Source of the DNA: Oceanipulchritudo coccoides
GTDB lineage: Bacteria; Verrucomicrobiota; Verrucomicrobiia; Opitutales; Oceanipulchritudinaceae
Direction of reading: 5' to 3'
NCBI RefSeq assembly: GCF_010500615.1
Contig: NZ_JAAGNX010000003.1
Coordinates: forward strand, 372,001 to 436,000
Length of the DNA stretch: 64,000 nucleotides
This document shows, piece by piece, positions 1-64,000 of the stretch. How positions within the stretch are numbered: position 1 is the first letter of the stretch; every line of letters starts with the position of its first letter. Position numbers and translations under genes: made by a program. The notes beneath the pieces are model-generated. The model was not told the origin of the DNA and searched no databases. It was given only the letters and a program-made list of their open reading frames with translations.

Positions 1-1
1 C

Positions 2-1114
2 CCTTCCGGCGAAACCAAGGAATATGGATTTACCCTGGAACTGTTCGATGGAAAACTCTTCGCCCGCGTGAACTGGTTTGAAACAGACCTCCTGAACAGG
101 GCCTTGGAAAACAACAACAACCTCTACACAAAGTTCATCACCCGGGGGATGCTGCATATCTACGGGCACCTCTCCGAATCACAGGTCCGTGGATTCATCC
201 CGCCCTCCGGCGACCCGGATTCCACGGATTATGATCCGGGCACACCCAATTTCGATCTGGGTATGCAGGCCTTGAGTGACTTGTCTGCTTTAATTCCGCA
301 GGAGGTCCTTGAACAAGCCAATCTAGTCGATTTTGATGGAACCGGTCGTGTGACGGACAATTCCAACCCGGCCAATACGCTGCTCTTTGGAGACACTGAG
401 GATGTAACCGCAGAAGGCTTGGAAGTAGAAGTCACCTACAACCCAACCCGGAACTGGCGCATTTCCCTCAATGTGGCCAAGCAGGAGACCGTTGTCACTA
501 ATTACTCACCGCGCCTTGCCGCCCTTCTTGAACAAACGGATTCTATAATTGGGAGCGCCAATGGCAGTATCAAGGACCTGCGGTTTTATCCGGACTATGA
601 CAATGAGCCACTAGCCTACATGACGGGCGAATTCACTGATAATAACGACATCGGTGAATGGTTGGAGAAATTGGTGTATTCAGATTACCGCAACTTCAAA
701 TCTCAGGAGGGCCGGATATCCGACCAGCAGAGAAAATGGCGTGTCAACCTCATTACAAACTACAATTTCCGCGACGGTTTTCTCGACGGATTCAGTATAG
801 GGGGAGCTTATCGCTGGCAAGATGGAGCTGTGGTCGGCTATCCGGCTGAGCTAATCAATGGCCAGATCATTTCTGATGTAAGTAGTCCACACAAAGCACC
901 CAGCGAAACAAATGTCGATGTCTGGCTGCGCTACCGCCGGAAGCTCTTCAATAAGAAGGTTGACTGGACAATCGAACTGCGTGTCCAGAATATCAATACA
1001 GACGCGGATGACCTGATCGCTGTGGCCGCCTCACGCAACACCGATTATGAAGTGGCTGTCTGGCGCCCAGGCCCGCCACGCATCTGGCGGATCACGAACA
1101 CGTTTAAGTTCTAG
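2..1114 (+). CDS. TonB-dependent receptor, C-terminal part (5' end outside window)
   Basis: The reading frame is open from base 2, so the gene begins upstream of the window; about 370 residues of its C-terminal beta-barrel are present. The sequence shows alternating short strands rich in aromatic residues and Asp/Asn, phrases such as EVEVTYNPTRNWRISLNVA and YRWQDGAVVGYP, and an outer-membrane ending in Phe (NTFKF). This is typical of SusC-like or FecA-like receptors of Verrucomicrobiota. It should sit in the outer membrane and import an oligosaccharide or other nutrient with TonB energy. It lies about 80 bases before a cytoplasmic glycoside phosphorylase and a sulfatase cluster, which suggests a sulfated oligosaccharide ligand; that is inference. 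Confidence 0.9.
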   Translation, partial: PSGETKEYGFTLELFDGKLFARVNWFETDLLNRALENNNNLYTKFITRGMLHIYGHLSESQVRGFIPPSGDPDSTDYDPGTPNFDLGMQALSDLSALIPQEVLEQANLVDFDGTGRVTDNSNPANTLLFGDTEDVTAEGLEVEVTYNPTRNWRISLNVAKQETVVTNYSPRLAALLEQTDSIIGSANGSIKDLRFYPDYDNEPLAYMTGEFTDNNDIGEWLEKLVYSDYRNFKSQEGRISDQQRKWRVNLITNYNFRDGFLDGFSIGGAYRWQDGAVVGYPAELINGQIISDVSSPHKAPSETNVDVWLRYRRKLFNKKVDWTIELRVQNINTDADDLIAVAASRNTDYEVAVWRPGPPRIWRITNTFKF

Positions 1115-1134
1115 ATTGAGGTTTGTTACACCCC

Positions 1135-1162
1135 GCGGGTCCCGGTATGATCCGGGGCCCGC
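1135..1162 (+). terminator. strong GC-rich hairpin between receptor and GH94 gene
   Basis: An 11-bp stem (1135-1145 with 1152-1162, one G-U pair) encloses a 6-base loop. It lies 20 bases after the receptor stop and is not followed by a T tract, so it may be a 3'-end stabiliser or partial terminator rather than a classical intrinsic terminator. Its position argues against the longer GH94 start at 1123, which would place the hairpin inside the coding sequence. Confidence 0.5.
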
Positions 1163-1194
1163 GCCCTACTGAATCAAGTTTATCCCACTATTGT

Positions 1195-3636
1195 ATGGAA
1201 TACGGACACTTCGACGACGCCACGCGCGAATATGTGATCACGCGGCCCGATACGCCCCTGCCCTGGCTCAATTACCTCGGCATGGACGACTTCTTCGGAC
1301 TCTGCACCAACACCTCCGGTGGATATCACTTCTACCGGGATGCGAAGCTGCGGCGGATCACGCGCTACCGGTATAATTCCGTTCCACTCGACGAGAGTGG
1401 CCGCTACCTGTACATCAAGGACGGCGACACCGTCTGGAGCCCGGCGTGGAAACCAGCGCGCACGGAACTTGACAGCTGGGAATGCCGGCATGGGACGGGT
1501 TATACAAAGTTTCAGGCTGAAAAGGATGGAATCCGCGCGGGATTGCGCTTCTTCATTCCAAGGAATGACCCAGTCGAAATCTGGACACTCCAACTTGAGA
1601 ATACGACATCCGAGGAGAAGGAGCTGACCCTGACCTCCTACGTGGAGTTCTGTTTCTATGAGGCCAACAACGACGCCACCAATTACCAGCGCACATGGTC
1701 AATCGGCGAGGTGGAGATTCATGGAAGCGCGATTTATCACACAACCGAATACCGTGAGCGGCGCAGTCACTACACCGTCTTTTACTCATCCGAGCTCATT
1801 GACGGATTCGATACCGACCAGTTCAGTTTCCTTGGGAACCAACGGAGTGTTAGTAAGCCAGTGGTTGTCGAGTCAGGAAAGCCTGGGAACAGCGTGGCCT
1901 CCGGATGGAATCCAATCGGCTCACATTCCATCCAGATCAAATTGGCTCCGGGTGAAAAACGGGAGATCACTTTCCTCCTCGCATACATCGAGGTTCCGGA
2001 AAGTGAAAAACGGGAGCCCTCAGGAAGGCTCAACAGGAAACCCGCCGAAGATCTTATCTGCCAGTATGATACTTCGGAAAAGGTGGAATCCGCTTTCTCT
2101 GAACTCTGCAGCGACTGGATAGATCTCCTGTCCAGATTCCAGGTAGAGACGCCCTGCCCCGTCGTCAACCGGATGGGCAACACATGGAACCAGGTCCAGT
2201 GCATGGCCACCTTCAACCTGAGCCGCTCGGCAAGCCTCTTTGAAACCGGCATCGGTCGCGGCATGGGCTACCGCGACTCCAATCAGGACCTGTTGGGCTT
2301 CGTCCACATGGTGCCCGAGAAGGCCCGTCAACGGCTGCTGGATATTGCAGCCACCCAGCTAAGCAGCGGCCTCTGCTATCACCAGTATCAACCCCTGACA
2401 AAGAAGGGGAATGCTGACATTGGCGGTGAATTCATGGATGACCACCTCTGGCTCCTCCTCTCTACCACCGCCTACATCAAGGAGACCGGGGACTTTGATA
2501 TCCTCTCCGAGAACATCGGTTATGCAGACCAGGAGGTGAAGGATGCCACCTTGGGCGACCACTTGTGGACAAGTTTTCACTACACATTGGACAATCTTGG
2601 CCCGAATGAACTTCCCCTGATCGGCCATGCCGATTGGAACGACTGCCTGAACCTGAATTGCCTGTCGACCGAGCCGAACGAGTCCTTCCAGACCGCTCCG
2701 CACCGGACCGACGGAAAAGTCGCTGAATCCCTCATGATCGCCGGCCTGTTTTTGAAGGCGACCAGGGAACTGGAGAGCTTGTATCAGAAAATGGGTGACA
2801 AGGATCGGGCGGATTCAGTCAATTCGGCTCACTCGAAAATGCTCCAAACCGTCGAGGACAAGGGCTGGGATGGCGACTGGTATCTGCGGGCCTTCGACGC
2901 CAATGGCCAGCCGGTTGGTTCAGCCAAAAACACCCACGGGAAAATCTACATTGAAAGTCAGGGCTGGCTGCTTCTCGGAGGAGCTGGAAAGGATAACGGA
3001 CGGGCAAGGAAAGCGCTTGATAGCGTGCATGAGCACCTTTCCACGGATCACGGCTGCGTGATTCTGGATCCGCCCTATGCCGAGTATGATCTCAATCTTG
3101 GGGAGGTCTCAAGTTATCCTCCGGGTTACAAGGAAAACGGGGGTATCTTCTGTCACAATAATCCCTGGATTCACCTTGCCCTCATGCAGGAAGGAGAAGG
3201 CGACCGCGCCTACACCTACTACAAGAGCATCTGCCCGGCCGCCCAGCCGGACCAGGAGACTTACAAATCCGAACCCTATGTCTACTCACAGATGATCGCG
3301 GGCAAGGCGGCCAAGAATCATGGCGAAGCAAAGAATGCCTGGCTGACGGGAACCGCCGCATGGACCCTTCTCTCCATCATGCAGGGTTTCGCCGGCTTGA
3401 AGCCCGATTATGACGCCTTGGTGCTGGATCCTTGCATTCCCTCAGACTGGCCCGAGTTCAAGGTAAGCCGTCAAATCCGAGGAACATGCTATGAGATCCA
3501 TGTAAAGAATCCCGATGGGGTTTGCACCGGTATCAAGGAACTTTCCGTAGATGGACAACCCGTTTCCGGAAATCGCATCCCCTATATTTCGAACGGGGGA
3601 ACAGTTGAAGTGGTCGCAATCATAGGAGATAAATGA
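1195..3636 (+). CDS. GH94 cellobiose phosphorylase
   Basis: Cytoplasmic inverting phosphorylase of 813 residues, the usual cellobiose phosphorylase length. It should split cellobiose with phosphate into glucose 1-phosphate and glucose. The N terminus MEYGHFDDATREYVITRP is the family signature and sets the start at 1195 rather than at the upstream ATG at 1123. Diagnostic stretches follow known cellobiose phosphorylases closely: YRDAKLRRITRYRYN (48-62), NYQRTWSIGEVE (163-174), SASLFETGIGRGMGYRDSNQ (345-364) and ADWNDCLNLNC (479-489), with Asp483 the expected catalytic acid. There is no signal peptide. It overlaps the following sulfatase by 4 bases. Specificity for cellobiose is inferred from motif similarity; another beta-glucosyl disaccharide is possible. 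Confidence 0.88.
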   Translation: MEYGHFDDATREYVITRPDTPLPWLNYLGMDDFFGLCTNTSGGYHFYRDAKLRRITRYRYNSVPLDESGRYLYIKDGDTVWSPAWKPARTELDSWECRHGTGYTKFQAEKDGIRAGLRFFIPRNDPVEIWTLQLENTTSEEKELTLTSYVEFCFYEANNDATNYQRTWSIGEVEIHGSAIYHTTEYRERRSHYTVFYSSELIDGFDTDQFSFLGNQRSVSKPVVVESGKPGNSVASGWNPIGSHSIQIKLAPGEKREITFLLAYIEVPESEKREPSGRLNRKPAEDLICQYDTSEKVESAFSELCSDWIDLLSRFQVETPCPVVNRMGNTWNQVQCMATFNLSRSASLFETGIGRGMGYRDSNQDLLGFVHMVPEKARQRLLDIAATQLSSGLCYHQYQPLTKKGNADIGGEFMDDHLWLLLSTTAYIKETGDFDILSENIGYADQEVKDATLGDHLWTSFHYTLDNLGPNELPLIGHADWNDCLNLNCLSTEPNESFQTAPHRTDGKVAESLMIAGLFLKATRELESLYQKMGDKDRADSVNSAHSKMLQTVEDKGWDGDWYLRAFDANGQPVGSAKNTHGKIYIESQGWLLLGGAGKDNGRARKALDSVHEHLSTDHGCVILDPPYAEYDLNLGEVSSYPPGYKENGGIFCHNNPWIHLALMQEGEGDRAYTYYKSICPAAQPDQETYKSEPYVYSQMIAGKAAKNHGEAKNAWLTGTAAWTLLSIMQGFAGLKPDYDALVLDPCIPSDWPEFKVSRQIRGTCYEIHVKNPDGVCTGIKELSVDGQPVSGNRIPYISNGGTVEVVAIIGDK

Positions 3637-5102
3637 AGAAATCCATATTATTCGCGTTATTCGCGTTATTCGTAGTGACTTTGGGCGCCCAAGACCAACG
3701 CCCGAATGTTCTCATGATCGTCGTGGATGATCTCAAGCCGGCGACTGGTGCCTACGGGGACTCCTTTGCCATCACACCGGAAATGGACCGGCTGGCCTCA
3801 AGGGGGTCGGTATTCTTGAACAACCACTGCCAACAGGCGGTATGCGGTGCCTCGAGGGCCAGCGCACTGACAGGGCTGCGGCCGGATACGGTCCAGGTAT
3901 GGGACTTCAAGTCGCGCATGCGTGATCAGCTTCCCGATTTGGTGACGCTTCCCCAGCACTTTCTACAGAACGGCTACCATACTGCCTCACTCGGCAAGAT
4001 ATTTGATCCCCGCTGCTGCGATGGGCGCGATACCAATGATGCCGCCTCGTGGAGCCAGCCTCACTGGACCGCAGACACCCCAAACTTGACCAAAAACCAT
4101 TTTGGTAATCCGGCAAACGAAGGAAAAACAACAGAGTGCTTACCTGAAAACGTGGATGACAATTTTTATGGGGATGGCCTCCGTACCGAACGGGCGATTG
4201 AAATCCTCAAGGAACAAAAAGACAGCGAAAAACCATTCTTTCTCGCCGTCGGTTTCAAGAAGCCTCACCTTCCCTTTGTCGCTCCCAAAAAGTATTGGAA
4301 TCTCTATGACAGGGAAAGCGTTCCACTCGCACCCTTCCAGCAAATGCCTGAGGACGCCCCCGCTTTCCATTTCCAGGATTCGTGGGAACTTCGCAGCGGG
4401 TACAAAAACATTCCTGAAGGAATTTTACCCGAGGACATGCAGAGGCGAATGGTTCATGGCTACTATGCCTGCGTCTCCTATATCGATGCGCAAGTCGGAC
4501 GCCTGCTCCAGGAATTGAAGACACAGGGACTTGAAGACAATACGATCATCGTCCTCTGGGGAGACCATGGATGGCATCTGGGAGACCATGGCATGTGGTG
4601 CAAGCACACCAACTACGAACAAGCCACGCGCTCCCCGTTGATCATTGTGGATCCCCGCATGGAGAAGTCTTCGGGCCGCATCAAGCGCCCAACTGAATTT
4701 GTGGATATTGCCCCCACCCTTGCCGAGCTGTGCGGAATCCCTGCGCTGCCCGAGTTCCAAGGTCAAAGTCTGGTTTCCCTGATGTCATGCGATTCCGCAG
4801 ACTCCAAGCCGTTTGCCGTGAGCCAGTTTGCCCGTTCAAAAGGAGCCGCCAACAACCTGATGGGATATGCCTTTCGCGATGAGCGCTACCGCGTGATCCT
4901 CTGGATTGACATGGCCTTCAAGAAGGGCGAACGGAGCGGAGAGCTGGTCAGCACGGAAATGTACGATTACGAAACCGATCCCGGCGAAACCCGTAATGTG
5001 GCCGGCGTTGCTGAATACACACCTATCCTCGACAACTTAATGGACAAGATCCGTGAATTCGCCCTCGAGCATTTGGGCGTTTCGTGGAGGACCCAAGATT
5101 AA
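3633..5102 (+). CDS. secreted sulfatase, iduronate-2-sulfatase-like
   Basis: Type I sulfatase of 489 residues with a signal peptide (about 1-19) whose hydrophobic core comes from a tandem LFA repeat. The N-terminal VVDDLKP supplies metal-binding aspartates. Cys71 in CGASR is the residue to be converted to formylglycine; the motif has Ala rather than the usual Pro at +2, which the family tolerates. GFKKPHLPFVAP and LWGDHGWHLGDHGMW are typical of the iduronate-2-sulfatase-like group. It starts within the stop of the GH94 gene (ATGA overlap), so the two are translationally coupled. The substrate is probably a sulfate ester on a plant or algal polysaccharide fragment, but it cannot be named from sequence. 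Confidence 0.9.
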   Translation: MKKSILFALFALFVVTLGAQDQRPNVLMIVVDDLKPATGAYGDSFAITPEMDRLASRGSVFLNNHCQQAVCGASRASALTGLRPDTVQVWDFKSRMRDQLPDLVTLPQHFLQNGYHTASLGKIFDPRCCDGRDTNDAASWSQPHWTADTPNLTKNHFGNPANEGKTTECLPENVDDNFYGDGLRTERAIEILKEQKDSEKPFFLAVGFKKPHLPFVAPKKYWNLYDRESVPLAPFQQMPEDAPAFHFQDSWELRSGYKNIPEGILPEDMQRRMVHGYYACVSYIDAQVGRLLQELKTQGLEDNTIIVLWGDHGWHLGDHGMWCKHTNYEQATRSPLIIVDPRMEKSSGRIKRPTEFVDIAPTLAELCGIPALPEFQGQSLVSLMSCDSADSKPFAVSQFARSKGAANNLMGYAFRDERYRVILWIDMAFKKGERSGELVSTEMYDYETDPGETRNVAGVAEYTPILDNLMDKIREFALEHLGVSWRTQD

Positions 5103-5122
5103 TTCCAACTGATTCACCAATT

Positions 5123-6706
5123 ATGAAGTCTCAAACATTCAAAAACCTGTACACCGGCGCATTGCTCGCATTCGGCCTGTCAGCCGGTCTTCAAGCAGCT
5201 GAACGCCCCAATATTATATTTGTCATAACGGATGACATGTATCCATGGCAGATGAATTTCATGCCGGAGGGTGAAGGACAAAATTACACACCCAATCTGG
5301 ACCGTCTCGCCCGTGAGGGAACTATCATGCGTAACCAGTACGTTTCATCGACTGTCTGCACGCCCAGTCGCTACAGTTGCATGACCGGGCGCTACGCCAG
5401 CCGCTCACAGGATCCGAATTTCCTGGCCGACACCAAGCGCAAGGGGCAGTCACATGTGCAATGGAATACATTTGTTGAGCCGGGCAAGGAGAAGACAGTG
5501 GCCAACTATCTCCGCGAAGCTGGTTACCGCACGGGATTTGTCGGCAAGGACCATGTCATTCATACCCGGGGCAGAAAACATATTGGCCTGTCGGCTGATA
5601 TCGAAGATCCGGAAGTGCAGAAAAAGATGATTAATAATGCCAAGGCCAGCAAAGAGGCTATTCAAAAGGCCGGATTCGAATTTGTTGAGCGGGTCTATCA
5701 TAACAACCCGGATTTCAATGGAAGCCGGAGCCTCGCCGTCCATAATCAGGATTGGGTCACTGAGGGTGCCTTGGAGTTTATGGGCAGCGAGGACAAGCGT
5801 CCCTTTTTCCTCTACTTTGCAACAACTATCCCTCATGGACCGACATCTCCGGAACGCTCATGGAATGCTGACCGGAGAGCAACGCCTCTGGGATGGCTCA
5901 AACAACCTCCAAAGGTTCAGCCGGATGCAGCCTCCATTGCCAAGCGCGCTTGTCATGAGGATGTCGAGGGTAAGGAAACCTTGATCTGGATTGATGATGC
6001 GCTGGGTGCATTGATGGACAAGCTCGAGGAAACGGGCGAACTGGAAAATACGATCATCTTCTTTTTCAATGATCATGGGCAGTCCGCCAAGGGTTCCATC
6101 TATCAAGGTGGTGCCTACAATCCGAGTATTGTCTGGAGGGACAAGGGGTGGCCGGTCGGTCCGGAATCCGACGCGCTAGTTTCAAATATCGACTTTGTCC
6201 CAACCATATTGGACATGGCAGATGCCAAGGAGCCCAAGAACGTCGATGGCGTCAGCTTTCTGCCAATCCTTGAAGGCGAAAAGGAAGCCGTGCGTGATTC
6301 CCTGTTTTTTGAAATGGGATTCACAAGGGGCGTGCTCAAGGATGGTGTCAAATACATCGCCCTGCGCTACCCTCCGGCCATCGCCAACATGACACGCGAG
6401 GAACGGCAGGCGAATCTTGATGAAATGAATGACAATCTGCGTGAGCGTCGCCGGCCGGTCCATACAGAGGACCCAATGGCACCGTTCGGGCACCTGATGC
6501 CTGTTCCCGGCGGACACGATGCCGAGCAGGGAGCCGTTAAGTCCTATCCTCATTACTATGAGTCAGACCAATTGTATGATGTCCGGCTGGATCCCAAGGA
6601 AAAGGTCAATCTGGTCGATAATCCGGAATACCTTGAGAAATCCGTTCAACTGAAAGGCCTCCTGCAGAAGTATATCGATACCCTTCCAGGAGAGTTCCCG
6701 CTTTGA
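5123..6706 (+). CDS. secreted sulfatase, arylsulfatase type
   Basis: Sulfatase of 527 residues with a signal peptide (MKSQTFKNLYTGALLAFGLS then AGLQAAE). The ATG at 5123 is preferred over the in-frame upstream start because it places the signal peptide at the N terminus and clears the preceding gene. ITDDMYPWQ provides metal ligands, Cys79 in CTPSR is the formylglycine site, and TGRY follows. FFNDHGQSAKGS carries the C-terminal metal-site Asp-His. It lacks the GFKKPHLPF phrase of four neighbouring sulfatases, so it belongs to a different sulfatase subfamily and may remove sulfate at another position. It is 20 bases downstream of the previous sulfatase. Confidence 0.9.
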   Translation: MKSQTFKNLYTGALLAFGLSAGLQAAERPNIIFVITDDMYPWQMNFMPEGEGQNYTPNLDRLAREGTIMRNQYVSSTVCTPSRYSCMTGRYASRSQDPNFLADTKRKGQSHVQWNTFVEPGKEKTVANYLREAGYRTGFVGKDHVIHTRGRKHIGLSADIEDPEVQKKMINNAKASKEAIQKAGFEFVERVYHNNPDFNGSRSLAVHNQDWVTEGALEFMGSEDKRPFFLYFATTIPHGPTSPERSWNADRRATPLGWLKQPPKVQPDAASIAKRACHEDVEGKETLIWIDDALGALMDKLEETGELENTIIFFFNDHGQSAKGSIYQGGAYNPSIVWRDKGWPVGPESDALVSNIDFVPTILDMADAKEPKNVDGVSFLPILEGEKEAVRDSLFFEMGFTRGVLKDGVKYIALRYPPAIANMTREERQANLDEMNDNLRERRRPVHTEDPMAPFGHLMPVPGGHDAEQGAVKSYPHYYESDQLYDVRLDPKEKVNLVDNPEYLEKSVQLKGLLQKYIDTLPGEFPL

Positions 6707-6737
6707 GGACTACTGCAACAGCTCCAGTCATGGATTA

Positions 6738-7808
6738 ATGGATACCGTTGACCAGTCAGGCAAACGCATCACCGTAAGGGATATCGCCAAGGCTGCCGGT
6801 GTTAGCCACTCAACGGTGAGCCGGGCCCTGCAGGGATCGCCTCTGGTACGGAAGGAGACGAGAAGTAAACTGGTCAAGCTAGCCGAAAAAATGGGCTATC
6901 GCCCGGACCCGATGTTGTCTGCGCTCACCGCTTACCGGTCAAGGGTTCAACTCAGGAAACAACGTGATGCGCTAGCCTTTGTTGTCGGCCCGTATGTTGT
7001 GAAAGGTTGGGAGGACATTATTCAAAGTGCTCACGAGAGGGCCGAACGGCTGGGGTTTGATTTGCAGGAGTACATTTGGAAGGACGACCTCTCGCCCACC
7101 CGCCAATCGGAGATCATTCGTTCAAGAGGCGTCAAGGGAATCATAGTTGGTCCACTGACGAAGGAGAACCACCTTATTGAACTGCCTTTACGCATCAATT
7201 ACTTCAGCTTTGTGGCAATTGGCCGCTTCATTTCCCATCCAAGAATAAACACCGTAACACCCAATCATTTTGGGTCTGTTCGGCAGGCTATGGATGTATT
7301 AAGGGCGAAGGGCTACAAACGGATCGGGCTGGCTCTTCTGGAACGGCTCAACTTTCACGTGGATGACCGTATCCGCACAGCTTATCTCGGCTATCAATCC
7401 TACCTGCCCGACACTGAATGTGTGCCGATGTGCCACCCGAGCTCCGAGGAGTGCGAAACAAGCCAGATCCTGCAGTGGTATGAGGAGGAAAGGCCGGATG
7501 CCATTCTATCCTATAATCATATTTATGATCATCTCGTGGAGGCGGGTATCCGTATTCCCGAGGATGTTGCCTTTGCCTCCCTCAATCTCAATAGTGAGAA
7601 TGAAAACCGCATCGCCGGAACAAATGTCAATGACCAGATGGTCGGACAGGTTGCCGTTAACCTCCTCAACAGCCAGTTGCTGATCGGCGAAATTGGTGAG
7701 CCGGAGATTCGGCAGACCTTGATTGTCGACACATTCTGGGAGGATGGTCCAACAGCGCCATCCTTGAGATTGGTCGGGAAAGCACTTCCGGCAGAAGTAA
7801 ATTTATGA
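6738..7808 (+). CDS. LacI-family transcriptional regulator
   Basis: Regulator of 356 residues. An N-terminal LacI helix-turn-helix (residues about 11-60, ITVRDIAKAAGVSHSTVSRA then LQGSPLVRKETRSKL) is followed by a periplasmic-binding-protein-like sensor domain. It sits inside the sulfatase run, 31 bases after one sulfatase and overlapping the next gene by 4 bases, so it is probably co-transcribed with them and controls this locus. The effector is probably a sugar released from the target polysaccharide (inference). Confidence 0.92.
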   Translation: MDTVDQSGKRITVRDIAKAAGVSHSTVSRALQGSPLVRKETRSKLVKLAEKMGYRPDPMLSALTAYRSRVQLRKQRDALAFVVGPYVVKGWEDIIQSAHERAERLGFDLQEYIWKDDLSPTRQSEIIRSRGVKGIIVGPLTKENHLIELPLRINYFSFVAIGRFISHPRINTVTPNHFGSVRQAMDVLRAKGYKRIGLALLERLNFHVDDRIRTAYLGYQSYLPDTECVPMCHPSSEECETSQILQWYEEERPDAILSYNHIYDHLVEAGIRIPEDVAFASLNLNSENENRIAGTNVNDQMVGQVAVNLLNSQLLIGEIGEPEIRQTLIVDTFWEDGPTAPSLRLVGKALPAEVNL

Positions 7809-8665
7809 AAGTATCCAAATACCTGATTCTCCTCATCGCCACGGTAGTGGTCGGCATGGCACAAGCGGCACCAAATCGCACGAAGGTTTTCCAAGGCTAT
7901 AAGATGGAGGCAAAGTATACCGACGAGAAAAACTATCCGGTTGTCGGCATCGGTGAGCGCACGCCATTAATAATGACGCCGGATGGTGTCGTGGATTCGG
8001 GAAAATACTTTATAAAGGTCAGCCCGGTCGCCCAGATCAATGATTTGTCGGTGGAAATCTTTTCCGTTGAGGAAAAACGGACGGAAAAGGCGATCTTGCT
8101 GACGGTGGAACTGAAAAGCAGCGACCCGCTGGATAGTCCATACGCCGCAATTATTTATACCGATGAGGCACAGGGGCAACTCCGCTGCAAGTTTGACGGC
8201 ATCCCGGGGTTTTCAGGGGAACCTGAAAAAATCAAGCTTCGCTTTAACAGCAACATGGTGCCGGATTCCGGTTGGAAACTGCATTTCTTCAACGGGCAAC
8301 GCCAACTCTATACCAACCAGACGCAGGACCTCAAGGATGCAACCCCGGAACAGGCATTCATCCTGCATCTCGGACGCCATATGGCCTCGGTCGGATCAGG
8401 AGATGCCAACCCCCAACCGTTCTACATGCCGGTCACTAAACCGGATGCAGCCCTGCTTCCAGAGGGAAACGAGCCCTTCACAGTCCAAGTGCAAATGACT
8501 ATCGAAAAAACCGGCCGTGTTGGCGACTTTTCCTTTGTTGAACCGGTAGATTCCAAATTAAAATCCCTTCTCTCCACGAACATTCGCAAGTGGCTGTTTT
8601 TCCCTCGTGTTCGCAGCGGCAATCTTGAACCGGTTACCGTTGTTCTTCCGATCAAACTTCGATAA
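7805..8665 (+). CDS. secreted protein with TonB C-terminal-like domain
   Basis: Protein of 286 residues with an N-terminal signal peptide or anchor (KYLILLIATVVVGMAQA). The middle (about 25-215) matches no family I recognise. Residues about 225-286 resemble a TonB C-terminal domain: VQVQMTIEKTGRVGDFSFVE, then a helix ending NIRKWLFFPRV, and VTVVLPIKLR. The proline-rich periplasmic linker of true TonB is missing. It may act as a locus-specific TonB-like or receptor-interacting periplasmic protein. It overlaps the LacI gene by 4 bases and precedes a sulfatase by 17 bases. Confidence 0.65.
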   Translation: MKVSKYLILLIATVVVGMAQAAPNRTKVFQGYKMEAKYTDEKNYPVVGIGERTPLIMTPDGVVDSGKYFIKVSPVAQINDLSVEIFSVEEKRTEKAILLTVELKSSDPLDSPYAAIIYTDEAQGQLRCKFDGIPGFSGEPEKIKLRFNSNMVPDSGWKLHFFNGQRQLYTNQTQDLKDATPEQAFILHLGRHMASVGSGDANPQPFYMPVTKPDAALLPEGNEPFTVQVQMTIEKTGRVGDFSFVEPVDSKLKSLLSTNIRKWLFFPRVRSGNLEPVTVVLPIKLR

Positions 8666-8682
8666 TAATTAAATAGCATGTT

Positions 8683-10158
8683 ATGAAAATGAAATCGATC
8701 ACCACGTCTCTTCTGTGCCTCCTCGGCACCGCGTCCCTGCTTGCTGAAAAACCGGTCAATGTCCTCATGATCGGGGTCGATGACCTTCGTCCGGAGCTCG
8801 GCTGCTACGGCGCCGCACACATGGTCACCCCCAACCTGGATCGGCTTTCCACAGAAAGTATCCGCTTTGACAGGGCCTATACGCAGCAGGCAGTCTGCCT
8901 CCCTTCACGCATCAGCCTCTACAGCGGACAATATCCCCAGACGACCGGCGTCACGACCCTCCAGGACAAATTCTGGCAGTTGCATGATAATCCCCTCACC
9001 CTCATGAAGCATCTCCGGAACAACGGCTACCATGCTGTGGCCATGGGGAAGATCCTTCACGATGAGCAATGGAAGGAATGGGATGACTGGACGGAGATGA
9101 TGAACAGGTCGGATGTCCTCAAATCCCGCTACGCGAGCCCGGAAAGCGAGGCCAAGCTTGTTGGCCTTGCGAAGGAGGCCAGGAAGTTGGGCTTGAAGGG
9201 GAAGGAGTACCGTCAGTATGTGCGGCTCGGCCCCACAGAACACGACTTTGGTGACGACGAGCGCTATCATGATTATGCATTGACCGATATCGCCATTAAA
9301 AAGCTGAAGGGGCTGAAGGATTCCAAGAAGCCGTTTTTCATGAATGTTGGCTACCGCAAGCCGCATCTGCCCTTTGTCGCCCCGAAGCGATACTGGGACT
9401 TGTATGACAAAAGCGAGTTGAAGACAGCCGCCAACCCGTATGCCCCAAAAGGCGCACCCGAAATTGCCCTGATGACATGGGGTGAGCTGCGCGCGTACAA
9501 AGGAGTACCCGAAGAGGGCCCAGTCAGCGAGGAGATGGCTCTTGATCTGATCCATGGCTACTACGCCTGTGTCAGCTTTGTCGATGACCAGATTGGTCGT
9601 TTACTGGCAGCCCTCGATGAAGAAGGGCTCGCTGGAAACACGCTTGTCATTGTCTGGAGCGATCATGGATGGAAACTCGGCGAACACGGCATGTGGTGCA
9701 AACATACGAATTACGAGATCGATACGCGCGTCCCTCTCTTTATTCGCCTGCCCGATGGACGCCAGGCCGGCACAACAGCGGAGGAATTGACCGAGCTGAT
9801 CGATCTCTACCCCACCCTCTGCGACTATCTGGACTTGCCCATCCCTGAGCATTGCGAGGGGAAAAGTCTCACTTATCTATTCTGTGACCCTGGCAAGCAG
9901 AAGACGGAAGCCGCCTACAGCGAATTCCAGCGACACGGCGGAGTCACCGGGTTTTCCATGAAGTCCGGAAATTTCCGCTACACCGAGTGGATCCATTTAA
10001 AGAGCGGGGAAATACGTTCCCGTGAATTATACGACCATGCGCTTGATGCGGATGAAAACTTGAACCGATCGGAACATCCGGATTATGCCAAGCAGCTTGA
10101 GTCCTTCTCGACGCTCTTGCACAAGGGTCCCGCCGGGAGATATATAAAGGGTTCATGA
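8683..10158 (+). CDS. secreted sulfatase, iduronate-2-sulfatase-like
   Basis: Sulfatase of 491 residues with a signal peptide (about 1-21, ending SLLAEK). GVDDLRPELGCYG gives metal-binding residues, Cys72 in CLPSR is the predicted formylglycine, and GYRKPHLPFVAP plus WSDHGWKLGEHGMWCKH place it with the iduronate-2-sulfatase-like group. It resembles the sulfatase at 3633 along its full length, so the two are probably paralogues that have specialised. It overlaps the next gene by 4 bases, coupling it to a GH5 lipoprotein. Confidence 0.9.
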   Translation: MKMKSITTSLLCLLGTASLLAEKPVNVLMIGVDDLRPELGCYGAAHMVTPNLDRLSTESIRFDRAYTQQAVCLPSRISLYSGQYPQTTGVTTLQDKFWQLHDNPLTLMKHLRNNGYHAVAMGKILHDEQWKEWDDWTEMMNRSDVLKSRYASPESEAKLVGLAKEARKLGLKGKEYRQYVRLGPTEHDFGDDERYHDYALTDIAIKKLKGLKDSKKPFFMNVGYRKPHLPFVAPKRYWDLYDKSELKTAANPYAPKGAPEIALMTWGELRAYKGVPEEGPVSEEMALDLIHGYYACVSFVDDQIGRLLAALDEEGLAGNTLVIVWSDHGWKLGEHGMWCKHTNYEIDTRVPLFIRLPDGRQAGTTAEELTELIDLYPTLCDYLDLPIPEHCEGKSLTYLFCDPGKQKTEAAYSEFQRHGGVTGFSMKSGNFRYTEWIHLKSGEIRSRELYDHALDADENLNRSEHPDYAKQLESFSTLLHKGPAGRYIKGS

Positions 10159-11291
10159 CCATTTCGTCGAAGTGCTGGTTTCATTTTCCAAACGCACTCC
10201 TTTGCTTCCTGATAATCCTGGCGGCAGGCGGTTGTACATTAAATCGAATCGAAGAGGCAAGCGCCATGAAACCAAATAATCCTCCCACTTTTCAACATGG
10301 CGTGAATGTCAGCCATTACCTGTCGCAAATCGGGAACAAGCAATTTGCTGATCCGGAATATTTTGGCAGGAAAGACATGGAGTGGATTGCCAACCGTGGA
10401 TATGACCACATTCGTTTGCCACTCGACGGTCCGCTGCTCTTTGATGAAGCTGGGGAGATTCTATGGCATCGACTGAAAGCGGTTGACGGTGTCCTGGCAT
10501 TGGCACGGGAGTTCGAACTGGGCGTTATCCTCGACATGCACAAATTGCTGGGAAGCGACTTTGCTTTTAATCCGGACAACCGGCTCTTTACTTCACCCGA
10601 ATTGCAACAGCAGGCGATCCGCCTGTGGACAGGAATTGCGGCCCGTTATGTGGAGATTGGTCCTGAACTAAGATTTGAACTGCTCAATGAGCCGGTCGCC
10701 AAGGACCCAGCGGATTTGACCACCTTCTATCAATCCCTGATTCCAGCAATCCGGGCCGTTTCACCGGAGAGAACACTGATCGTTTGTTCCAACGAATGGG
10801 CTTCGTTCAAGACCGTCCGCCACCTCGAACCCATACTGGCGTTCGATAATATTATTGTTGGTGTCCATTACTATGAACCCCATGTCTTCACACACCAGTC
10901 AGCCAGCTGGGTGGGTTATGGGGATCCCGACTTCCCACCAATTGAGTTCCCGGGGAAGGTCCCCGACCTCAAGGCGTTCGTTAATTCAGATCACTACGCC
11001 TATTCAATTGAAGGCGATAAACTCGACGCGTCTATGGTTGTCAATGACTTCAAGGAACTCATTGAATGGGCTGAAGAGAGCGGAGCTGCCCTGCATCTGG
11101 GCGAGTTCGGAGTGTACAACAAGGCTCCCGATGCGTCATTGAAAAACTGGTACAAAGTGGTTCTCGAGCAATGTGAGTCGCACAGGATTGGATGGGCCGT
11201 CTGGGATTACCAGGGAGCTTTTGCCGTAAGGGACAGGAGAACGGGAAAACCCACTGTAGTGCAGCAGATAATTGACCGTATACTCGATTGA
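10155..11291 (+). CDS. GH5 glycoside hydrolase, probable lipoprotein
   Basis: Protein of 378 residues. The N terminus has a hydrophobic segment ending LIILAAGGC, a somewhat non-canonical lipobox with Cys27, so membrane anchoring is likely. The rest is a GH5 (cellulase superfamily) barrel: HIRLPLDGPLLF near strand 2, ILDMHKLLGSDF, the acid/base Glu179 in FELLNEP, VGVHYYEPHVFTHQ, and the nucleophile Glu317 in HLGEFGV. It probably cleaves a beta-1,4- or beta-1,3-linked glucan or mannan; the subfamily cannot be fixed by eye. It is the last gene of the + strand run and is followed at once by a convergent sulfatase. Confidence 0.88.
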   Translation: MTISSKCWFHFPNALLCFLIILAAGGCTLNRIEEASAMKPNNPPTFQHGVNVSHYLSQIGNKQFADPEYFGRKDMEWIANRGYDHIRLPLDGPLLFDEAGEILWHRLKAVDGVLALAREFELGVILDMHKLLGSDFAFNPDNRLFTSPELQQQAIRLWTGIAARYVEIGPELRFELLNEPVAKDPADLTTFYQSLIPAIRAVSPERTLIVCSNEWASFKTVRHLEPILAFDNIIVGVHYYEPHVFTHQSASWVGYGDPDFPPIEFPGKVPDLKAFVNSDHYAYSIEGDKLDASMVVNDFKELIEWAEESGAALHLGEFGVYNKAPDASLKNWYKVVLEQCESHRIGWAVWDYQGAFAVRDRRTGKPTVVQQIIDRILD

Positions 11292-11309
11292 TCACCCCGA
11301 TTGAGCAAA

Positions 11310-12713
11310 TCAGTCAAGGCTCCGCTGGAGCAGCTTCCATCCGTGTGATTCCGCATGCAAGGCGTCTGAAAGTTCCTTCACCACATCCTGATAATCCTTG
11401 TGCTTGGCAAAGTTTACTTTCCCAAGGGGATCAGCTTCAAAATCAAACAGGTCGCGACCCACTAAATTTGCTCCCTTGTTGCTGATCCACTCGATGTAGC
11501 GGTAGCGTTCGTTCCGCACGGAATATCCGAAGGCGCCTCGGCTCTTGTAAATCGATGTGCTGACTTCTCTCGGCTTGGCACTTTCATCCTCAAGACATGC
11601 AACCAGACTCACGCCTTGCAAGCGCTCTGGCAGCTCCAATCCTGCCAGATCGCACAATGTCGGGAATACATCCGTGAACTCCACTGGTGACACCGTCTTG
11701 ACCGGCTTCCCCACCCTCGGATCTACAATAATCAACGGCGCACGAACAGCTTCTTCAAACGGCGTGTGCTTTCCCCACAAGCCGTGGTCTCCCAAGTGGA
11801 ATCCATGGTCTCCCCACAAAACAACAATCGTGTTCTGGGCCTTGCCTGTGGCCTCCAATTCCTCCAGCAACTGTCCGACAAGTGTATCGATCCATGAGAT
11901 ACAGGCGAGGTACCCGTGAATCATTTGGCGCTGCACCGTATCGGGAATGTCCCCCTTGTCGGGAACCCCATCGTATCCACGAGTCTCCTTTGAATCCCAG
12001 TATCCATAGCCGGAATTATCCTGGGCTCGTTCCTGAAAGGAGGCCAGCTGGATAGTCTCGGGATCATACAAATCGAAAAAGCGCTGGGGCGCGACAAACG
12101 GCAGATGGGGTTTCTTGAAACCCACCGCCAGGAAAAAGGGCTCTTCCTGTTCGGCCATTTTCCGGAGCTTTTCAACGGCTCCCCTGAAAATTCTTCCGTC
12201 CGGGAACGCCTCGTCAGGAAGATCGTAGGCTTGGACCACTTCCCGGCTCTTCGGCATTGAAGGAACCGTGCTGGAGGGATTTTCATCATAGGGAAATGTC
12301 CATGAAATCTCGTCCCCCTGATTCCGGCTATCGACACAGCGCGGGTCAAAGATTTTCCCAACCCCGGCGGTCACATACCCGTTGTTTTTGAAATGCTGGG
12401 GAAGAGTCAGGACATCAGGATTCACATCCCGCATCTTTGTCTTGAGATTGAGGACTCCCGTTGTTTCCGGACGGAGCCCCGTCATGATACTCGCCCGCGA
12501 AGGCCCGCAAACAGGGAACTGGCAGGCCGCATTGAGGAAAACAACTCCTTGTTCTGATAGTTTGTCGATCCGGGGAGATTTCACCTGTTCATAGCCATAT
12601 GTTCCCAGCATTGGCTTCAGGTCATCAACAGCGATGAAGAGAACATTTGGCCGGTTCGCAAAAAGAGCTCCCGCCACCAGAAGGCCGGCCACAGATAGAA
12701 TTCGATTTTTCAT
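11310..12713 (-). CDS. secreted sulfatase, iduronate-2-sulfatase-like
   Basis: Sulfatase of 467 residues with a signal peptide (MKNRILSVAGLLVAGALFA). AVDDLKPMLGTYG, Cys69 in CGPSR, MTGLRPETTG, GFKKPHLPFVAP and LWGDHGFHLGDHGLWGKH are all intact. It is closest by eye to the sulfatases at 3633 and 20020. It lies 21 bases downstream of another - strand sulfatase, so the two probably form one unit transcribed away from the GH10 gene. It converges on the GH5 lipoprotein gene with 18 bases between stops. Confidence 0.9.
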   Translation of the reverse strand: MKNRILSVAGLLVAGALFANRPNVLFIAVDDLKPMLGTYGYEQVKSPRIDKLSEQGVVFLNAACQFPVCGPSRASIMTGLRPETTGVLNLKTKMRDVNPDVLTLPQHFKNNGYVTAGVGKIFDPRCVDSRNQGDEISWTFPYDENPSSTVPSMPKSREVVQAYDLPDEAFPDGRIFRGAVEKLRKMAEQEEPFFLAVGFKKPHLPFVAPQRFFDLYDPETIQLASFQERAQDNSGYGYWDSKETRGYDGVPDKGDIPDTVQRQMIHGYLACISWIDTLVGQLLEELEATGKAQNTIVVLWGDHGFHLGDHGLWGKHTPFEEAVRAPLIIVDPRVGKPVKTVSPVEFTDVFPTLCDLAGLELPERLQGVSLVACLEDESAKPREVSTSIYKSRGAFGYSVRNERYRYIEWISNKGANLVGRDLFDFEADPLGKVNFAKHKDYQDVVKELSDALHAESHGWKLLQRSLD

Positions 12714-12734
12714 CTTATCTGGAATTGGTTGGGA

Positions 12735-14147
12735 TCAGTAATCAAACTTCGTGGTCTGGTTCCGGTCCTTGACCTTCATTGCCGACTTCCACTCAAGCAG
12801 TTCCTTGTAGAGGGATTCCCGAATTGCGGGCAACGATTCAGCTAGATTCTCCGTCTCTGCCGGATCCTTGGATAGATCGTACAGTTCAATTTCCTTTTCA
12901 CTGAAAAACTCGAGGAGTTTGTAATTTCCCCTGCGGATCACCGCGGCGTTGCGGTCGCCCGTGCTGGTGAGACGGCCCTTGTCGGAGTACCAGAAAAAGG
13001 AGCGGTCTTCATTGAATCCGCACTCGCCCTTGATACCAGGGACAAAGCTCACCCCGTCCTCGTGCACGTCTGGCTGAAGTGGCAATTCCAGCATTTGCAG
13101 GATTGTCGGATAATAATCCATTCCCGTTATCGGAAAGGATGCTGTCTTGCCTTCCTCCGCGTGCCCGGGCCAACGCACGATGACCGGAACGCGGATACCG
13201 CCTTCATACATGTGGCCCTTCCCTGCTCGAAGCGGCAGGTTTGTCGTTGCCAGTTCCCGCTTGTTGTTGATCCCCGCGTTGGAAAGCCCGCCATGGTCAG
13301 AAGTCAGGATGATGATGGTCTCATCATAAATCCCCAGCTCCTTTAACCTTTCCACAATCCGGCCAAGGCTCTCATCCACACTTTCCACCATGGCAGCATA
13401 CCCGGCATTGTTTTGATGGCGAAGATGGCGCCCATCCTTGCCCATGTCGTATTCGGGGCCCTCATACTGGATTGTCTCCACCTTTTCTGAATAGCGCTCA
13501 GTCTTGTCCTGCTTCCCTTGAATGGGCGTATGGACGGCGTAATGCGAGAAGTAGACGAAAAAAGGTTCCTCCTGGTGTTCATCAATGAATTCCAGTGTCT
13601 TGTCCGTCAGCACATCCGTAAGATACTTTCCCTCATCGTTGTTCAGCACTTCGGGACCAGTCAGTCCCGGTTTATCACTCCCGTATGGTGGAAAATAGGA
13701 CCCCGGCGCTCCAGCAGATCCTCCAGCAATGTTCACATCAAAGCCCTGTGCCTCGGGAAACTCGTTCTTCTTCTTTCCTATGTGCCACTTGCCGGCAAAG
13801 AAAGTTGCATACCCATGAGCTTTAAGCGCCTCCGCAAGCGTTACCCGCTCAGGTTTCATCCGACCGGTATTCTCACCGTCACCTTCTGCACGGCTTGGAT
13901 GCACGCCGCTCATCATTGCAAAACGTGAGGGAACACAACGGGGAAAGGCGGAATAGGCCTGATCCAGCATTAGTCCATCTCCCGCAAGGGAATCAATACG
14001 GGGCGTCTCGTAGAACTCCGATCCGGTCAGCGAAAGATCATGATAGCCCATATCGTCGACTAGAAAGAAGACCACGTTCATTGCCTTCCCCGGAAGGAAA
14101 TTCATCGCCATGGCCAGAACAAGGAAGAGGAGAGTTTTTTTGATCAT
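12735..14147 (-). CDS. secreted sulfatase, arylsulfatase A type
   Basis: Sulfatase of 470 residues with a signal peptide (MIKKTLLFLVLAMAMNFLPG then KA). LVDDMGYHDLSLTG is the classical arylsulfatase A start, Cys71 in CVPSR is the formylglycine site, FFAGKWHIGKKKN carries the conserved Lys-His, and LTSDHGGLSNAG closes the metal site. It differs clearly from the iduronate-type sulfatases in the window, so it probably acts on a different sulfate position. It is first in a two-sulfatase - strand unit, divergent from the GH10 xylanase. Confidence 0.9.
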   Translation of the reverse strand: MIKKTLLFLVLAMAMNFLPGKAMNVVFFLVDDMGYHDLSLTGSEFYETPRIDSLAGDGLMLDQAYSAFPRCVPSRFAMMSGVHPSRAEGDGENTGRMKPERVTLAEALKAHGYATFFAGKWHIGKKKNEFPEAQGFDVNIAGGSAGAPGSYFPPYGSDKPGLTGPEVLNNDEGKYLTDVLTDKTLEFIDEHQEEPFFVYFSHYAVHTPIQGKQDKTERYSEKVETIQYEGPEYDMGKDGRHLRHQNNAGYAAMVESVDESLGRIVERLKELGIYDETIIILTSDHGGLSNAGINNKRELATTNLPLRAGKGHMYEGGIRVPVIVRWPGHAEEGKTASFPITGMDYYPTILQMLELPLQPDVHEDGVSFVPGIKGECGFNEDRSFFWYSDKGRLTSTGDRNAAVIRRGNYKLLEFFSEKEIELYDLSKDPAETENLAESLPAIRESLYKELLEWKSAMKVKDRNQTTKFDY

Positions 14148-14292
14148 TTCAATTGGGGTTTAGAGCGTAAATTCAGGCGATCGAACCGATTTCCAGCAAC
14201 CTATTACAACAGTGTGCACAATTCTTCAAGTTGCCATATTGAATGAGTCATGTCAAAAGAGACGGGATTAACCCCACGGAGCTATTCACACC
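14148..14292. promoter_or_regulatory. divergent intergenic region between sulfatase and GH10 genes
   Basis: These 145 bases must hold promoters for both the - strand sulfatase pair and the + strand xylanase. An 8-base palindrome TGTGCACA occurs at 14213-14220. I see no convincing -35/-10 pair by eye. Co-regulation from a shared control region is inferred from the divergent layout. Confidence 0.4.
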
Positions 14293-16119
14293 ATGAAATC
14301 CCTTATCCAAAATCCCAGAACACTGTGTATCCTGGCCCTGCTGGCCCCGTTATTGAGCCTGCGGGCAGGCTGGTATTCGTTTGACCGGTCGGGAAACCTG
14401 ACAGGTGAACCGGAGGCACAGGACCTTCTCATTTTACAACCCGTTCCGGATGGTGGCGAACCGTACGCGGTGGGTCCCGGCTATCAGCGTGAAATTGCGG
14501 TTGAGAAAGATACTGTTGCTTGGTCGCTGAAGTTTGAGGCGCGAGCAGCAGGCGGAAAACCGGGTGAGTATAATCACTCTCTTAAGCTCAATCTGTCCAC
14601 GGGCCCTAAAGCGCGCCCCTTTTTCTTGTGCGGGCCGATCTTGCATGGTGACTGGGAGAGCTATGAAGCCGTCATCCTTCGCAAGGAGGATAACGCCTCT
14701 AATGTTGTGTATTTGACGATTGGTTACGGATGGGGCAGCTCAGAAGTGGAGGTGCGTAATGTTGTCCTGACAAGTACTACAGAAAAGCCCGATCCGCAAA
14801 CAATTCGCAGACAAGGGCATTGGTACAAGGGGCAACAGGCGGATGCGCCATGGCGCGAGCGTGCACAGGAGATGATCGAGAAAAACCGCAAGGCCGCTGT
14901 GCAAGTGCGGGTTGTCGACCGGGAGGGCTTGCCTGTTGAAGGAGCCCGTGTTGTTTTGGAACAACAGACGCACGCATATCAGTTTGGAACAGCCGTTGCC
15001 ACACAGTTGTTCCGGTGGATGGAAGAGGGTCCCGCCGATCCTTCACGAGAGTCTTCCCTGCTCTCCGGAGATGCCCCCGGCAAAGCCAATAAGCGGGCCG
15101 AGGCAAGGGCCAACGCCAAACGTTACTTCGAGGAAATTGTCGTGAATTTCAACTACTTCGTGACCGAAAACGGACTGAAAGGACAAGCGTGGGCCGGTGA
15201 TTGGGCAGGCTTCCGAATTGAGGACACGTTTGCTTCGATTGACTGGCTCCTGTCCAAGGGACTTGAGGGGAAGGGACACGTCCTGGTCTGGCCAGGCTGG
15301 AGAAACGCTCCGGAATACATGAAAGCAGCTGCCGACAATCCTGCCGCGTTGGAGGCATTGGTGGAAGCCCACATTGCGGACATGGGAAGCTCAATGAACG
15401 GAAAGCTGGCTGCTTTTGATGTCTTGAACGAACCCTTTAACAACAACGACTTCATGAGGATTCTCGGGGATGAGGTGATGGCTGATTGGTTCAAGCAGGC
15501 AGAGCAATTCCTTCCGGAGGCTCGACTATGCCTCAATGATTTCCTCCTCTTTTCCAATGGTGGCCAGTGGACGGAAAAGCTCGATTTCTATGATGAGCTG
15601 ATTGCCAGCCTCCTGAAGGAGGGCGCGCCTTTGGATGTTGTGGGATTTCAAAACCACTACCGGCACAATTTTCTGACAGCGCCTGAGCGTATCTGGGAGC
15701 TCTGCGACCGCTTTGGGGAATACGGACTACCGCTTGAATGCAGCGAGTTTGATGTCATTATGGAAGACGAATTACTGCAAGCCGCCTACACCAGGGACTT
15801 CCTTACCGCCTGGTTTGCCCATCCATCCACACGCGCCTTCCTCTTCTGGGGATTCTGGGAATCCGCACACTGGTTGCCACAGGCGGCGCTGTTGACCAGT
15901 GACTGGCGGGAAAAACCCAACTATCACGCTTATCGAAACCTTGTCTTCAATGAATGGTGGACGGGTTGGGAGGAAGATTTCACCAACAAGGACGGTGCCT
16001 GTACCCAGCGGGGATTCCTCGGCAAGTACCGGATCACCGTCACCCATAACGGTGTTTCGAAGTCAATTGACAATCTGGAGCTCGCTAAAGGCGGTCTCGA
16101 ATTGGTCGTTCGCCTTTAG
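14293..16119 (+). CDS. GH10 endo-beta-1,4-xylanase with N-terminal domain
   Basis: Secreted enzyme of 608 residues. A signal peptide (about 1-25) precedes a beta-rich region (about 30-165) that looks like a carbohydrate-binding module, then a short linker strand region and the GH10 barrel (about 225-560). Family signs are FGTAV (231-235), NYFVTENGLKGQAW (287-300), GHVLVWPGW in place of the usual HTLVWH, the acid/base Glu380 in AFDVLNEP, and the probable nucleophile Glu485 in LECSEFDV. It should cut xylan internally outside the cytoplasm. It converges on a XylR-type regulator with 4 bases between stops, which supports a xylan role. The altered HTLVWH segment could change -1 or -2 subsite recognition. 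Confidence 0.9.
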   Translation: MKSLIQNPRTLCILALLAPLLSLRAGWYSFDRSGNLTGEPEAQDLLILQPVPDGGEPYAVGPGYQREIAVEKDTVAWSLKFEARAAGGKPGEYNHSLKLNLSTGPKARPFFLCGPILHGDWESYEAVILRKEDNASNVVYLTIGYGWGSSEVEVRNVVLTSTTEKPDPQTIRRQGHWYKGQQADAPWRERAQEMIEKNRKAAVQVRVVDREGLPVEGARVVLEQQTHAYQFGTAVATQLFRWMEEGPADPSRESSLLSGDAPGKANKRAEARANAKRYFEEIVVNFNYFVTENGLKGQAWAGDWAGFRIEDTFASIDWLLSKGLEGKGHVLVWPGWRNAPEYMKAAADNPAALEALVEAHIADMGSSMNGKLAAFDVLNEPFNNNDFMRILGDEVMADWFKQAEQFLPEARLCLNDFLLFSNGGQWTEKLDFYDELIASLLKEGAPLDVVGFQNHYRHNFLTAPERIWELCDRFGEYGLPLECSEFDVIMEDELLQAAYTRDFLTAWFAHPSTRAFLFWGFWESAHWLPQAALLTSDWREKPNYHAYRNLVFNEWWTGWEEDFTNKDGACTQRGFLGKYRITVTHNGVSKSIDNLELAKGGLELVVRL

Positions 16120-16123
16120 GCGA

Positions 16124-17329
16124 TCAGCGACGACCCGCGTGCTGGTCAAGCATTTGGTACTTGTTGCGGTATCCCCGGGGTGACATGCCTGTATCCTTCT
16201 TGAAGGCACAACTGAGATTGGAGCTGTTGCTGTATCCACAAGAAACAGCGATAAACTCGATTTTATCTTCTGTTTCGGTGAGGAGTCGCTTCGCGTTTTG
16301 TATGCGGAGCCGCCTCAGCTCGGAGGCCGGAGATCGGCCAAGATGTGTCTGGAAGGCCTTTTCCAGGCCGCGCTTGGAGAGCTTCGTGTAATCACAAATA
16401 TCTTCAATCGTGATTGGCTGGCCAAAATTTTCGCGGATAAAACGAATTGCACTGACAACTGCCGGATGTGTCACTGCGAGGACATCCGTACTCTGCCTCC
16501 GCACAACGCTGTGCGGGCTGACCTTCTTGACGGGTTCGCTGTTGTCAATTTCCCCTCTCATGAGGCGGTCGAGCTGCTCCGCCGCGCGATAGCCGACTTC
16601 AGTCAGGTTTGTGCGGATGCTGGAAAGCGGCACAATCGCGCTTTCACAAAGTAGCTCAATGTTATCCACGCCCATCACGGCCACCTCCTCGGGCACATGG
16701 ATTCCGTTACGGACACAAATCTCAATCAGGGTTGCGCCAAGATTATCCTGCCCCGCAAAGACCGCCAATGGACGCGGGAGCTGGCTCAGTTTGGTAAAGA
16801 TATCTTCCTCGTGTTTATGCCAGTCGCCGATCAATTCATCCGGGGTCTGCTTGATCTCATAGAGATGATCCGCCGGAACCCCGCGATTCTTCAGGCTTTG
16901 AAAAAATGAATCCCGCCGGACTTTGTTAACCGTCACTTCCGCCCAGGAATAATAAGCAAAATGCGTATATCCACGGGTAAGGTAATGCTCGGCGGCCATC
17001 TCCCCAATCTTCTGGTTGTCGACGACCACCCGCGGCACCGACCGCGGCATTTTCTCAATGGTCACATCAACGGTCGGAATGGTCAGATGATCAATAAAGT
17101 CGGCAAGACTTTGACCGTAACAGGTGATGGCCCCATCTCCGGGCCAGCCCTTGGGAACGAACCGATCGGAAAGCAGGTACGGCGACATGTGCCATCCCTT
17201 CTCCTTGGCATAGTTGAAAACGCCCCGGTACAGACGCTCGTCAAACCAGTCAAAGGCCAGAATAATACTGGGTTGGCTGACTTGCGCTCGCGTCGAGGGG
17301 ATGACGAAGGATTTGGATTTTTGAGCCAT
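16124..17329 (-). CDS. XylR-type AraC-family transcriptional regulator
   Basis: Regulator of 401 residues, close to the length of E. coli XylR. The ATG at 17329 (MAQKSKSF) is chosen because the longer frame from 17671 would add 114 residues with no homology-like features. Residues about 20-280 form a LacI/XylR-like periplasmic-binding fold, including VAVMGVDNIELLCESAIVPL. Residues about 295-395 form an AraC DNA-binding domain with two helix-turn-helix motifs (QPITIEDICDYTKLSKRGLE and ending SPRGYRNKY). The likely ligand is D-xylose or a xylose derivative, and likely targets are the flanking GH10 and GH94 genes and xylAB. It is divergent from the second GH94 gene. Confidence 0.85.
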   Translation of the reverse strand: MAQKSKSFVIPSTRAQVSQPSIILAFDWFDERLYRGVFNYAKEKGWHMSPYLLSDRFVPKGWPGDGAITCYGQSLADFIDHLTIPTVDVTIEKMPRSVPRVVVDNQKIGEMAAEHYLTRGYTHFAYYSWAEVTVNKVRRDSFFQSLKNRGVPADHLYEIKQTPDELIGDWHKHEEDIFTKLSQLPRPLAVFAGQDNLGATLIEICVRNGIHVPEEVAVMGVDNIELLCESAIVPLSSIRTNLTEVGYRAAEQLDRLMRGEIDNSEPVKKVSPHSVVRRQSTDVLAVTHPAVVSAIRFIRENFGQPITIEDICDYTKLSKRGLEKAFQTHLGRSPASELRRLRIQNAKRLLTETEDKIEFIAVSCGYSNSSNLSCAFKKDTGMSPRGYRNKYQMLDQHAGRR

Positions 17330-17381
17330 TGTTGGGGGTATTTGGAGATGTGGGAAATTAAATGAGGTGCATTTATTCAAT

Positions 17382-17397
17382 AAAAGGCAATGCTTTT
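17382..17397. promoter_or_regulatory. candidate operator in regulator/GH94 divergent region
   Basis: An inverted repeat AAAAG-N6-CTTTT lies in the 159-base divergent region, 53 bases upstream of the XylR-type start and 91 bases upstream of the GH94 start. Its size suits a dimeric regulator. The arms are short and AT-rich, so chance is a real alternative. Confidence 0.25.
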
Positions 17398-17488
17398 TCA
17401 ATGATAGAATACCTTGTCGTTGGGTGGGCACAATAGAGGATGGGAGCATAAAAGGCATACAAACAAACACTTTTCCCACCCCACTCCC

Positions 17489-19948
17489 ATGAAATACGGA
17501 TACTTTGACGACACTGCTAAGGAATATGTAATCACAGACCCGCGGACTCCCGCGAAATGGGTGAATTATATCGGGACTATTCGATTTGGCGGGCTCGTCG
17601 ATCACACTGGCGGAGCACTGCTGTGCGCGGGAGATCCGGCCCTCAATAGAATCTTGAAATACATCCCCCAATTGCCTGAGTCAGAGCCGAAGGGAGAAAC
17701 TTTATACCTGCGCATCAGGGAAAACGGTTCATACAAGATCCTTTCACCTTTTTTCACCCCCACCTTGGACGATTATGACGACTTCGCTTGTCATGTCGGT
17801 CTCGGATACCAGCGGATTGTATCGCGATCCCATGGTATCCGGACTGATGTCCTGATCTTTGTCCCCAATGATTCCCCGGTTGAAATTCGCGACATCAAAA
17901 TAACCAATGAAGGCAACAAGCCTGTTGAGATTGATTTGATCCCCTTGGTTGAGTACTCGCACTTTGAGGCATTGAAGCAGTTCACCAATGCCGACTGGGT
18001 TCCCCAGACAATGATGTCTGAGGCGGATCGTGATGAAAACGGTCTCCTTATCCTCAAGCAGTTTCCCTTCATGCGAAAGGAAACGAAACACAATTTTTTC
18101 ACTTCGAATCATCCGGTGGATTCCTTTGAAAGTGATCGGGCTCGATTCCTTGGAAACAATGAATATGCAACTTGGCAGGCGCCTGAGGCTCTGAAAAAGG
18201 AGTCCTTTTCCAACTACGAGGCACGACGGGGCAATAACATCGGGGCCCTGCTCCATAAGCTGGGAACCCTCGCCCCAGGCGAGTCAAAGCGAATCATTAC
18301 CCAGCTTGGCCAGGCTAAGGCAGAAGAAGTGGCCGGCCTTGTCCACCGCTACCGAGATGAAAAGAATGTCGCATCTGCCTTCCGCGAATTAGCCAGTTTC
18401 TGGGATGACTATCTCTCCAAGTTTTCCTGTGAAACGCCCGACGAGGCCTTCAACACAACGGTCAACGTGCACAATCCTCGACAGTGTTATATGACCTTGA
18501 ATTGGTCCCGCTATCTTTCACTCTACCAACTGGGACTGGGTTCCCGCGGCTTGGGTTTCCGGGACAGTTCCCAGGATACAATGGGCGCAGTGGCCGGTGC
18601 TCCCGGTGAAGTAAAGGATCTCCTGCGAAAACTCATCAGCGTGCAAAACCCCGACGGCTCGGCAATGCACCAATTCTTCCCGCTTTCAATGGAGGCAACC
18701 GAAGGAGATGCACTTGAGGAAGGTCACAAGCTTGTTTATGGAGACGATCACTTGTGGTCAATCCTCGCAGTATGCGCCTACGTGAAGGAGACCGGGGACT
18801 ATGATTTTCTCCGGGAAAAAGTGACATTCTATGACAAAAAGCTTCCGCTGGAAAAGAGGGCAAGCGCCCCTGTCCTGGAGCACCTGCTTCGCGCCTTGGA
18901 CTACACCAAAACCCACACGGGGATGCACGGACTACCGCTTCTGGGGTTTGCCGATTGGAATGACACGGTCAATCTCCTGGGTGATGCGGAAAGCCTTTTC
19001 AATGCCCACCTCTATGGAAAAGGATTACTCGAGATAATGGATCTTCTGGAATACCTCGGGGAAACAGCCAAGGTCACCGAACTCCGGGAGGACTATGAAG
19101 TCATGAGAAAGCATGTGAATGAACATGCATGGGACGGCGAGTGGTTTATTCGCTACTTCACCGAAAAGGGCGAACCCATAGGCTCCTCCTCAAATACCGA
19201 AGGAAAAATCTACACTAACGCCCAATCGTGGGCGGTCCTTTCCGGATTTGCCGAAGGAGAACGCGTAAACAAGGCTCTGGACTCCGTTTTTACGCATCTC
19301 AACACGGCCCACGGAATCAAGCTCAGCAGCCCGGGCTATACTCGCTTCGACTCCGAAATCGGTGGTGTCTCCACCTACCCTCCGGGTGCCAAGGAAAATG
19401 GCGGTATTTTCCTCCACTCGAATCCCTGGGTGATGATTGCCGAAACCATGCGGGGAAATGGAGATCGTGCGTACAAGTACTATCTCCAGATCAATCCTGC
19501 CGCCAAGAATGACGATATCGATACATACGAGATTGAGCCGTATGTCTACGCACAGAACATCCTTGGCGACGAACATCCGCAGTTTGGCCTCGGCCGTAAC
19601 AGCTGGTTGTCAGGAACCGCATCATGGACATATCAGGCAGCGACTCAGTACATTCTCGGCATCCAGCCAACTCATCAGGGCTTGCGTATTGATCCCTGCA
19701 TTCCGTCCGCATGGAATGGCTTCAAGGTCCGGCGTGTCTTCCGTGATGCAACTTACATCATTGAAGTGGATAATTCCGAAAACATTTGCAGTGGAGTTGC
19801 CACGGTAGAACTGAACGGAACACTGTTAGATTCAAACACAATCCCCGTCCAGGAACCGGGTTCGGAAAACAGGGTTGTCGTAACTATGAGAAAAGCCACT
19901 AGCAATGCCGACGCCCCTCCGATTGCACGGGCAGCAACTGTTAGTTAA
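17489..19948 (+). CDS. GH94-family glycoside phosphorylase, divergent subtype
   Basis: Protein of 819 residues without a signal peptide. The start at 17489 gives the canonical MKYGYFDDTAKEYVITDP. GH94 landmarks are present: GLGSRGLGFRDSSQD (349-363), DDHLWSILAV (419-428), GLPLLGFADWNDTVNL (481-496) with Asp492 as expected catalytic acid, and STYPPGAKENGGIF. The N-terminal half differs from cellobiose phosphorylase and holds segments such as RILKYIPQLPES and ALKQFTNADWVPQTM. I recall similar segments in cellobionate-phosphorylase-like or NdvB-like GH94 proteins, but specificity cannot be assigned. It probably releases glucose 1-phosphate from a beta-glucoside in the cytoplasm. It is divergent from the XylR-type regulator. 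Confidence 0.85.
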   Translation: MKYGYFDDTAKEYVITDPRTPAKWVNYIGTIRFGGLVDHTGGALLCAGDPALNRILKYIPQLPESEPKGETLYLRIRENGSYKILSPFFTPTLDDYDDFACHVGLGYQRIVSRSHGIRTDVLIFVPNDSPVEIRDIKITNEGNKPVEIDLIPLVEYSHFEALKQFTNADWVPQTMMSEADRDENGLLILKQFPFMRKETKHNFFTSNHPVDSFESDRARFLGNNEYATWQAPEALKKESFSNYEARRGNNIGALLHKLGTLAPGESKRIITQLGQAKAEEVAGLVHRYRDEKNVASAFRELASFWDDYLSKFSCETPDEAFNTTVNVHNPRQCYMTLNWSRYLSLYQLGLGSRGLGFRDSSQDTMGAVAGAPGEVKDLLRKLISVQNPDGSAMHQFFPLSMEATEGDALEEGHKLVYGDDHLWSILAVCAYVKETGDYDFLREKVTFYDKKLPLEKRASAPVLEHLLRALDYTKTHTGMHGLPLLGFADWNDTVNLLGDAESLFNAHLYGKGLLEIMDLLEYLGETAKVTELREDYEVMRKHVNEHAWDGEWFIRYFTEKGEPIGSSSNTEGKIYTNAQSWAVLSGFAEGERVNKALDSVFTHLNTAHGIKLSSPGYTRFDSEIGGVSTYPPGAKENGGIFLHSNPWVMIAETMRGNGDRAYKYYLQINPAAKNDDIDTYEIEPYVYAQNILGDEHPQFGLGRNSWLSGTASWTYQAATQYILGIQPTHQGLRIDPCIPSAWNGFKVRRVFRDATYIIEVDNSENICSGVATVELNGTLLDSNTIPVQEPGSENRVVVTMRKATSNADAPPIARAATVS

Positions 19949-19962
19949 TTCGCCCATTGATT

Positions 19963-19981
19963 CCGGTCGAGACAGGACCGG
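19963..19981 (+). terminator. small hairpin after GH94 gene
   Basis: A 6-bp GC stem, CCGGTC and GACCGG with a 7-base loop, lies 15 bases after the GH94 stop. No T tract follows, so it could be a weak terminator or a processing element. Confidence 0.3.
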
Positions 19982-20019
19982 TTCTCACATTTCATACCCC
20001 CCCCTTAAAGTAATACCCC

Positions 20020-22542
20020 ATGCAACTGAAGCTTGTCCCCATATCCCTGCTAACTCTCTGTTCTCTAACGAACGCACACCTTGCCGCAGAGGACCAACCC
20101 AACGTCCTGTTCATCGCGATCGACGACCTGGTGACGACAATCGGCCCCTACGATGATCCCCATGCCATCACGCCTGCCATGGATTCCCTGGCAAGCCAAG
20201 GCACAACATTCCGGAATCACCATTGCCAATGGCCCGTTTGCGGACCTTCCCGGGCAGCCCTGACAACCGGACTGCTCCCCGAAGAGACAGGCGTGATGGG
20301 ATTCAGACCGATCCGGGCAATTCTGCCGGATGTCATCACGCTGCCCCAGCACTTTCGCAACAACGGATACGAAACCGCCGCTACCGGGAAATTCCACGAT
20401 CCAAGAACCGTCGGCAATATTGTCGACCCCAACAGCCAGACCACAGACGGGCGCAACATTGACGATCCCGCTTCATGGTCCATCCCTTATGTTCGGGCTG
20501 ACGCCGGGTATTCTCCATCGGGTAAACCAGCTGTGGATGACTCCCTGGCCGATGAAACCCAACATGGCGACTATAAGATTCTCGATGAGGGCAAAGCGCT
20601 TCTCGATATTCTTGAAGGAGGCACCAAGCCGTTCTTTCTTGCTGTTGGATTCAAAAAACCGCACCTCCCGTTCATCGCACCGGCGGCCGATTGGGCCCTT
20701 TATGACCGCAACCAGTTCAGCCCGGCCCCATTACAGGATTTGCCCTTCAACAGCAGTAGTTATGTGGATGCGACCCTCGGGGATAATGACGAGCTTTTGG
20801 GATATGAACCCTACGATGTGACAGGACTTCCCACGGATGAACAACAGAAGGAATTAATTCATGGGTATTATGCCTGTGTTTCCTTCATAGATTCGCTTGT
20901 CGGAAATCTCCTCGCTCATTTGGCAACAAAATCCGACCCGCTGGATCCGGCTAAGAACATGTCGGAGACAACCATCATCGTCCTTTGGGGCGACCACGGA
21001 TTTCATCTTGGAGACCATGGAAAATGGGCCAAGCACACAGTGATGGAACGCGCCACCGCCGCTCCACTGATTATATATGATCCCCGCAACCCAGCCGGTG
21101 GTGTAATGAATTTTCATCCCGCCAACTCGATTGATATTTATCCGACCCTCGTTGAATTGGCCAACCTCCCGATTCCAGAACAACCGCTCAACGATACCAT
21201 CACCACGGGACGTCCCTTGCGCGGAAGCAGCCTGGCCTCAATGTTGCACGATTCCGATGCCGCTGTGAACAGTGGTGCCATTACCTATATTTCACGCAAT
21301 GGCGGTTATGGTTATTCCTATCGTAGTGACCGGTATCGCTACATAGAATGGGTAGACTCTTCAAATGTTGTTCAGGCAAGGGAGCTATATGATTACAAGA
21401 TGGATCCCTTTGAGACGAGGAACGTCATTGATGATCCTGCCAATGCAGCAATTGCTTATCAGCTTTCCCGTTCCATGCGGGCCGAAACAAGCTCAAGAGG
21501 GGCCGACAGGATGCAAGGATCTGCTCCTATCCCGGCAAGCGGGGCGGAAATCACACTGGGGAACGGCTATCTGCCGGGTGTCAAAATCGAGGCCTCCTCA
21601 GCCAGCGGATCACCCATGGTGACCTTGGATTGGCCGGGAGCGACTGGTGTCTCCTACGACATCATGAGCAGCACGACACTTGCCCCTTCCAGCTGGAGCG
21701 CCTCGCCTGATGGAATCTCAGGAGATCAAATCGTTGTTCCCCTGAATGGAACACGCCGGTTTTTCCAGATCGCAATCGGCTCAAACACCCCACCCTTGTT
21801 CAACAGGAATGCCATTACAGCTGATGACGCTGAGGTTGACGCCTCTTACAGTTTTGAGCTGTCAGCATTTGTTGAGGATCCGGATGTTGGTGACTCTCTC
21901 ACATTCAGCAAAGTATCCGGCCCCATTTGGCTCACCGTCGCACCAAGCGGAACAATCTCCGGCAACCCTCTCACGGGTGATCTTGGGGTGCATTACGCCA
22001 AGGTCGAAGTGGCAGACGCGAGTGGTGCGATTGACCTTGCCGAGGTATGTCTATCCGTTGTTCCTGCCGGGCCTGCAACGCAAACCGACACATTTTATGC
22101 AACCGACGACACCTTCGCCAAGCTAAGTAATACGACGCTTATCCCAGGCGGGCAGGCTGTCTTGGAAGTGCGTCAGGACGGAGCCAGTATTTTCACCCGG
22201 ATCACTTATCTTAAATTTTCTGTCTCCGGTATTGGCACGGTTCAGGAAGTGCGGCTGTATCTGCATTCCAATACAGAGACAGATCCTGTCAATGTACACC
22301 TTGTTACCGACACGTCATGGAGCGAAGGCTCATTGAATTGGGACAACCGTCCTCCATATTCGACGCTTGTCGGCTCGGGCATCCCGACAGCAGGAGCATG
22401 GTTATCAATTGACATCACTCCCGCTATTTCGAGCGACGGAACTTACTCATTCGCTCTCGACGAACAAGGAAACTCACTCGGAAAATTCGACAGCAGCGAA
22501 GCCGGATTCACTCCCTATATTGAAATTGTATCAATCCCTTGA
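20020..22542 (+). CDS. secreted sulfatase with Ig-like and CBM96/DNRLRE-like tail
   Basis: Protein of 840 residues, far longer than a plain sulfatase. A signal peptide (about 1-22) precedes an iduronate-2-sulfatase-like domain (about 25-490) with Cys74 in CGPSR, GFKKPHLPFIAP and LWGDHGFHLGDHGKWAKH. Residues about 525-588 form a small beta module with the pattern Y-D-I-M-S-S-T then RFFQIAI. Residues about 595-680 resemble a putative Ig/cadherin-like domain (SLTFSKVSGPIWLTVAPSGT, then ISGNP). Residues about 690-840 resemble the DNRLRE/CBM96 carbohydrate-binding family (YLKFSVSG, TSWSEGSLNWDNRPP). The tail should hold the sulfatase on polysaccharide. The GH5 gene follows after 16 bases. Confidence 0.88.
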   Translation: MQLKLVPISLLTLCSLTNAHLAAEDQPNVLFIAIDDLVTTIGPYDDPHAITPAMDSLASQGTTFRNHHCQWPVCGPSRAALTTGLLPEETGVMGFRPIRAILPDVITLPQHFRNNGYETAATGKFHDPRTVGNIVDPNSQTTDGRNIDDPASWSIPYVRADAGYSPSGKPAVDDSLADETQHGDYKILDEGKALLDILEGGTKPFFLAVGFKKPHLPFIAPAADWALYDRNQFSPAPLQDLPFNSSSYVDATLGDNDELLGYEPYDVTGLPTDEQQKELIHGYYACVSFIDSLVGNLLAHLATKSDPLDPAKNMSETTIIVLWGDHGFHLGDHGKWAKHTVMERATAAPLIIYDPRNPAGGVMNFHPANSIDIYPTLVELANLPIPEQPLNDTITTGRPLRGSSLASMLHDSDAAVNSGAITYISRNGGYGYSYRSDRYRYIEWVDSSNVVQARELYDYKMDPFETRNVIDDPANAAIAYQLSRSMRAETSSRGADRMQGSAPIPASGAEITLGNGYLPGVKIEASSASGSPMVTLDWPGATGVSYDIMSSTTLAPSSWSASPDGISGDQIVVPLNGTRRFFQIAIGSNTPPLFNRNAITADDAEVDASYSFELSAFVEDPDVGDSLTFSKVSGPIWLTVAPSGTISGNPLTGDLGVHYAKVEVADASGAIDLAEVCLSVVPAGPATQTDTFYATDDTFAKLSNTTLIPGGQAVLEVRQDGASIFTRITYLKFSVSGIGTVQEVRLYLHSNTETDPVNVHLVTDTSWSEGSLNWDNRPPYSTLVGSGIPTAGAWLSIDITPAISSDGTYSFALDEQGNSLGKFDSSEAGFTPYIEIVSIP

Positions 22543-22558
22543 GGTCTTACCTAAATAT

Positions 22559-24982
22559 ATGAAAATTCACTACACAATCTCCCTAGCTTCCCTTTTCTTC
22601 GCTGTTTCGCTTTCCGCGCAGGATACCGTCGTCCTCCATAACTGGCAATTCAATGATCCGGCAAGCACTCCCGTCTTTGACGGCGCCCTAAACACCGGCC
22701 AGGAAGCTGGTGCTGATTCTGAGGACTGGCTCGGCACATCCACCGACGGGGCCGGCAACTGGCATGTCACGGGCACGACCGGCAACAAATTCGGGGGATA
22801 CTGGCTTCAATCCACGCAGCTCCCGTACCAAGCGGATCAGGTCATTGTTGAGTGGGCTTACTCGTCCTGGGATTGGGGCTCGGCGACCCTCAGTCCGAAT
22901 ATCGGATTCGGCCTTCTAACGCCTGTTTCCGGGGAAAACGGATCCGCGACGATTTTGAGAAATGGAACCAGTCTGCGCGTACGGGATTCAATCAGCACAG
23001 ATGTTATTAATTTCCAGAGTAACACGATTGACAGTTCGGCAATCCCCTCCCCCCGGGTTCCCCTCGACCAGAGTACTGGACTTGAAATCCCCGGGGCCCC
23101 CGCCCTCGCAGCAGGAGACAGCTTGAAATTTCGTTACACAGTCGATTTCTCCGGCACAACGGCAACATACACAATCGACTATGGAATAAATAGTGGGGCC
23201 TACTTCACCATCTTCACCGGGACCTGGCCGTGGGGCCAAGTTGATGCCGTCCGCATCCAAGCAGCCAATGCTGAAGTGAGCAACAGCATCAAAGTCGATT
23301 ACTTGAAGGCAAGTGCTGTTAGTGCTCCCTCCACTGGCGGAAGTGGATCAACCGATTTTTCTGCTAGTATCCAGCGTCGCGCTCTGGGAATAAATCAGTT
23401 TCTGATCACCTGGCCTTCCAGGACGGGCATGACATATTCAGTACAATCCAGCTCAGACCTGTCCGGATTCGGAGACCAGTCAACGGGCTTACAGGCGACT
23501 CCTCCATTAAACGAGTGGTGGGTCGACTTTGATCCAAGCGGTGGGCCATGGTTTTACCGGGTTGGCCAGATTGAACCACCTGCCACAGGAGCAAGAGCCG
23601 CCGCACAGGCATTGAACAAGCGCTTGTTCCGTGGAAACAACTTCATGGCGTCGAAGTCCATGAATGACCAGGGGGCCGAGGAGGATTACGCCCTATTAAA
23701 TGCCTCCCATTTTAATCACTGCCGTATCGGCTACAAGATGGACGAAGTGGCCGGGCCCGCTCCGGGCCACCTCATTCCCGCCAGCGAAATGAACGTCCTT
23801 CAGAAGATGGTCGACTGGTGCCTTGATGAAGGCCTCATTGCTATTGTTGATCCGGTTCATAATTGGGCCAACAACAACGACCCTGCCCAGGAATACAATG
23901 ACACCCCAGAAGACCGCCTGAAGCTCCAGCGTATCTGGGAACAGGTGGCCGCCCATTTCGCCGGCTATGACCTCGATAAGGTCGTCTTCGAGATCATGAA
24001 TGAACCGCACGGTGAGGATAATGTCGCGACGATAATCAATATTGGACTCACTGCCATTCGCGGAGTCGCCGGCAACGAGGAACGCATTGTCATTGTCTCC
24101 GGCGACGGCTTCTCAACGCGCCAGGCCCTCATCGATGCGTTGGATAATGACGAAATCCCCAGCAATGACAATTACCTGATCGGCACTTTCCATTATTACG
24201 ATCCAAGGCCCTTTACCAAACAGCTTAATGAGGACATAAGCTGGGGAACCCCAGCCGAATTTTCGACAACGCCATCTGACTTTGATGAAGTCGTTGCGGC
24301 AAATGAAGCCTGGGCCACGCGAAATGCGACCGATCCCCTGCCCCTCTACCTCGGGGAATTCGGGGTCAATAATGATGCCGACAACTGGAACGAAGATCGC
24401 GAACGCTGGCTCAGCTGGATTCGGATGCAGGCGGAAGCCCGGGATATTTCATGGGCTCACTGGAACATGTACAATAATTCCGATTCCTCAAAGGGCATGG
24501 GGCCGTGGACTAGTAGCGAACAAAATAATCCATCCCTGCGGACATTTGATGCGGCCCCACTTGAGGCGCTGGTCGGACGGTACGAATTTGAAGACGGCTC
24601 TACCGGAGGCGGTGTTGTCAGTTCAGACCTTCTTCCGGGATTTACCGGCAGCGGTTATGCCGCCTACCCGGAAACCACCGGTTTGGGAACCTGGGCCAGG
24701 GTTGACGGAATCTATATCCCCACAACGGGAAGCTACGTCGTGAATATTCACTACGCCTCAGCAATTGAAAGAACTGTCCGTCTGGTCTCAAGTGCTCAAA
24801 CCTTGACCAACGTCGTCTTTCCCTCAACCGGAAGTAACGACAGCTGGGCAACGCTTCAGGTTGAAATCAATTTCAGCGGGAGCACCAGTGCGGATATCGG
24901 AAATGAAAGCCTGAAGGTTGTCGCAGATCCCGATGTTGGACCAAACCTCGATTGGCTCCACGTAACGGCGCCTAGTCCATAG
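22559..24982 (+). CDS. multidomain secreted GH5 glycoside hydrolase
   Basis: Protein of 807 residues. The ATG at 22559 is chosen because it starts a clear signal peptide (MKIHYTISLASLFFAVSLSA); the longer frame from 22367 overlaps the sulfatase. Residues about 22-250 form a module nearly duplicated in the protein at 25437. Residues about 276-338 form a small beta module ending WFYRV. The GH5 barrel (about 350-660) has NHCRIGYKM, Glu482 in FEIMNEPHGEDN, GTFHYYDP and nucleophile Glu600 in YLGEFGV. Residues about 680-807 look like a CBM6/35 domain starting YEFEDGS. It probably acts on a beta-glucan or mannan outside the cell. Confidence 0.87.
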   Translation: MKIHYTISLASLFFAVSLSAQDTVVLHNWQFNDPASTPVFDGALNTGQEAGADSEDWLGTSTDGAGNWHVTGTTGNKFGGYWLQSTQLPYQADQVIVEWAYSSWDWGSATLSPNIGFGLLTPVSGENGSATILRNGTSLRVRDSISTDVINFQSNTIDSSAIPSPRVPLDQSTGLEIPGAPALAAGDSLKFRYTVDFSGTTATYTIDYGINSGAYFTIFTGTWPWGQVDAVRIQAANAEVSNSIKVDYLKASAVSAPSTGGSGSTDFSASIQRRALGINQFLITWPSRTGMTYSVQSSSDLSGFGDQSTGLQATPPLNEWWVDFDPSGGPWFYRVGQIEPPATGARAAAQALNKRLFRGNNFMASKSMNDQGAEEDYALLNASHFNHCRIGYKMDEVAGPAPGHLIPASEMNVLQKMVDWCLDEGLIAIVDPVHNWANNNDPAQEYNDTPEDRLKLQRIWEQVAAHFAGYDLDKVVFEIMNEPHGEDNVATIINIGLTAIRGVAGNEERIVIVSGDGFSTRQALIDALDNDEIPSNDNYLIGTFHYYDPRPFTKQLNEDISWGTPAEFSTTPSDFDEVVAANEAWATRNATDPLPLYLGEFGVNNDADNWNEDRERWLSWIRMQAEARDISWAHWNMYNNSDSSKGMGPWTSSEQNNPSLRTFDAAPLEALVGRYEFEDGSTGGGVVSSDLLPGFTGSGYAAYPETTGLGTWARVDGIYIPTTGSYVVNIHYASAIERTVRLVSSAQTLTNVVFPSTGSNDSWATLQVEINFSGSTSADIGNESLKVVADPDVGPNLDWLHVTAPSP

Positions 24983-25068
24983 AATACACTTTCTCATTGG
25001 TTTAAGGCAAACAATCACCGAGATAACACATTGAAAACTGTCTCATTCGCCCAATCGTATAAACAATC

Positions 25069-25401
25069 ATGAAAAAATACCCTATCAAAATCACAGTAAT
25101 CACACTCCTTGGCAGCCTCTTTGCCTTGAGCATCGCCTCAGCCGAATACAGCTGGGCCAATAAGAAATGGGGCGAGCTGTCCGACGTCGAAAAGAAGGCA
25201 AAGGTCTTCTTGAAATGGGATACCGACGGTGACAGCCAGCTGAATAAGGCAGAGTACACCGAAATGACCCGGGTCCAATTCGAGAAAAACGGCAAGGAAG
25301 GTTACCAAAAAGCTGCCGAAAAGCGTTTTCAAAACAAGGATACCAATGAAGACGGATTTGTTTCCTTTGAAGAGCAGAACAATATGAAACTGCCCGAATA
25401 A
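25069..25401 (+). CDS. secreted EF-hand calcium-binding protein
   Basis: Protein of 110 residues with a signal peptide (about 1-24, ending SIASAEY). Two EF-hand loops are visible: DTDGDSQLNKAEY (about 51-63) and DTNEDGFVSFEE (about 91-102), each with acidic residues at the calcium positions. It should bind two calcium ions in the periplasm or outside the cell. It lies between the GH5 gene and the gene carrying a copy of the GH5 N-terminal module, which suggests a structural or calcium-dependent role with these secreted proteins. Dockerins also use paired calcium loops, but the spacing and sequence here look like ordinary EF-hands. Confidence 0.8.
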   Translation: MKKYPIKITVITLLGSLFALSIASAEYSWANKKWGELSDVEKKAKVFLKWDTDGDSQLNKAEYTEMTRVQFEKNGKEGYQKAAEKRFQNKDTNEDGFVSFEEQNNMKLPE

Positions 25402-25436
25402 TTGATTGTTAGTTTATCCCTTAAACCCTCGTTCAA

Positions 25437-26507
25437 ATGAAAACTCCACTACTGAAAAATCTCCCCTTCACTGTTATTGCTGCATCCTTTGCAGTAACGG
25501 CATTTGCCCAGGAAACCGTCGTCATCCACGACTGGCAATTCAACGACGCAGCCGGCACCGCCGTTTTCAATGATGCCTTGAACACAGGCGTCCAAGCCGG
25601 TGCCGACACCGAGAACTGGCTCGAAACAACCACCGACGGCGAAGGCAACTGGCATGTCACCGGTACAAGTGAAAACCGCTTCTCTGGCTACTGGCTGCAC
25701 GAAAGCCAGCAACCTGTTTCCGCTGACAAATTGATCCTTGAATGGGCCTACAGTTCATGGGACTGGAGTGCTGTAACCCAGAATCCCAATATCGGATTCG
25801 GTTTCTACTCTCCCGGTGACGGCACAAACGGATCTGTCACAATTCTCAGAAACGGGACCAGCATCCGCACACGGGATTCAATCAGCAAAGACGTTGTGAA
25901 CTTTCTCAGCAACACCATCAGTAGTGCGGACATCCCTGAGCCCCGGGTGCCGATCGATCAGGCAACCAAAATCGAATTCGAGGGTGCTCCAGCCCTTGGT
26001 GCTGGAGACAGCCTTAAGTTCCGCTACACGGTCGATTTCACAGCCGAGCCCGATACCTACATCATCGACTATGGTGTCAACGAAAGCGAATACTACACGA
26101 TCTACACGGGCGAATGGCCATACGGCGATATTGATCAAATTCGCATGCAGGCGGCTAACCCTGAGGTGGGTAACAGCGTTAAAATCGATTACATGGTCGT
26201 AACCGGCGAGAATGTCGTTTTCCCGGAGCTGGCAAGCTCCCCATGGGCGGATGTGTATCCATTGATTGGCGACATCGTACGCGACACCGGGATCGGTTGG
26301 ATCGATGATTCCCAGTACCCGTATGTCTACCACTTCAATGCGGACACCTGGCTGTATATCGATTCGGACAGCGCAACATTGGAATCCATCTACGGCTACA
26401 ACTTTGCCTATGGTTTCTGGTTCTGGACAGCCGACGATATCGATGGCTGGCACTTTAACCTGGAAGATCCCGAATACGGCCAAAGCGGCTGGGCACCTTG
26501 GTACTAG
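25437..26507 (+). CDS. secreted protein: stand-alone copy of the GH5 N-terminal module
   Basis: Protein of 356 residues with a signal peptide (about 1-24, ending TAFAQE). Residues about 24-258 match residues 22-250 of the GH5 protein at 22559; a hand count over the first 68 aligned positions gives 45 identities. Features include WQFND, GNWHVTGT, EWAYSSWDW, ILRNGTS and GAGDSLKFRYTVDF. There is no catalytic domain. Residues about 261-356 form an aromatic-rich end (YPYVYHFNADTWLYID, YGFWFW, GWAPWY) shared with the proteins at 60891 and 62450. It is probably a surface or extracellular carbohydrate-binding protein; the ligand is unknown. Confidence 0.75.
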   Translation: MKTPLLKNLPFTVIAASFAVTAFAQETVVIHDWQFNDAAGTAVFNDALNTGVQAGADTENWLETTTDGEGNWHVTGTSENRFSGYWLHESQQPVSADKLILEWAYSSWDWSAVTQNPNIGFGFYSPGDGTNGSVTILRNGTSIRTRDSISKDVVNFLSNTISSADIPEPRVPIDQATKIEFEGAPALGAGDSLKFRYTVDFTAEPDTYIIDYGVNESEYYTIYTGEWPYGDIDQIRMQAANPEVGNSVKIDYMVVTGENVVFPELASSPWADVYPLIGDIVRDTGIGWIDDSQYPYVYHFNADTWLYIDSDSATLESIYGYNFAYGFWFWTADDIDGWHFNLEDPEYGQSGWAPWY

Positions 26508-26592
26508 AGCCCTTTCACGCCACCTGATTACGATCAATTTCCACCTGGATTATCTTGAAGCCGCCGGGAAACCTGCGCGGTCAAGGGAGAGA

Positions 26593-26636
26593 TCTCCGAT
26601 AAGGTTAAAATCCGGAAGGATTACCTTGCCGGAGAT
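26593..26636 (+). repeat. intergenic copy of an element also found in xylB; terminator-like hairpin
   Basis: The block TCTCCGAT, a 10-base spacer and a 26-base block (26611-26636) match bases 32461-32503 inside xylB with 2 mismatches outside the spacer and a spacer shorter by 1 base. The 26-base block folds as a 9-bp stem with one bulged G and loop ATTA, followed by a T-rich run (26636-26644). ATCTCCG at 26592-26598 can also pair with CGGAGAT at 26630-26636, an alternative fold that excludes the first. The site lies between the module protein and the second TonB-dependent receptor. Confidence 0.55.
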
Positions 26637-26673
26637 TATTTTTTGGGAAAGCTTATAAAAAATAGTCATCACA

Positions 26674-29565
26674 ATGCCCATCCCACCGAGGCCAGGCCGC
26701 CTTAAATGGCCTACATTGGCCATCATTCTGGTCATCATCGCATCAGCCATACCATTGGTAGGGCAGCGCATCATGGTGAGGGCGGTTGACCAACTCAGCG
26801 GCACGGGAATCGCCAATGCGGAATTGGTTTTTCCAGGGGCCGGGTTGCGCGGACGGAGCGATGCCAGCGGCTGGATCCAGATCGACACACAGCTGGAAGG
26901 CATTTTTGAATCGATTTTGACTGCCGACGGTTACGGCAGCCGCCGCTTCCGGCTCGAAATTGCCGCAGACAAGCCTTCCTTTCGTCAGGAACTCTTTCTC
27001 AACCCACTCATTGTGAACCTGGCAGCCTTCGAGGTAGAAGGGAGCCTGACGGATGCCGACCGGGACGCACTGGCAAAGCGTGAAAGCGTTGCCCCAGTGG
27101 ACCAGTTGTCCGGAGAGGCTTTGCAGGATGTGACCGACAATGGGCTCGAAGACACCCTTGAAAAAGTCTCCGGGGTCACTGTTGAGACCGACGGCGAATC
27201 CGTATCCGGAGTCAATATCCGTGGTGCGGGCCCAAGACAGACGCGCATTACTGTCGACGGGCAAAGTGTCGCGGGAGGCGGCGGTCGGGGAACGACCCGG
27301 GGGATTCGCGCCATGAGCCAGATTCCACGAGAGTTCATCAACAACATCCAAGTGATGAAAGCGCCGACACCGGACATGGATGCCGATGCCATCGGCGGCA
27401 CTGTCGACTTGCAGACAAGCCGCGTGGCATCCTCGAAAAAGGCGAGAAGCTCAATCTCCATGTGGAATGGATGGCAGGAGGAACCGGGAAAATGGGGCCA
27501 CAGGATCAACCTCGCCCATGCAGAGCCCATCGAGTTAGGCGAAAGCGGCTCACGTCTGGGCATACTCCTCGCAGTGAATGGCCAGAAAAACGAGAACGCC
27601 CCTGACATGCTCCGCGTCCAAAACCAATGGCCTGAACGGATCAGCCCGGAAACAGGTGAACCCGTGCAAACCCTTGCCCGCCTGCGCATGGGGACACGCG
27701 AAATCACCAACCGGGGTTACGGAGTCGTCTTGAATACGGATCTGCAGCTCAATCAGAACAACCACTTCTATCTGAAAGGCATGTGGAATGAGAGGCAAAC
27801 CGACCTCTCGGTTGAGTTTCATACACCGCAATTCATCCAGGGAAAAATAATCTCCCTTCTTCCAGATTATGGGGAATTTGAAAATTTCCGGCTCGAGAAG
27901 CAGTTCCTTGAAAACTCGCCCGAGGATAATTCGGGAAGCATTGTCTTCGGGGCGGAACATCTCCTGGGGGATTGGAAAGTTGACGAGAGTATTGGCTACT
28001 CCTTTGCCAAATCCGAATCAAAGGGCTCCGTGAATGGCGTCTTCTTGACAGCCAATGAGTACGATGGCTCCTACGACCTTTCCGTTAATCCATTTCGCCC
28101 GCAAATCCGCATCCTGAAAGACGGGGCCGAATCAAGCATTACCGACCTGTTGGACCCCACCCCTTTCAATTTCCAGCGTTATGACATTATTGACAACCTG
28201 GCAGATGATTCCGAACTCGCGCTTCGCTTGAATCTGACCCGCAAGGTGGAAAAGGATTCGTCCGAGTGGACCTACAAAACCGGTTTGAAGGCGAGAATTC
28301 GCGACGCCGAAAATGATCAGGACAAGGTGAAGTACTTTCCCGTTGACGAGGCCTTTTCTTTGGATGAGATCGCCGCACCGGGTCAGAAAAGTATCTTCCG
28401 AAGCCGCTACCCGCTTGGGCCATCCTGGTCGGCCGGGGCCATGCGAGATCGCTTCTTGAACGATCCGGATGCGTTTCGGTCCGATCCTCTGGAAACACTC
28501 TTTGATTCGGCGGCCGGGGATTTCACCGTCTCGGAATCCATTTATGCCGCCTACGGGATGATCCAGCGGGAAAGCGATCGGTGGGTCATAATCGCCGGGC
28601 TGCGGCTTGAACGAACGGATTCCAAGACACAGGGATTTCAAACAATTTCTGAGATTGACGAAAACAATGAGCGGATTGTTGAGGTGAATCCAGTGTCCAT
28701 TTCGGACCAATATAACATGCTCCTTCCCGGGTTTCACGCCCTGTTCAAGCCCACTCCAAACTGGGTTATCCGGGGCTCCCTGACACGCACCCTGCAACGT
28801 CCGGATTTCCGCGACCAAAGCCCCTCAGCACGCGTTGATCTGGACAGGAAGCGTATCCGTGCAGGAAACCCTGAACTCGATCCCTTCGATGCCAAGGCCA
28901 TCGATCTGGGAACGGATTTCTTTTCAGACAAATGGGGCTCCATGTCGTTCGCACTCTTCTACAAGCGGATCGATGACTTTATCGTCGATACCGAACAGGA
29001 GACCGAGTATCTGGGCGAACCCGGCTTTATCCTTTCCCAATCGGTTAACGGCTCCCCCGCGGATTTGTATGGTCTCGAAGCATCCTATGCGACCCGGCTC
29101 ACCTTTCTTCCAGATCCCTTCGCAGAGACTGAATTCGTCGCAATGTACGTCCTCACGGACAGCACCGCCGCCTATCCCAATTATCCCGGGGAAAACATCA
29201 TGCTGCCCAAGCAGGTTGAACAAACAATCAACATGACCTTGCGTTGGCGTTTCCAGAACTGGACCCTTGCCTACCGGGCACGCTACCGCGGTGAACAGCT
29301 CAACAATTTGATCCGGCCAGGCCAGGACCAGTTCAATGAGGCTTTCTGGACACATGCCATCAACCTGAACTACAAGATCAACAACACGGTAAACCTCTCA
29401 ATCGGCCTGGCCAATCTCAACAAGCCGGACCGGTCAAGTTACCAGGGATCCACCCAGCGCATGGTAGGGAATTTCGAGGGATCCCGCTCAATCAACATCG
29501 GCCTGAACATCAAGCTTGGATCCAGTCTTTTGGACAGAATCCTCAACCGGCACTCCGTCAATTAG
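26674..29565 (+). CDS. TonB-dependent receptor with N-terminal carboxypeptidase-regulatory-like domain
   Basis: Outer-membrane receptor of 963 residues. A signal or anchor segment (about 12-30) is followed by a carboxypeptidase-regulatory-like beta domain (about 32-110), then NLAAFEVEG, the F-E-V motif of verrucomicrobial receptors. The plug domain has LEKVSGVTVETDGESVSGVN, IRGAGPRQTRITVDG and DAIGGTVDLQTSR; the rest is a large barrel with ELDPFDAKAIDLG and YRARYRGEQLN. It ends in Asn rather than Phe. It probably imports oligosaccharides released by the neighbouring enzymes. The DUF1800 and DUF1501 genes follow, a common verrucomicrobial and planctomycete order. Confidence 0.92.
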   Translation: MPIPPRPGRLKWPTLAIILVIIASAIPLVGQRIMVRAVDQLSGTGIANAELVFPGAGLRGRSDASGWIQIDTQLEGIFESILTADGYGSRRFRLEIAADKPSFRQELFLNPLIVNLAAFEVEGSLTDADRDALAKRESVAPVDQLSGEALQDVTDNGLEDTLEKVSGVTVETDGESVSGVNIRGAGPRQTRITVDGQSVAGGGGRGTTRGIRAMSQIPREFINNIQVMKAPTPDMDADAIGGTVDLQTSRVASSKKARSSISMWNGWQEEPGKWGHRINLAHAEPIELGESGSRLGILLAVNGQKNENAPDMLRVQNQWPERISPETGEPVQTLARLRMGTREITNRGYGVVLNTDLQLNQNNHFYLKGMWNERQTDLSVEFHTPQFIQGKIISLLPDYGEFENFRLEKQFLENSPEDNSGSIVFGAEHLLGDWKVDESIGYSFAKSESKGSVNGVFLTANEYDGSYDLSVNPFRPQIRILKDGAESSITDLLDPTPFNFQRYDIIDNLADDSELALRLNLTRKVEKDSSEWTYKTGLKARIRDAENDQDKVKYFPVDEAFSLDEIAAPGQKSIFRSRYPLGPSWSAGAMRDRFLNDPDAFRSDPLETLFDSAAGDFTVSESIYAAYGMIQRESDRWVIIAGLRLERTDSKTQGFQTISEIDENNERIVEVNPVSISDQYNMLLPGFHALFKPTPNWVIRGSLTRTLQRPDFRDQSPSARVDLDRKRIRAGNPELDPFDAKAIDLGTDFFSDKWGSMSFALFYKRIDDFIVDTEQETEYLGEPGFILSQSVNGSPADLYGLEASYATRLTFLPDPFAETEFVAMYVLTDSTAAYPNYPGENIMLPKQVEQTINMTLRWRFQNWTLAYRARYRGEQLNNLIRPGQDQFNEAFWTHAINLNYKINNTVNLSIGLANLNKPDRSSYQGSTQRMVGNFEGSRSINIGLNIKLGSSLLDRILNRHSVN

Positions 29566-29674
29566 GGTTCTCCGGATTCAGGAGATCCGACCCTTGCAAC
29601 TGTGTGCGAATTTGTTCCCATCTGCCGCGTAGTGTGAGCTTTACAAGAAGGATGCGAAGGAGTAATTCAACTAC

Positions 29675-31159
29675 ATGCCCGATTCCAATTTATTGGCTCC
29701 TGTTGATGCCTGGCTACCCCTTCCCAAAGCAGAATGGAACGAAACAACCGGCAGGCATCTGGCCAGCCGTTTGGGATATTCCGTTCAGCCGGATCTGGTC
29801 GAGGCGTTCCTAAAAGGGGGACCGAAAACTTCCATCAAGATTGCCCTTGGCAGTATCAACGGCATGCCCCAGCCGGAGATGTTGGTGGGGATGATGGAGG
29901 AGATAGAAGCGTCCGTTATGTCCCTGCGGGAAGCGGACGAAATAGAGAAACGGGAGATCCGGCAAAACTTGAGAAAACTTAACCGTACCGGATACAATGA
30001 CTTCGCTCTTCAATGGATCCGTTTTGCAAGAAATCCAGCCAACAGCTGTCAGGAAAAGCTCACTCTCTTTTTCCAGAATGTCTGGGTGGTCGCCTTTGCG
30101 GGTGTTCGCAGCACCCCTGCCCTGCTTGATTATCAGGAAAGGATTCGCCGCTCCATTGGCGGAACATATCCAGAGATGTGCAAGCATCTGGCCGTCTCCC
30201 CGGCAATGGTGCGCTACCTGAACCTTAACCAGAACCGTAAAGGTTCCCCCAATGAGAATTTTGCCCGTGAGCTCTTCGAATTATTCTGTCTCGGTGAAGG
30301 CAACTATACGGAGAATGACATCAAGGAGGCGGCGCGCGCCCTCACCGGCTACGTTGTCAACCAGGAGGACGAAGTCAGATTCATCGACAGGAGGCATGAT
30401 AACTCGAGGAAAACCATTTTTGGTCAGACTGGAAACTTCGGTCTGGAGGAGCTGATCGATCTAGTCTTCAAGCAACCCGCAGCGGATGAGTTTCTGCCCC
30501 GGGAACTTGTTCGCGCATACTTGACCGAGGATGGCCTGCCGGATCAATATATTGCTGAGCTGGGTACTCAATGGAAAGCGGCCGGATTCTCAATTCCCTA
30601 CCTGATCTCAACCTTCTTCAGCTCAAGGCTTTTCTATGATGAGCGCTTTCGGGACAACCTCATCAAGTCGCCTTTCCATTATTACCTGGGCCTGCTACAG
30701 GACCTTGACCTGGACGTCTTCCCCTCACCAAGGCTGACGACCAACATGATCCGTTCGATGGGACAAGCCTTCTTCAACCCTCCCAATGTCCGGGGTTGGG
30801 TTGGCGGGCGCCATTGGATTAATTCGGCTACCTTGATCGCAAGGAATCGACTCGTCCAAAGCGTCATGAATCGTCCTCCGATGGGCCAACTGAACGCAGA
30901 TGAAAAAGCAGCCTTGGAAAAGGCTGTTGAAGCAGGCGAAGCACGCCTTCAGGTTGATCCAGGGTGGCTGACTCGGCTGGGGAAGATGCCTTTGGACGAG
31001 GTTGCAAAGGATCTTGCGGCACGATTGTACACAAATCCGGATTCCCGCCAACTGGAGGGCATCCTGAATGAAACGGTATCTCCGAAGATGAGCGATCGCC
31101 GCAAGGGTGTTGCCTGCTTGATCGCCGCCCTAGCCCAACCTGCCTATCACCTTTGCTGA
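29675..31159 (+). CDS. DUF1800 family protein
   Basis: Protein of 494 residues matching DUF1800 by ALQWIRFARNPANSCQEKL, FFQNVWVV, NLNQNRKGSPNENFARELFE and EAARALTGYVVN, the strongest family signature. A FFNPPNVRGW motif near the C-terminal part is also typical. I see no clear signal peptide. The molecular function is not established. DUF1800 proteins are usually encoded beside DUF1501 proteins, as here (10 bases downstream), and the pair is suspected of acting in the cell envelope. Position after a TonB-dependent receptor suggests a role in the same uptake system, which is inference. Confidence 0.9.
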   Translation: MPDSNLLAPVDAWLPLPKAEWNETTGRHLASRLGYSVQPDLVEAFLKGGPKTSIKIALGSINGMPQPEMLVGMMEEIEASVMSLREADEIEKREIRQNLRKLNRTGYNDFALQWIRFARNPANSCQEKLTLFFQNVWVVAFAGVRSTPALLDYQERIRRSIGGTYPEMCKHLAVSPAMVRYLNLNQNRKGSPNENFARELFELFCLGEGNYTENDIKEAARALTGYVVNQEDEVRFIDRRHDNSRKTIFGQTGNFGLEELIDLVFKQPAADEFLPRELVRAYLTEDGLPDQYIAELGTQWKAAGFSIPYLISTFFSSRLFYDERFRDNLIKSPFHYYLGLLQDLDLDVFPSPRLTTNMIRSMGQAFFNPPNVRGWVGGRHWINSATLIARNRLVQSVMNRPPMGQLNADEKAALEKAVEAGEARLQVDPGWLTRLGKMPLDEVAKDLAARLYTNPDSRQLEGILNETVSPKMSDRRKGVACLIAALAQPAYHLC

Positions 31160-31169
31160 AAGTATAACC

Positions 31170-32408
31170 ATGAGTACCGACTCTTCATCTTACCCAAAGA
31201 CCCGCCGCGAGTTCCTCAAGCAATCCACTTGCGGACTCGGATTCATCGCCTTCAGCACAGTGGCCCCCTCTTTCATCACGCAATCATTGCGGGCGGGAGC
31301 CCCCATTGCGGAAAAAGATCGAAGCATCCTGGTTCTCATCCAGCTGGCAGGGGGTAATGATGGACTGAATACAGTTGTTCCCTATGCCGATGACAATTAC
31401 TATCGGCTCCGTCCAAAGCTTGGGTTGAAACAGAAGCAGTTGCACAAACTCAACGACCAGCTCGGATTTCACCCGGCCTGCGGAAAAATGCACGGCCTGT
31501 TTGAGGACGGAAAACTCGGTATCATCCAGAATGTTGGTTACCCAAACCCCAACCGGAGCCACTTTCGCTCAATGGAAATCTGGGAAACGGCTTCAGACAG
31601 CAACGATTACCTGACCGACGGTTGGGTTGGCCGCTACTTTGACAATGCCTGCTCGGGTTCACCCTCGCCCGATCCCGCAGGACTGAACATCGGCAATGAA
31701 TTACCGGACGCTTTCCTCTCGAACCAGGAACACAACATATTCAGCCTTCAGGGAAATCAGGGGCGACGCAACGGGAACCTCAACGGTCTTCTCTCGGGCG
31801 TGAAGGGACTTTCGTACAAGGATGACAGCAATGCCAATTTCCTTCAGCACACGCTCATGGATACCCTCGTCACGGAGAGACGTGTTCTCGAGAAAATCGG
31901 GAATTATCGTTCAATGGAGGAGTATCCGCAGACACGCCTTGGCAACGCTCTCAACAAGGTTGCCGGCCTCATCGCTTCAGGCATGGAAACACGGGTCTAC
32001 TTTGTCTCCCACGGGGGATTTGACACCCACGCAAACCAGGCCCTTCGCCATAAGGATCTTCTCACGCAATTGTCGGATGCCATGCATGCCTTTCAATCGG
32101 ATCTCGAGGCACACGCCTTGCAGGATCAGGTCCTGACCATGACCTTCTCCGAGTTTGGCCGCCGGCCTTCCGAAAATGCTTCCGGCGGTACCGACCATGG
32201 TACAGCAGCTCCGCAGTTTGTCATGGGTAGCCAACTCAACAAGTCGCTGCTGGGTCAGGCTCCCGACCTCTCGGTTGGGATAAACAAGGATCTCAAGCAC
32301 AGCACCGATTTCCGCTCCGTTTACGGCACAGTCCTTCAACGCTGGTTTGAGACAGACCCGGAGCCAATACTCGGGGGCAAGTTTCCCCCGGTTGATTTTC
32401 TGGCTTAG
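31170..32408 (+). CDS. DUF1501 family protein, Tat-exported
   Basis: Protein of 412 residues. A twin-arginine signal (TRREFLKQSTCGLGFIAFST, residues about 11-30) predicts folded export. The alkaline-phosphatase-like fold of DUF1501 is indicated by LIQLAGGNDGLNTVVPY, NPNRSHFRSMEIWETA, FVSHGGFDTHANQ and TFSEFGRRPSENASGGTDHG. These motifs contain likely metal ligands, but the reaction is not established. It pairs with the upstream DUF1800 gene. Its stop overlaps the end of the convergent xylB gene by 4 bases. Confidence 0.9.
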   Translation: MSTDSSSYPKTRREFLKQSTCGLGFIAFSTVAPSFITQSLRAGAPIAEKDRSILVLIQLAGGNDGLNTVVPYADDNYYRLRPKLGLKQKQLHKLNDQLGFHPACGKMHGLFEDGKLGIIQNVGYPNPNRSHFRSMEIWETASDSNDYLTDGWVGRYFDNACSGSPSPDPAGLNIGNELPDAFLSNQEHNIFSLQGNQGRRNGNLNGLLSGVKGLSYKDDSNANFLQHTLMDTLVTERRVLEKIGNYRSMEEYPQTRLGNALNKVAGLIASGMETRVYFVSHGGFDTHANQALRHKDLLTQLSDAMHAFQSDLEAHALQDQVLTMTFSEFGRRPSENASGGTDHGTAAPQFVMGSQLNKSLLGQAPDLSVGINKDLKHSTDFRSVYGTVLQRWFETDPEPILGGKFPPVDFLA

Positions 32409-33967
32409 GAGTTCAAGGAAAGTTGAAGTTTCCGGATGTCCTCCGCCGCGAGGGTATAGGTCTCCGATGTTGCCCTGTCCGGAAGGATCGCCTTGCCGGA
32501 GATAGCTTTCTTAAAGAAGGTGTCCATCACAGCGGACGAAAGTTCGCCGGTTGCCAGTCCGGCCCGCAAAGCACCCCCAAGGGCGACCGAGCCGGGAACG
32601 GACAGTCGCTTGACCTCCGCCTGGAAGACGTCCGCAGCGATCTGTGCGATGGCATCATTCTGCGATGCGCCACCGGTCAGGTAAATCACATCAGGGGAGA
32701 GCTGCATCCATTCCGAACATAAGCGCATGTTCAGGAATTGTCCCTCAACGCAGGCCCGCGCGGAAGTTGGATTGCTGACCCAATCGTCCGCGAACGGTCC
32801 GGACACAACAGGTTCCTTTACATCAACACGCGGGCTGATCTCAGGGCCAAAGAATGGAAGCATCCGGTTTCCATCGCTTCCCGGCAACGTTTCTTCCAGA
32901 GTTTTGCTAAACTGGTCCCAGTCCATGCCGAGGCGGTCGCGCACCTTTTCCCGGGCAAGTGATCCATTGATAAAACACTGCAGCGTCATGAACCCGCCGA
33001 GCGGATTTCCAAATACATGCCCGCACCCCGCAGGATCGGTCAGGGGTTCCGGCATCGCGGCAAAGAAGGTATCCGATGTGCCAAGGCTGATGATCACCTT
33101 GCCTGGCTCAGTGGCCCCCATGCCGACAAGGCTGCTGGGATTGTCACCGGTAAAGGCGACAACACTCGCCGAAGGGGCAAAACCATACTTTGCCACAAAG
33201 TACCCCGCTACCGGACCAACAACGGTCTGGGATGGCAAGGCAGGTGGTAGCTTCTCGCGCAATCCGGGTGCCGTCGCCTCGAGCAAATCATCATCCCAGT
33301 CGAGTGTTTCCAGATTGAGCAGGTTCATCCCCGCGCCGTCACCATGATCGATCGGGGCGTCCGTTCCGGCCAGCACGCTTGCCATGAAGGAACTCACCAG
33401 ATGTATATGGGCAGTCGATACATAGGAGGCCTTCTCGGATTCAAAAAAGCGGCGGATCTGCGGACCGCTGAAGCGCTCAATGGCAATCGATCCGGACTTT
33501 TTGCACACCTTGATCGAACTACCAAGAGCCTTTTCAATCGCTCGGCATTGGACGGTTGTCGAGGTATCCATCCAAATCGGTGAAGTCTTCCGCGAAAAAC
33601 AACCGGCAAACTGCTCGGAGAGTGACTTTGCCGGATCAATTGAACTGAGCCGTGCAACACCGTCTGCATTCAGGTAAACCGTTCCGTGCTGCTGCCCTGC
33701 GCCACTGATCGCGGTAATTGAGCGAAAGTCCACACCGGTCGCAAGAAGACGTTCGAGGCACAGGTCCAAGGCATCCAGCCACATCAGCGGATCAGAATGC
33801 ACTTCGCCATGTTCACCATCCGGAATAAATCCCTGCGGTGCCTTGTATTGCGGCAGGTCCGTCCCGAAGTTGACTGACGCATCAGCGACCACTTTTCCCG
33901 TTATTCCGTCGAACACAAGCGCAGACACGCTCTGCGTCGAAGAGTCAATTCCCAGATACTGAGCCAT
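32405..33967 (-). CDS. xylB: xylulokinase
   Basis: FGGY-family kinase of 520 residues that should phosphorylate D-xylulose with ATP to xylulose 5-phosphate. LGIDSSTQSVSALVFDG is the N-terminal ATPase signature, ISGAGQQHGTVYLN follows the family, DHGDGAGMNLLN carries the catalytic Asp region, and FTGDNPSSLVGMG and LSLGTSDTFFAA-like strands are present. YLTGGASQNDAIAQIAADVF closes the C-terminal domain. It lies on the same strand downstream of xylA, so the two likely form a xylose unit, though 193 bases with a long palindrome separate them. The last part of the gene contains the element shared with 26593-26636. Confidence 0.92.
   Translation of the reverse strand: MAQYLGIDSSTQSVSALVFDGITGKVVADASVNFGTDLPQYKAPQGFIPDGEHGEVHSDPLMWLDALDLCLERLLATGVDFRSITAISGAGQQHGTVYLNADGVARLSSIDPAKSLSEQFAGCFSRKTSPIWMDTSTTVQCRAIEKALGSSIKVCKKSGSIAIERFSGPQIRRFFESEKASYVSTAHIHLVSSFMASVLAGTDAPIDHGDGAGMNLLNLETLDWDDDLLEATAPGLREKLPPALPSQTVVGPVAGYFVAKYGFAPSASVVAFTGDNPSSLVGMGATEPGKVIISLGTSDTFFAAMPEPLTDPAGCGHVFGNPLGGFMTLQCFINGSLAREKVRDRLGMDWDQFSKTLEETLPGSDGNRMLPFFGPEISPRVDVKEPVVSGPFADDWVSNPTSARACVEGQFLNMRLCSEWMQLSPDVIYLTGGASQNDAIAQIAADVFQAEVKRLSVPGSVALGGALRAGLATGELSSAVMDTFFKKAISGKAILPDRATSETYTLAAEDIRKLQLSLNS
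32461..32503 (-). repeat. element in the 3' end of xylB shared with an intergenic region
   Basis: These bases encode the ISGKAILPD region of xylulokinase, close to its C terminus. The 26-base block 32478-32503 differs from 26611-26636 at only 2 positions, and TCTCCGAT at 32461-32468 matches 26593-26600. The protein sequence reads naturally here, so this copy is probably ancestral or has been accommodated in the coding sequence. Confidence 0.55.
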
Positions 33968-33992
33968 GGCTTTCTTTCTGTCGTTATTATTG

Positions 33993-34149
33993 AACTACAA
34001 ATCACGCGAATAGAACGGATTGTTTAACTGCGGAATATACAAAATATACGGAAAGACTTTTAAACAAGGAAGCACTTCCAAGCAAAATTTCCGTTTTTTC
34101 TGTTCTTCCATAGTCCAATCATTCGTGTATATCCGTGAAATTCGTAGTT
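33993..34149. repeat. long imperfect palindrome between xylB and xylA
   Basis: The left arm starts AACTACAAATCACG and the right arm ends CGTGAAATTCGTAGTT. The arms pair with gaps and mismatches almost to the centre, where GGAAG-CA-CTTCC forms a tight hairpin (34068-34079). Matching inner segments include ACGGAAA on the left and TTTCCGT on the right. The whole 157-base unit could fold into one long cruciform or RNA hairpin. Its ATTCGTG/CACGAAT-like ends resemble an intergenic repeat type I have seen in environmental genomes, but the family cannot be confirmed here. Confidence 0.55.
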
Positions 34150-34160
34150 GTTTTCTTAAT

Positions 34161-35468
34161 TTACAGAAACGTGTTGATCAGATTCTCCAACATTTCCTGA
34201 CGACCGGAAGCCAGCTGCGGTTCGCCATTGGCAAGCGCGATCTTCTCCAGTTCCTCAAGCGTCATCTTGCCGCTCTCCACCTTCTGGCCTGCTTCAGAAT
34301 CAAAGCTGCTGTAGCGTTGCTGGACAAACTCCGCCATGCGCCCGTCCGCACGGATCGCCGCGGCAATTTTCAAGCCGCGGGCAAAGGCATCCATGCCCCC
34401 AATGTGCGCGTGGAATAAATCATCAGGATGGTGTGACTCACGACGGCGTTTTGCGTCGAAATTCAGCCCGCCTGTCGTGAATCCGCCCATACCAAGGACC
34501 ACCAGCATGACTTGTGTGGTCTGGTAGATGTTGGTCGGGAACTGGTCGGTATCCCAACCGATCAGCTGGTCCCCACGGTTGGCGTCAATGCTGCCCAGCA
34601 TGCCCGCATTGGCGGAAACGGTCAGGTCGTGCTCGACAGTATGCCCGGCCAGCTCAGCGTGGTTGGTCTCAATATTGAGACGGAAGTGCTCCATCAGGCC
34701 GTATTCACGCAGGAAATTCAGGCAAGTCGCGGCATCCGAATCATACTGGTGCGTCGAGGGTTCGCGCGGCTTGGGCTCGATATAAAACGGTCCCTCAAAG
34801 CCGATCTTCTTCTTGTAATCCACGGCCATGTGCAGGAAGGCACCGAGATGGTCCAGTTCGCGCTTCATGTCCGTGTTGAGCAGGCTGGAATAGCCTTCGC
34901 GGCCACCCCAAAAAGTGTAGCCAAGCCCGTCCAGCTCGTTCGTGCACTCAATCGCCTTGCGGACCTGTGCGGCCGCGTAGGCGTAGACATTTAAATCGGG
35001 TGATGTGGCGGCTCCTTGCGCAAAACGCGGATGGGCAAACAGGCAGGCGGTTCCCCAGAGCAATTTCTTATTATGCTCAGCCTGCTTCTCCTTCAGCTTG
35101 GCGACAACTGCCTCAAGTGCGGCGTTGCTCTTGGCGAGGTCGTTCAACTCCGGGGCAATGTCACGATCATGCCAGCAGTAGTAATCAATCCCGATCTTAT
35201 CGAGAAACTCGAAGAACACATCGACGCGTCTCAAGGCATTCTCAACGGAGTCGCTTCCGTCATCCCAGGGCATGAGGGCCGTACCCGCGCCAAACGGGTC
35301 GCCCAGGACATTTCGCATCACGTGCCAGTAAGGCGCGGCAAAGCGCAAATGATCGCGCATTGACTTGCCCTCGACAAGCTCGTCCGGGTTGTAGTGCTTG
35401 AAAGCAAGCGGGTTCTTTGAGTCCGGGCCTTCAAAGGAGATTTTTGGTACAGTGAAATAGTCGCTCAT
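34161..35468 (-). CDS. xylA: xylose isomerase
   Basis: Enzyme of 435 residues, the usual size of the long-form xylose isomerases. It converts D-xylose to D-xylulose in the cytoplasm using two divalent metal ions. Signature segments are [18 protein letters not shown] (43-60), [12 protein letters not shown] (96-107) with catalytic His100 and Asp103, [43 protein letters not shown], and GSIDANRGD with metal-binding Asp. There is no signal peptide. It is upstream of xylB on the same strand and divergent from a PAS-AraC regulator, which may control it. Confidence 0.97.
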
Positions 35469-35543
35469 AAGGGCTGTATTGTATCATAATCCCATAAAAA
35501 GAGAATTGCACTCGTCATCAATTCCTGTGCAGTTTTAATCAGA

Positions 35544-36293
35544 ATGGCAAATCTGGCAAACAGGATGTCCCTATCGGGTGATTCACTCGCAAATGGGCTT
35601 ATTGAGCTGTTTGAAGACCTTCAGGACACCCTTTTCTGGGTCAAGGATACGGAATTAAGGCTAATTGCGATTAACCCTGCCTTTGCCGAACGGGTCAACC
35701 TGCCGAAAGACCGGATTCTCGGCCGGACCGATGCTGACTTCTATTTCCCGGAGCTTGCACGCACCTTCATGGCCGATGACCGCCAGGTCATTGACACAGG
35801 GCTTCCCATCCACCGGAAATTCGAACTTCTGGCCAATCGGTTCGGCGGGGTTGAATGGCGCTCCACCACGAAGGTTCCCCTGATCGATACAAAGGGGAAC
35901 GTTGTCGGGACAACAGGAATTTCACGCCCGCTCCGGACAGGCGGTGCGGATCCCCTGCCCGCCCCATACGCCTCTTTCGCCCGAATTGTCGACTTTGCCC
36001 GCGAGCATCTGTCGGAGGGGATTGATGTTCCGGGGATTGCCCAGCACGCTGGCATGTCAGTGGCCACACTGGCCCGCCGCTTCCGGTTGCACATGCGCCT
36101 TTCACCCGGTGAATTTCTGGCCCAGCTCCGCATTTCAAGGGCTTGCAAGCTCCTCGCCGATTCCCCGCTCAACATCACTGAGATTGCCATTGGCTGCGGC
36201 TATGAGAGCCGTTCGGCTTTTTCACGCGCTTTCCGCAGGCAGATGAAAACCTCCCCCACCGACTACCGTAAATCCAGTCTGAACGAAGCCTGA
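35544..36293 (+). CDS. PAS-AraC family transcriptional regulator
   Basis: Protein of 249 residues. Residues about 20-140 form a PAS domain (FEDLQDTLFWVKDTELRLIA, DRILGRTDADFY, VPLIDTKGNVVGTTGISRPL). Residues about 150-245 form an AraC DNA-binding domain (GIAQHAGMSVATLARRFRLH, then ITEIAIGCGYESRSAFSRAF and SPTDYRKS). It should bind DNA in response to a signal sensed by PAS, often a small ligand or redox cofactor. It is divergent from xylA with 75 bases between starts, so xylAB is the most likely target. It is distinct from the XylR-type protein at 16124. Confidence 0.88.
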   Translation: MANLANRMSLSGDSLANGLIELFEDLQDTLFWVKDTELRLIAINPAFAERVNLPKDRILGRTDADFYFPELARTFMADDRQVIDTGLPIHRKFELLANRFGGVEWRSTTKVPLIDTKGNVVGTTGISRPLRTGGADPLPAPYASFARIVDFAREHLSEGIDVPGIAQHAGMSVATLARRFRLHMRLSPGEFLAQLRISRACKLLADSPLNITEIAIGCGYESRSAFSRAFRRQMKTSPTDYRKSSLNEA

Positions 36294-36367
36294 TCGCGCT
36301 GCATGGCCTGCTCTAAAAGCCCTAATTTTATTGCGGCGGAGCCTTCTCCCGCCAACCTTTGAAGCAT

Positions 36368-37339
36368 ATGGAAAGTATTCAACGGATTGCGGATGCACGG
36401 GAACGGCTTTTTCAGGAATTACGCAAGGTCCTTGTCGGTCAGGAAGAGATCATGGACCTGCTCCTGATCAGCCTTCTGGCGCGGGGTCACTGCCTTCTCA
36501 CAGGTGTCCCGGGATTGGGTAAGACGCTCTTGATCAAGACGTTGGCACAGACCCTCTCCCTCAATTTCAAACGGATTCAGTTCACCCCTGACTTGATGCC
36601 CGCAGATATTTTTGGAACAGAAGTCATCGAGGAGGACCCGGTCACTGGTAAGCGGCACTTTCGCTTTGTCCCGGGACCGGTCTTCACGCACTTGCTCCTC
36701 GCCGACGAAATCAACCGGACACCTCCCAAGACCCAGGCAGCCCTGCTTGAGTCGATGGGTGAGCGTCAGGTTACTGCCGCCGGACAGCAAATGGCCCTTG
36801 AGCCGCCCTTCTTCGTCCTCGCAACACAGAACCCGATTGAGCAGGAAGGCACCTATCCACTCCCGGAGGCACAACTGGACCGCTTCCTGATGAATCCAAT
36901 TATGGATTACCTCACCGAGGAGGAGGAGATCGAAATGGTAGCCGCAACGACTTCGCCCGCCAGCGCGCTCCCGGAGGCTATCTTCAGCCGAGAGGAAATC
37001 CTTGAGCTGCAGGACTTGGTCCTTCAAGTCCCGGCAGCTTACGAAGTCATTCGCACTGCCGTCCATCTGGTGGCCATGACGCGTCCGAAAAATTCCGACG
37101 CACCAACGATCGTGAAGGAAAAGGTCAGCTGGGGAGCTGGTTCACGTGCTTCGCAGGCACTTGTCCTTGCCGGTAAGGCGCGGGCCCTTCTTCACGGACG
37201 GGCGCACCTCGCCACGGAAGACATTCGAGCCCTTGCCCAACCGGTCCTGCGCCACCGCATCATCCCGAATTTCCATGCCGAGGCGGAGAACATGACCAGC
37301 GACGATATCATCAAGGAACTCACCCACAAGTTCTGTTAA
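36368..37339 (+). CDS. MoxR-family AAA+ ATPase
   Basis: Cytoplasmic AAA+ ATPase of 323 residues. The ATG at 36368 is preferred to a TTG three codons upstream. Walker A is GVPGLGKT (46-53), Walker B is LLLADEINR, and ATQNPIEQEGTYPLPEAQLD is the MoxR sensor segment; a C-terminal lid follows. MoxR proteins act as chaperone-like ATPases with vWA partners, folding, activating or inserting metal into target complexes. It is first in a seven-gene operon with DUF58 and vWA proteins. The next gene starts 1 base after its stop. Confidence 0.93.
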   Translation: MESIQRIADARERLFQELRKVLVGQEEIMDLLLISLLARGHCLLTGVPGLGKTLLIKTLAQTLSLNFKRIQFTPDLMPADIFGTEVIEEDPVTGKRHFRFVPGPVFTHLLLADEINRTPPKTQAALLESMGERQVTAAGQQMALEPPFFVLATQNPIEQEGTYPLPEAQLDRFLMNPIMDYLTEEEEIEMVAATTSPASALPEAIFSREEILELQDLVLQVPAAYEVIRTAVHLVAMTRPKNSDAPTIVKEKVSWGAGSRASQALVLAGKARALLHGRAHLATEDIRALAQPVLRHRIIPNFHAEAENMTSDDIIKELTHKFC

Positions 37340-37340
37340 C

Positions 37341-38249
37341 GTGCCGGATTCTTCCCAGCAATCGCCGGTAGACCTGCTCGATCCGGCCTATTTGTCATCA
37401 ATTTCCAACTACACCTTGATGGCGCGGGTCGCCGTTGAAGGTTACTTGTCGGGCCTACACCGTAGCCGCTTCCAAGGGTTCGGGAGCGAATTTGTGCAAT
37501 ACCGGGCATACACGCCCGGCGAAGATCCGCGCCTTGTTGACTGGAAGGCCTATGCCCGGAGAAACCGCCTCCAGACAAAGATCTTCCAGGAAGAAACCAA
37601 CATGACCTGCAACATCGTCTTGGATGCCAGCGCCTCAATGGACTATCAAGGCTCGAGCGCCAGTTGCTCCAAATTTGATTATGCCCGCATGGTCGCGGCC
37701 GCCCTCGCTTACCTCGCCCTGCGACAAGGCGACCAGGTTGGCTTGACCATCTATAATTCGACGATAACGGAAGCCATTTCTCCAACCCAGCGCTCAAACC
37801 GGCTTGCCTCGATATTTCACGCGCTCTCCCGCACAAAGCCAGAGAAAAGCGCTAATCATGAACTGGCGATAGAATACGTGGGACATCATGTCCGCGGACG
37901 AGGCCTCTTCATCTTTCTCTCTGATATGCTGGATGAGGAGGATCACCTCCCGTCACTCCTCGCACGAATTCGTATCCGCCATTACGATACAGTCGCTCTT
38001 CAGGTCCTCGATCCTGATGAGTTGGATTTTCCAAAAGCTGAGGCGGCCCGTTTTGTCGACTTGGAATCCGGGCAGGAGTGCGTGACCTCGCCCAAGGCCG
38101 TTGCCGATTCCTACAATCGATCCATGCAGCAAAGCCAGGAACGCCTCACGAAGGCTTATATTGATTCGCGGGTCGAGCACACGGTCTTCTCGACAAAATC
38201 CTCCCTCGGGCGCGCTCTTTCCGCTTACCTGCACCGCCGTAATCCCTGA
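37341..38249 (+). CDS. DUF58 / vWA-like protein
   Basis: Protein of 302 residues starting with GTG at 37341 directly after the MoxR stop. The DUF58 core is visible: FGSEFVQYRAYTPGEDPRLV, DWKAYARRNRLQTKIFQEE, then the MIDAS-like DASASM (95-100), and FIFLSDMLDEEDHL. No membrane segment is apparent. DUF58 proteins nearly always pair with MoxR and are thought to present substrates or bind metal through the vWA-like fold. Its stop overlaps the next start by one base (TGATG). Confidence 0.93.
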   Translation: MPDSSQQSPVDLLDPAYLSSISNYTLMARVAVEGYLSGLHRSRFQGFGSEFVQYRAYTPGEDPRLVDWKAYARRNRLQTKIFQEETNMTCNIVLDASASMDYQGSSASCSKFDYARMVAAALAYLALRQGDQVGLTIYNSTITEAISPTQRSNRLASIFHALSRTKPEKSANHELAIEYVGHHVRGRGLFIFLSDMLDEEDHLPSLLARIRIRHYDTVALQVLDPDELDFPKAEAARFVDLESGQECVTSPKAVADSYNRSMQQSQERLTKAYIDSRVEHTVFSTKSSLGRALSAYLHRRNP

Positions 38250-40150
38250 TGCTCACTTTCGCCCAGCCCTTGCTTCTCATTGCCCTCGGTGGGCTGGTGA
38301 TACCGGTTCTGATCCACCGGATCAGCCGCTCACGTCCAACCCCGTGGCGCTTCCCCTCCATTTCCAAAATCCGCCAGACTCCCCTGCCCCGGCATGGATC
38401 GCGCTCCCTCAGTGATCTGCTACTACTGCTGTTGAGGATCTTGTTGCTCGCCTTGCTCATCCTTGCCCTCGCGGGTCCGGTATGGCGCACACAGTCTCCA
38501 GACTCGGCCACTGCGGGCGCGGAAGACGGCAGCTCCGTGATTGTCGTGGACTTCTCCTCAAGCATGTCCGGTTGGGGCGCCATGGAGGAAATCCGGGAGA
38601 TTCTCATAAAGCTGCGTACGGAATCACCAGACCAGATTGCCTGGATTGTCCACGCGGATGGAGTTATCGCAAGACAGCCAGCGGGGGATAAGCGTGACTC
38701 GATTGACTCCCTTCTTCGATTTCTGGAGGAGAATACTCCCCCCGCGGAAGCGGGAAATCCAGTTGCCGCCCTGCAAGAGGCTGTTGCCTTGTTTGGGAAC
38801 ACCGCACTGCGAAAACTGGTCCTGGTTTCAGATTTTCAGTCCACTGACTGGAGCAGCACGCTTCCCGCAATTCCCGATACCATCAATCTGGAGATACAAC
38901 GCGTGGGAACCCGGATGCGGGAACAAAATGTATCCATCCATCAAGTACAAACTGTTCCGGGTGAAAAGGGGCGTATTCGCATCTTGGCGGAAGTCATGAA
39001 CTTTTCCGGCGACGAGCTGGTGGCCATGGCAGAATTGGAGATTGACGGACAGAAGACCTCCCAGGAACTCAATCTCAAGGCGAATGCCCGCTCCCCGGTA
39101 GTTTTCGAGTTGCAACAACCCGAGGGTGCGGCTGATTCAGTGCTGACAATCCTCCTGGAGGACGATCCCTACCCTCGCGACAACACAGCCCGCTTCTCCG
39201 CTTCACCCCCGCCTCCCTTGAACGTTCTCGCCCTGAATTCTGAGGGCAACCTCTCAGGGCCAAGCGAGGAGATTTTCTTTATTGATCAGGCTCTCCAGAT
39301 TGCTTCCGAAAATGAATGGATCCAATTCTCGGTCCTGCCAGCCGGGCCGAATTCAATCAACCCGGATACCTTGGCCCGGACAGCGGCAGTCATTGTTCCT
39401 TCTTCCACCACCGGGGACAAATCTGTCCCGTGGCGTGAACTCAAGCAATACGCCCAAGACGGTGGCTTGGTCCTGGTCACCCTAGGTGAGGATGCCGTTC
39501 GCTCAATCCAGACAATGAAAATGGGTGAAATCCCGGTACCCGACTATCTCGGACTCGCTGGACGGGATCGCTTCACCCGCCACTATATTGGTCCGCTAGC
39601 TGATTCATCGCCGCTTGCTGAGATTTTTGAGGGACCCGCCATGCGCGACTTGTTCCTCATGACAATTCGTCAATATACTCGACTGAAGGCGCCCGAGGAT
39701 GGTCTTGCACTTTTGCAAAGTGAATCGGGAGATCCTCTCCTGCTGGATTTACCTGTCGGCAACGGCCATCTTGTTATCTCGGCATTTCCATGGGATCGCA
39801 TGGCCAGCGACTTTCCCTTGCGCCCCTCTTTTCTTCCGGTGGTCCGTGAGGTCATGGGCATGTCTCTGGATTCCACCCGCGCTATTTCCCAATCAGGCTA
39901 CCAAAGTGCCTTTCCAAAAAGTGAATCCGTGACGTCAATCATTCCCCGTGATGCCCTCGTAAACCGACTGCGCGGGGGGATCGTTTCAGGGGAATCAGGC
40001 GGCACTCCACTACAAAGCCAAGGAATGGAATCTCCGGGAATCCACCTGGCCCCATGGTTGCTCTTGGCCGGACTTGTCATCTGGCTACTCGAATCCCTGC
40101 TGGCGGCAAAGTTGATTGAAATCCCGCAAGGCGGAAGGAGGGAGGCATGA
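38249..40150 (+). CDS. BatA-like membrane protein with vWA domain
   Basis: Protein of 633 residues. The N-terminal BatA segment (MLTFAQPLLLIALGGLVIPV) and a second membrane helix (about 56-79) precede a vWA domain with MIDAS residues Asp101, Ser103 and Ser105 (VDFSSSMSG). A long beta-rich periplasmic region and a C-terminal helix (WLLLAGLVIWLLESLLAA) follow. Bat proteins were named from the Bacteroides aerotolerance operon, but their exact role is unsettled. It overlaps the next gene by 4 bases. Confidence 0.85.
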   Translation: MLTFAQPLLLIALGGLVIPVLIHRISRSRPTPWRFPSISKIRQTPLPRHGSRSLSDLLLLLLRILLLALLILALAGPVWRTQSPDSATAGAEDGSSVIVVDFSSSMSGWGAMEEIREILIKLRTESPDQIAWIVHADGVIARQPAGDKRDSIDSLLRFLEENTPPAEAGNPVAALQEAVALFGNTALRKLVLVSDFQSTDWSSTLPAIPDTINLEIQRVGTRMREQNVSIHQVQTVPGEKGRIRILAEVMNFSGDELVAMAELEIDGQKTSQELNLKANARSPVVFELQQPEGAADSVLTILLEDDPYPRDNTARFSASPPPPLNVLALNSEGNLSGPSEEIFFIDQALQIASENEWIQFSVLPAGPNSINPDTLARTAAVIVPSSTTGDKSVPWRELKQYAQDGGLVLVTLGEDAVRSIQTMKMGEIPVPDYLGLAGRDRFTRHYIGPLADSSPLAEIFEGPAMRDLFLMTIRQYTRLKAPEDGLALLQSESGDPLLLDLPVGNGHLVISAFPWDRMASDFPLRPSFLPVVREVMGMSLDSTRAISQSGYQSAFPKSESVTSIIPRDALVNRLRGGIVSGESGGTPLQSQGMESPGIHLAPWLLLAGLVIWLLESLLAAKLIEIPQGGRREA

Positions 40151-43100
40151 AAACCCATTTCACCCAACTGAACCAGTTTTGCGAAGCACTCAATCGACGC
40201 CACTTGCTCCTCGGAGCAGGGCTTTACCTTATCGACTGGGCCTGTGCATGGGGTTTGCTGGCGGTCTACGACAGATGGGTTTCTCCTTTCCAGGAACAGA
40301 CCGCGGCCATCGTGTTGTTCATTCTCTGTCTGCTTTACATCGGCAGCCTATATCCGGTCTTCCGCTGGCACAGACGATCTTACCGGATCACCCAGAGTCG
40401 CTTGGCTCAGCGAATGGAGTCCACTTTCCCAGAGCTGAATGATCTCCTCGTGACGGCCACTCACCTTGAGGAAAAAGACCTGGCCAACCCAAATCCGCTT
40501 GAGGTGCATGTCATGGACTCGGCTGAAAAGCGCCTGGGAGAGCTTGGCTGGAAACCCGCGGTCACACGCTCCTTCGAACGGATTTCCTTCGTTTTCGGGA
40601 TGCTGGCCATTGGGATTATCCTGCTCTTCGCCAGTTTCCAATCGGTGGTTCTTGAAAAGGCGTTGCACCATATCCGGGATGATTTCGGCAGGTCCCCATC
40701 CGGGCTTGTCATATCTTCAATCCCGGATGAAGTCGCCGCTCCGAATAATTTGGATGTCCAATTCAAGATTCATCGCTGGCAAAAGCAGGCATCCATCGAA
40801 TGGATCGACTCCGCCGGGGAGAATCGTGAACCAGTTGTCGTGGACGAAAGCGGCGTGGGTCTCTTCACCTTCTATAACATGACGGAATCACTACAATTCC
40901 GGATTATCACCCCCTCCCTCCGTTCGACTTGGCATGATCTGGAAGTATATGCGCCCGCCCGGATCGAGAAGCTCCAAATCACCGTTTCCCCGCCAGCCTA
41001 CACGCGTCTTGAGGAACAGGTGCTCGAAGGATTGAGCGATATCGAAGCACTGGAAAGGTCAGAGATTTCCATACAAGTCCTCTCCCCTGCTTCAGAGAAA
41101 ATTGAGCTGCTCATGCAGGACCGTGTGCAGGAATTTGACGATAACGCGGAAGGCGCATTCACAACTGTATTCCATCCAACCTATTCAACTCCCTACAGTC
41201 TCAGCCTGCTGGATGAAAGGGGTCGCAAAAACATGACTGCCTCAAAGCAGTTGACGATCCTCACTGACAATCCTCCAACGGTCGAGATCCTCACCCCTGA
41301 AAGGGATTCCGTTCTCGCCCCGGGGGATATATTCCCGTTGGAAATCTTTGCCGCAGATGATTTTGGACTCTCCAAAGGCCGTGTCCATCTGGCCATTTCC
41401 GGAACCGACTTGCCGGCGCTGGAATTGCCACTCGATGAAGTGATCCAGCAGGATGCAACAGGCAATCCCCTGCCCTTGAAGGAAACCAATCTTCTCAGCC
41501 ATATCGATCTTGGATCTTTACAGGCAAGTGATGGAGACCTGCTCGCAATATATATCGTGATGGAGGACAACCGGGAGCCAGAACCCAACCAGACACGCAC
41601 CGACCTACTCTTTGTCGAGATTCGGGAACCAATCGAACCGGTTGAAATGGATGGCATGCCGATGGAGCAAAAGGCCATCGACTTTCGGGAGCTGATAGAA
41701 GAACAAAAACGCCTCCTGCGGGAAACCCATCGCGTCGATTCCGCCACGTCCACCACAGCCGAGAAGATGCGTCAGGAAATCCCCGCTGCCCTGGGAGCAC
41801 TCGCTGTGGAAATCCAGCGGATCTATAATGAAGTCGAGCAGGCACTGGTCTCCTCGAACCGGATGGATTTGGCCGGATTGTTCATGCAGGCACTTGCCGA
41901 AAACGCGCAGGCCGTGGATTCCTTTGAAAATGGCCAAGCAGATAAATCTGTGACCCCGCAATCCTCCAGCTTGAGCGCCTTGTTAAAACTAGAGAATGCC
42001 TTTCGCCAGAACACCAAATCCAAACAGCCCGCAAAGGGCAGCTCGGGCGAGGGCGAATCCGGTGAACAATCGGAGGAGATGGAGAAGGAACCCCCCAAGG
42101 GCAAGTCGGTTACAGAAGCGTTGAAGGAAGCCAAGGAACAGCTTGATGAACTCCTTCGAAAACAAAATGCCCTGGTCTCGGAATTTGACCGGGCGGCCCG
42201 TAGTGGATGGTCCGGCGAGCAGGCCAATGCCAGCTCGGCCAATCAGGAGAAGTTGGGCGAAGATACACGTTCGCTCAGGAATAAGCTGAATTCATTGGAG
42301 GGATCCGAAAATGCCGGCCAAGCCTTGGCGGAAGCCAGGCAGCACATGAAAGACGCCGCTGGTGATGCCGCGCAGGCCGATGCCGAAGGCGCGCTACGGT
42401 CAGGATTCCGTGCGCGGGAGGCCCTGCGGATCGCAGCCGGTGAGCTGGCGGGCATGATAGCGGAAGCGGCCACCCGTGAATTGGACTCAGCCGCCCAAGC
42501 CGCGGCTGAGCTGGCTGAACAGCAAGCCGCTGAAGCTGGTGCCAGCGAAAGTGCCGCAAAAGGAAATCCTTCCGAATCAGAAATGACTTCAATGGAATCA
42601 TCTCAGCGAGATCTTCAGGCGCGCTTTGAACAGTTGCTGGAATCAATGGAGCAACGAGCACAAGAAGCCGCTGGTTCGAGTCCCCAATTGAGCCAAGCTC
42701 TCCGCGAAGCTGCCCGTAGTGCAGGACAGCGTGGGACCGCTGATGGGATGGAACGGGCAGCCAATGCATTGCTTTACGGCCAACCGGGAATGGCCGCTCC
42801 GATGCAGGCCACGGCAGCCGGCCAGATTTCCCAGCTTGCCGGCGACCTTCAGGCCGCACGCGAACAAATGGCAAGTGATCCAACACGTCGGGCACAGGCC
42901 CTCAACCGGGAGTTGCAAACCACCCTTGAGGAATTGCAAAGCCTCGCCCGCAAGTCCGATTCCGCCCCTCAGGAAAGGTTATCCGAAATCCAAAATGAAT
43001 GGAGCACACGCTTCATGGAGCTGCAGCAGTTGTCCGGGCTTCCCCAGTTTGGCAGTTTGTCGGGACAAATCGCCGGTAGCGCGGAAGGGTCTTGGGATGG

Positions 43101-43281
43101 CCAACTCAGTTCGACCCGCAACACTCTTCAAGAGGGTGCGCGCCTGCTTCGTTCATTCCTTTTTGATGAGGCGAGCCAATCCGATCTGCAAATGAACCGG
43201 GAATCAGCGCCGCCACCTGACCAGTACCGGAAGATGGTTGAAGAGTATTTTCGCCGTCTGGCAAGGGAGCCCGAAAACTGA
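40147..43281 (+). CDS. large membrane protein, DUF4175-like, with coiled coil
   Basis: Protein of 1044 residues. Two membrane helices near the N terminus (about 20-70) and one near 145-165 anchor it. A periplasmic beta-rich section (about 190-470) is followed by a very long helical region rich in Gln, Glu and Ala (about 500-1000) with many low-complexity coiled-coil segments such as AELAEQQAAEAGASES. This matches the DUF4175-like proteins found in MoxR/Bat-type operons. Function is unknown; a scaffold spanning the periplasm is plausible. It overlaps both neighbours, so it is part of one operon. Confidence 0.75.
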   Translation: MKTHFTQLNQFCEALNRRHLLLGAGLYLIDWACAWGLLAVYDRWVSPFQEQTAAIVLFILCLLYIGSLYPVFRWHRRSYRITQSRLAQRMESTFPELNDLLVTATHLEEKDLANPNPLEVHVMDSAEKRLGELGWKPAVTRSFERISFVFGMLAIGIILLFASFQSVVLEKALHHIRDDFGRSPSGLVISSIPDEVAAPNNLDVQFKIHRWQKQASIEWIDSAGENREPVVVDESGVGLFTFYNMTESLQFRIITPSLRSTWHDLEVYAPARIEKLQITVSPPAYTRLEEQVLEGLSDIEALERSEISIQVLSPASEKIELLMQDRVQEFDDNAEGAFTTVFHPTYSTPYSLSLLDERGRKNMTASKQLTILTDNPPTVEILTPERDSVLAPGDIFPLEIFAADDFGLSKGRVHLAISGTDLPALELPLDEVIQQDATGNPLPLKETNLLSHIDLGSLQASDGDLLAIYIVMEDNREPEPNQTRTDLLFVEIREPIEPVEMDGMPMEQKAIDFRELIEEQKRLLRETHRVDSATSTTAEKMRQEIPAALGALAVEIQRIYNEVEQALVSSNRMDLAGLFMQALAENAQAVDSFENGQADKSVTPQSSSLSALLKLENAFRQNTKSKQPAKGSSGEGESGEQSEEMEKEPPKGKSVTEALKEAKEQLDELLRKQNALVSEFDRAARSGWSGEQANASSANQEKLGEDTRSLRNKLNSLEGSENAGQALAEARQHMKDAAGDAAQADAEGALRSGFRAREALRIAAGELAGMIAEAATRELDSAAQAAAELAEQQAAEAGASESAAKGNPSESEMTSMESSQRDLQARFEQLLESMEQRAQEAAGSSPQLSQALREAARSAGQRGTADGMERAANALLYGQPGMAAPMQATAAGQISQLAGDLQAAREQMASDPTRRAQALNRELQTTLEELQSLARKSDSAPQERLSEIQNEWSTRFMELQQLSGLPQFGSLSGQIAGSAEGSWDGQLSSTRNTLQEGARLLRSFLFDEASQSDLQMNRESAPPPDQYRKMVEEYFRRLAREPEN

Positions 43282-45512
43282 TGAACCTGCCCCTGCTACC
43301 ATTCAGTCAATGGATTGTTCTCCTTTTTGCCCTGTTGGGATTATGGGGGCTCTACCGGGTCATCCGTGCGGGTGCACCTGTCGTTATAAAACAAGTACAT
43401 TGGACGATTATCGCCCTGCGCACGCTTGCCTTTGCCTGCTTGATCCTTGCCATTCTGGATCCGTTCTGGCGATCCCAGCGACCGGATCCAAACGCCTTCC
43501 GGTTGGCGGTGCTAGTCGATGTCTCCGCTTCAATGGAAACCCGGGATCTCCCGGATGGCCAAAGCCGGTTTGAATGGGTGGCGGATTGGTTGAATCCGGA
43601 TTCTCCCAATCCCGCCTACAAGGCCCTTGCGGACCCGGAGACGCCTGTGGAGGTGAACCTGTTCAGTTCGAGGACTCAGCCTTGGGACGGCGCATCGTTG
43701 GCGGATCCTTTATCCGGCCAAACCGCAATCGGCGATGCCCTTGAATCCATAAACAAATCGGGATCGACAAGCTCCCGCCGCCCGCTTGGAGGAGTCTTGT
43801 TGATCAGCGATGGAGCCAGCCTAGGTGGCTCAAGTCCCGCACAAGTGTCCTTGCAATACAAGCGGGACGGTATTCCAGTCTCGGTGATCGGTGTCGGGCA
43901 ACAGGTGGAATCCGGTGACCTCACGGTCGACTTTGCCCAACCTGAGTTGTCTTTCACCGAGGGCCAGCCGGCAGCGGTTGAGATCACGCTCTCCAATAGC
44001 TTTTCAAGCGATGAAACTGGACAGCTTGAATTATTCCGGGGACAGGCCTTGGTCGATCAGCGCTCTGTCACCGTGACCGCCGGCGAGAGCCTGACGGTTG
44101 GAATCGATGTCGATCCCGGAGGCGCTGGTGTTGAAACCTTCCGTGCTGTTTACAAGCCGGAACGGGAACGTGGAAACCCTGCTACCAACGTGAGTTACTC
44201 CATCGCTGAAGTGGAGCGGGAAGGGAAATTCCGTTTTCTCCTCATGAGTGCGCGGGCCGGTTGGGAATCGAGATTTCTGCGGCTCATGGCCATGGAATCA
44301 ACCACTATTGAGATGGACAGCCTGATCCGAATTGATGAAGGGCGTTTTATTAAGTTGTCGCGCAATGAAGATGGATCAGGCAGTGATGAAAGGCTCGCGT
44401 CTGACCGCCAGACCCTGGATGCGCTCCCCGAAGCAGCTGATTTTTATTTTACCTATGACGCAATCATTGTCGATGCGGCCATGCTCCTTGAGGAGAGCAA
44501 GCGGCTCACGCCGGTGCTGACGGAATTCTCCGGCACGAAAGGAGGCGGCTTGCTGCTTTATCACAATGGCCCGCAAATCTATTCCTTCCAGCTTCCGGCC
44601 TCCTTGCGCGAAATATTCCCGGCAAGGGATTTTTCCCAAAGGCGACTTAACTCAGCCATTCCTCTCCAGTTGGAGGTCAATCCGCTCTTCACCGACCAGA
44701 TTGGGGGAGCCTTGTTCAATGGACCGGAGCCGGAAATTCCAGCCGGAGCAGAGGTGGCCGTCCCCTCCACACTCAGTAGAGCGGCACAAGTGCACGCGTC
44801 TTCCGAGATGGAGGGCTATCCCTTGCTGGTGACCCAGGCGTACGGCGCTGGGCGCACAGCATGGCTGGCAGGTGACTTCCTCTGGCGCTGGCAGCTCGGG
44901 AGTGATCGCTCAAGCGAGCAATACAGCGCGTTCTGGCAAGCGACCCTCTCCTGGTTGGCGACTGGTGGCAAGGAACGCTTAGTCTCGCCGGTCAACGCAC
45001 AGATTATCCCGGTTAAAGAGGAAACGTCACTGGATATCCGACTCCTTGGAGCTGACTTTACTCCGCGAATGGATGCAACCGTCACGGGGGTTATTACCGG
45101 ACCAGACGGCACTATCTCGGAGCAGCGGTTGCTTCCCGACATCGAGGAGCCGGGCCGCTACACTCTCTCCTTGCCCCTTCAGAAGGCCGGTCAGTATCAG
45201 GTTGATTACGAGGCCCTTTTTCCCGACGGCGACCGCCTGATCCGATCCAGCTGGTTCGCGCTTTCCTCAAATAGCCCCGAATCCCGTGAAACCGCTTTTC
45301 AGGAGAAAACCCTTCGCGACATTGCCAGGGTTGCAGGAGGTGAATACCGGTCCTTCAAAAACTGGAAGGAGCTCCTCCCGCTTCCAGTCTCTGACCTGAT
45401 TCCACAAGTCGAACAAAAGGTCCACTGGACCCGTTCACTGCCATTCCTCCTTGCCGCGATCACGCTTTTTCTCATCGAATGGTGGCTTCGTCGCCGTCAT
45501 GGCCTGCGTTAA
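43281..45512 (+). CDS. vWA-domain membrane protein of MoxR operon
   Basis: Protein of 743 residues. Two N-terminal helices (about 10-30 and 43-62) are followed by a vWA domain with a complete MIDAS (LVDVSASMETRD, Asp80, Ser82, Ser84) and GVLLISDGASLGGSS. A beta-rich middle and a glutamine-amidotransferase-like region (about 380-530: DAIIVDAAMLLEES, GGGLLLYHNGPQ, AYGAGRTAWLAGDFLW) precede a last membrane helix (SLPFLLAAITLFLIEWWL). It starts on the stop of the previous gene (TGATGA). It is the second vWA membrane protein of the operon, so the pair may form the structural equivalent of BatA/BatB. Confidence 0.82.
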   Translation: MNLPLLPFSQWIVLLFALLGLWGLYRVIRAGAPVVIKQVHWTIIALRTLAFACLILAILDPFWRSQRPDPNAFRLAVLVDVSASMETRDLPDGQSRFEWVADWLNPDSPNPAYKALADPETPVEVNLFSSRTQPWDGASLADPLSGQTAIGDALESINKSGSTSSRRPLGGVLLISDGASLGGSSPAQVSLQYKRDGIPVSVIGVGQQVESGDLTVDFAQPELSFTEGQPAAVEITLSNSFSSDETGQLELFRGQALVDQRSVTVTAGESLTVGIDVDPGGAGVETFRAVYKPERERGNPATNVSYSIAEVEREGKFRFLLMSARAGWESRFLRLMAMESTTIEMDSLIRIDEGRFIKLSRNEDGSGSDERLASDRQTLDALPEAADFYFTYDAIIVDAAMLLEESKRLTPVLTEFSGTKGGGLLLYHNGPQIYSFQLPASLREIFPARDFSQRRLNSAIPLQLEVNPLFTDQIGGALFNGPEPEIPAGAEVAVPSTLSRAAQVHASSEMEGYPLLVTQAYGAGRTAWLAGDFLWRWQLGSDRSSEQYSAFWQATLSWLATGGKERLVSPVNAQIIPVKEETSLDIRLLGADFTPRMDATVTGVITGPDGTISEQRLLPDIEEPGRYTLSLPLQKAGQYQVDYEALFPDGDRLIRSSWFALSSNSPESRETAFQEKTLRDIARVAGGEYRSFKNWKELLPLPVSDLIPQVEQKVHWTRSLPFLLAAITLFLIEWWLRRRHGLR

Positions 45513-45517
45513 TCCCC

Positions 45518-47038
45518 ATGCAAAACGTCAACCCCATTTCCCATTTAAACAAAGTACATGCAAGGCCCCTGACGTGTCTCCTGCTTGGATTTATACTCGT
45601 TTTTCCGCTACAAATTTCTGGACAAAACACACAGGCCAACATCGAAGAGACGGTCAACAATGCCTTGATGGATCTGCGTTCGGGACTTCCTGAAAAGCGA
45701 CGGGGCGGGATCATGTTGCTTGCAAAATATCCACAGCATCCCTCAGCCCTCCCTGCAATCGTTTCGGCCCTTGACGATCCCGAGGCTACGGTACGCCGGG
45801 CGGCCGCGGTTTCGCTTGGCGAGAATATACGGACCCTCAACCCCATGCACTCCAGCAGGCTCGTGGGTGCCCTCACTGATGAAGACCCTGAAGTCCGGCT
45901 GACCAGCGCGGGTTGGCTTCCGCAACTTGTCCTGAAGTCATCCACTTTTCCGACGATCAGGCCACCTCAAGGCTCCGCACAACCCGATCCCAAAATCCGG
46001 GAGTTCCTGGTCACCGGCGTATCTGCCGGTCTTCAGGATCCGGAGCCGCTTGTGCGACTGAAATCGGTTGAGGCATTGCAATACATTCGCTGGCCACTTC
46101 CGCATGAACTGATGGTCCCCTTGCTGGGAGATCCGGATCAGCGGGTCCGGCTCAAGGCGTATCAGACGCTCTATTCGAAACTGCCACACGGCACGTACAT
46201 CACCATTGCGAGAAGCCTGTATCCCGATGAGAGCCCGGGGGTCCGGCTTGTTCTTGCAGAGGTCCTCTCGCGCCAGGCAATTCCCGGATCCGTTTCATTG
46301 CTCATGAAGTTGGCTGAAGACCCTGTAGCCAGTGTTCAACTACAGGCGACCGTGGGATTGTTCCAGGCAGATCCCGCATCCGGATTTCCCGACATCCTCA
46401 AGACTGCCCTGATGGACAAGAATCTTGAAGCGTCCGTTGTCTACCGGGTATTCAACGCAGTAAACCGGCTTTCTGAGGAGGATCGAAAAAGGCTAATCGC
46501 TCCGCTCCTTAAGTCCTCGTCAGCCACAGTGCGCGGGCAAGCCGTGCTCAGGTGGCTACAATGGAATCCCGACGGGGGTGGCCCTGATTTCATGGATTCC
46601 GTCCTGACAGATCCAGCTTCCGAGATCCGGCAAGTTGCCATCCGCTATTTCTCCAGCCGACCGGCCCAGCTGGATCGCGATACCCTCATGGCCCTTGCTG
46701 AAAACCCCTTTGAGGATGTTCGTCGCCAGGCGCTAACCCTTTCCGCCGCATCATCCCCGGAAGATCAAGCAGCCCTGGCCCTGCGCCTGCTGATGGATAC
46801 CCTCCCGGATATCCGCATCCAGTCAATCAGCCGAATCATCCAGCTCCGCCCCAGCAACTGGTCCCGCATTCTCAAGGCATCCCTGCGTGACCCGTCCCCG
46901 GAAGTCCAGCGCACAACCGCAAAGGCCCTGCTTGACGAACTCGGGCCCGAGGGTCAGCAAATCGCAACTGAGTTTGTCCACGATTATCCCGATTCTGAAA
47001 TCTCTTCCCTCATTCGCATGCGGCTCGGTATCCAGTAA
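45518..47038 (+). CDS. secreted HEAT-repeat protein
   Basis: Protein of 506 residues. The ATG at 45518 is chosen because it gives a signal peptide (LTCLLLGFILVFPLQISGQN); the frame from 45479 overlaps the previous gene. The rest is a chain of HEAT-like helical repeats with recurring DPEATVRRAAAVSLGE, DEDPEVRLTSAGWL, DPEPLVRLKSVEAL and DPSPEVQRTTAKALLDELG. Such solenoids bind other proteins. The gene follows the vWA protein by 5 bases and precedes the DUF4159 gene by 8, so it probably acts as a periplasmic adaptor of this complex. Confidence 0.82.
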   Translation: MQNVNPISHLNKVHARPLTCLLLGFILVFPLQISGQNTQANIEETVNNALMDLRSGLPEKRRGGIMLLAKYPQHPSALPAIVSALDDPEATVRRAAAVSLGENIRTLNPMHSSRLVGALTDEDPEVRLTSAGWLPQLVLKSSTFPTIRPPQGSAQPDPKIREFLVTGVSAGLQDPEPLVRLKSVEALQYIRWPLPHELMVPLLGDPDQRVRLKAYQTLYSKLPHGTYITIARSLYPDESPGVRLVLAEVLSRQAIPGSVSLLMKLAEDPVASVQLQATVGLFQADPASGFPDILKTALMDKNLEASVVYRVFNAVNRLSEEDRKRLIAPLLKSSSATVRGQAVLRWLQWNPDGGGPDFMDSVLTDPASEIRQVAIRYFSSRPAQLDRDTLMALAENPFEDVRRQALTLSAASSPEDQAALALRLLMDTLPDIRIQSISRIIQLRPSNWSRILKASLRDPSPEVQRTTAKALLDELGPEGQQIATEFVHDYPDSEISSLIRMRLGIQ

Positions 47039-47046
47039 CTTTTTGT

Positions 47047-48039
47047 ATGTCCCTACGCTTTCCAGTATACTTGTTTCTCATCGGATTAATCCTCTTCCCT
47101 GCCGCCTTGGGGGCACAGGAGGAAGCAACAACAGGCCAGTCCGGGTTGCGCATTGTGCAACTGGTCGGTGGTGAGCCTCTTCGCCGGAATCATCCAGCCG
47201 GGCTGCCCTCGCTCTTATTGGAAATCTCCCGCATCACGCGGTTCAATTTCTCTCCGGATCCCATCTTCATAAAATCCTTCGACGATCCTCGCTTGTTTGA
47301 ATCAGGCATTGCCTATGTCAACTACGCCGACCGCCTTGACTGGACCCTGACCGACGGGGAAGTCACCGCCCTGCGTGCCTACCTGCAACGCGGCGGCTTT
47401 CTCTACATCGATGCCGGCATCAACAGTGCATTTCTTCGCGAGAATGCCGCCCTTGGACAGACCCATAGTTTTGCTGATTGGGAAGTAACACCTGTCTTGG
47501 CTGAGCAACTACAGCGGGTCTTCCCGGACAAAAATTTCGAAGCCCTGCCGCGCTCGCATCCGGTCTTCCAGGGATTCTATTCCGGCCTTCCCGATCCGAC
47601 TCCCCTTCCTGAAGCAATTCGTGATTTCATCGTGAAGGAAAAGTGGCCACAGGGATCCTATTCCGCCATGGCCCTCAAGATGGACGGCGGGCGTATTGGC
47701 GTACTGGCGACCCCGATCATTGCCATGGGTTGGGGCCGGGACCGATTCGGTGAATGGTCTTCACCCATCTCCTTCCGGGTACGGGAAGCAGCCGAGGGAA
47801 TGGATGAGCGCCTGCGCAGCGCCGCCTTTTCCGGGCCGCGCTATGAAACAACCCGGGAAGACGGCTCCATCGAGGTGATTTACACCCAACCACCCAATGT
47901 TCCGGCATGGGTCCAGGAACCCAATGGCCGCTGGCGGGTTTTCCGGTACTACCACGGTGAAGAGATTTCCGGGTATGCGCATACTTTCTACACGCGTCTT
48001 GGGGTGAATATCTTCGTCTACCTGATGACGGAGGGATAA
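47047..48039 (+). CDS. DUF4159 family secreted protein
   Basis: Protein of 330 residues with a signal peptide (about 1-23, ending ALGAQE). The DUF4159 domain (about 30-235) has LLLEISRITRFNFSPDPIFI, FLYIDAGINSAFLRE and PILAEQLQ-like segments leading to SHPVFQGFY. The C-terminal part (about 240-330) ends NIFVYLMTEG, typical of the family. DUF4159 proteins occur at the end of MoxR/DUF58/vWA operons in Verrucomicrobiota and Planctomycetota. No reaction is known. It is the last gene of the operon and converges on exbD. Confidence 0.85.
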   Translation: MSLRFPVYLFLIGLILFPAALGAQEEATTGQSGLRIVQLVGGEPLRRNHPAGLPSLLLEISRITRFNFSPDPIFIKSFDDPRLFESGIAYVNYADRLDWTLTDGEVTALRAYLQRGGFLYIDAGINSAFLRENAALGQTHSFADWEVTPVLAEQLQRVFPDKNFEALPRSHPVFQGFYSGLPDPTPLPEAIRDFIVKEKWPQGSYSAMALKMDGGRIGVLATPIIAMGWGRDRFGEWSSPISFRVREAAEGMDERLRSAAFSGPRYETTREDGSIEVIYTQPPNVPAWVQEPNGRWRVFRYYHGEEISGYAHTFYTRLGVNIFVYLMTEG

Positions 48040-48046
48040 ATCCGGC

Positions 48047-48445
48047 CTATCGCGACTGAAGCCGGACCTTTTCAAGGCCAGCCTTGCGGCAGGTATCCAT
48101 GACAAAGGTCACCTTGTGAAGGAGGCTGTTTTCATCGGCCATGATCAGGACAGGCGTTTCGGGGCTCAGGCGGCCAATCTCCTCAACGGCATCCACCAGC
48201 GTTTCCTGATCCACTTCCTTGCCGTTGACATAGAACTTTCCATCCACATCCACACCGACCTGCAGACTCTCGCTGGGCTCTTCCTTGCCGGCAGTCTCAA
48301 TCTTCGGCAGGGTCAGGTTCAGCAAGGTCAGGTTGCGAAACTGCATCGAGACCAGAAAAAAGAAAATCAGGACGACCAGCACGTCGACCAGCGGAACAAT
48401 ATTGATCTCCGCTTTTCGCCGACGACGTTTTGGGATGACACTCAT
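48047..48445 (-). CDS. exbD: ExbD/TolR family biopolymer transport protein
   Basis: Protein of 132 residues with one N-terminal membrane helix (about 18-40, INIVPLVDVLVVLIFFFLVS) containing the conserved proton-path Asp (PLVDVLVV), and a periplasmic domain ending PVLIMADENSLLHKVTFVMD. With ExbB it should use the proton gradient to energise TonB or Tol-like proteins. It overlaps the upstream exbB by 4 bases. It ends 8 bases from the convergent DUF4159 stop. TolR is an equally good name without tolA/tolB in view. Confidence 0.9.
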   Translation of the reverse strand: MSVIPKRRRRKAEINIVPLVDVLVVLIFFFLVSMQFRNLTLLNLTLPKIETAGKEEPSESLQVGVDVDGKFYVNGKEVDQETLVDAVEEIGRLSPETPVLIMADENSLLHKVTFVMDTCRKAGLEKVRLQSR

Positions 48446-49020
48446 GGGCGGCGCGCGGACTTCTTCATCTCGGCGATGAGCCGCTCCACGCCGACTTCCA
48501 GTTGCGCCTCATATGTATCCACGCGACGATTCAGGAAGCTGTTGAAGGCAAGAGCCGGGATAGCAATTGAAAGCCCCAGGATAGTGGTCGTCAGGGCAAG
48601 GGACACGCCCTCCACAAATGAAGCTGGATCAGGAAGCCCGGTCTCCGGGGATATCTGGCTAAAGACAGTGACCAGGCCGGTCACCGTTCCCAGAAGCCCG
48701 AGAAGCGGCGCCGCACTGACGACAATTTCGAGAATGAACAGGCCACGCTCCATCCTTGTTACCTGCAAACGGGTAAACGCTTTCAATTGCTCCGAATCCA
48801 GCCGGCCCGAATGGAAGAACTTGACGATTCGGCCGGCGACGGATGATTCGTCTCCTTCACCCGGGATACTTCCCTGACTGAAGGCCACCTCGTAACTGTG
48901 GGGAATAATCCGGCTACGGCGAAGCGCGAAGAGACGCTCCAGGATGATCACTGTCGCCAGCAGGGAACACAAACCAAGCGGCCAGGCAAAGATCCCCGCG
49001 TTTTCAACCAGTTCACGCAT
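48442..49020 (-). CDS. exbB: ExbB/TolQ/MotA family proton channel protein
   Basis: Protein of 192 residues with three membrane helices (about 8-26, 95-120 and 135-160). PLLGLLGTVTGLVTVFSQIS (about 105-124) and LALTTTILGLSIAIPALAFN are the family core. It should form the pentameric proton channel partner of ExbD in the inner membrane. A TonB-energising role fits the three TonB-dependent receptors in the window, but its neighbours are the MoxR operon and leuD, so a role with the MoxR operon is also possible. Confidence 0.9.
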   Translation of the reverse strand: MRELVENAGIFAWPLGLCSLLATVIILERLFALRRSRIIPHSYEVAFSQGSIPGEGDESSVAGRIVKFFHSGRLDSEQLKAFTRLQVTRMERGLFILEIVVSAAPLLGLLGTVTGLVTVFSQISPETGLPDPASFVEGVSLALTTTILGLSIAIPALAFNSFLNRRVDTYEAQLEVGVERLIAEMKKSARRP

Positions 49021-49028
49021 CGAAAGCC

Positions 49029-49634
49029 TTATTTGCCCGCCATGTAAGGCAGATTTGCCGCAACGGCCTCAACTGACTCAGCGCCGTTAAGAAGATCCTG
49101 CAGCGGATCCCATTTGCCATTCACAAGGGCGTTGCGGGCGCCTTCGCGGATTTCACAGGAAATGCTCTTTCCACCAAAGCGGATCACCTTGTTCTCCACG
49201 TCGATGGTGATCTCAAGTGACGGATCGTCATTGACTGCAGATCGAAGTGTATCCAGATCATCGCTACTAGCGGTGACGCAAGGCACACCAAGCTGCGTGG
49301 AATTTCCGAAGAAGATCTCGGCAAAGCCTTCCGCAATGACCGCACGGAACCCTGCCCGGTATATTGCCTGGGGCGCGTGCTCGCGGCTGCTTCCACAACC
49401 GAAGTTGTTACCGCTGATAATAATCCCTGCACCCGCAAAGCGTTCCTCGTTGAGCGGATGCCCGCGCTCGGTGCCGTCCTCATTCATGCGGACGTCGTAG
49501 AAGAGGTACTCCCCCAGCCCGTCGAAAGTGACACACTTCATGAAGCGTGCCGGGATGATGCGGTCGGTATCGATGTCATCGCCCGGAACAGGAACTCCGC
49601 GGCCGGTGATTTGTGTGATTTTTTCCAATGCCAT
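49029..49634 (-). CDS. leuD: 3-isopropylmalate dehydratase small subunit
   Basis: Protein of 201 residues, the normal LeuD size. The swivel domain is clear: GRGVPVPGDDIDTDRIIPAR, GNNFGCGSSREHAPQAI and FRAVIAEGFAEIFFGNSTQL. With LeuC it isomerises 2-isopropylmalate to 3-isopropylmalate in leucine synthesis. It lies 23 bases downstream of leuC on the same strand, as expected for a two-gene unit. Confidence 0.95.
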   Translation of the reverse strand: MALEKITQITGRGVPVPGDDIDTDRIIPARFMKCVTFDGLGEYLFYDVRMNEDGTERGHPLNEERFAGAGIIISGNNFGCGSSREHAPQAIYRAGFRAVIAEGFAEIFFGNSTQLGVPCVTASSDDLDTLRSAVNDDPSLEITIDVENKVIRFGGKSISCEIREGARNALVNGKWDPLQDLLNGAESVEAVAANLPYMAGK

Positions 49635-49657
49635 GATGCTATTGTTCTTTGGACGGC

Positions 49658-51085
49658 TTAAACGCCGGCAGGTTCAAGAATCCCGAAAACTTCCCGGGCG
49701 TCACTGACCTCACCCGTCACTGCAGCTGCGGCAACCATGAGTGGGCTCATCAAAATGGTCCGGCCAGTCACGCTGCCCTGGCGGCCCTTGAAATTCCGGT
49801 TGCTGGAGCTTGCACAGAGCTGGTCCCCGACAAGCTTGTCGGGATTCATCGCCAGGCACATCGAGCATCCGGCACCACGCCATTCAAAGCCCGCTTCCTT
49901 GAAAATCTTATCCAGTCCGAGTTCCATGGCAATCTTGGCCACTGCCTGGCTACCCGGAACACAGATTGCCTGTACATCCGGATGAACCGTGCGACCTTCG
50001 AGGTACTTGGCCACTTCCTTCAAGTCGCTGAGGCGACCGTTGGTACAGGAACCGAGAAAAGCCACATTGACCTTCACGCCCTTGATTGGCGTGCCTCCCT
50101 CGAACTTCATGTGCTCGAGAGCTTCCTCAATCCCAGCGCGCTCACTGGCCGTGTTACCCTCTTCGATACGCGGCACCGACTGGTCGATGAATACCGCCTG
50201 CCCAGGATTGATTCCCCAGGTCACGGTAGGAGCTATTTCCTCCGCCCGGATGTTAACCACATCATCATACTCGCAGTCCGCGTCAGATGCGAACGACTTC
50301 CATCGCTCAACGGCCGCGTCCCAGTCTCCCGCTTTGGGCGCATATGGGCGGCCCTTCAGATATTCGAAAGTGGTCTCGTCCGGATTTACATAACCCACGC
50401 GGGCTCCGCCCTCAATGGACATGTTGCAGACGGTCATCCGCTCCTCCATCGTGAAATTGTCAAAGACTTCACCGGCGTACTCATAGGCGTAGCCTGTCCC
50501 GCCGTTCACGCCGAGGGTACGGATGATGTGCAGGATCACGTCCTTGGCGTACACACCCGGAGAGAGCTGGCCGTCCACATTGATACGACGCACCTTGAGC
50601 TTGTTGAGCGCCATGGTCTGCGTCGCGAGGACATCCCGAACCTGACTTGTCCCGATGCCGAAGGCAATCGCCCCGAATGCGCCGTGCGTCGAGGTGTGGG
50701 AATCCCCGCAGGCGATTGTCGTGCCCGGTTGGGTGATCCCCTGCTCAGGCCCGACAATGTGCACAATCCCCTGCATCCCGGTGGTCGTGTCGAAAAAAGT
50801 GACGTCGTTGTCCGCACAATTCTTGCGCAGCTCCTCAATCATCGCTTGGGCCAGCGGGTCGCTGTAGGGCTCGTTTGTCTCATTGGTCGGCACAATGTGG
50901 TCGACGGTGGCGAATGTCCGCTCCGGGTATTTCACCGGAACGCCCTTTTCACGCAGCATCCCAAAGGCCTGCGGGCTCGTCACCTCATGGATGAGGTGCG
51001 TCCCGATCAGCAGCTGTGTCTGACCGTTTGGCAGGTCACGCACGGCGTGCGCGTCCCAGACTTTTTCAAATAGGCTCTTTCCCAT
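49658..51085 (-). CDS. leuC: 3-isopropylmalate dehydratase large subunit
   Basis: Aconitase-superfamily enzyme of 475 residues, the usual LeuC length. [61 protein letters not shown] and [13 protein letters not shown] are diagnostic. Cysteines in the last two motifs bind the [4Fe-4S] cluster. It is cytoplasmic and acts with LeuD. A long antisense frame opposite it is a shadow, not a gene. The 237 bases upstream to the brnT start show no clear leucine-rich leader peptide or T-box. Confidence 0.96.
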
Positions 51086-51280
51086 AATTCTTCAGATTTA
51101 GATTTCGAGAGAAGCTGTCTCAAAAAGGACGCGATCGTCAATCCCACAAGGGAATTATCCGGCGATTTCCTCACTGCCTACCTTAATTTGGGCAAAAATC
51201 AGGCTTTGCAGGCAGTTTCTCAAAAACAGTCTCAAAACTCCTTTACCCGTTGTTCAGTTCATCAGCAGCCAGCAGCGCTC

Positions 51281-51305
51281 TTGAAAACATGTAACATAAT
51301 TTCAA
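51281..51305. promoter_or_regulatory. candidate BrnA operator/promoter upstream of brnT
   Basis: The inverted repeat TTGAAA-N13-TTTCAA ends 17 bases before the brnT start. It contains CATAAT (51295-51300), a possible -10 box. BrnA-type antitoxins repress their own promoters by binding inverted repeats, so this is a plausible autoregulatory site. Confidence 0.4.
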
Positions 51306-51322
51306 CTTGCCCAATCATCCGA

Positions 51323-51616
51323 ATGCCGCCACAGTTCAGTTTTGATCCAGCCAAGAGCGCTTCGAATCAAGCCAAACACGGAATCGACTTTGAAGAGGTG
51401 CAAGTACTCTGGTCGGGTCGTCTGACCAAGACCCAACTGTCCTACCCGCTTGAGCCGCGCTCAATGGTAGTCGGAAGGATTAATCAAAAATTCTGGAGTG
51501 CCATCATCACCCAACGCCATGAAGAAATCCGCATCATATCAGTCCGTCGCAGCCGCAAAAATGAAATCCGGACATGGAGACAGCATCACGAGTCTGGACG
51601 GGACCCGAACCATTAG
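51323..51616 (+). CDS. brnT: BrnT-family toxin
   Basis: Protein of 97 residues. The start at 51323 (MPPQFSFDPAKSASNQAKHG) reproduces the BrnT N terminus; the longer frame from 51188 adds 45 residues with no family match. FDPAKSASNQAKHGIDFEE and IRIISVRRSRKNEIRTW are the two family signatures. BrnT has a RelE-like ribonuclease fold that blocks translation by mRNA cleavage until bound by BrnA. It overlaps the antitoxin gene by 98 bases in another frame, an unusually long overlap. Confidence 0.85.
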   Translation: MPPQFSFDPAKSASNQAKHGIDFEEVQVLWSGRLTKTQLSYPLEPRSMVVGRINQKFWSAIITQRHEEIRIISVRRSRKNEIRTWRQHHESGRDPNH

Positions 51617-51848
51617 CTGGGAAGAATTCGAGAAGCTCTTTGATGCGGGATCTGATGAGATTGACGCGTTTATTGATTGGAATAAGACAACCAGTCATGG
51701 TGGCCGACGTCCGGGAAGCGGGCGAAAACCGACCGGCCGGAAATCCTATCAGATCCGCATGAAACCCGAAATCCACAGGCGCTTAAAGCGTCAGGCAAAA
51801 AAGCGGGGAATGACAATCGCGGAGGTGTTGGAATCGCTCGTTCCCTAG
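51519..51848 (+). CDS. brnA: BrnA-like antitoxin with C-terminal ribbon-helix-helix
   Basis: Protein of 109 residues. The ATG at 51519 (MKKSASYQ) is preferred; an in-frame alternative lies at 51498. A linker with HGGRRPGSGRKPTGRK precedes a ribbon-helix-helix-like end (SYQIRMKPEIHRRLKRQAKK, then RGMTIAEVLESLV). This would bind DNA and neutralise the upstream toxin. The order toxin then antitoxin is the normal BrnTA order. The protein is longer than typical BrnA, so family assignment rests partly on context. Confidence 0.7.
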   Translation: MKKSASYQSVAAAKMKSGHGDSITSLDGTRTISWEEFEKLFDAGSDEIDAFIDWNKTTSHGGRRPGSGRKPTGRKSYQIRMKPEIHRRLKRQAKKRGMTIAEVLESLVP

Positions 51849-51914
51849 ATCTAAATTGGTGAGTAATTGCGTTTGCCAGTTGCCAAGTCGTTGACCAAGA
51901 TCATGTAAAACTTC

Positions 51915-52373
51915 ATGGAAGCGGATGTAGCGCAGTCGAGAGAAAAGGAGCCCGTGCTCCAGTTTTCGGTCTTTTCCGACAACAAGGTCGGGCGCCTGAA
52001 TGACCTTATTCAGCGCTTTGGGCACAAGGGGATCCATATCATGGCTCTCTCGCAGCTCGATTCGACGGAGTGCACTATCATGCGCTTCATTCCGGATTAT
52101 CCGGAGGAAGCCCGCCAAATGCTCAAGGAATGCAGTTATGCCTTTTCCGAGTGCCCCGTTCTCGCGGTGGAAATGAACTCGGAAGCCGACTTGAAGTTCA
52201 TCACCTCGGCCCTCCTGGAGGCGGAGATCAACATTCATTACCTGTATCCCTTTATCACGCGGCCGAACGGCCGCTGTGGTCTGGCCATGAATGTGGAAGA
52301 CTACGAATTCGCGGAATCCGTCCTCCACGCCCGGCAGGTGCGTTGCCTCAGCCGGGGTGATATCGCCCGCTGA
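51915..52373 (+). CDS. tandem ACT-domain protein
   Basis: Protein of 152 residues with two ACT domains (about 14-72 and 83-140): LQFSVFSDNKVGRLNDLIQR and EADLKFITSALLEAEINIHY. ACT domains bind amino acids or other small ligands and usually regulate enzymes. There is no attached catalytic domain. It could be a regulator of amino acid metabolism, perhaps branched-chain given leuCD nearby, but that is inference. A strong terminator follows. Confidence 0.75.
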   Translation: MEADVAQSREKEPVLQFSVFSDNKVGRLNDLIQRFGHKGIHIMALSQLDSTECTIMRFIPDYPEEARQMLKECSYAFSECPVLAVEMNSEADLKFITSALLEAEINIHYLYPFITRPNGRCGLAMNVEDYEFAESVLHARQVRCLSRGDIAR

Positions 52374-52383
52374 GGTTTGCGGG

Positions 52384-52424
52384 CAAAAAAAAGGCGGCTC
52401 CCGTCCGGGAAACCGCCTTTATAA
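52384..52424. terminator. intrinsic terminator between ACT gene and ferredoxin gene
   Basis: AAAGGCGG (52390-52397) pairs with CCGCCTTT (52413-52420), with an inner CTCCC/GGG stem. An A run precedes and T bases follow, so it can serve both convergent genes: the ACT gene on + and the ferredoxin gene on -. Confidence 0.85.
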
Positions 52425-52445
52425 AAAGTCTTTAATTCGTGGTGC

Positions 52446-52685
52446 TCAGTCCTCGTCGCCGTCGTCACCGATGGCCTCGACCGGGCAACCCTCCAGCGCT
52501 TCCATACAGGCCTCGATATCCTCATCCGTGGTAGGCTGTTTGTGGACGAAGGAATATCCGCCGTCCTCGTTGCGCGTGAAGAAATCCGGAGCGGTTTCAC
52601 GGCACAGGTCACAATCGATGCATTGCTCATCGACGTAAAACTTGCCGGCTACATTCTCCTCCCACTTGTCGTCTTTATCTGCCAT
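52446..52685 (-). CDS. [4Fe-4S] ferredoxin
   Basis: Small acidic electron carrier of 79 residues. The ATG at 52685 (MADKDDKWEENVAGKFYVDE) is preferred to a longer frame starting at 52730. Cysteines in CIDCDLC and in GCPVEAI provide the four ligands of a single cluster, with the second half lacking a second cluster motif. Single-cluster ferredoxins of this type serve many redox enzymes; no partner gene is adjacent. A perfect -35-like TTGACA lies upstream on the - strand (52725-52720), but no good -10 box at the normal distance was found. Confidence 0.9.
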   Translation of the reverse strand: MADKDDKWEENVAGKFYVDEQCIDCDLCRETAPDFFTRNEDGGYSFVHKQPTTDEDIEACMEALEGCPVEAIGDDGDED

Positions 52686-52812
52686 AACAAGAAAACCTCT
52701 TTTAGGAATTGGCTCAACTGTCAAGGACATCGTGCAATCTTCCGTTCTCCTGCAGATCTTTCCATAAATTCTTGCTCCGCCGGATAATCGGATATCTTAT
52801 CAAAACTCCCTG

Positions 52813-53712
52813 ATGAGTATTTACAGCCGCAGTTACATGCGTGAGGAGCACACGCGATACGAGCCCAAGCCATGGGCCCTGAAGAGTATCCTGATCACGC
52901 TGTTCGTCGTCTTCATCCTGCAGAACATTCTCCGCCATTGGCTCGGCTCGACTTTCCTTGAGGAGAACTTTGCCCTGAACCTGTATCGCCTCCGGGAAGG
53001 CTGGATTCATACTTTTCTAACCTACGGCTTTCTTCACTCCACCGACGGAGCCCTTCCCTGGCACCTGCTTTTCAATGGCCTGATGCTTTACTGGTTTGGT
53101 CGCGAAGTCGAGGTGCGCTTTGGATCAGAGCGATTTCTTGAGTGTTTCATGCTCTGCATCCTCGCCGGCGGGATCATCTGGTCCGTCGTTCACTTCCTGA
53201 CCGGAAACGCCATTATCGTGATTGGTGCTTCCTCGGGTGTATTTGGAATTCTCTACCTTTTCTGCCGTGCCCGCTGGCAGAGCTCGATGGAGCTGATGTT
53301 CCTGCCCCTCCGCTTCACCGGACAACAACTCTTCTGGGTTCTCTTCGGCTTCCAGGCCTTTTTTCTCCTCTTTGCCGAATTACCGGGAACCGGCGGTAAT
53401 GCCACTGCCTATTCCGCCCATCTGGGAGGCATTCTTGGCGCCTTCATTTATGAGCGTAAATGCCTCCATCGTGGATCCTTGATCGCTTTCCTCCGGGACA
53501 AACTCACTCCGGCTGTGGGCAAGCCCCAATGGGAAAAGCGGGCCGCGGCCGTAAAGGAAAAGACCGGCAACAAGTTCACCGTGAACTTGCGGAACCGCGG
53601 CAGCATGAAGAAGGAAGTCGACCGGATCCTCGACAAGATCAATACCGATGGGTTCGGCTCGCTGACGGATGAGGAAAAGCGCATCCTCGACAAGGCCAAG
53701 GACCTCTTGTGA
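52813..53712 (+). CDS. rhomboid-family intramembrane serine protease
   Basis: Membrane protein of 299 residues with about six helices. Catalytic Ser lies in IGASSGVFGILY (Ser141 most likely) and catalytic His203 in YSAHLGGILGAF. WHLLFNGLMLYWFG is the conserved rhomboid helix 2 region. The cytoplasmic tail (about 215-299) ends in VDRILDKINTDGFGSLTDEE, a short domain often attached to bacterial rhomboids. It should cut transmembrane segments of other proteins; its substrates are unknown. It starts 127 bases from the divergent ferredoxin start. Confidence 0.9.
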   Translation: MSIYSRSYMREEHTRYEPKPWALKSILITLFVVFILQNILRHWLGSTFLEENFALNLYRLREGWIHTFLTYGFLHSTDGALPWHLLFNGLMLYWFGREVEVRFGSERFLECFMLCILAGGIIWSVVHFLTGNAIIVIGASSGVFGILYLFCRARWQSSMELMFLPLRFTGQQLFWVLFGFQAFFLLFAELPGTGGNATAYSAHLGGILGAFIYERKCLHRGSLIAFLRDKLTPAVGKPQWEKRAAAVKEKTGNKFTVNLRNRGSMKKEVDRILDKINTDGFGSLTDEEKRILDKAKDLL

Positions 53713-53722
53713 GGAACAGCTC

Positions 53723-53905
53723 CTAGTCGTGCTTCTTCAGGTAATTTGTAATGACCGGGTCACGACGAATTTCGCCTTTCCCGCAGGAGCAGTTCTTGCT
53801 GCACTTTCCACTGCTTCGGAGCGAGCAGACGAAACGACGTCCGAGGAAAAACAAGACCACAAGGACGATGCCGTAAATAACAAGGTGTTCGAATGAAACT
53901 GGCAT
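53723..53905 (-). CDS. FeoB-associated Cys-rich membrane protein
   Basis: Protein of 60 residues with one N-terminal membrane helix (LVIYGIVLVVLFFLGRRFV) followed by a Cys-rich tail (CSLRSSGKCSKNCSCGKGE). This is the typical form of the small proteins encoded after feoB. It probably assists FeoB in the inner membrane, in the FeoC position, though its action is not established. It is 12 bases downstream of feoB on the same strand. Confidence 0.85.
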   Translation of the reverse strand: MPVSFEHLVIYGIVLVVLFFLGRRFVCSLRSSGKCSKNCSCGKGEIRRDPVITNYLKKHD

Positions 53906-53917
53906 GATCGTGATTGA

Positions 53918-56038
53918 TTAGGAAAAGCCCAGAAGGCGCCCTCCTTGAAAGACAAGGAAAGCCATCAACCAGGCGAAGGCAAACATATAGACAAACTGGA
54001 AAATCGGCCAGTGCCAGGAGCGCGTCTCCCGGCGGACAATTGCCACTGTGCTGACGCACTGCAGGGCAAAAACGAAAAACATAAGCACGCTCAGGCAGGT
54101 CAAGGGCGTGAACAGCGGGCTGTGGTCATCGCGTTGGGCCGAGCGGAAGGCATCGACAATCGAATCATCCGCCTCGTCATCGACCCGGTAGATGATGGCC
54201 ATGGTCGAGACAAAGACTTCACGCGCTGCGAATGAGGACAGAATCCCCACCGTGATTTGCCAGTCATATCCCAAAGGACTGAAGGCTGGCTCAAGGACTT
54301 TCCCCAAGCGTCCGGCAAAGCTGTATTCAAGCTGTGAATCCACCTCGGTCACGGTTTCAACAACCACCTCCTGCACGGGTGCCTCAAACTCAGAACGATC
54401 CTCCAGCAGCGGATAGTTCATAAGAAACCAAAGGACAATGGAGAGCGCAAAAATGACCGTTCCCGCCCGCTTCAGGAAAGTCCATGCCCGGTCGATCATT
54501 TCATGAAAGACGCTGTCCCAGCGGGGCAGGCGATAGGACGGCAACTCCATGATAGTCGACGGACTCGGGCCCTTGAGAAGTGTCTTCCGGAAGACCCAGG
54601 CAAAGCCGAGGGCAACGAAGGTGCCGAGAAAATAGAGAAGAAGCAGGATGAGCGATTTCTTGAGCGCGTGACCGGGTCCATCGGGCAGCATGGCGGCGAT
54701 CATGACCAGATAGACGGGCAGCCGTGCTGAACAAGTCATGAATGGGGCCACGAGGATCGTGACAATCCGTTCCTTCGGGGACTCGATGGTTCGCGTGGCC
54801 ATAATTCCCGGAACAGCGCAGGCGTACGAACTCAGGAGAGGGATAAAGGACCTTCCGTGCAGTCCCACTTTGCTCATCATGCGATCGAGGAGAAAGGCCG
54901 CCCGAGCCATGTAACCCGTCGATTCAAGTAGCGCGATAAAGAAGAAAAGGAATAGAATCTGTGGCAGGAAAATAACCACTCCCCCAACCCCGCCAAAGAT
55001 GCCGTCGACGACAAGGTTCTTTAGCTGCCCGTCTGGAAGCAAATTTCCTGCGCCGTTCCCCAGCCAGGCAATCAAGCCATCCAGCGCATCCATAAACGGG
55101 ACTGCCAGAGTGAAAATGCTGTAGAAAAGGACGCCCATGACGAAGGCCAGCACGGGAAAACCAATAAAAGGGTGTAGCAGGATTCGATCAACCCGCTCAG
55201 TTACTGATGTCTTTTCAGGATTGTACCGTTTGACGCACTCACGCATCACATCGCCGATCCAGGCATAGCGGTGGGTAATCCACTCGCTCCGCCAACCCGG
55301 AATTTCCACATCAAAGCGCTTCTGCCAGTCACGGATTTGTTGCCAGACCGACTGGCCCAAACCGGGATCTTCGTCGCAGGAAAGAAGTAAGCGCGCCTCG
55401 CCGTGCGCAAGAACAGAATCAAGTGTTTTCCGGTGTTCAAAGAGCGGAACAAGATCCTCGATCGCCTCCTCGACAAGGGGTGGCTTCTCCATATCCAGCT
55501 CCGGCACCGGCAACGGGTGCTGGCTCAGGGCCAGACGCACTTCCATGACGCCTTTTCCACGCGCGGCCTCGCAGGGCACAACCGGCACCCCCAAGCGCTT
55601 TTGCAGGCGCTCAACATCGATGCGCATCCCGCGACGCTCCGCCACGTCCATCATGTTCAAGGCCACAACGGTCGGTAAACCCAGTTCAATGACTTGGGTC
55701 GCCATGTAGAGATTGCGCTCCAGGTTGCTGGCATCCACACAACAAATCACTGCGGTCGGCTCGGGCAGGACATCGATTCGTCCGAGCAATGCCTCGACTA
55801 GAATTTGTTCGTCGGGTGACCGGGCATTGAGGCTGTAACTTCCCGGCAGGTCGAGAATCCGGATAGGATGACCGTGCTGGGAATAAAGAATGCCCTCTTT
55901 CCACTCGACCGTCACTCCCGGGTAATTGCCCACCTTTTGGCGTAGCCCCGTAAGGGCGTTAAAGAGCGTGGTTTTTCCCGAGTTGGGATTGCCCACAAGG
56001 GCAACAAATGGTGGCTCTGTTTTCAATGCGCTAGACAA
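53918..56038 (-). CDS. feoB: ferrous iron transport protein B
   Basis: Inner-membrane iron(II) transporter of 706 residues. The N-terminal G domain has G1 GNPNSGKTT (16-24), DLPGSYSLNA (G3) and LNMMDVA (G4). The helical membrane domain has the gate segments (PFMTCSARLPVYLVMIA, SSYACAVPGIMATRTIE). Length is slightly below the E. coli protein, within the family range. It overlaps feoA by 8 bases and is followed by the small Cys-rich gene. Confidence 0.96.
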   Translation of the reverse strand: MSSALKTEPPFVALVGNPNSGKTTLFNALTGLRQKVGNYPGVTVEWKEGILYSQHGHPIRILDLPGSYSLNARSPDEQILVEALLGRIDVLPEPTAVICCVDASNLERNLYMATQVIELGLPTVVALNMMDVAERRGMRIDVERLQKRLGVPVVPCEAARGKGVMEVRLALSQHPLPVPELDMEKPPLVEEAIEDLVPLFEHRKTLDSVLAHGEARLLLSCDEDPGLGQSVWQQIRDWQKRFDVEIPGWRSEWITHRYAWIGDVMRECVKRYNPEKTSVTERVDRILLHPFIGFPVLAFVMGVLFYSIFTLAVPFMDALDGLIAWLGNGAGNLLPDGQLKNLVVDGIFGGVGGVVIFLPQILFLFFFIALLESTGYMARAAFLLDRMMSKVGLHGRSFIPLLSSYACAVPGIMATRTIESPKERIVTILVAPFMTCSARLPVYLVMIAAMLPDGPGHALKKSLILLLLYFLGTFVALGFAWVFRKTLLKGPSPSTIMELPSYRLPRWDSVFHEMIDRAWTFLKRAGTVIFALSIVLWFLMNYPLLEDRSEFEAPVQEVVVETVTEVDSQLEYSFAGRLGKVLEPAFSPLGYDWQITVGILSSFAAREVFVSTMAIIYRVDDEADDSIVDAFRSAQRDDHSPLFTPLTCLSVLMFFVFALQCVSTVAIVRRETRSWHWPIFQFVYMFAFAWLMAFLVFQGGRLLGFS

Positions 56039-56267
56039 CTGAAATTCCTATGCGGGCGGCCTCTGAGGACCGAAGCGACAAATGGAATCCGCGGACTTCC
56101 ACTTCAAGGGGATCACCAAGCGGGGCGCGGCGAACAAACCGGATTTCCGTACCCGGCAAAAGGCCCATTTCCATCAAACGAAGACGGTCCCCCTCGCCGC
56201 CCGTGAACTCCTTCACGATACCGCGCTGCCCGGGCTCCATGTCCTTTAACTTCACCACCGCATCCAT
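56031..56267 (-). CDS. feoA: ferrous iron transport protein A
   Basis: SH3-like cytoplasmic protein of 78 residues. LKDMEPGQRGIVKEFTGGEG, RLRLMEMGLLPGTEIRFVRR and GDPLEVEVRGFHLSLR match FeoA. It is needed for FeoB-mediated iron(II) uptake, probably by contact with FeoB. It is first in a three-gene operon feoA-feoB-Cys-rich protein. Confidence 0.95.
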   Translation of the reverse strand: MDAVVKLKDMEPGQRGIVKEFTGGEGDRLRLMEMGLLPGTEIRFVRRAPLGDPLEVEVRGFHLSLRSSEAARIGISVV

Positions 56268-56311
56268 TGACGGTAATCTCCGCCAACTTTATCCCCTCGT
56301 CAACTCCTTAT

Positions 56312-56325
56312 TGAGACTCGTTCCC
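56312..56325. promoter_or_regulatory. candidate Fur-like box upstream of feoA
   Basis: TGAGACTCGTTCCC lies about 45 bases upstream of the feoA start and matches the Fur half-site form TGAGAATCATTCTC at 11 of 14 positions. Feo operons are commonly repressed by Fur when iron is plentiful. A possible - strand -35 (TTGACG, 56303-56298) lies just downstream of it. Confidence 0.35.
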
Positions 56326-56329
56326 ATTT

Positions 56330-57829
56330 TCAGGAACCGGCGGGAAGAACAACTGTCTGGAGAGCCTGACCGGGGATACGGATGGTCATTGGCTCGGGGC
56401 GCCCAGGCAAATTGATCGAATAGAGCGCATCCTCCTCCAGCGGGTTAAAAACGACCACGGCAATTGACTGGTCGGGATTGCGGAAAGCGGTTGCGAGGAA
56501 TGCGTCATCCTGACCGGAGAGGCCAACCCGCACGGCCCCTGGACGGACAAATTTGCTGACGTGGGCCATCGCGTAATAAAGGGGCGTGTAGTAGATCCGG
56601 TCGCGTCCGCTATCGACGAGGATTGGGGCGAGGCAGTAATTACGGGCATGATTGGGGCCGCCCCTGAAGTTAAGAAGCAGGTTCCAATCGATCCAGCCGG
56701 TCAGGTGGTGATTGAGTCCCTCAATGAGGTCCCTTGCATAGCGGTAAAAAGGCCGATATGGCGGGTGATCGGGCTTGTCCTCGTCACTGGCCCAGATGTA
56801 ACCCCAATCGGTTGCTTCAGCCCGCCAATACCAATCGTCCTCAAGCCAGGCCCCGATTGTCTCATCGTCGCCCATCGCATCAATGCAACCTTCCGAGTGA
56901 AGGATCTGCTTGTCGGGAAAGGCCTGCTGGACCTGGTCGAGTACCTCACCCGAGGAAGAAACCGTGCTTTCGTACCAATGGACGGCGGTACCTGCGACAA
57001 ACGCGGCCGCCTCTTCGTCCCCAAGAATGGTGTTGGTCCAGTCGATCAATTCGTCATCGCGGTTCTGGTCAAAGATCCAGATCAGAATGTCGAGTTCCGC
57101 TTTCTTGAGGGTCGGTCCAAGATGATCCTTGATAAGCACCCGCATTTCATCGGGCGTGAAATGCGTGCTTTCCCAATTAGCGCCGTTGCCAAGAGGCTCG
57201 TTCATCGGGGTGATTCCCCAGATCGGGATGCCTTCAGCCGCGTAGGCACGAATGTATTTTACCAGATAGTCCGAAAAGACCCCGTAATATTCCGGGAGCA
57301 GTTTACCGCCGTTCCAGGTCTTGTTGTCCTTCATCCAAGGCGGAGCCGTCCACGGTGAAGCAAGAATCCGGAAATCCGCCCCAGCGACTGCCTGCGCCGA
57401 CTTGATCAGTGGCAAAAGCCAGGTCCGGTCGGGTTCAATGGAAAAATGTTCCAGCTCAAGGTCCCCGGTCACAGGGGCGTAGGTGAAATTGCGGAGGGAA
57501 AAATCACAGCTCGCGATATGGGTGCGCGTTAGCGAATAATGTGCTCCCTCGGGAGAAAAGCAGGCCTTCAGTAATTCCGCCTGCCGCTCCTTCGAGAGTT
57601 CGTAAAAGACCTCGGCCGCCGACTCGGTAAAGGACCCCCCGATACCGAGAAGGGTCTGGAATTCCCGGGATGGATCCACCGACAAGACACGCACTTCCTC
57701 GGTTTCGGGAATTTCCGACAGCTCCCGAACCTTCGCCAGACGGTCTCCTTGACGGGTCGTCTGATGGATTTGTGCGGTAAGTCCGGTTGAAATTAGAATG
57801 GAAAGCAGGAAAAACGGGATTAGTTTCAT
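56330..57829 (-). CDS. secreted GH30 glycoside hydrolase
   Basis: Enzyme of 499 residues with a signal peptide (about 1-19, ISTGLTAQ). GH30 landmarks: QTLLGIGGSFTESAAEVFY (58-76), THIASCDFSLRNFTY (103-117), LASPWTAPPWMKDN (156-169), acid/base Glu211 in ITPMNEP, nucleophile Glu313 in LHSEGC, and the C-terminal beta domain (about 400-499). GH30 enzymes include glucosylceramidase, beta-1,6-glucanase and xylanase-type members. Beside a GH16 laminarinase-type gene, a beta-1,6-glucanase or beta-glucosidase role in laminarin breakdown is likely, but that is inference. Confidence 0.9.
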   Translation of the reverse strand: MKLIPFFLLSILISTGLTAQIHQTTRQGDRLAKVRELSEIPETEEVRVLSVDPSREFQTLLGIGGSFTESAAEVFYELSKERQAELLKACFSPEGAHYSLTRTHIASCDFSLRNFTYAPVTGDLELEHFSIEPDRTWLLPLIKSAQAVAGADFRILASPWTAPPWMKDNKTWNGGKLLPEYYGVFSDYLVKYIRAYAAEGIPIWGITPMNEPLGNGANWESTHFTPDEMRVLIKDHLGPTLKKAELDILIWIFDQNRDDELIDWTNTILGDEEAAAFVAGTAVHWYESTVSSSGEVLDQVQQAFPDKQILHSEGCIDAMGDDETIGAWLEDDWYWRAEATDWGYIWASDEDKPDHPPYRPFYRYARDLIEGLNHHLTGWIDWNLLLNFRGGPNHARNYCLAPILVDSGRDRIYYTPLYYAMAHVSKFVRPGAVRVGLSGQDDAFLATAFRNPDQSIAVVVFNPLEEDALYSINLPGRPEPMTIRIPGQALQTVVLPAGS

Positions 57830-58158
57830 AATTTTGCGGGTTTGCTGGTTAGGAGGTGATTTCGGGTGTATACTAGCTATTATGACCAGGATGCCGACTG
57901 AGGAAAGCCAAATGCATAATTATGCAAGCGAAAATATCAACCCCCACCCGGACTTAAGGAAGCTCTCGCCTGCAAAAAAATACCCAACGGGCAAAAGCAG
58001 GCACGGCAATTTAACCAAATGCAGTGAGTCCAATTTTGTAAAATTGCATTATTGTGCATTATTGGCTTGAACTCCCATAACGCCTCATGCAAAAACCACT
58101 GTTCTGTTATTTCGTAGCACTAAAATCCCCTTCAAAAGTAACCCTAATCAATAAAAAC
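57830..58158. promoter_or_regulatory. divergent control region between GH30 and carbohydrate-binding gene
   Basis: This 329-base gap holds no gene I can support. It contains a perfect 14-base palindrome TGCATAATTATGCA at 57913-57926, an inverted repeat CAATTTT-GT-AAAATTG at 58031-58046, and two head-to-tail copies of TGCATTATTG at 58045-58064. These are operator-like and probably bind the regulator that controls both divergent genes. No regulator gene lies next to them. Confidence 0.5.
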
Positions 58159-60612
58159 ATGAGATTCAAAAGTACACTCCGTGCAGGCTTCATACTCCGC
58201 TTCGCCGCAGCAATTGCGGCAATTGGACTGTTTGCCTCGAACGCCCACGCGCAAGCCAACATTATAGCAAACCCCAGCTTCGAGGATGGCTGTACCACTG
58301 ACACTGGCGGTGTGAATTCGGGCTTTGATATTCCCAACGGATGGGAAGCCTTTAATGGTGGGGGTTGCAACTCGGATGCGGCGCGCACCGGGACTGGATC
58401 AGCTTATTTGAACAATAATGGCATCGGAAACTTCAGTGCACCGGCGCTCATTCAACAGGGATTCGCTGCCGTTCCCGGCGATATTTTCTATTTCTCAGGA
58501 TGGGTCAAGGTCGACAATGAAATCGACTTTGCCACCTTCAAAATCAACTTCCGGGACACCGTCGGAGCGACAAACCTTCAACCGGTCGTCGAGGACCCCG
58601 AGCTCCTCCCGGGAACGTTTATCGACAATGATGCCTCATTCCCCGGAATTGCAACAGATGCGCTGCAAGGATCCACCGTTTCAAACGGCGGGACTCTTTC
58701 TGACGATTGGATATTTCTCGAAGTCCGTGGAACCGTCCCTGAAAACTGTGACCTCATCCAACTCATTATCCTGCATGTTCCGGTGGCCGACGGGGGCGTC
58801 TGGGTAGATGACGTCTTTGGATACAAGCTCGACGGACCCAGCTACATTTATCCTAAACAACAGATAGTTGCAGTTCCAAATGGTGGAGATATCGATGTCA
58901 CATGGCAATCCGTTGCCCCGCGTGATTATGTCGTTGAATCAACGACTCTGATCGACCCTGTATCCACAGTCTGGGTGGATGAATCCGGTGTCGTTGGTGG
59001 TACCGGTGAGGAAGTGACCTTCACGGTCTTGGGTGCAGCTCCAGCAGCTGGCCAAAAGAAGTTTTTCCGCATTCAATCTGATCCAATCGACCGTGGACCG
59101 ATTCCAAACGGATTGATCCAAGACCCCTTCGATACAGGAAGCCCCACAATGACAGATTGGCTGGGCAAGGCGGTATTCACACAAGGGGCTACAGTTGAAG
59201 AAGGGCCCTACAATACAACAGAGGCACCCTTCGCCGTGATTGACAGCAACTCCGCCACCTTCGGAATCAATGATTTAAAAAATGATGGCGATGCATTCTG
59301 GGATGGAGGCACAGCTGAAGTCTCAGTTTACCAATCATTCCCAACCCCGGAGAACACAGATGGGGTACGCCCCTTTGTGAACCTTCGCGGCAGAACCATT
59401 ATTTTCCGCGGAGGAGTGACGATCTCTGAAGCATATGATTCAGGGAATCTGGGGGAAGTGTTCATTGAGTTCATCGGCACTAATCATGAAGTTGTGGGAT
59501 ACAAATCCTTTGACATCAGCCAGGACAATCCGGCGACTGGAGATTATGATAATGGCTTCATGAATGCCACAACTGACGGCAAATTCTCGTTCTTTGCCTA
59601 TGTTCCCGAAAGCGACTTGAATTACATCAATGTCGGTTTTCGCAATACGGGCACAATTGATTCTGCAGGAGAGATGAGCATTATCGACTCTGTCGTACCC
59701 ACGCTCCAAATCATCAGCGCAGCTACACTCGCTCCGTGGCTTGGCGAAGCCGTTCCGGATAACACAAACCTCGTGCGGAATAATCTATTCACTGAAGGCA
59801 CTGAAGGACTTGACGAATGGGAGCTCTTCCAGACTTGGGAAAATGATACTATCACACCGCTTTCTGACGGAAATGTTACGGCCAGCAGTGGTGTAGTCAC
59901 CTTTGGAGTGGATGCCACTGATAGTGGAGCAGCCAGCTTCCAGCAGAACTTCTTCCTCCCGAAGAATAATGCCTATGCCAACAACACGTATAATGTTTAC
60001 GACCGGTATGTCACCATTTCCGGAAATGCTGTGGCCAGCGGTTACGCGGGCGGGAATTTTCCCGAGATTGGCATTCAGGTCCTGAACTTGGGTAACTCAA
60101 TTAACGCAGCCACCCTGTTCATTTCAGACCTGACCACATTCGATGACATCAATTGTGATGGAACAACTTACGATCCAGTTACCGGTGCATTTACCATCTC
60201 GACCCTGATTCCTGCCATAACAGATGGAATCAATGCCATCCAGTTGGTATTCCGTAACAACATTGTTACCCCAGGGGGTGGCGGGCAGCTGGAGATTTCC
60301 AATGTCTCCATGGTGGTGGCACCCGTCGCCGATCTCGGGACCGCGACAGTGACAGGAACCACAACCCCTGCCGCAGGGGTTGATGAATCCTACAGTGTTG
60401 CTATCAGCGGGAGCGCGACTAACCTCGATTACGTCTGGGAAGTGTTCCCTGATGATCCGTTTGATTCGGCCACCATCACCGGTGGAAATTCCTCCAGCGT
60501 AACAATCAACTTCGCTGACCCGGGAGACTACACCTTGGTCGCCACTGTTTGCGACCCGACCGCCACCGATGGCGTCTCTACTTCAGGCATCGTCCTCATA
60601 ACCGTTCCTTGA
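58159..60612 (+). CDS. large secreted multidomain protein, probably carbohydrate-binding
   Basis: Protein of 817 residues. The ATG at 58159 is chosen because it gives a signal peptide (LRFAAAIAAIGLFASNAHAQ). Residues about 36-225 resemble a CBM4/9-like beta sandwich (IIANPSFEDG, GWVKVDNEIDFATFK). Residues about 240-309 form the small Y-V-V-E-S-T module ending KFFRIQS. Two further beta-sandwich domains (about 315-515 and 525-725) resemble each other (LGEVFIEFIG, FPEIGIQVLN). Residues about 727-817 look like a PKD-type domain. No catalytic motif is seen. It may be a surface glycan-binding protein for the same beta-glucan as the GH16 and GH30 enzymes. Confidence 0.7.
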   Translation: MRFKSTLRAGFILRFAAAIAAIGLFASNAHAQANIIANPSFEDGCTTDTGGVNSGFDIPNGWEAFNGGGCNSDAARTGTGSAYLNNNGIGNFSAPALIQQGFAAVPGDIFYFSGWVKVDNEIDFATFKINFRDTVGATNLQPVVEDPELLPGTFIDNDASFPGIATDALQGSTVSNGGTLSDDWIFLEVRGTVPENCDLIQLIILHVPVADGGVWVDDVFGYKLDGPSYIYPKQQIVAVPNGGDIDVTWQSVAPRDYVVESTTLIDPVSTVWVDESGVVGGTGEEVTFTVLGAAPAAGQKKFFRIQSDPIDRGPIPNGLIQDPFDTGSPTMTDWLGKAVFTQGATVEEGPYNTTEAPFAVIDSNSATFGINDLKNDGDAFWDGGTAEVSVYQSFPTPENTDGVRPFVNLRGRTIIFRGGVTISEAYDSGNLGEVFIEFIGTNHEVVGYKSFDISQDNPATGDYDNGFMNATTDGKFSFFAYVPESDLNYINVGFRNTGTIDSAGEMSIIDSVVPTLQIISAATLAPWLGEAVPDNTNLVRNNLFTEGTEGLDEWELFQTWENDTITPLSDGNVTASSGVVTFGVDATDSGAASFQQNFFLPKNNAYANNTYNVYDRYVTISGNAVASGYAGGNFPEIGIQVLNLGNSINAATLFISDLTTFDDINCDGTTYDPVTGAFTISTLIPAITDGINAIQLVFRNNIVTPGGGGQLEISNVSMVVAPVADLGTATVTGTTTPAAGVDESYSVAISGSATNLDYVWEVFPDDPFDSATITGGNSSSVTINFADPGDYTLVATVCDPTATDGVSTSGIVLITVP

Positions 60613-60638
60613 TATATTTGCCTATCCGGTTCATTTCC

Positions 60639-60664
60639 CCCACCCCCACTCTTCCGGGGGTGGG
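60639..60664 (+). repeat. GC-rich hairpin after the carbohydrate-binding gene
   Basis: CCCACCCCC and GGGGGTGGG form a perfect 9-bp stem with an 8-base loop, 27 bases after the stop. No T tract follows. It may protect the mRNA end before the true terminator at 60772. Confidence 0.6.
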
Positions 60665-60771
60665 CGGACCCGATAGCTCTTGCCCACCTGGATGCCTTTG
60701 ATCTGCTTTTATGATGAGTCAGGACACACCCTGATCGACCATTAAAAAAGATCGAACTTATCTCCTCAAAG

Positions 60772-60804
60772 CCTGTCCTTGTTAATTCGAGGACAGGTTT
60801 TTTT
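60772..60804 (+). terminator. intrinsic terminator
   Basis: CCTGTCCT pairs perfectly with AGGACAGG across a 10-base loop and is followed by seven T bases (60798-60804). It should end the transcript of the carbohydrate-binding gene before the GH16 gene. Confidence 0.9.
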
Positions 60805-60890
60805 AATTCTGCATAAAAAAACATAATTTTAATTTGACCTTTCTCTCTATAAAGTGAAATTGAATGCAATAACCCTATCGTGACCCTGAT

Positions 60891-62405
60891 ATGACTAAAT
60901 ATTCCGCCCTACTCTCTATCGTAACAGTCGCATTTGCCGCGGCAAACCTCTCAGCCAACGCCCCAGAAGGCTACGTTCTCGAATGGTCCGACGAATTTGA
61001 TTATGTTGGAGCTCCAAACCCCGAATTCTGGACTCATGAGGTCGGAGCAGGCGGATGGGGAAACAACGAAGTGCAGGTGTATACCGATTCCCTTGATAAT
61101 TCTCGTGTAGAGAACGGGAATTTGGTCATTGAGGTGCACCAAGTGGATGGAGGCAGAGTCCCAGGCTATACTTCAGCACGCTTGATCACCCGCGAGAAGG
61201 CGCAATGGAAGTATGGGCGGATGGAAATCCGAGCCAAGCTACCGAGCGAAACAGGCACCTGGCCTGCCATCTGGATGCTTGGAGCCGACCGCCTCTACGG
61301 AAACGGAGGATGGCCAGACAACGGTGAAATCGATATCATGGAGCACGTTGGCTACGAAGAAGACCCACTGTACCTCGACTTGGTCGGCAACCCGGAGGTT
61401 CCCAACATACACGGAACCGCCCACTTGGGAAGAACCTCCTTTATCAGGAGTGATGGGGGTGTAGGAAGCAATGGTGATGGCGACAGCACTTATCTCTCTG
61501 ATGCCAGCACCGAATTTCACACCTATGCCATCAATTGGACGGAAGACCTGATTGAATGGGAAGTCGATGGCATCAAATACTTTTCCCTGGAGCTTCCGAC
61601 TTTTCGTGTTCCTCCACCACAACCCCTGTATTACTATTGGCCTTTTGACCAAAGATTCTTCATGATTCTGAATGTTGCTGTTGGCGGAAGATGGGGCGGA
61701 AATTTTAGTACCGGCAGCTTTCCGAGCTCTCCCTATGGACGTGGAATCGATGATAATGGCGTTTGGCCGCAACGCATGGAAGTAGATTACGTCAGAGTTT
61801 ACAAAAAAGATGAGCCGCCGGAAGCGACCCCTGTCCCCGGCCGGATCCTGGCGACGGATCTCGACCACAGTGACGGCATCCTGATCGTCCAATCCGGAGT
61901 GCCGGAACTCCCACACAATCTGGTTAACATTGATCCGGATGATTCTGCAGAATTCGCCATCACGGTCCCTCAAGCAGGCGCCTACATGGTTCATGCCACA
62001 GTCGCCACTCCCAATAACAGCAGGCTCCTCTCTCTCAGCGTTCCTGACTCAGGAGATTCTACACCCGCAATCGAGCTTCCCAACACTGGAAGCTATGATA
62101 CTTGGCAGTCAGTCGAATTGGGCGAAATAAACTTGATGGAAGGCCTCAATACGTTAACTATGACTACATCAACTGGTGGGTTCACCATTGCTGCGTTTGA
62201 TGTCAGTGAAGGTGAGGGATCGGTCTGGAAAGGTCTAAACATAGATGCATTTGGAAACGCTCAAACAAACTCATGGCTGGGGCAGATCAATATCAATGCA
62301 GCGCCATGGATTTATTCCTACCAGTTCGAAGACTACATCTTCATGCCGGTCGCTCTGGAAGACACCTTTAGCGCTGACAACCAGTGGATCTTCATTCCTC
62401 GCTAA
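60891..62405 (+). CDS. GH16 beta-glucanase (laminarinase type) with CBM6-like and C-terminal modules
   Basis: Secreted enzyme of 504 residues with a signal peptide (about 1-22). The GH16 domain (about 26-310) shows WSDEFDY, WGNNEVQVYTD, YTSARLIT, KYGRMEIRAKLP and the catalytic GEIDIMEHVG with Glu146 nucleophile, Asp148 and Glu151 acid/base. This is the endo-beta-1,3-glucanase/laminarinase form. Residues about 319-438 look like a CBM6-like beta sandwich. Residues about 444-504 carry the W-L-G and PWIYSY-type C-terminal module shared with two other proteins. The upstream terminator implies its own promoter. Confidence 0.92.
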   Translation: MTKYSALLSIVTVAFAAANLSANAPEGYVLEWSDEFDYVGAPNPEFWTHEVGAGGWGNNEVQVYTDSLDNSRVENGNLVIEVHQVDGGRVPGYTSARLITREKAQWKYGRMEIRAKLPSETGTWPAIWMLGADRLYGNGGWPDNGEIDIMEHVGYEEDPLYLDLVGNPEVPNIHGTAHLGRTSFIRSDGGVGSNGDGDSTYLSDASTEFHTYAINWTEDLIEWEVDGIKYFSLELPTFRVPPPQPLYYYWPFDQRFFMILNVAVGGRWGGNFSTGSFPSSPYGRGIDDNGVWPQRMEVDYVRVYKKDEPPEATPVPGRILATDLDHSDGILIVQSGVPELPHNLVNIDPDDSAEFAITVPQAGAYMVHATVATPNNSRLLSLSVPDSGDSTPAIELPNTGSYDTWQSVELGEINLMEGLNTLTMTTSTGGFTIAAFDVSEGEGSVWKGLNIDAFGNAQTNSWLGQININAAPWIYSYQFEDYIFMPVALEDTFSADNQWIFIPR

Positions 62406-62449
62406 TTTCCAACCCACAAAAAACCTCTAAAAACAAACCTATACTCATT

Positions 62450-63316
62450 ATGAACAAAAAAATAACCGTAGCAACCGCCCTGGCCCTCCTGACGGGTTCC
62501 ATGGCCTTTTCAAATACCCCGTTGATTGAAAACCCGGATTTCTCCGCTGGTTACAAGGATTCTTGGATCCTCGGTGCCAACATCTTCCCGGGCGGAGTTT
62601 GGGCAGCCTTCTTGACTGCTGATAACACCGACCAAATCAATCCATTCCTCTGGAGTAATCAAGTTGTCCCGGGTGGCTCGGGTGTCACCATTAATTCATG
62701 GGATGACGGTGCCTCCGACCGGATCGAACAATATCTTTTCAATGAGCATACCGCCGCCTCGCCAAATGGTGATCCAGCCTTCCTCCGGGTTCTGTTCAAA
62801 CCTGGCGACGTCATCCGCTTTACAGGTTCGGCAAGGGCGACACGTGTCGGCGCTGACACAAGTGATATGCTGATCCGTGCCTTCATCAAGACATTGGGAT
62901 ATAACCCGGATGCATTCGGGATTATTCCGCAGTATACTGTATTTCACAATATTGGATCCGCATTGGAACCGTTCGACCTGACTATCACCTACCCGGATGA
63001 TGTGACAGCCGAGCCCTTTCAGGTTATCCAACTGGGCTTCGAAATCACTAATGAATTTGATGGGAATTCCTTCACCATGGATTCAGGAACGATCTACTTC
63101 GAAAACCTTTCAGGTTACATCGAAGGCGATGCATCTGTGACTTGGGCTGGGTACGATGTCGATGAGAACGGCTTCGCCGATACAGGCGCATGGATGGGCA
63201 TCGTTAATGTTACTTCGGATCCATGGATTTATGTCTATGACCTCGGGAAGTACATCTACATTCCAGCCGAGGCTGTCTCTGAATCAGGAGCGTGGATTTA
63301 CGCCCTTGACCAGTAA
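62450..63316 (+). CDS. small secreted protein with beta-sandwich and shared C-terminal module
   Basis: Protein of 288 residues. The ATG at 62450 is chosen for its signal peptide (MNKKITVATALALLTGSMAF). Residues about 25-225 look like a CBM-type beta sandwich (PLIENPDFSAGYKDSW, FTMDSGTIYFENLSGYIEGD). Residues about 227-288 carry the shared C-terminal module (WMGIVNVTSDPWIYVYDLGK). No catalytic residues are seen. It follows the GH16 gene by 44 bases and is probably co-expressed, acting as an extracellular glycan-binding protein. A perfect terminator follows. Confidence 0.7.
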   Translation: MNKKITVATALALLTGSMAFSNTPLIENPDFSAGYKDSWILGANIFPGGVWAAFLTADNTDQINPFLWSNQVVPGGSGVTINSWDDGASDRIEQYLFNEHTAASPNGDPAFLRVLFKPGDVIRFTGSARATRVGADTSDMLIRAFIKTLGYNPDAFGIIPQYTVFHNIGSALEPFDLTITYPDDVTAEPFQVIQLGFEITNEFDGNSFTMDSGTIYFENLSGYIEGDASVTWAGYDVDENGFADTGAWMGIVNVTSDPWIYVYDLGKYIYIPAEAVSESGAWIYALDQ

Positions 63317-63332
63317 TCATTCAAGTAATTCT

Positions 63333-63369
63333 GCCAGCCGGAGATCAACTCCGGCTGGCTCTTTTTTTT
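63333..63369 (+). terminator. intrinsic terminator
   Basis: GCCAGCCGGAG (63333-63343) pairs perfectly with CTCCGGCTGGC (63349-63359) across a 5-base loop and is followed by a T-rich run. It ends the GH16 transcript and separates it from the receptor gene. Confidence 0.92.
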
Positions 63370-63419
63370 AGCCCTCCCCTCTTACCCTCTCTTGATTGAA
63401 ACACCACAAACTTAGAAAA

Positions 63420-64000
63420 ATGGAAACAAACTCACCCCATTACAAACTGCTCGGCTTGTTCCTGGCCACGGTCCTATCAACGGGATCCGCCATTGGACAG
63501 GATGATGCCGGTTCAAATGATCCTGTATTTGAACTTTCACCCTTTGAAGTCGAGACCAGTGGCGACAAGGGTTACTACGCCTCAAATGCCATTTCCGGAT
63601 CACGTATCAGTGTTCCGATCCAGGACATGCCTTTGACCATCGAGGTGGTCACGTCAGAATTTATCGAGGACACCGGCGCCACTGACCTTCGGGATTCCCT
63701 GAAGTACAGTGCGGGTATTCTCCTCCAGTCCCAGAATGATGCCTACGGATCAACCAGCAATGTCGGCCAAATCAACAACCCTGAAGGGGCGACCGGCAAC
63801 AAGAGCGATTCCTCCTTCAAAATTCGGGGATTTGTTCTGGAGAACACTCTCCGAAACGGTTTTCGGCGGCAACATGCCACCGATACGATTAACATTGACC
63901 GTATCGAAGTAGTTCGCGGACCCAGTGCCCTCCTCTACGGGGTCGGGAACTTCGGAGGTGTGGTCAATTATGTCACCAAAACCCCTCTTCCCGAATTCCA
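63420..64000 (+). CDS. TonB-dependent receptor, N-terminal part (3' end outside window)
   Basis: The frame opens at 63420 and is open to the window end (193 codons). A signal peptide (LLGLFLATVLSTGSAIGQ) is followed by FELSPFEVETSGDKGYYASN, the verrucomicrobial F-E-V motif, then the plug domain: ISVPIQDMPLTIEVVTSEFI, LKYSAGILLQSQN, SSFKIRGFVLENTLRNGF, INIDRIEVVRGPSALLYGVG and NFGGVVNYVTK. It should import beta-glucan oligosaccharides produced by the GH16 and GH30 enzymes (inference from context). The barrel lies beyond the window. Confidence 0.93.
   Translation, partial: METNSPHYKLLGLFLATVLSTGSAIGQDDAGSNDPVFELSPFEVETSGDKGYYASNAISGSRISVPIQDMPLTIEVVTSEFIEDTGATDLRDSLKYSAGILLQSQNDAYGSTSNVGQINNPEGATGNKSDSSFKIRGFVLENTLRNGFRRQHATDTINIDRIEVVRGPSALLYGVGNFGGVVNYVTKTPLPEF

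Follow-up and report, generated by a model that had tools for sequence, protein, structure and literature searches.

Genes and modules at the locus

The window, that is, the whole stretch of DNA analysed here, comprises 64,000 nt of Oceanipulchritudo coccoides (assembly GCF_010500615.1, contig NZ_JAAGNX010000003.1, positions 372,001-436,000, forward strand), and all coordinates are window positions, position 1 being its first letter. Within it, a GH5 protein and a stand-alone protein share a module that we call modA, and the stand-alone protein ends in an aromatic-rich module that we call modB. The features are as follows.

20020-22542, + strand: sulfatase - He_PIG - CBM96 protein (Pfam), directly 5' of the GH5 gene
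22559-24982, + strand: GH5 protein, 807 aa, with signal peptide, modA, linker region, GH5 domain and CBM35-type domain
22616-23308, + strand: modA copy 1, in the GH5 protein
23657-24481, + strand: GH5 catalytic domain, PF00150 (Pfam)
24677-24958, + strand: CBM35_2-type domain, PF18099 (Pfam, just over the cut-off)
25069-25401, + strand: small EF-hand protein (Pfam), between the GH5 gene and the stand-alone gene
25437-26507, + strand: stand-alone protein, 356 aa, with signal peptide, modA and modB
25506-26195, + strand: modA copy 2, in the stand-alone protein, predicted concanavalin-like sandwich
26235-26504, + strand: modB, long form, aromatic-rich, running to the C-terminus of the stand-alone protein
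26674-29565, + strand: TonB-dependent receptor, TIGR01782 (NCBIfam), directly 3' of the stand-alone gene
62217-62402, + strand: modB, short form, C-terminus of a GH16-CBM6 protein
63110-63313, + strand: modB, short form, C-terminus of the next protein (62384-63316)

Signal peptides of the GH5 and stand-alone proteins were assigned by eye. Sulfatases and glycosidases are numerous in this genome region.

The most plausible start of the GH5 protein is the ATG at 22559, with the stop at 24982. Its enzyme identity, as given in a preliminary description of this DNA, is confirmed by the Pfam match of residues 367-641 to PF00150 (E 5.4e-37). By sequence, endoglucanase H is the closest relative of solved structure, and E482 (NEP) and E600 (GEF) align with the same motifs in it; we take these residues to be the two catalytic glutamates of GH5. 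Residues 707-800 match the CBM35-type family PF18099 at 24.7 bits against a cut-off of 23, and modB is absent from this protein.

The same description had reported a near-duplicate module in the two proteins, at about two-thirds identity and between 22613 and 26205. Both copies lie inside these limits, and the figure holds: without the signal peptide, residues 20-250 of the GH5 protein and 24-253 of the stand-alone protein are identical at 149 of 229 positions (65%). A local alignment that includes part of the signal peptide has 156 identities among 243 aligned residues and scores 876, as compared with no more than 75 across 200 shuffles. The identities are spread fairly evenly over the module (13-19 per 25-residue block, then 2 of 4 at the end), and the DNA is 68% identical across 692 nt. 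With dN at 0.26 and dS at about 1.95, the pair is, on sequence grounds, an old duplication kept under purifying selection, in agreement with the duplication proposed earlier. Recent duplication or gene conversion was rejected because dS is near saturation.

The two copies are each other's nearest relatives found, at 65% identity versus 17-22% overall for the other copies aligned, in which short local stretches reach 40% identity with the pair. A third modA copy in the genome, about 8 kb before the window and between two sulfatases, is likewise followed by modB; at only 22% identity it was rejected as a parent of the pair.

Sequence family, predicted fold and partners of modA

No credible match to modA was found in the Pfam, NCBIfam, PHROGs or PDB sequence libraries, NCBIfam and PHROGs being queried with the two window proteins. 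Nine modA copies searched against Pfam at E <= 10 gave only DUF6711 (E 0.19) and DPC4_C (E 0.27), in one member each, and the modA of both window proteins gave nothing at E <= 1; no LamG or Pfam CBM profile matched. The best PDB sequence match (E 0.45) was taken as chance. A literature search of open-licence PMC papers returned nothing evidently about modA or modB.

A structure model built from seven sequences reached moderate confidence (pLDDT 36-82 by ten-residue blocks). The best VIA match of this model was LMAN1 (3lcp_A; Z 12.4, rmsd 3.8, 198 residues), and among the matches listed Z ranged from 10.9 to 12.4 across 171-204 residues at 4-13% sequence identity; the VIA matches listed for the full stand-alone protein span residues 24-261 only. 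With Foldseek the best E was 2.6e-7 (TM about 0.34/0.49), query-based TM was only 0.26-0.38, and target-based TM was about 0.5 with rmsd 7-10. The model thus points to a concanavalin-like lectin/glucanase fold, a predicted two-sheet jelly-roll sandwich, and modA would be a new sequence family within the known concanavalin-like (LamG/L-type-lectin) kind of fold. The earlier statement that no known carbohydrate-binding family is recognisable in modA therefore stands for its sequence and has to be qualified for its predicted fold; kinship with an existing CBM or LamG-type family of known function, which would have spoken against a new module, reaches as far as that fold and not to the family. The concanavalin-like fold also serves enzymes, and a domain of this kind may be non-binding.

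Further fusions, for which the preliminary description had advised a search, do exist. Ten of the 20 listed modA ORFs were scanned with Pfam, and four carry a sulfatase and two a GH10 domain. In two sulfatases (L083, L085) modA follows He_PIG, in the slot that CBM96 occupies in the window sulfatase. The fusion partner of another copy (L095) is a hydrolase akin to poly(Asp) hydrolase (E 2.4e-67), and in L010 a tandem of modA precedes a GH18-like stretch recognised by eye. Four tandem copies occur in L090:552-4292, a protein with no enzyme domain in Pfam, and four also in L092 (1099 aa). Free modA is followed by modB in five proteins of four genomes and by a PEP-CTERM-like tail, defined by a simple sequence pattern and not by a family model, in eight proteins of seven genomes (both checked by locus), so that on modA proteins the two kinds of ending alternate. 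The same survey included 35 entries with neither ending, a number of which are overlapping pieces of a single gene, and eight entries that run off the 3' end.

It is possible, if rather doubtful, that modA is a structural or protein-protein module (a spacer or matrix component) that binds no sugar, the work being done by modB or the catalytic domains. The enzyme-free tandem in L090, the four copies in L092 and the occurrence in small PEP-CTERM-like proteins would fit such a role, as would the scarcity of invariant residues (only G28, G47 and W85 across nine diverse copies) and a common fold that by itself shows no function. However, the fusions to sulfatases, GH10 and GH5, and the two cases in which modA stands in the CBM96 slot, argue against it.

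Of 17 family genomes searched at E <= 1e-10, only that of O. coccoides showed the fusion to GH5. A single-sequence search found close relatives of the modA pair in 3 of 384 genomes of the class, and a two-row profile matched in 4 of 387 genomes of the phylum, some matches being weak (E 0.003-0.005); both counts include the genome itself. Among the weak matches, L007 and L008 do not look like modA and were set aside. A genome-contig scan with two peptide patterns of the pair returned one locus (records near that of the window may be left out), plasmids had no match for the stand-alone protein, viral contigs had none for modA or modB, and three congeners (drafts 84-96% complete) had none in the modA-pair search. 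Within these genome, contig, plasmid and viral searches, the 65%-identity pair thus appears private to this genome.

These distributions bear on the order of events. The preliminary description had the module duplicated and then separated from its enzyme, in which case it would have arisen on the GH5 enzyme before one copy left the catalyst. The two copies are indeed close neighbours on the same strand, and each is the nearest relative found of the other. Yet free modA with a C-terminal tag occurs also in further genomes and, with no GH5 partner, at another locus of the O. coccoides genome, whereas the 17 family genomes hold no second modA-GH5 fusion at the same threshold. Because the free tagged form recurs and the GH5 fusion was seen once, separation from the enzyme is not supported, and we judge this order improbable. 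No outgroup near enough to root the pair was found.

The C-terminal module modB

The aromatic-rich C-terminal module noted earlier on the stand-alone protein is real and belongs to a family of short and long forms, about 57-90 aa in length. In the libraries searched, modB is, as far as sequence can tell, an undescribed family. Nine members gave no repeat model in Pfam, with only Hira (E 1) in one of the nine, and PHROGs was queried with the stand-alone protein. Taken as chance were NCBIfam PRK13405 (E 0.052, in one of 16 members) and the best PDB match with the first profile (E 0.56). In a profile search of the PDB, the short form gave a weak match, at E 0.0013, to the LytB choline-binding repeats, and no match up to E 1 was returned for the long form. 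The structure model of modB was poor, and its best PDB structure match had an E of 2.6.

The position of modB is mostly terminal. It lies within 15 aa of the C-terminus in 62 of 69 ORFs and is not terminal in the other seven; two ORFs with an open 3' end, and those identical to another in their last 60 residues, had been removed before this count. In a partly overlapping set of 39 distinct ORFs, which includes nine profile seeds and from which open ORFs and same ends were dropped, 37 have modB no more than 25 aa from the C-terminus and two have it in a non-terminal position. This genome has at least 33 short-form and at least 26 long-form matches; modB occurs in at least 16 of 17 family genomes, and the long form in at least 58 of 196 genomes of the order. 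These genome counts are lower bounds because only some candidates per genome (at most 33 and 27) were scored. The partners are unlike one another: GH88, GH16, pectate-lyase-like, multicopper oxidase, esterase-like, fn3, LTD and, by eye, RCC1-like proteins.

An aromatic-rich module that accompanies several CAZymes and weakly resembles choline-binding repeats, whose own target is a wall ligand, may be a carbohydrate-binding module rather than a surface tag, and the stand-alone protein would then be a two-headed glycan-binding protein. We consider this rather unlikely: modB sits mostly at the very C-terminus, is found on oxidase, LTD, fn3 and RCC1-like proteins besides CAZymes, and is present in dozens of matches in one genome.

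Interpretation and comparison with known systems

Our preferred reading, to which we give roughly even chances, is that modA binds the glycan degraded by this gene cluster and that modB retains the proteins at the surface. As a concanavalin-like accessory module, modA would bring an endoglucanase-type catalyst to the glycan when joined to GH5, and the free modA protein would capture glycan beside the TonB-dependent receptor whose gene lies immediately downstream. The substrate may be beta-glucan-like, perhaps a sulfated glycan, because GH94, GH5, GH10 and sulfatase genes lie nearby. Being aromatic, specific to the lineage and placed at the very end of its proteins, modB would keep them on the cell surface after secretion; in other modA proteins the corresponding position is taken by a PEP-CTERM-like tail. 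More speculatively, modB could be the C-terminal signal of an undescribed Opitutales route of surface retention or export beside exosortase/PEP-CTERM, a route that would serve dozens of secreted proteins in each cell, including many that degrade polysaccharides; one such cargo would be the stand-alone modA protein, a glycan trap for its TonB receptor. A module common to dozens of proteins and to nearly all sampled family genomes offers an experimental handle on how sulfatases and glycosidases are held at the cell in Opitutales. For its part, modA, which is not catalogued in the libraries searched, is a module family to be annotated on sulfatases and glycosidases.

Among known systems, modA, of about 230 aa, shares the predicted two-sheet beta sandwich of the concanavalin A-like fold (the L-type lectins ERGIC-53/LMAN1 and Emp46p/47p; LamG), but differs from these families by its low identity to them and the lack of a Pfam LamG, lectin or CBM match. 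Its fold matches also include GH43 C-terminal domains and a sialic-acid-binding sialidase domain, with accessory CAZyme domains among them. The CBM96 of the sulfatase and the CBM35 of the GH5 protein, both from the same cluster, are accessory modules too, and modA is a different sequence family. As for a SusD/SGBP-type partner, Pfam gave no family at E <= 1 for the stand-alone protein, whose gene adjoins the TonB receptor gene.

Choline-binding repeats are anchoring repeats, held to choline on Gram-positive walls. Short-form modB has a Trp/Tyr spacing similar to that of pneumococcal LytB (7pl2, 7pl5), but this is the weak match given above, and the long form has none. Three exosortase matches in this genome exceed the cut-off. 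The stand-alone protein has no NCBIfam PEP-CTERM match, and its end (...GQSGWAPWY), judged by eye, has neither a PEP motif nor a membrane helix nor a cluster of arginines. In length (about 57-90 aa) and aromatic character modB differs from PEP-CTERM, yet like it modB is a C-terminal tag carried by unlike secreted proteins.

An old pair of modules and the form of their fusion

The preliminary description had proposed a module of about 235 residues common to a GH5 protein and a neighbouring stand-alone (free) protein, and this module, here called modA, is indeed present in both (65% identity, 149/229 residues). The two proteins belong to a series of genes on the same strand, separated by small intergenic gaps:

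start 20020, sulfatase-He_PIG-CBM96 gene
22559-24982, GH5 protein (22559 being the most plausible start), with modA at 22616-23308
start 25069, EF-hand protein, after a gap of 86 nt
25437-26507, free modA protein, after a gap of 35 nt, with modA at 25506-26195
start 26674, TonB-dependent receptor, after a gap of 166 nt

The modA copies align with a score of 876, whereas none of 200 shuffles exceeded 75, and their DNA is 68% identical over 692 nt. By the Nei-Gojobori count dS is about 1.95 and dN 0.26, indicating an old duplication with the protein conserved. These values argue against a recent copy or gene conversion as the origin of the pair.

Neither window copy of modA matches Pfam, NCBIfam or PHROGs, Pfam searched with nine diverse copies returned only two chance-level matches (E 0.19 and 0.27, one member each), and the best PDB match by sequence had E 0.45. 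An AlphaFold2 model of residues 24-261, built from seven sequences (window plus locus L095), is an all-strand sandwich with pLDDT of 36-82 per block of ten. Foldseek places L-type lectins on top (Emp46p, ERGIC-53; best E 2.6e-7, TM by query 0.26-0.38, rmsd 7-10), and VIA scores LMAN1 at Z 12.4 and a GH43 C-terminal domain at Z 12.3, above the 7-8 that the tool regards as usual for models lacking a clear match. Given the lack of a library match and the lectin-type matches of the model, modA is a new sequence family, most likely with a concanavalin-like fold. The module had been called undescribed, which holds for its sequence, with no credible library match, and not for its predicted fold; the resemblance to existing CBM or LamG-type modules that would have spoken against it is found in the predicted fold, and not as a match to any family with known function.

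A two-row profile located a third copy in the same genome (contig 363132-363995, about 8 kb before the window), flanked by two sulfatases and with the architecture of the free protein. A nine-row profile found modA in at least 14 of 384 Verrucomicrobiia genomes, the window's genome counted. Ten of 20 modA ORFs were scanned, of which four carry a sulfatase, two a GH10 and four no enzyme domain; at loci L083 and L085 modA follows sulfatase-He_PIG, in the position of CBM96 in the window sulfatase. L095 (JAFIGG010000002.1, an Opitutales MAG identical in sequence to G696, from another genus of the family Oceanipulchritudinaceae) holds within 7.7 kb a modA-modA-modB protein (modB being the aromatic C-terminal module of the free protein), a modA protein with a PEP-CTERM-like tail, and a fusion of modA to a relative of poly(Asp) hydrolase (E 2.4e-67). 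L095:1-7659 also contains a cut protein ending in modB, with two other genes in between. At L012:1093-4145 adjacent modA proteins have modules near-identical by eye, with a PEP-CTERM-like end on one only; at L012:12052-15924 a 1291-aa frame has its sulfatase only in the last ~490 residues, the ~800 before lacking a Pfam match (E <= 1e-4).

A search of the 17 family genomes at E <= 1e-10 turned up no second modA-bearing GH5; the best remaining GH5 there shares 36% identity, in a 387-aa frame. The searches gave no outgroup near enough for rooting the pair. Since free modA with a putative C-terminal tag recurs in other genomes, whereas GH5-modA occurs in one of the 17, the fusion is by parsimony the derived form, which runs against the earlier proposal that the module had been separated from its enzyme.

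Forms, positions and partners of modB

modB is present at the following places:

26235-26504, window, at the end of the free protein (signal peptide by eye, modA, modB)
62217-62402, window, in a GH16-CBM6 protein
63110-63313, window, in the next protein
L012:7040-8062; L011; L095:7384-7656, outside the window

The modB of the free protein has nine matches in eight proteins of the same genome at E <= 10, all at protein ends. It comes in a short (~57 aa) and a long (~88 aa) form, which are related (hhalign probability 94, E 1.1e-7, 39 columns). This genome has at least 33 short-profile matches (33 of 63 candidates scored) and at least 26 long-profile matches (27 of 94 scored), sets that may overlap. 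Within the order Opitutales the short form occurs in at least 23 and the long form in at least 58 of 196 genomes, and each is found in 16 of 17 family genomes, the lone exception being 80% complete. Of 39 distinct ORFs, 37 have the module no more than 25 aa from the C-terminus (non-terminal in 2); in a set of 69 ORFs, 62 have it no more than 15 aa away (non-terminal in 7). The two sets have proteins in common and contain profile seeds. At L068 and L073 modB is internal, with about 210-240 aa after it; in L068 BACON domains precede it.

Its partners are GH88, GH16-CBM6, a pectate-lyase-like domain, multicopper oxidase, an esterase-like hydrolase, fn3, LTD and modA, and, by eye, an RCC1-like protein; 10 of the 20 ORFs scanned (of 39, many cut by the locus end) lack a Pfam match at E <= 0.001. 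The short form ends both the GH16-CBM6 protein (60891-62405) and the next protein (62384-63316), and comparable pairs of adjacent modB proteins are also seen elsewhere in the family (L099, L103, L104, L106).

Only chance-level matches were found in Pfam (9 members) and NCBIfam (16 members). In the PDB the short profile weakly matches the choline-binding repeats of LytB (E 0.0013), and the long profile has no match up to E 1; the structure model was poor, with no fold matched. Among the open-licence papers listed in literature searches, none evidently concerned modA or modB. modB is an undescribed family, and a broader and less expected feature than the modA pair.

Gene neighbourhood and proposed functions

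We read the left part of the window as a polysaccharide utilisation locus. The first 18 kb hold two GH94, a second GH5, a GH10, five more sulfatases, and LacI- and AraC-type regulators. GH16 and GH30 sit 30 kb farther right, past unrelated genes, and need not be part of this locus; an 841-aa protein upstream of the GH16 gene (58087-60612) lacks a Pfam match at E <= 1e-4. Because the closest solved relative of the window GH5 is endoglucanase H (E 5.4e-24), its substrate is likely beta-glucan-like, perhaps sulfated.

In this setting, modA would bind glycan, directing the catalyst in the GH5 protein and keeping glycan close to the TonB receptor in the free protein, although it could be structural instead. 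modB would retain secreted proteins at the cell surface. The GH5 protein lacks modB, which would place it elsewhere than the free modA protein. The homologies, the gene order and the module positions are direct observations, the fold is a prediction, and all roles in binding or sorting are inferences.

modB could itself be a binding module. Its location at the C-terminus of most proteins, the diversity of its partners and the way it alternates with PEP-CTERM-like tails on modA, in a genome with three exosortase matches, lead us to argue for a putative surface tag more than another sugar-binding module. Free modA carries modB in five proteins of four genomes (window, L011, L095, L162, L044) and a PEP-CTERM-like end, called by a simple pattern, in eight proteins of seven genomes; the other entries comprise 35 with neither tail (overlapping fragments counted) and eight that run past the 3' end.
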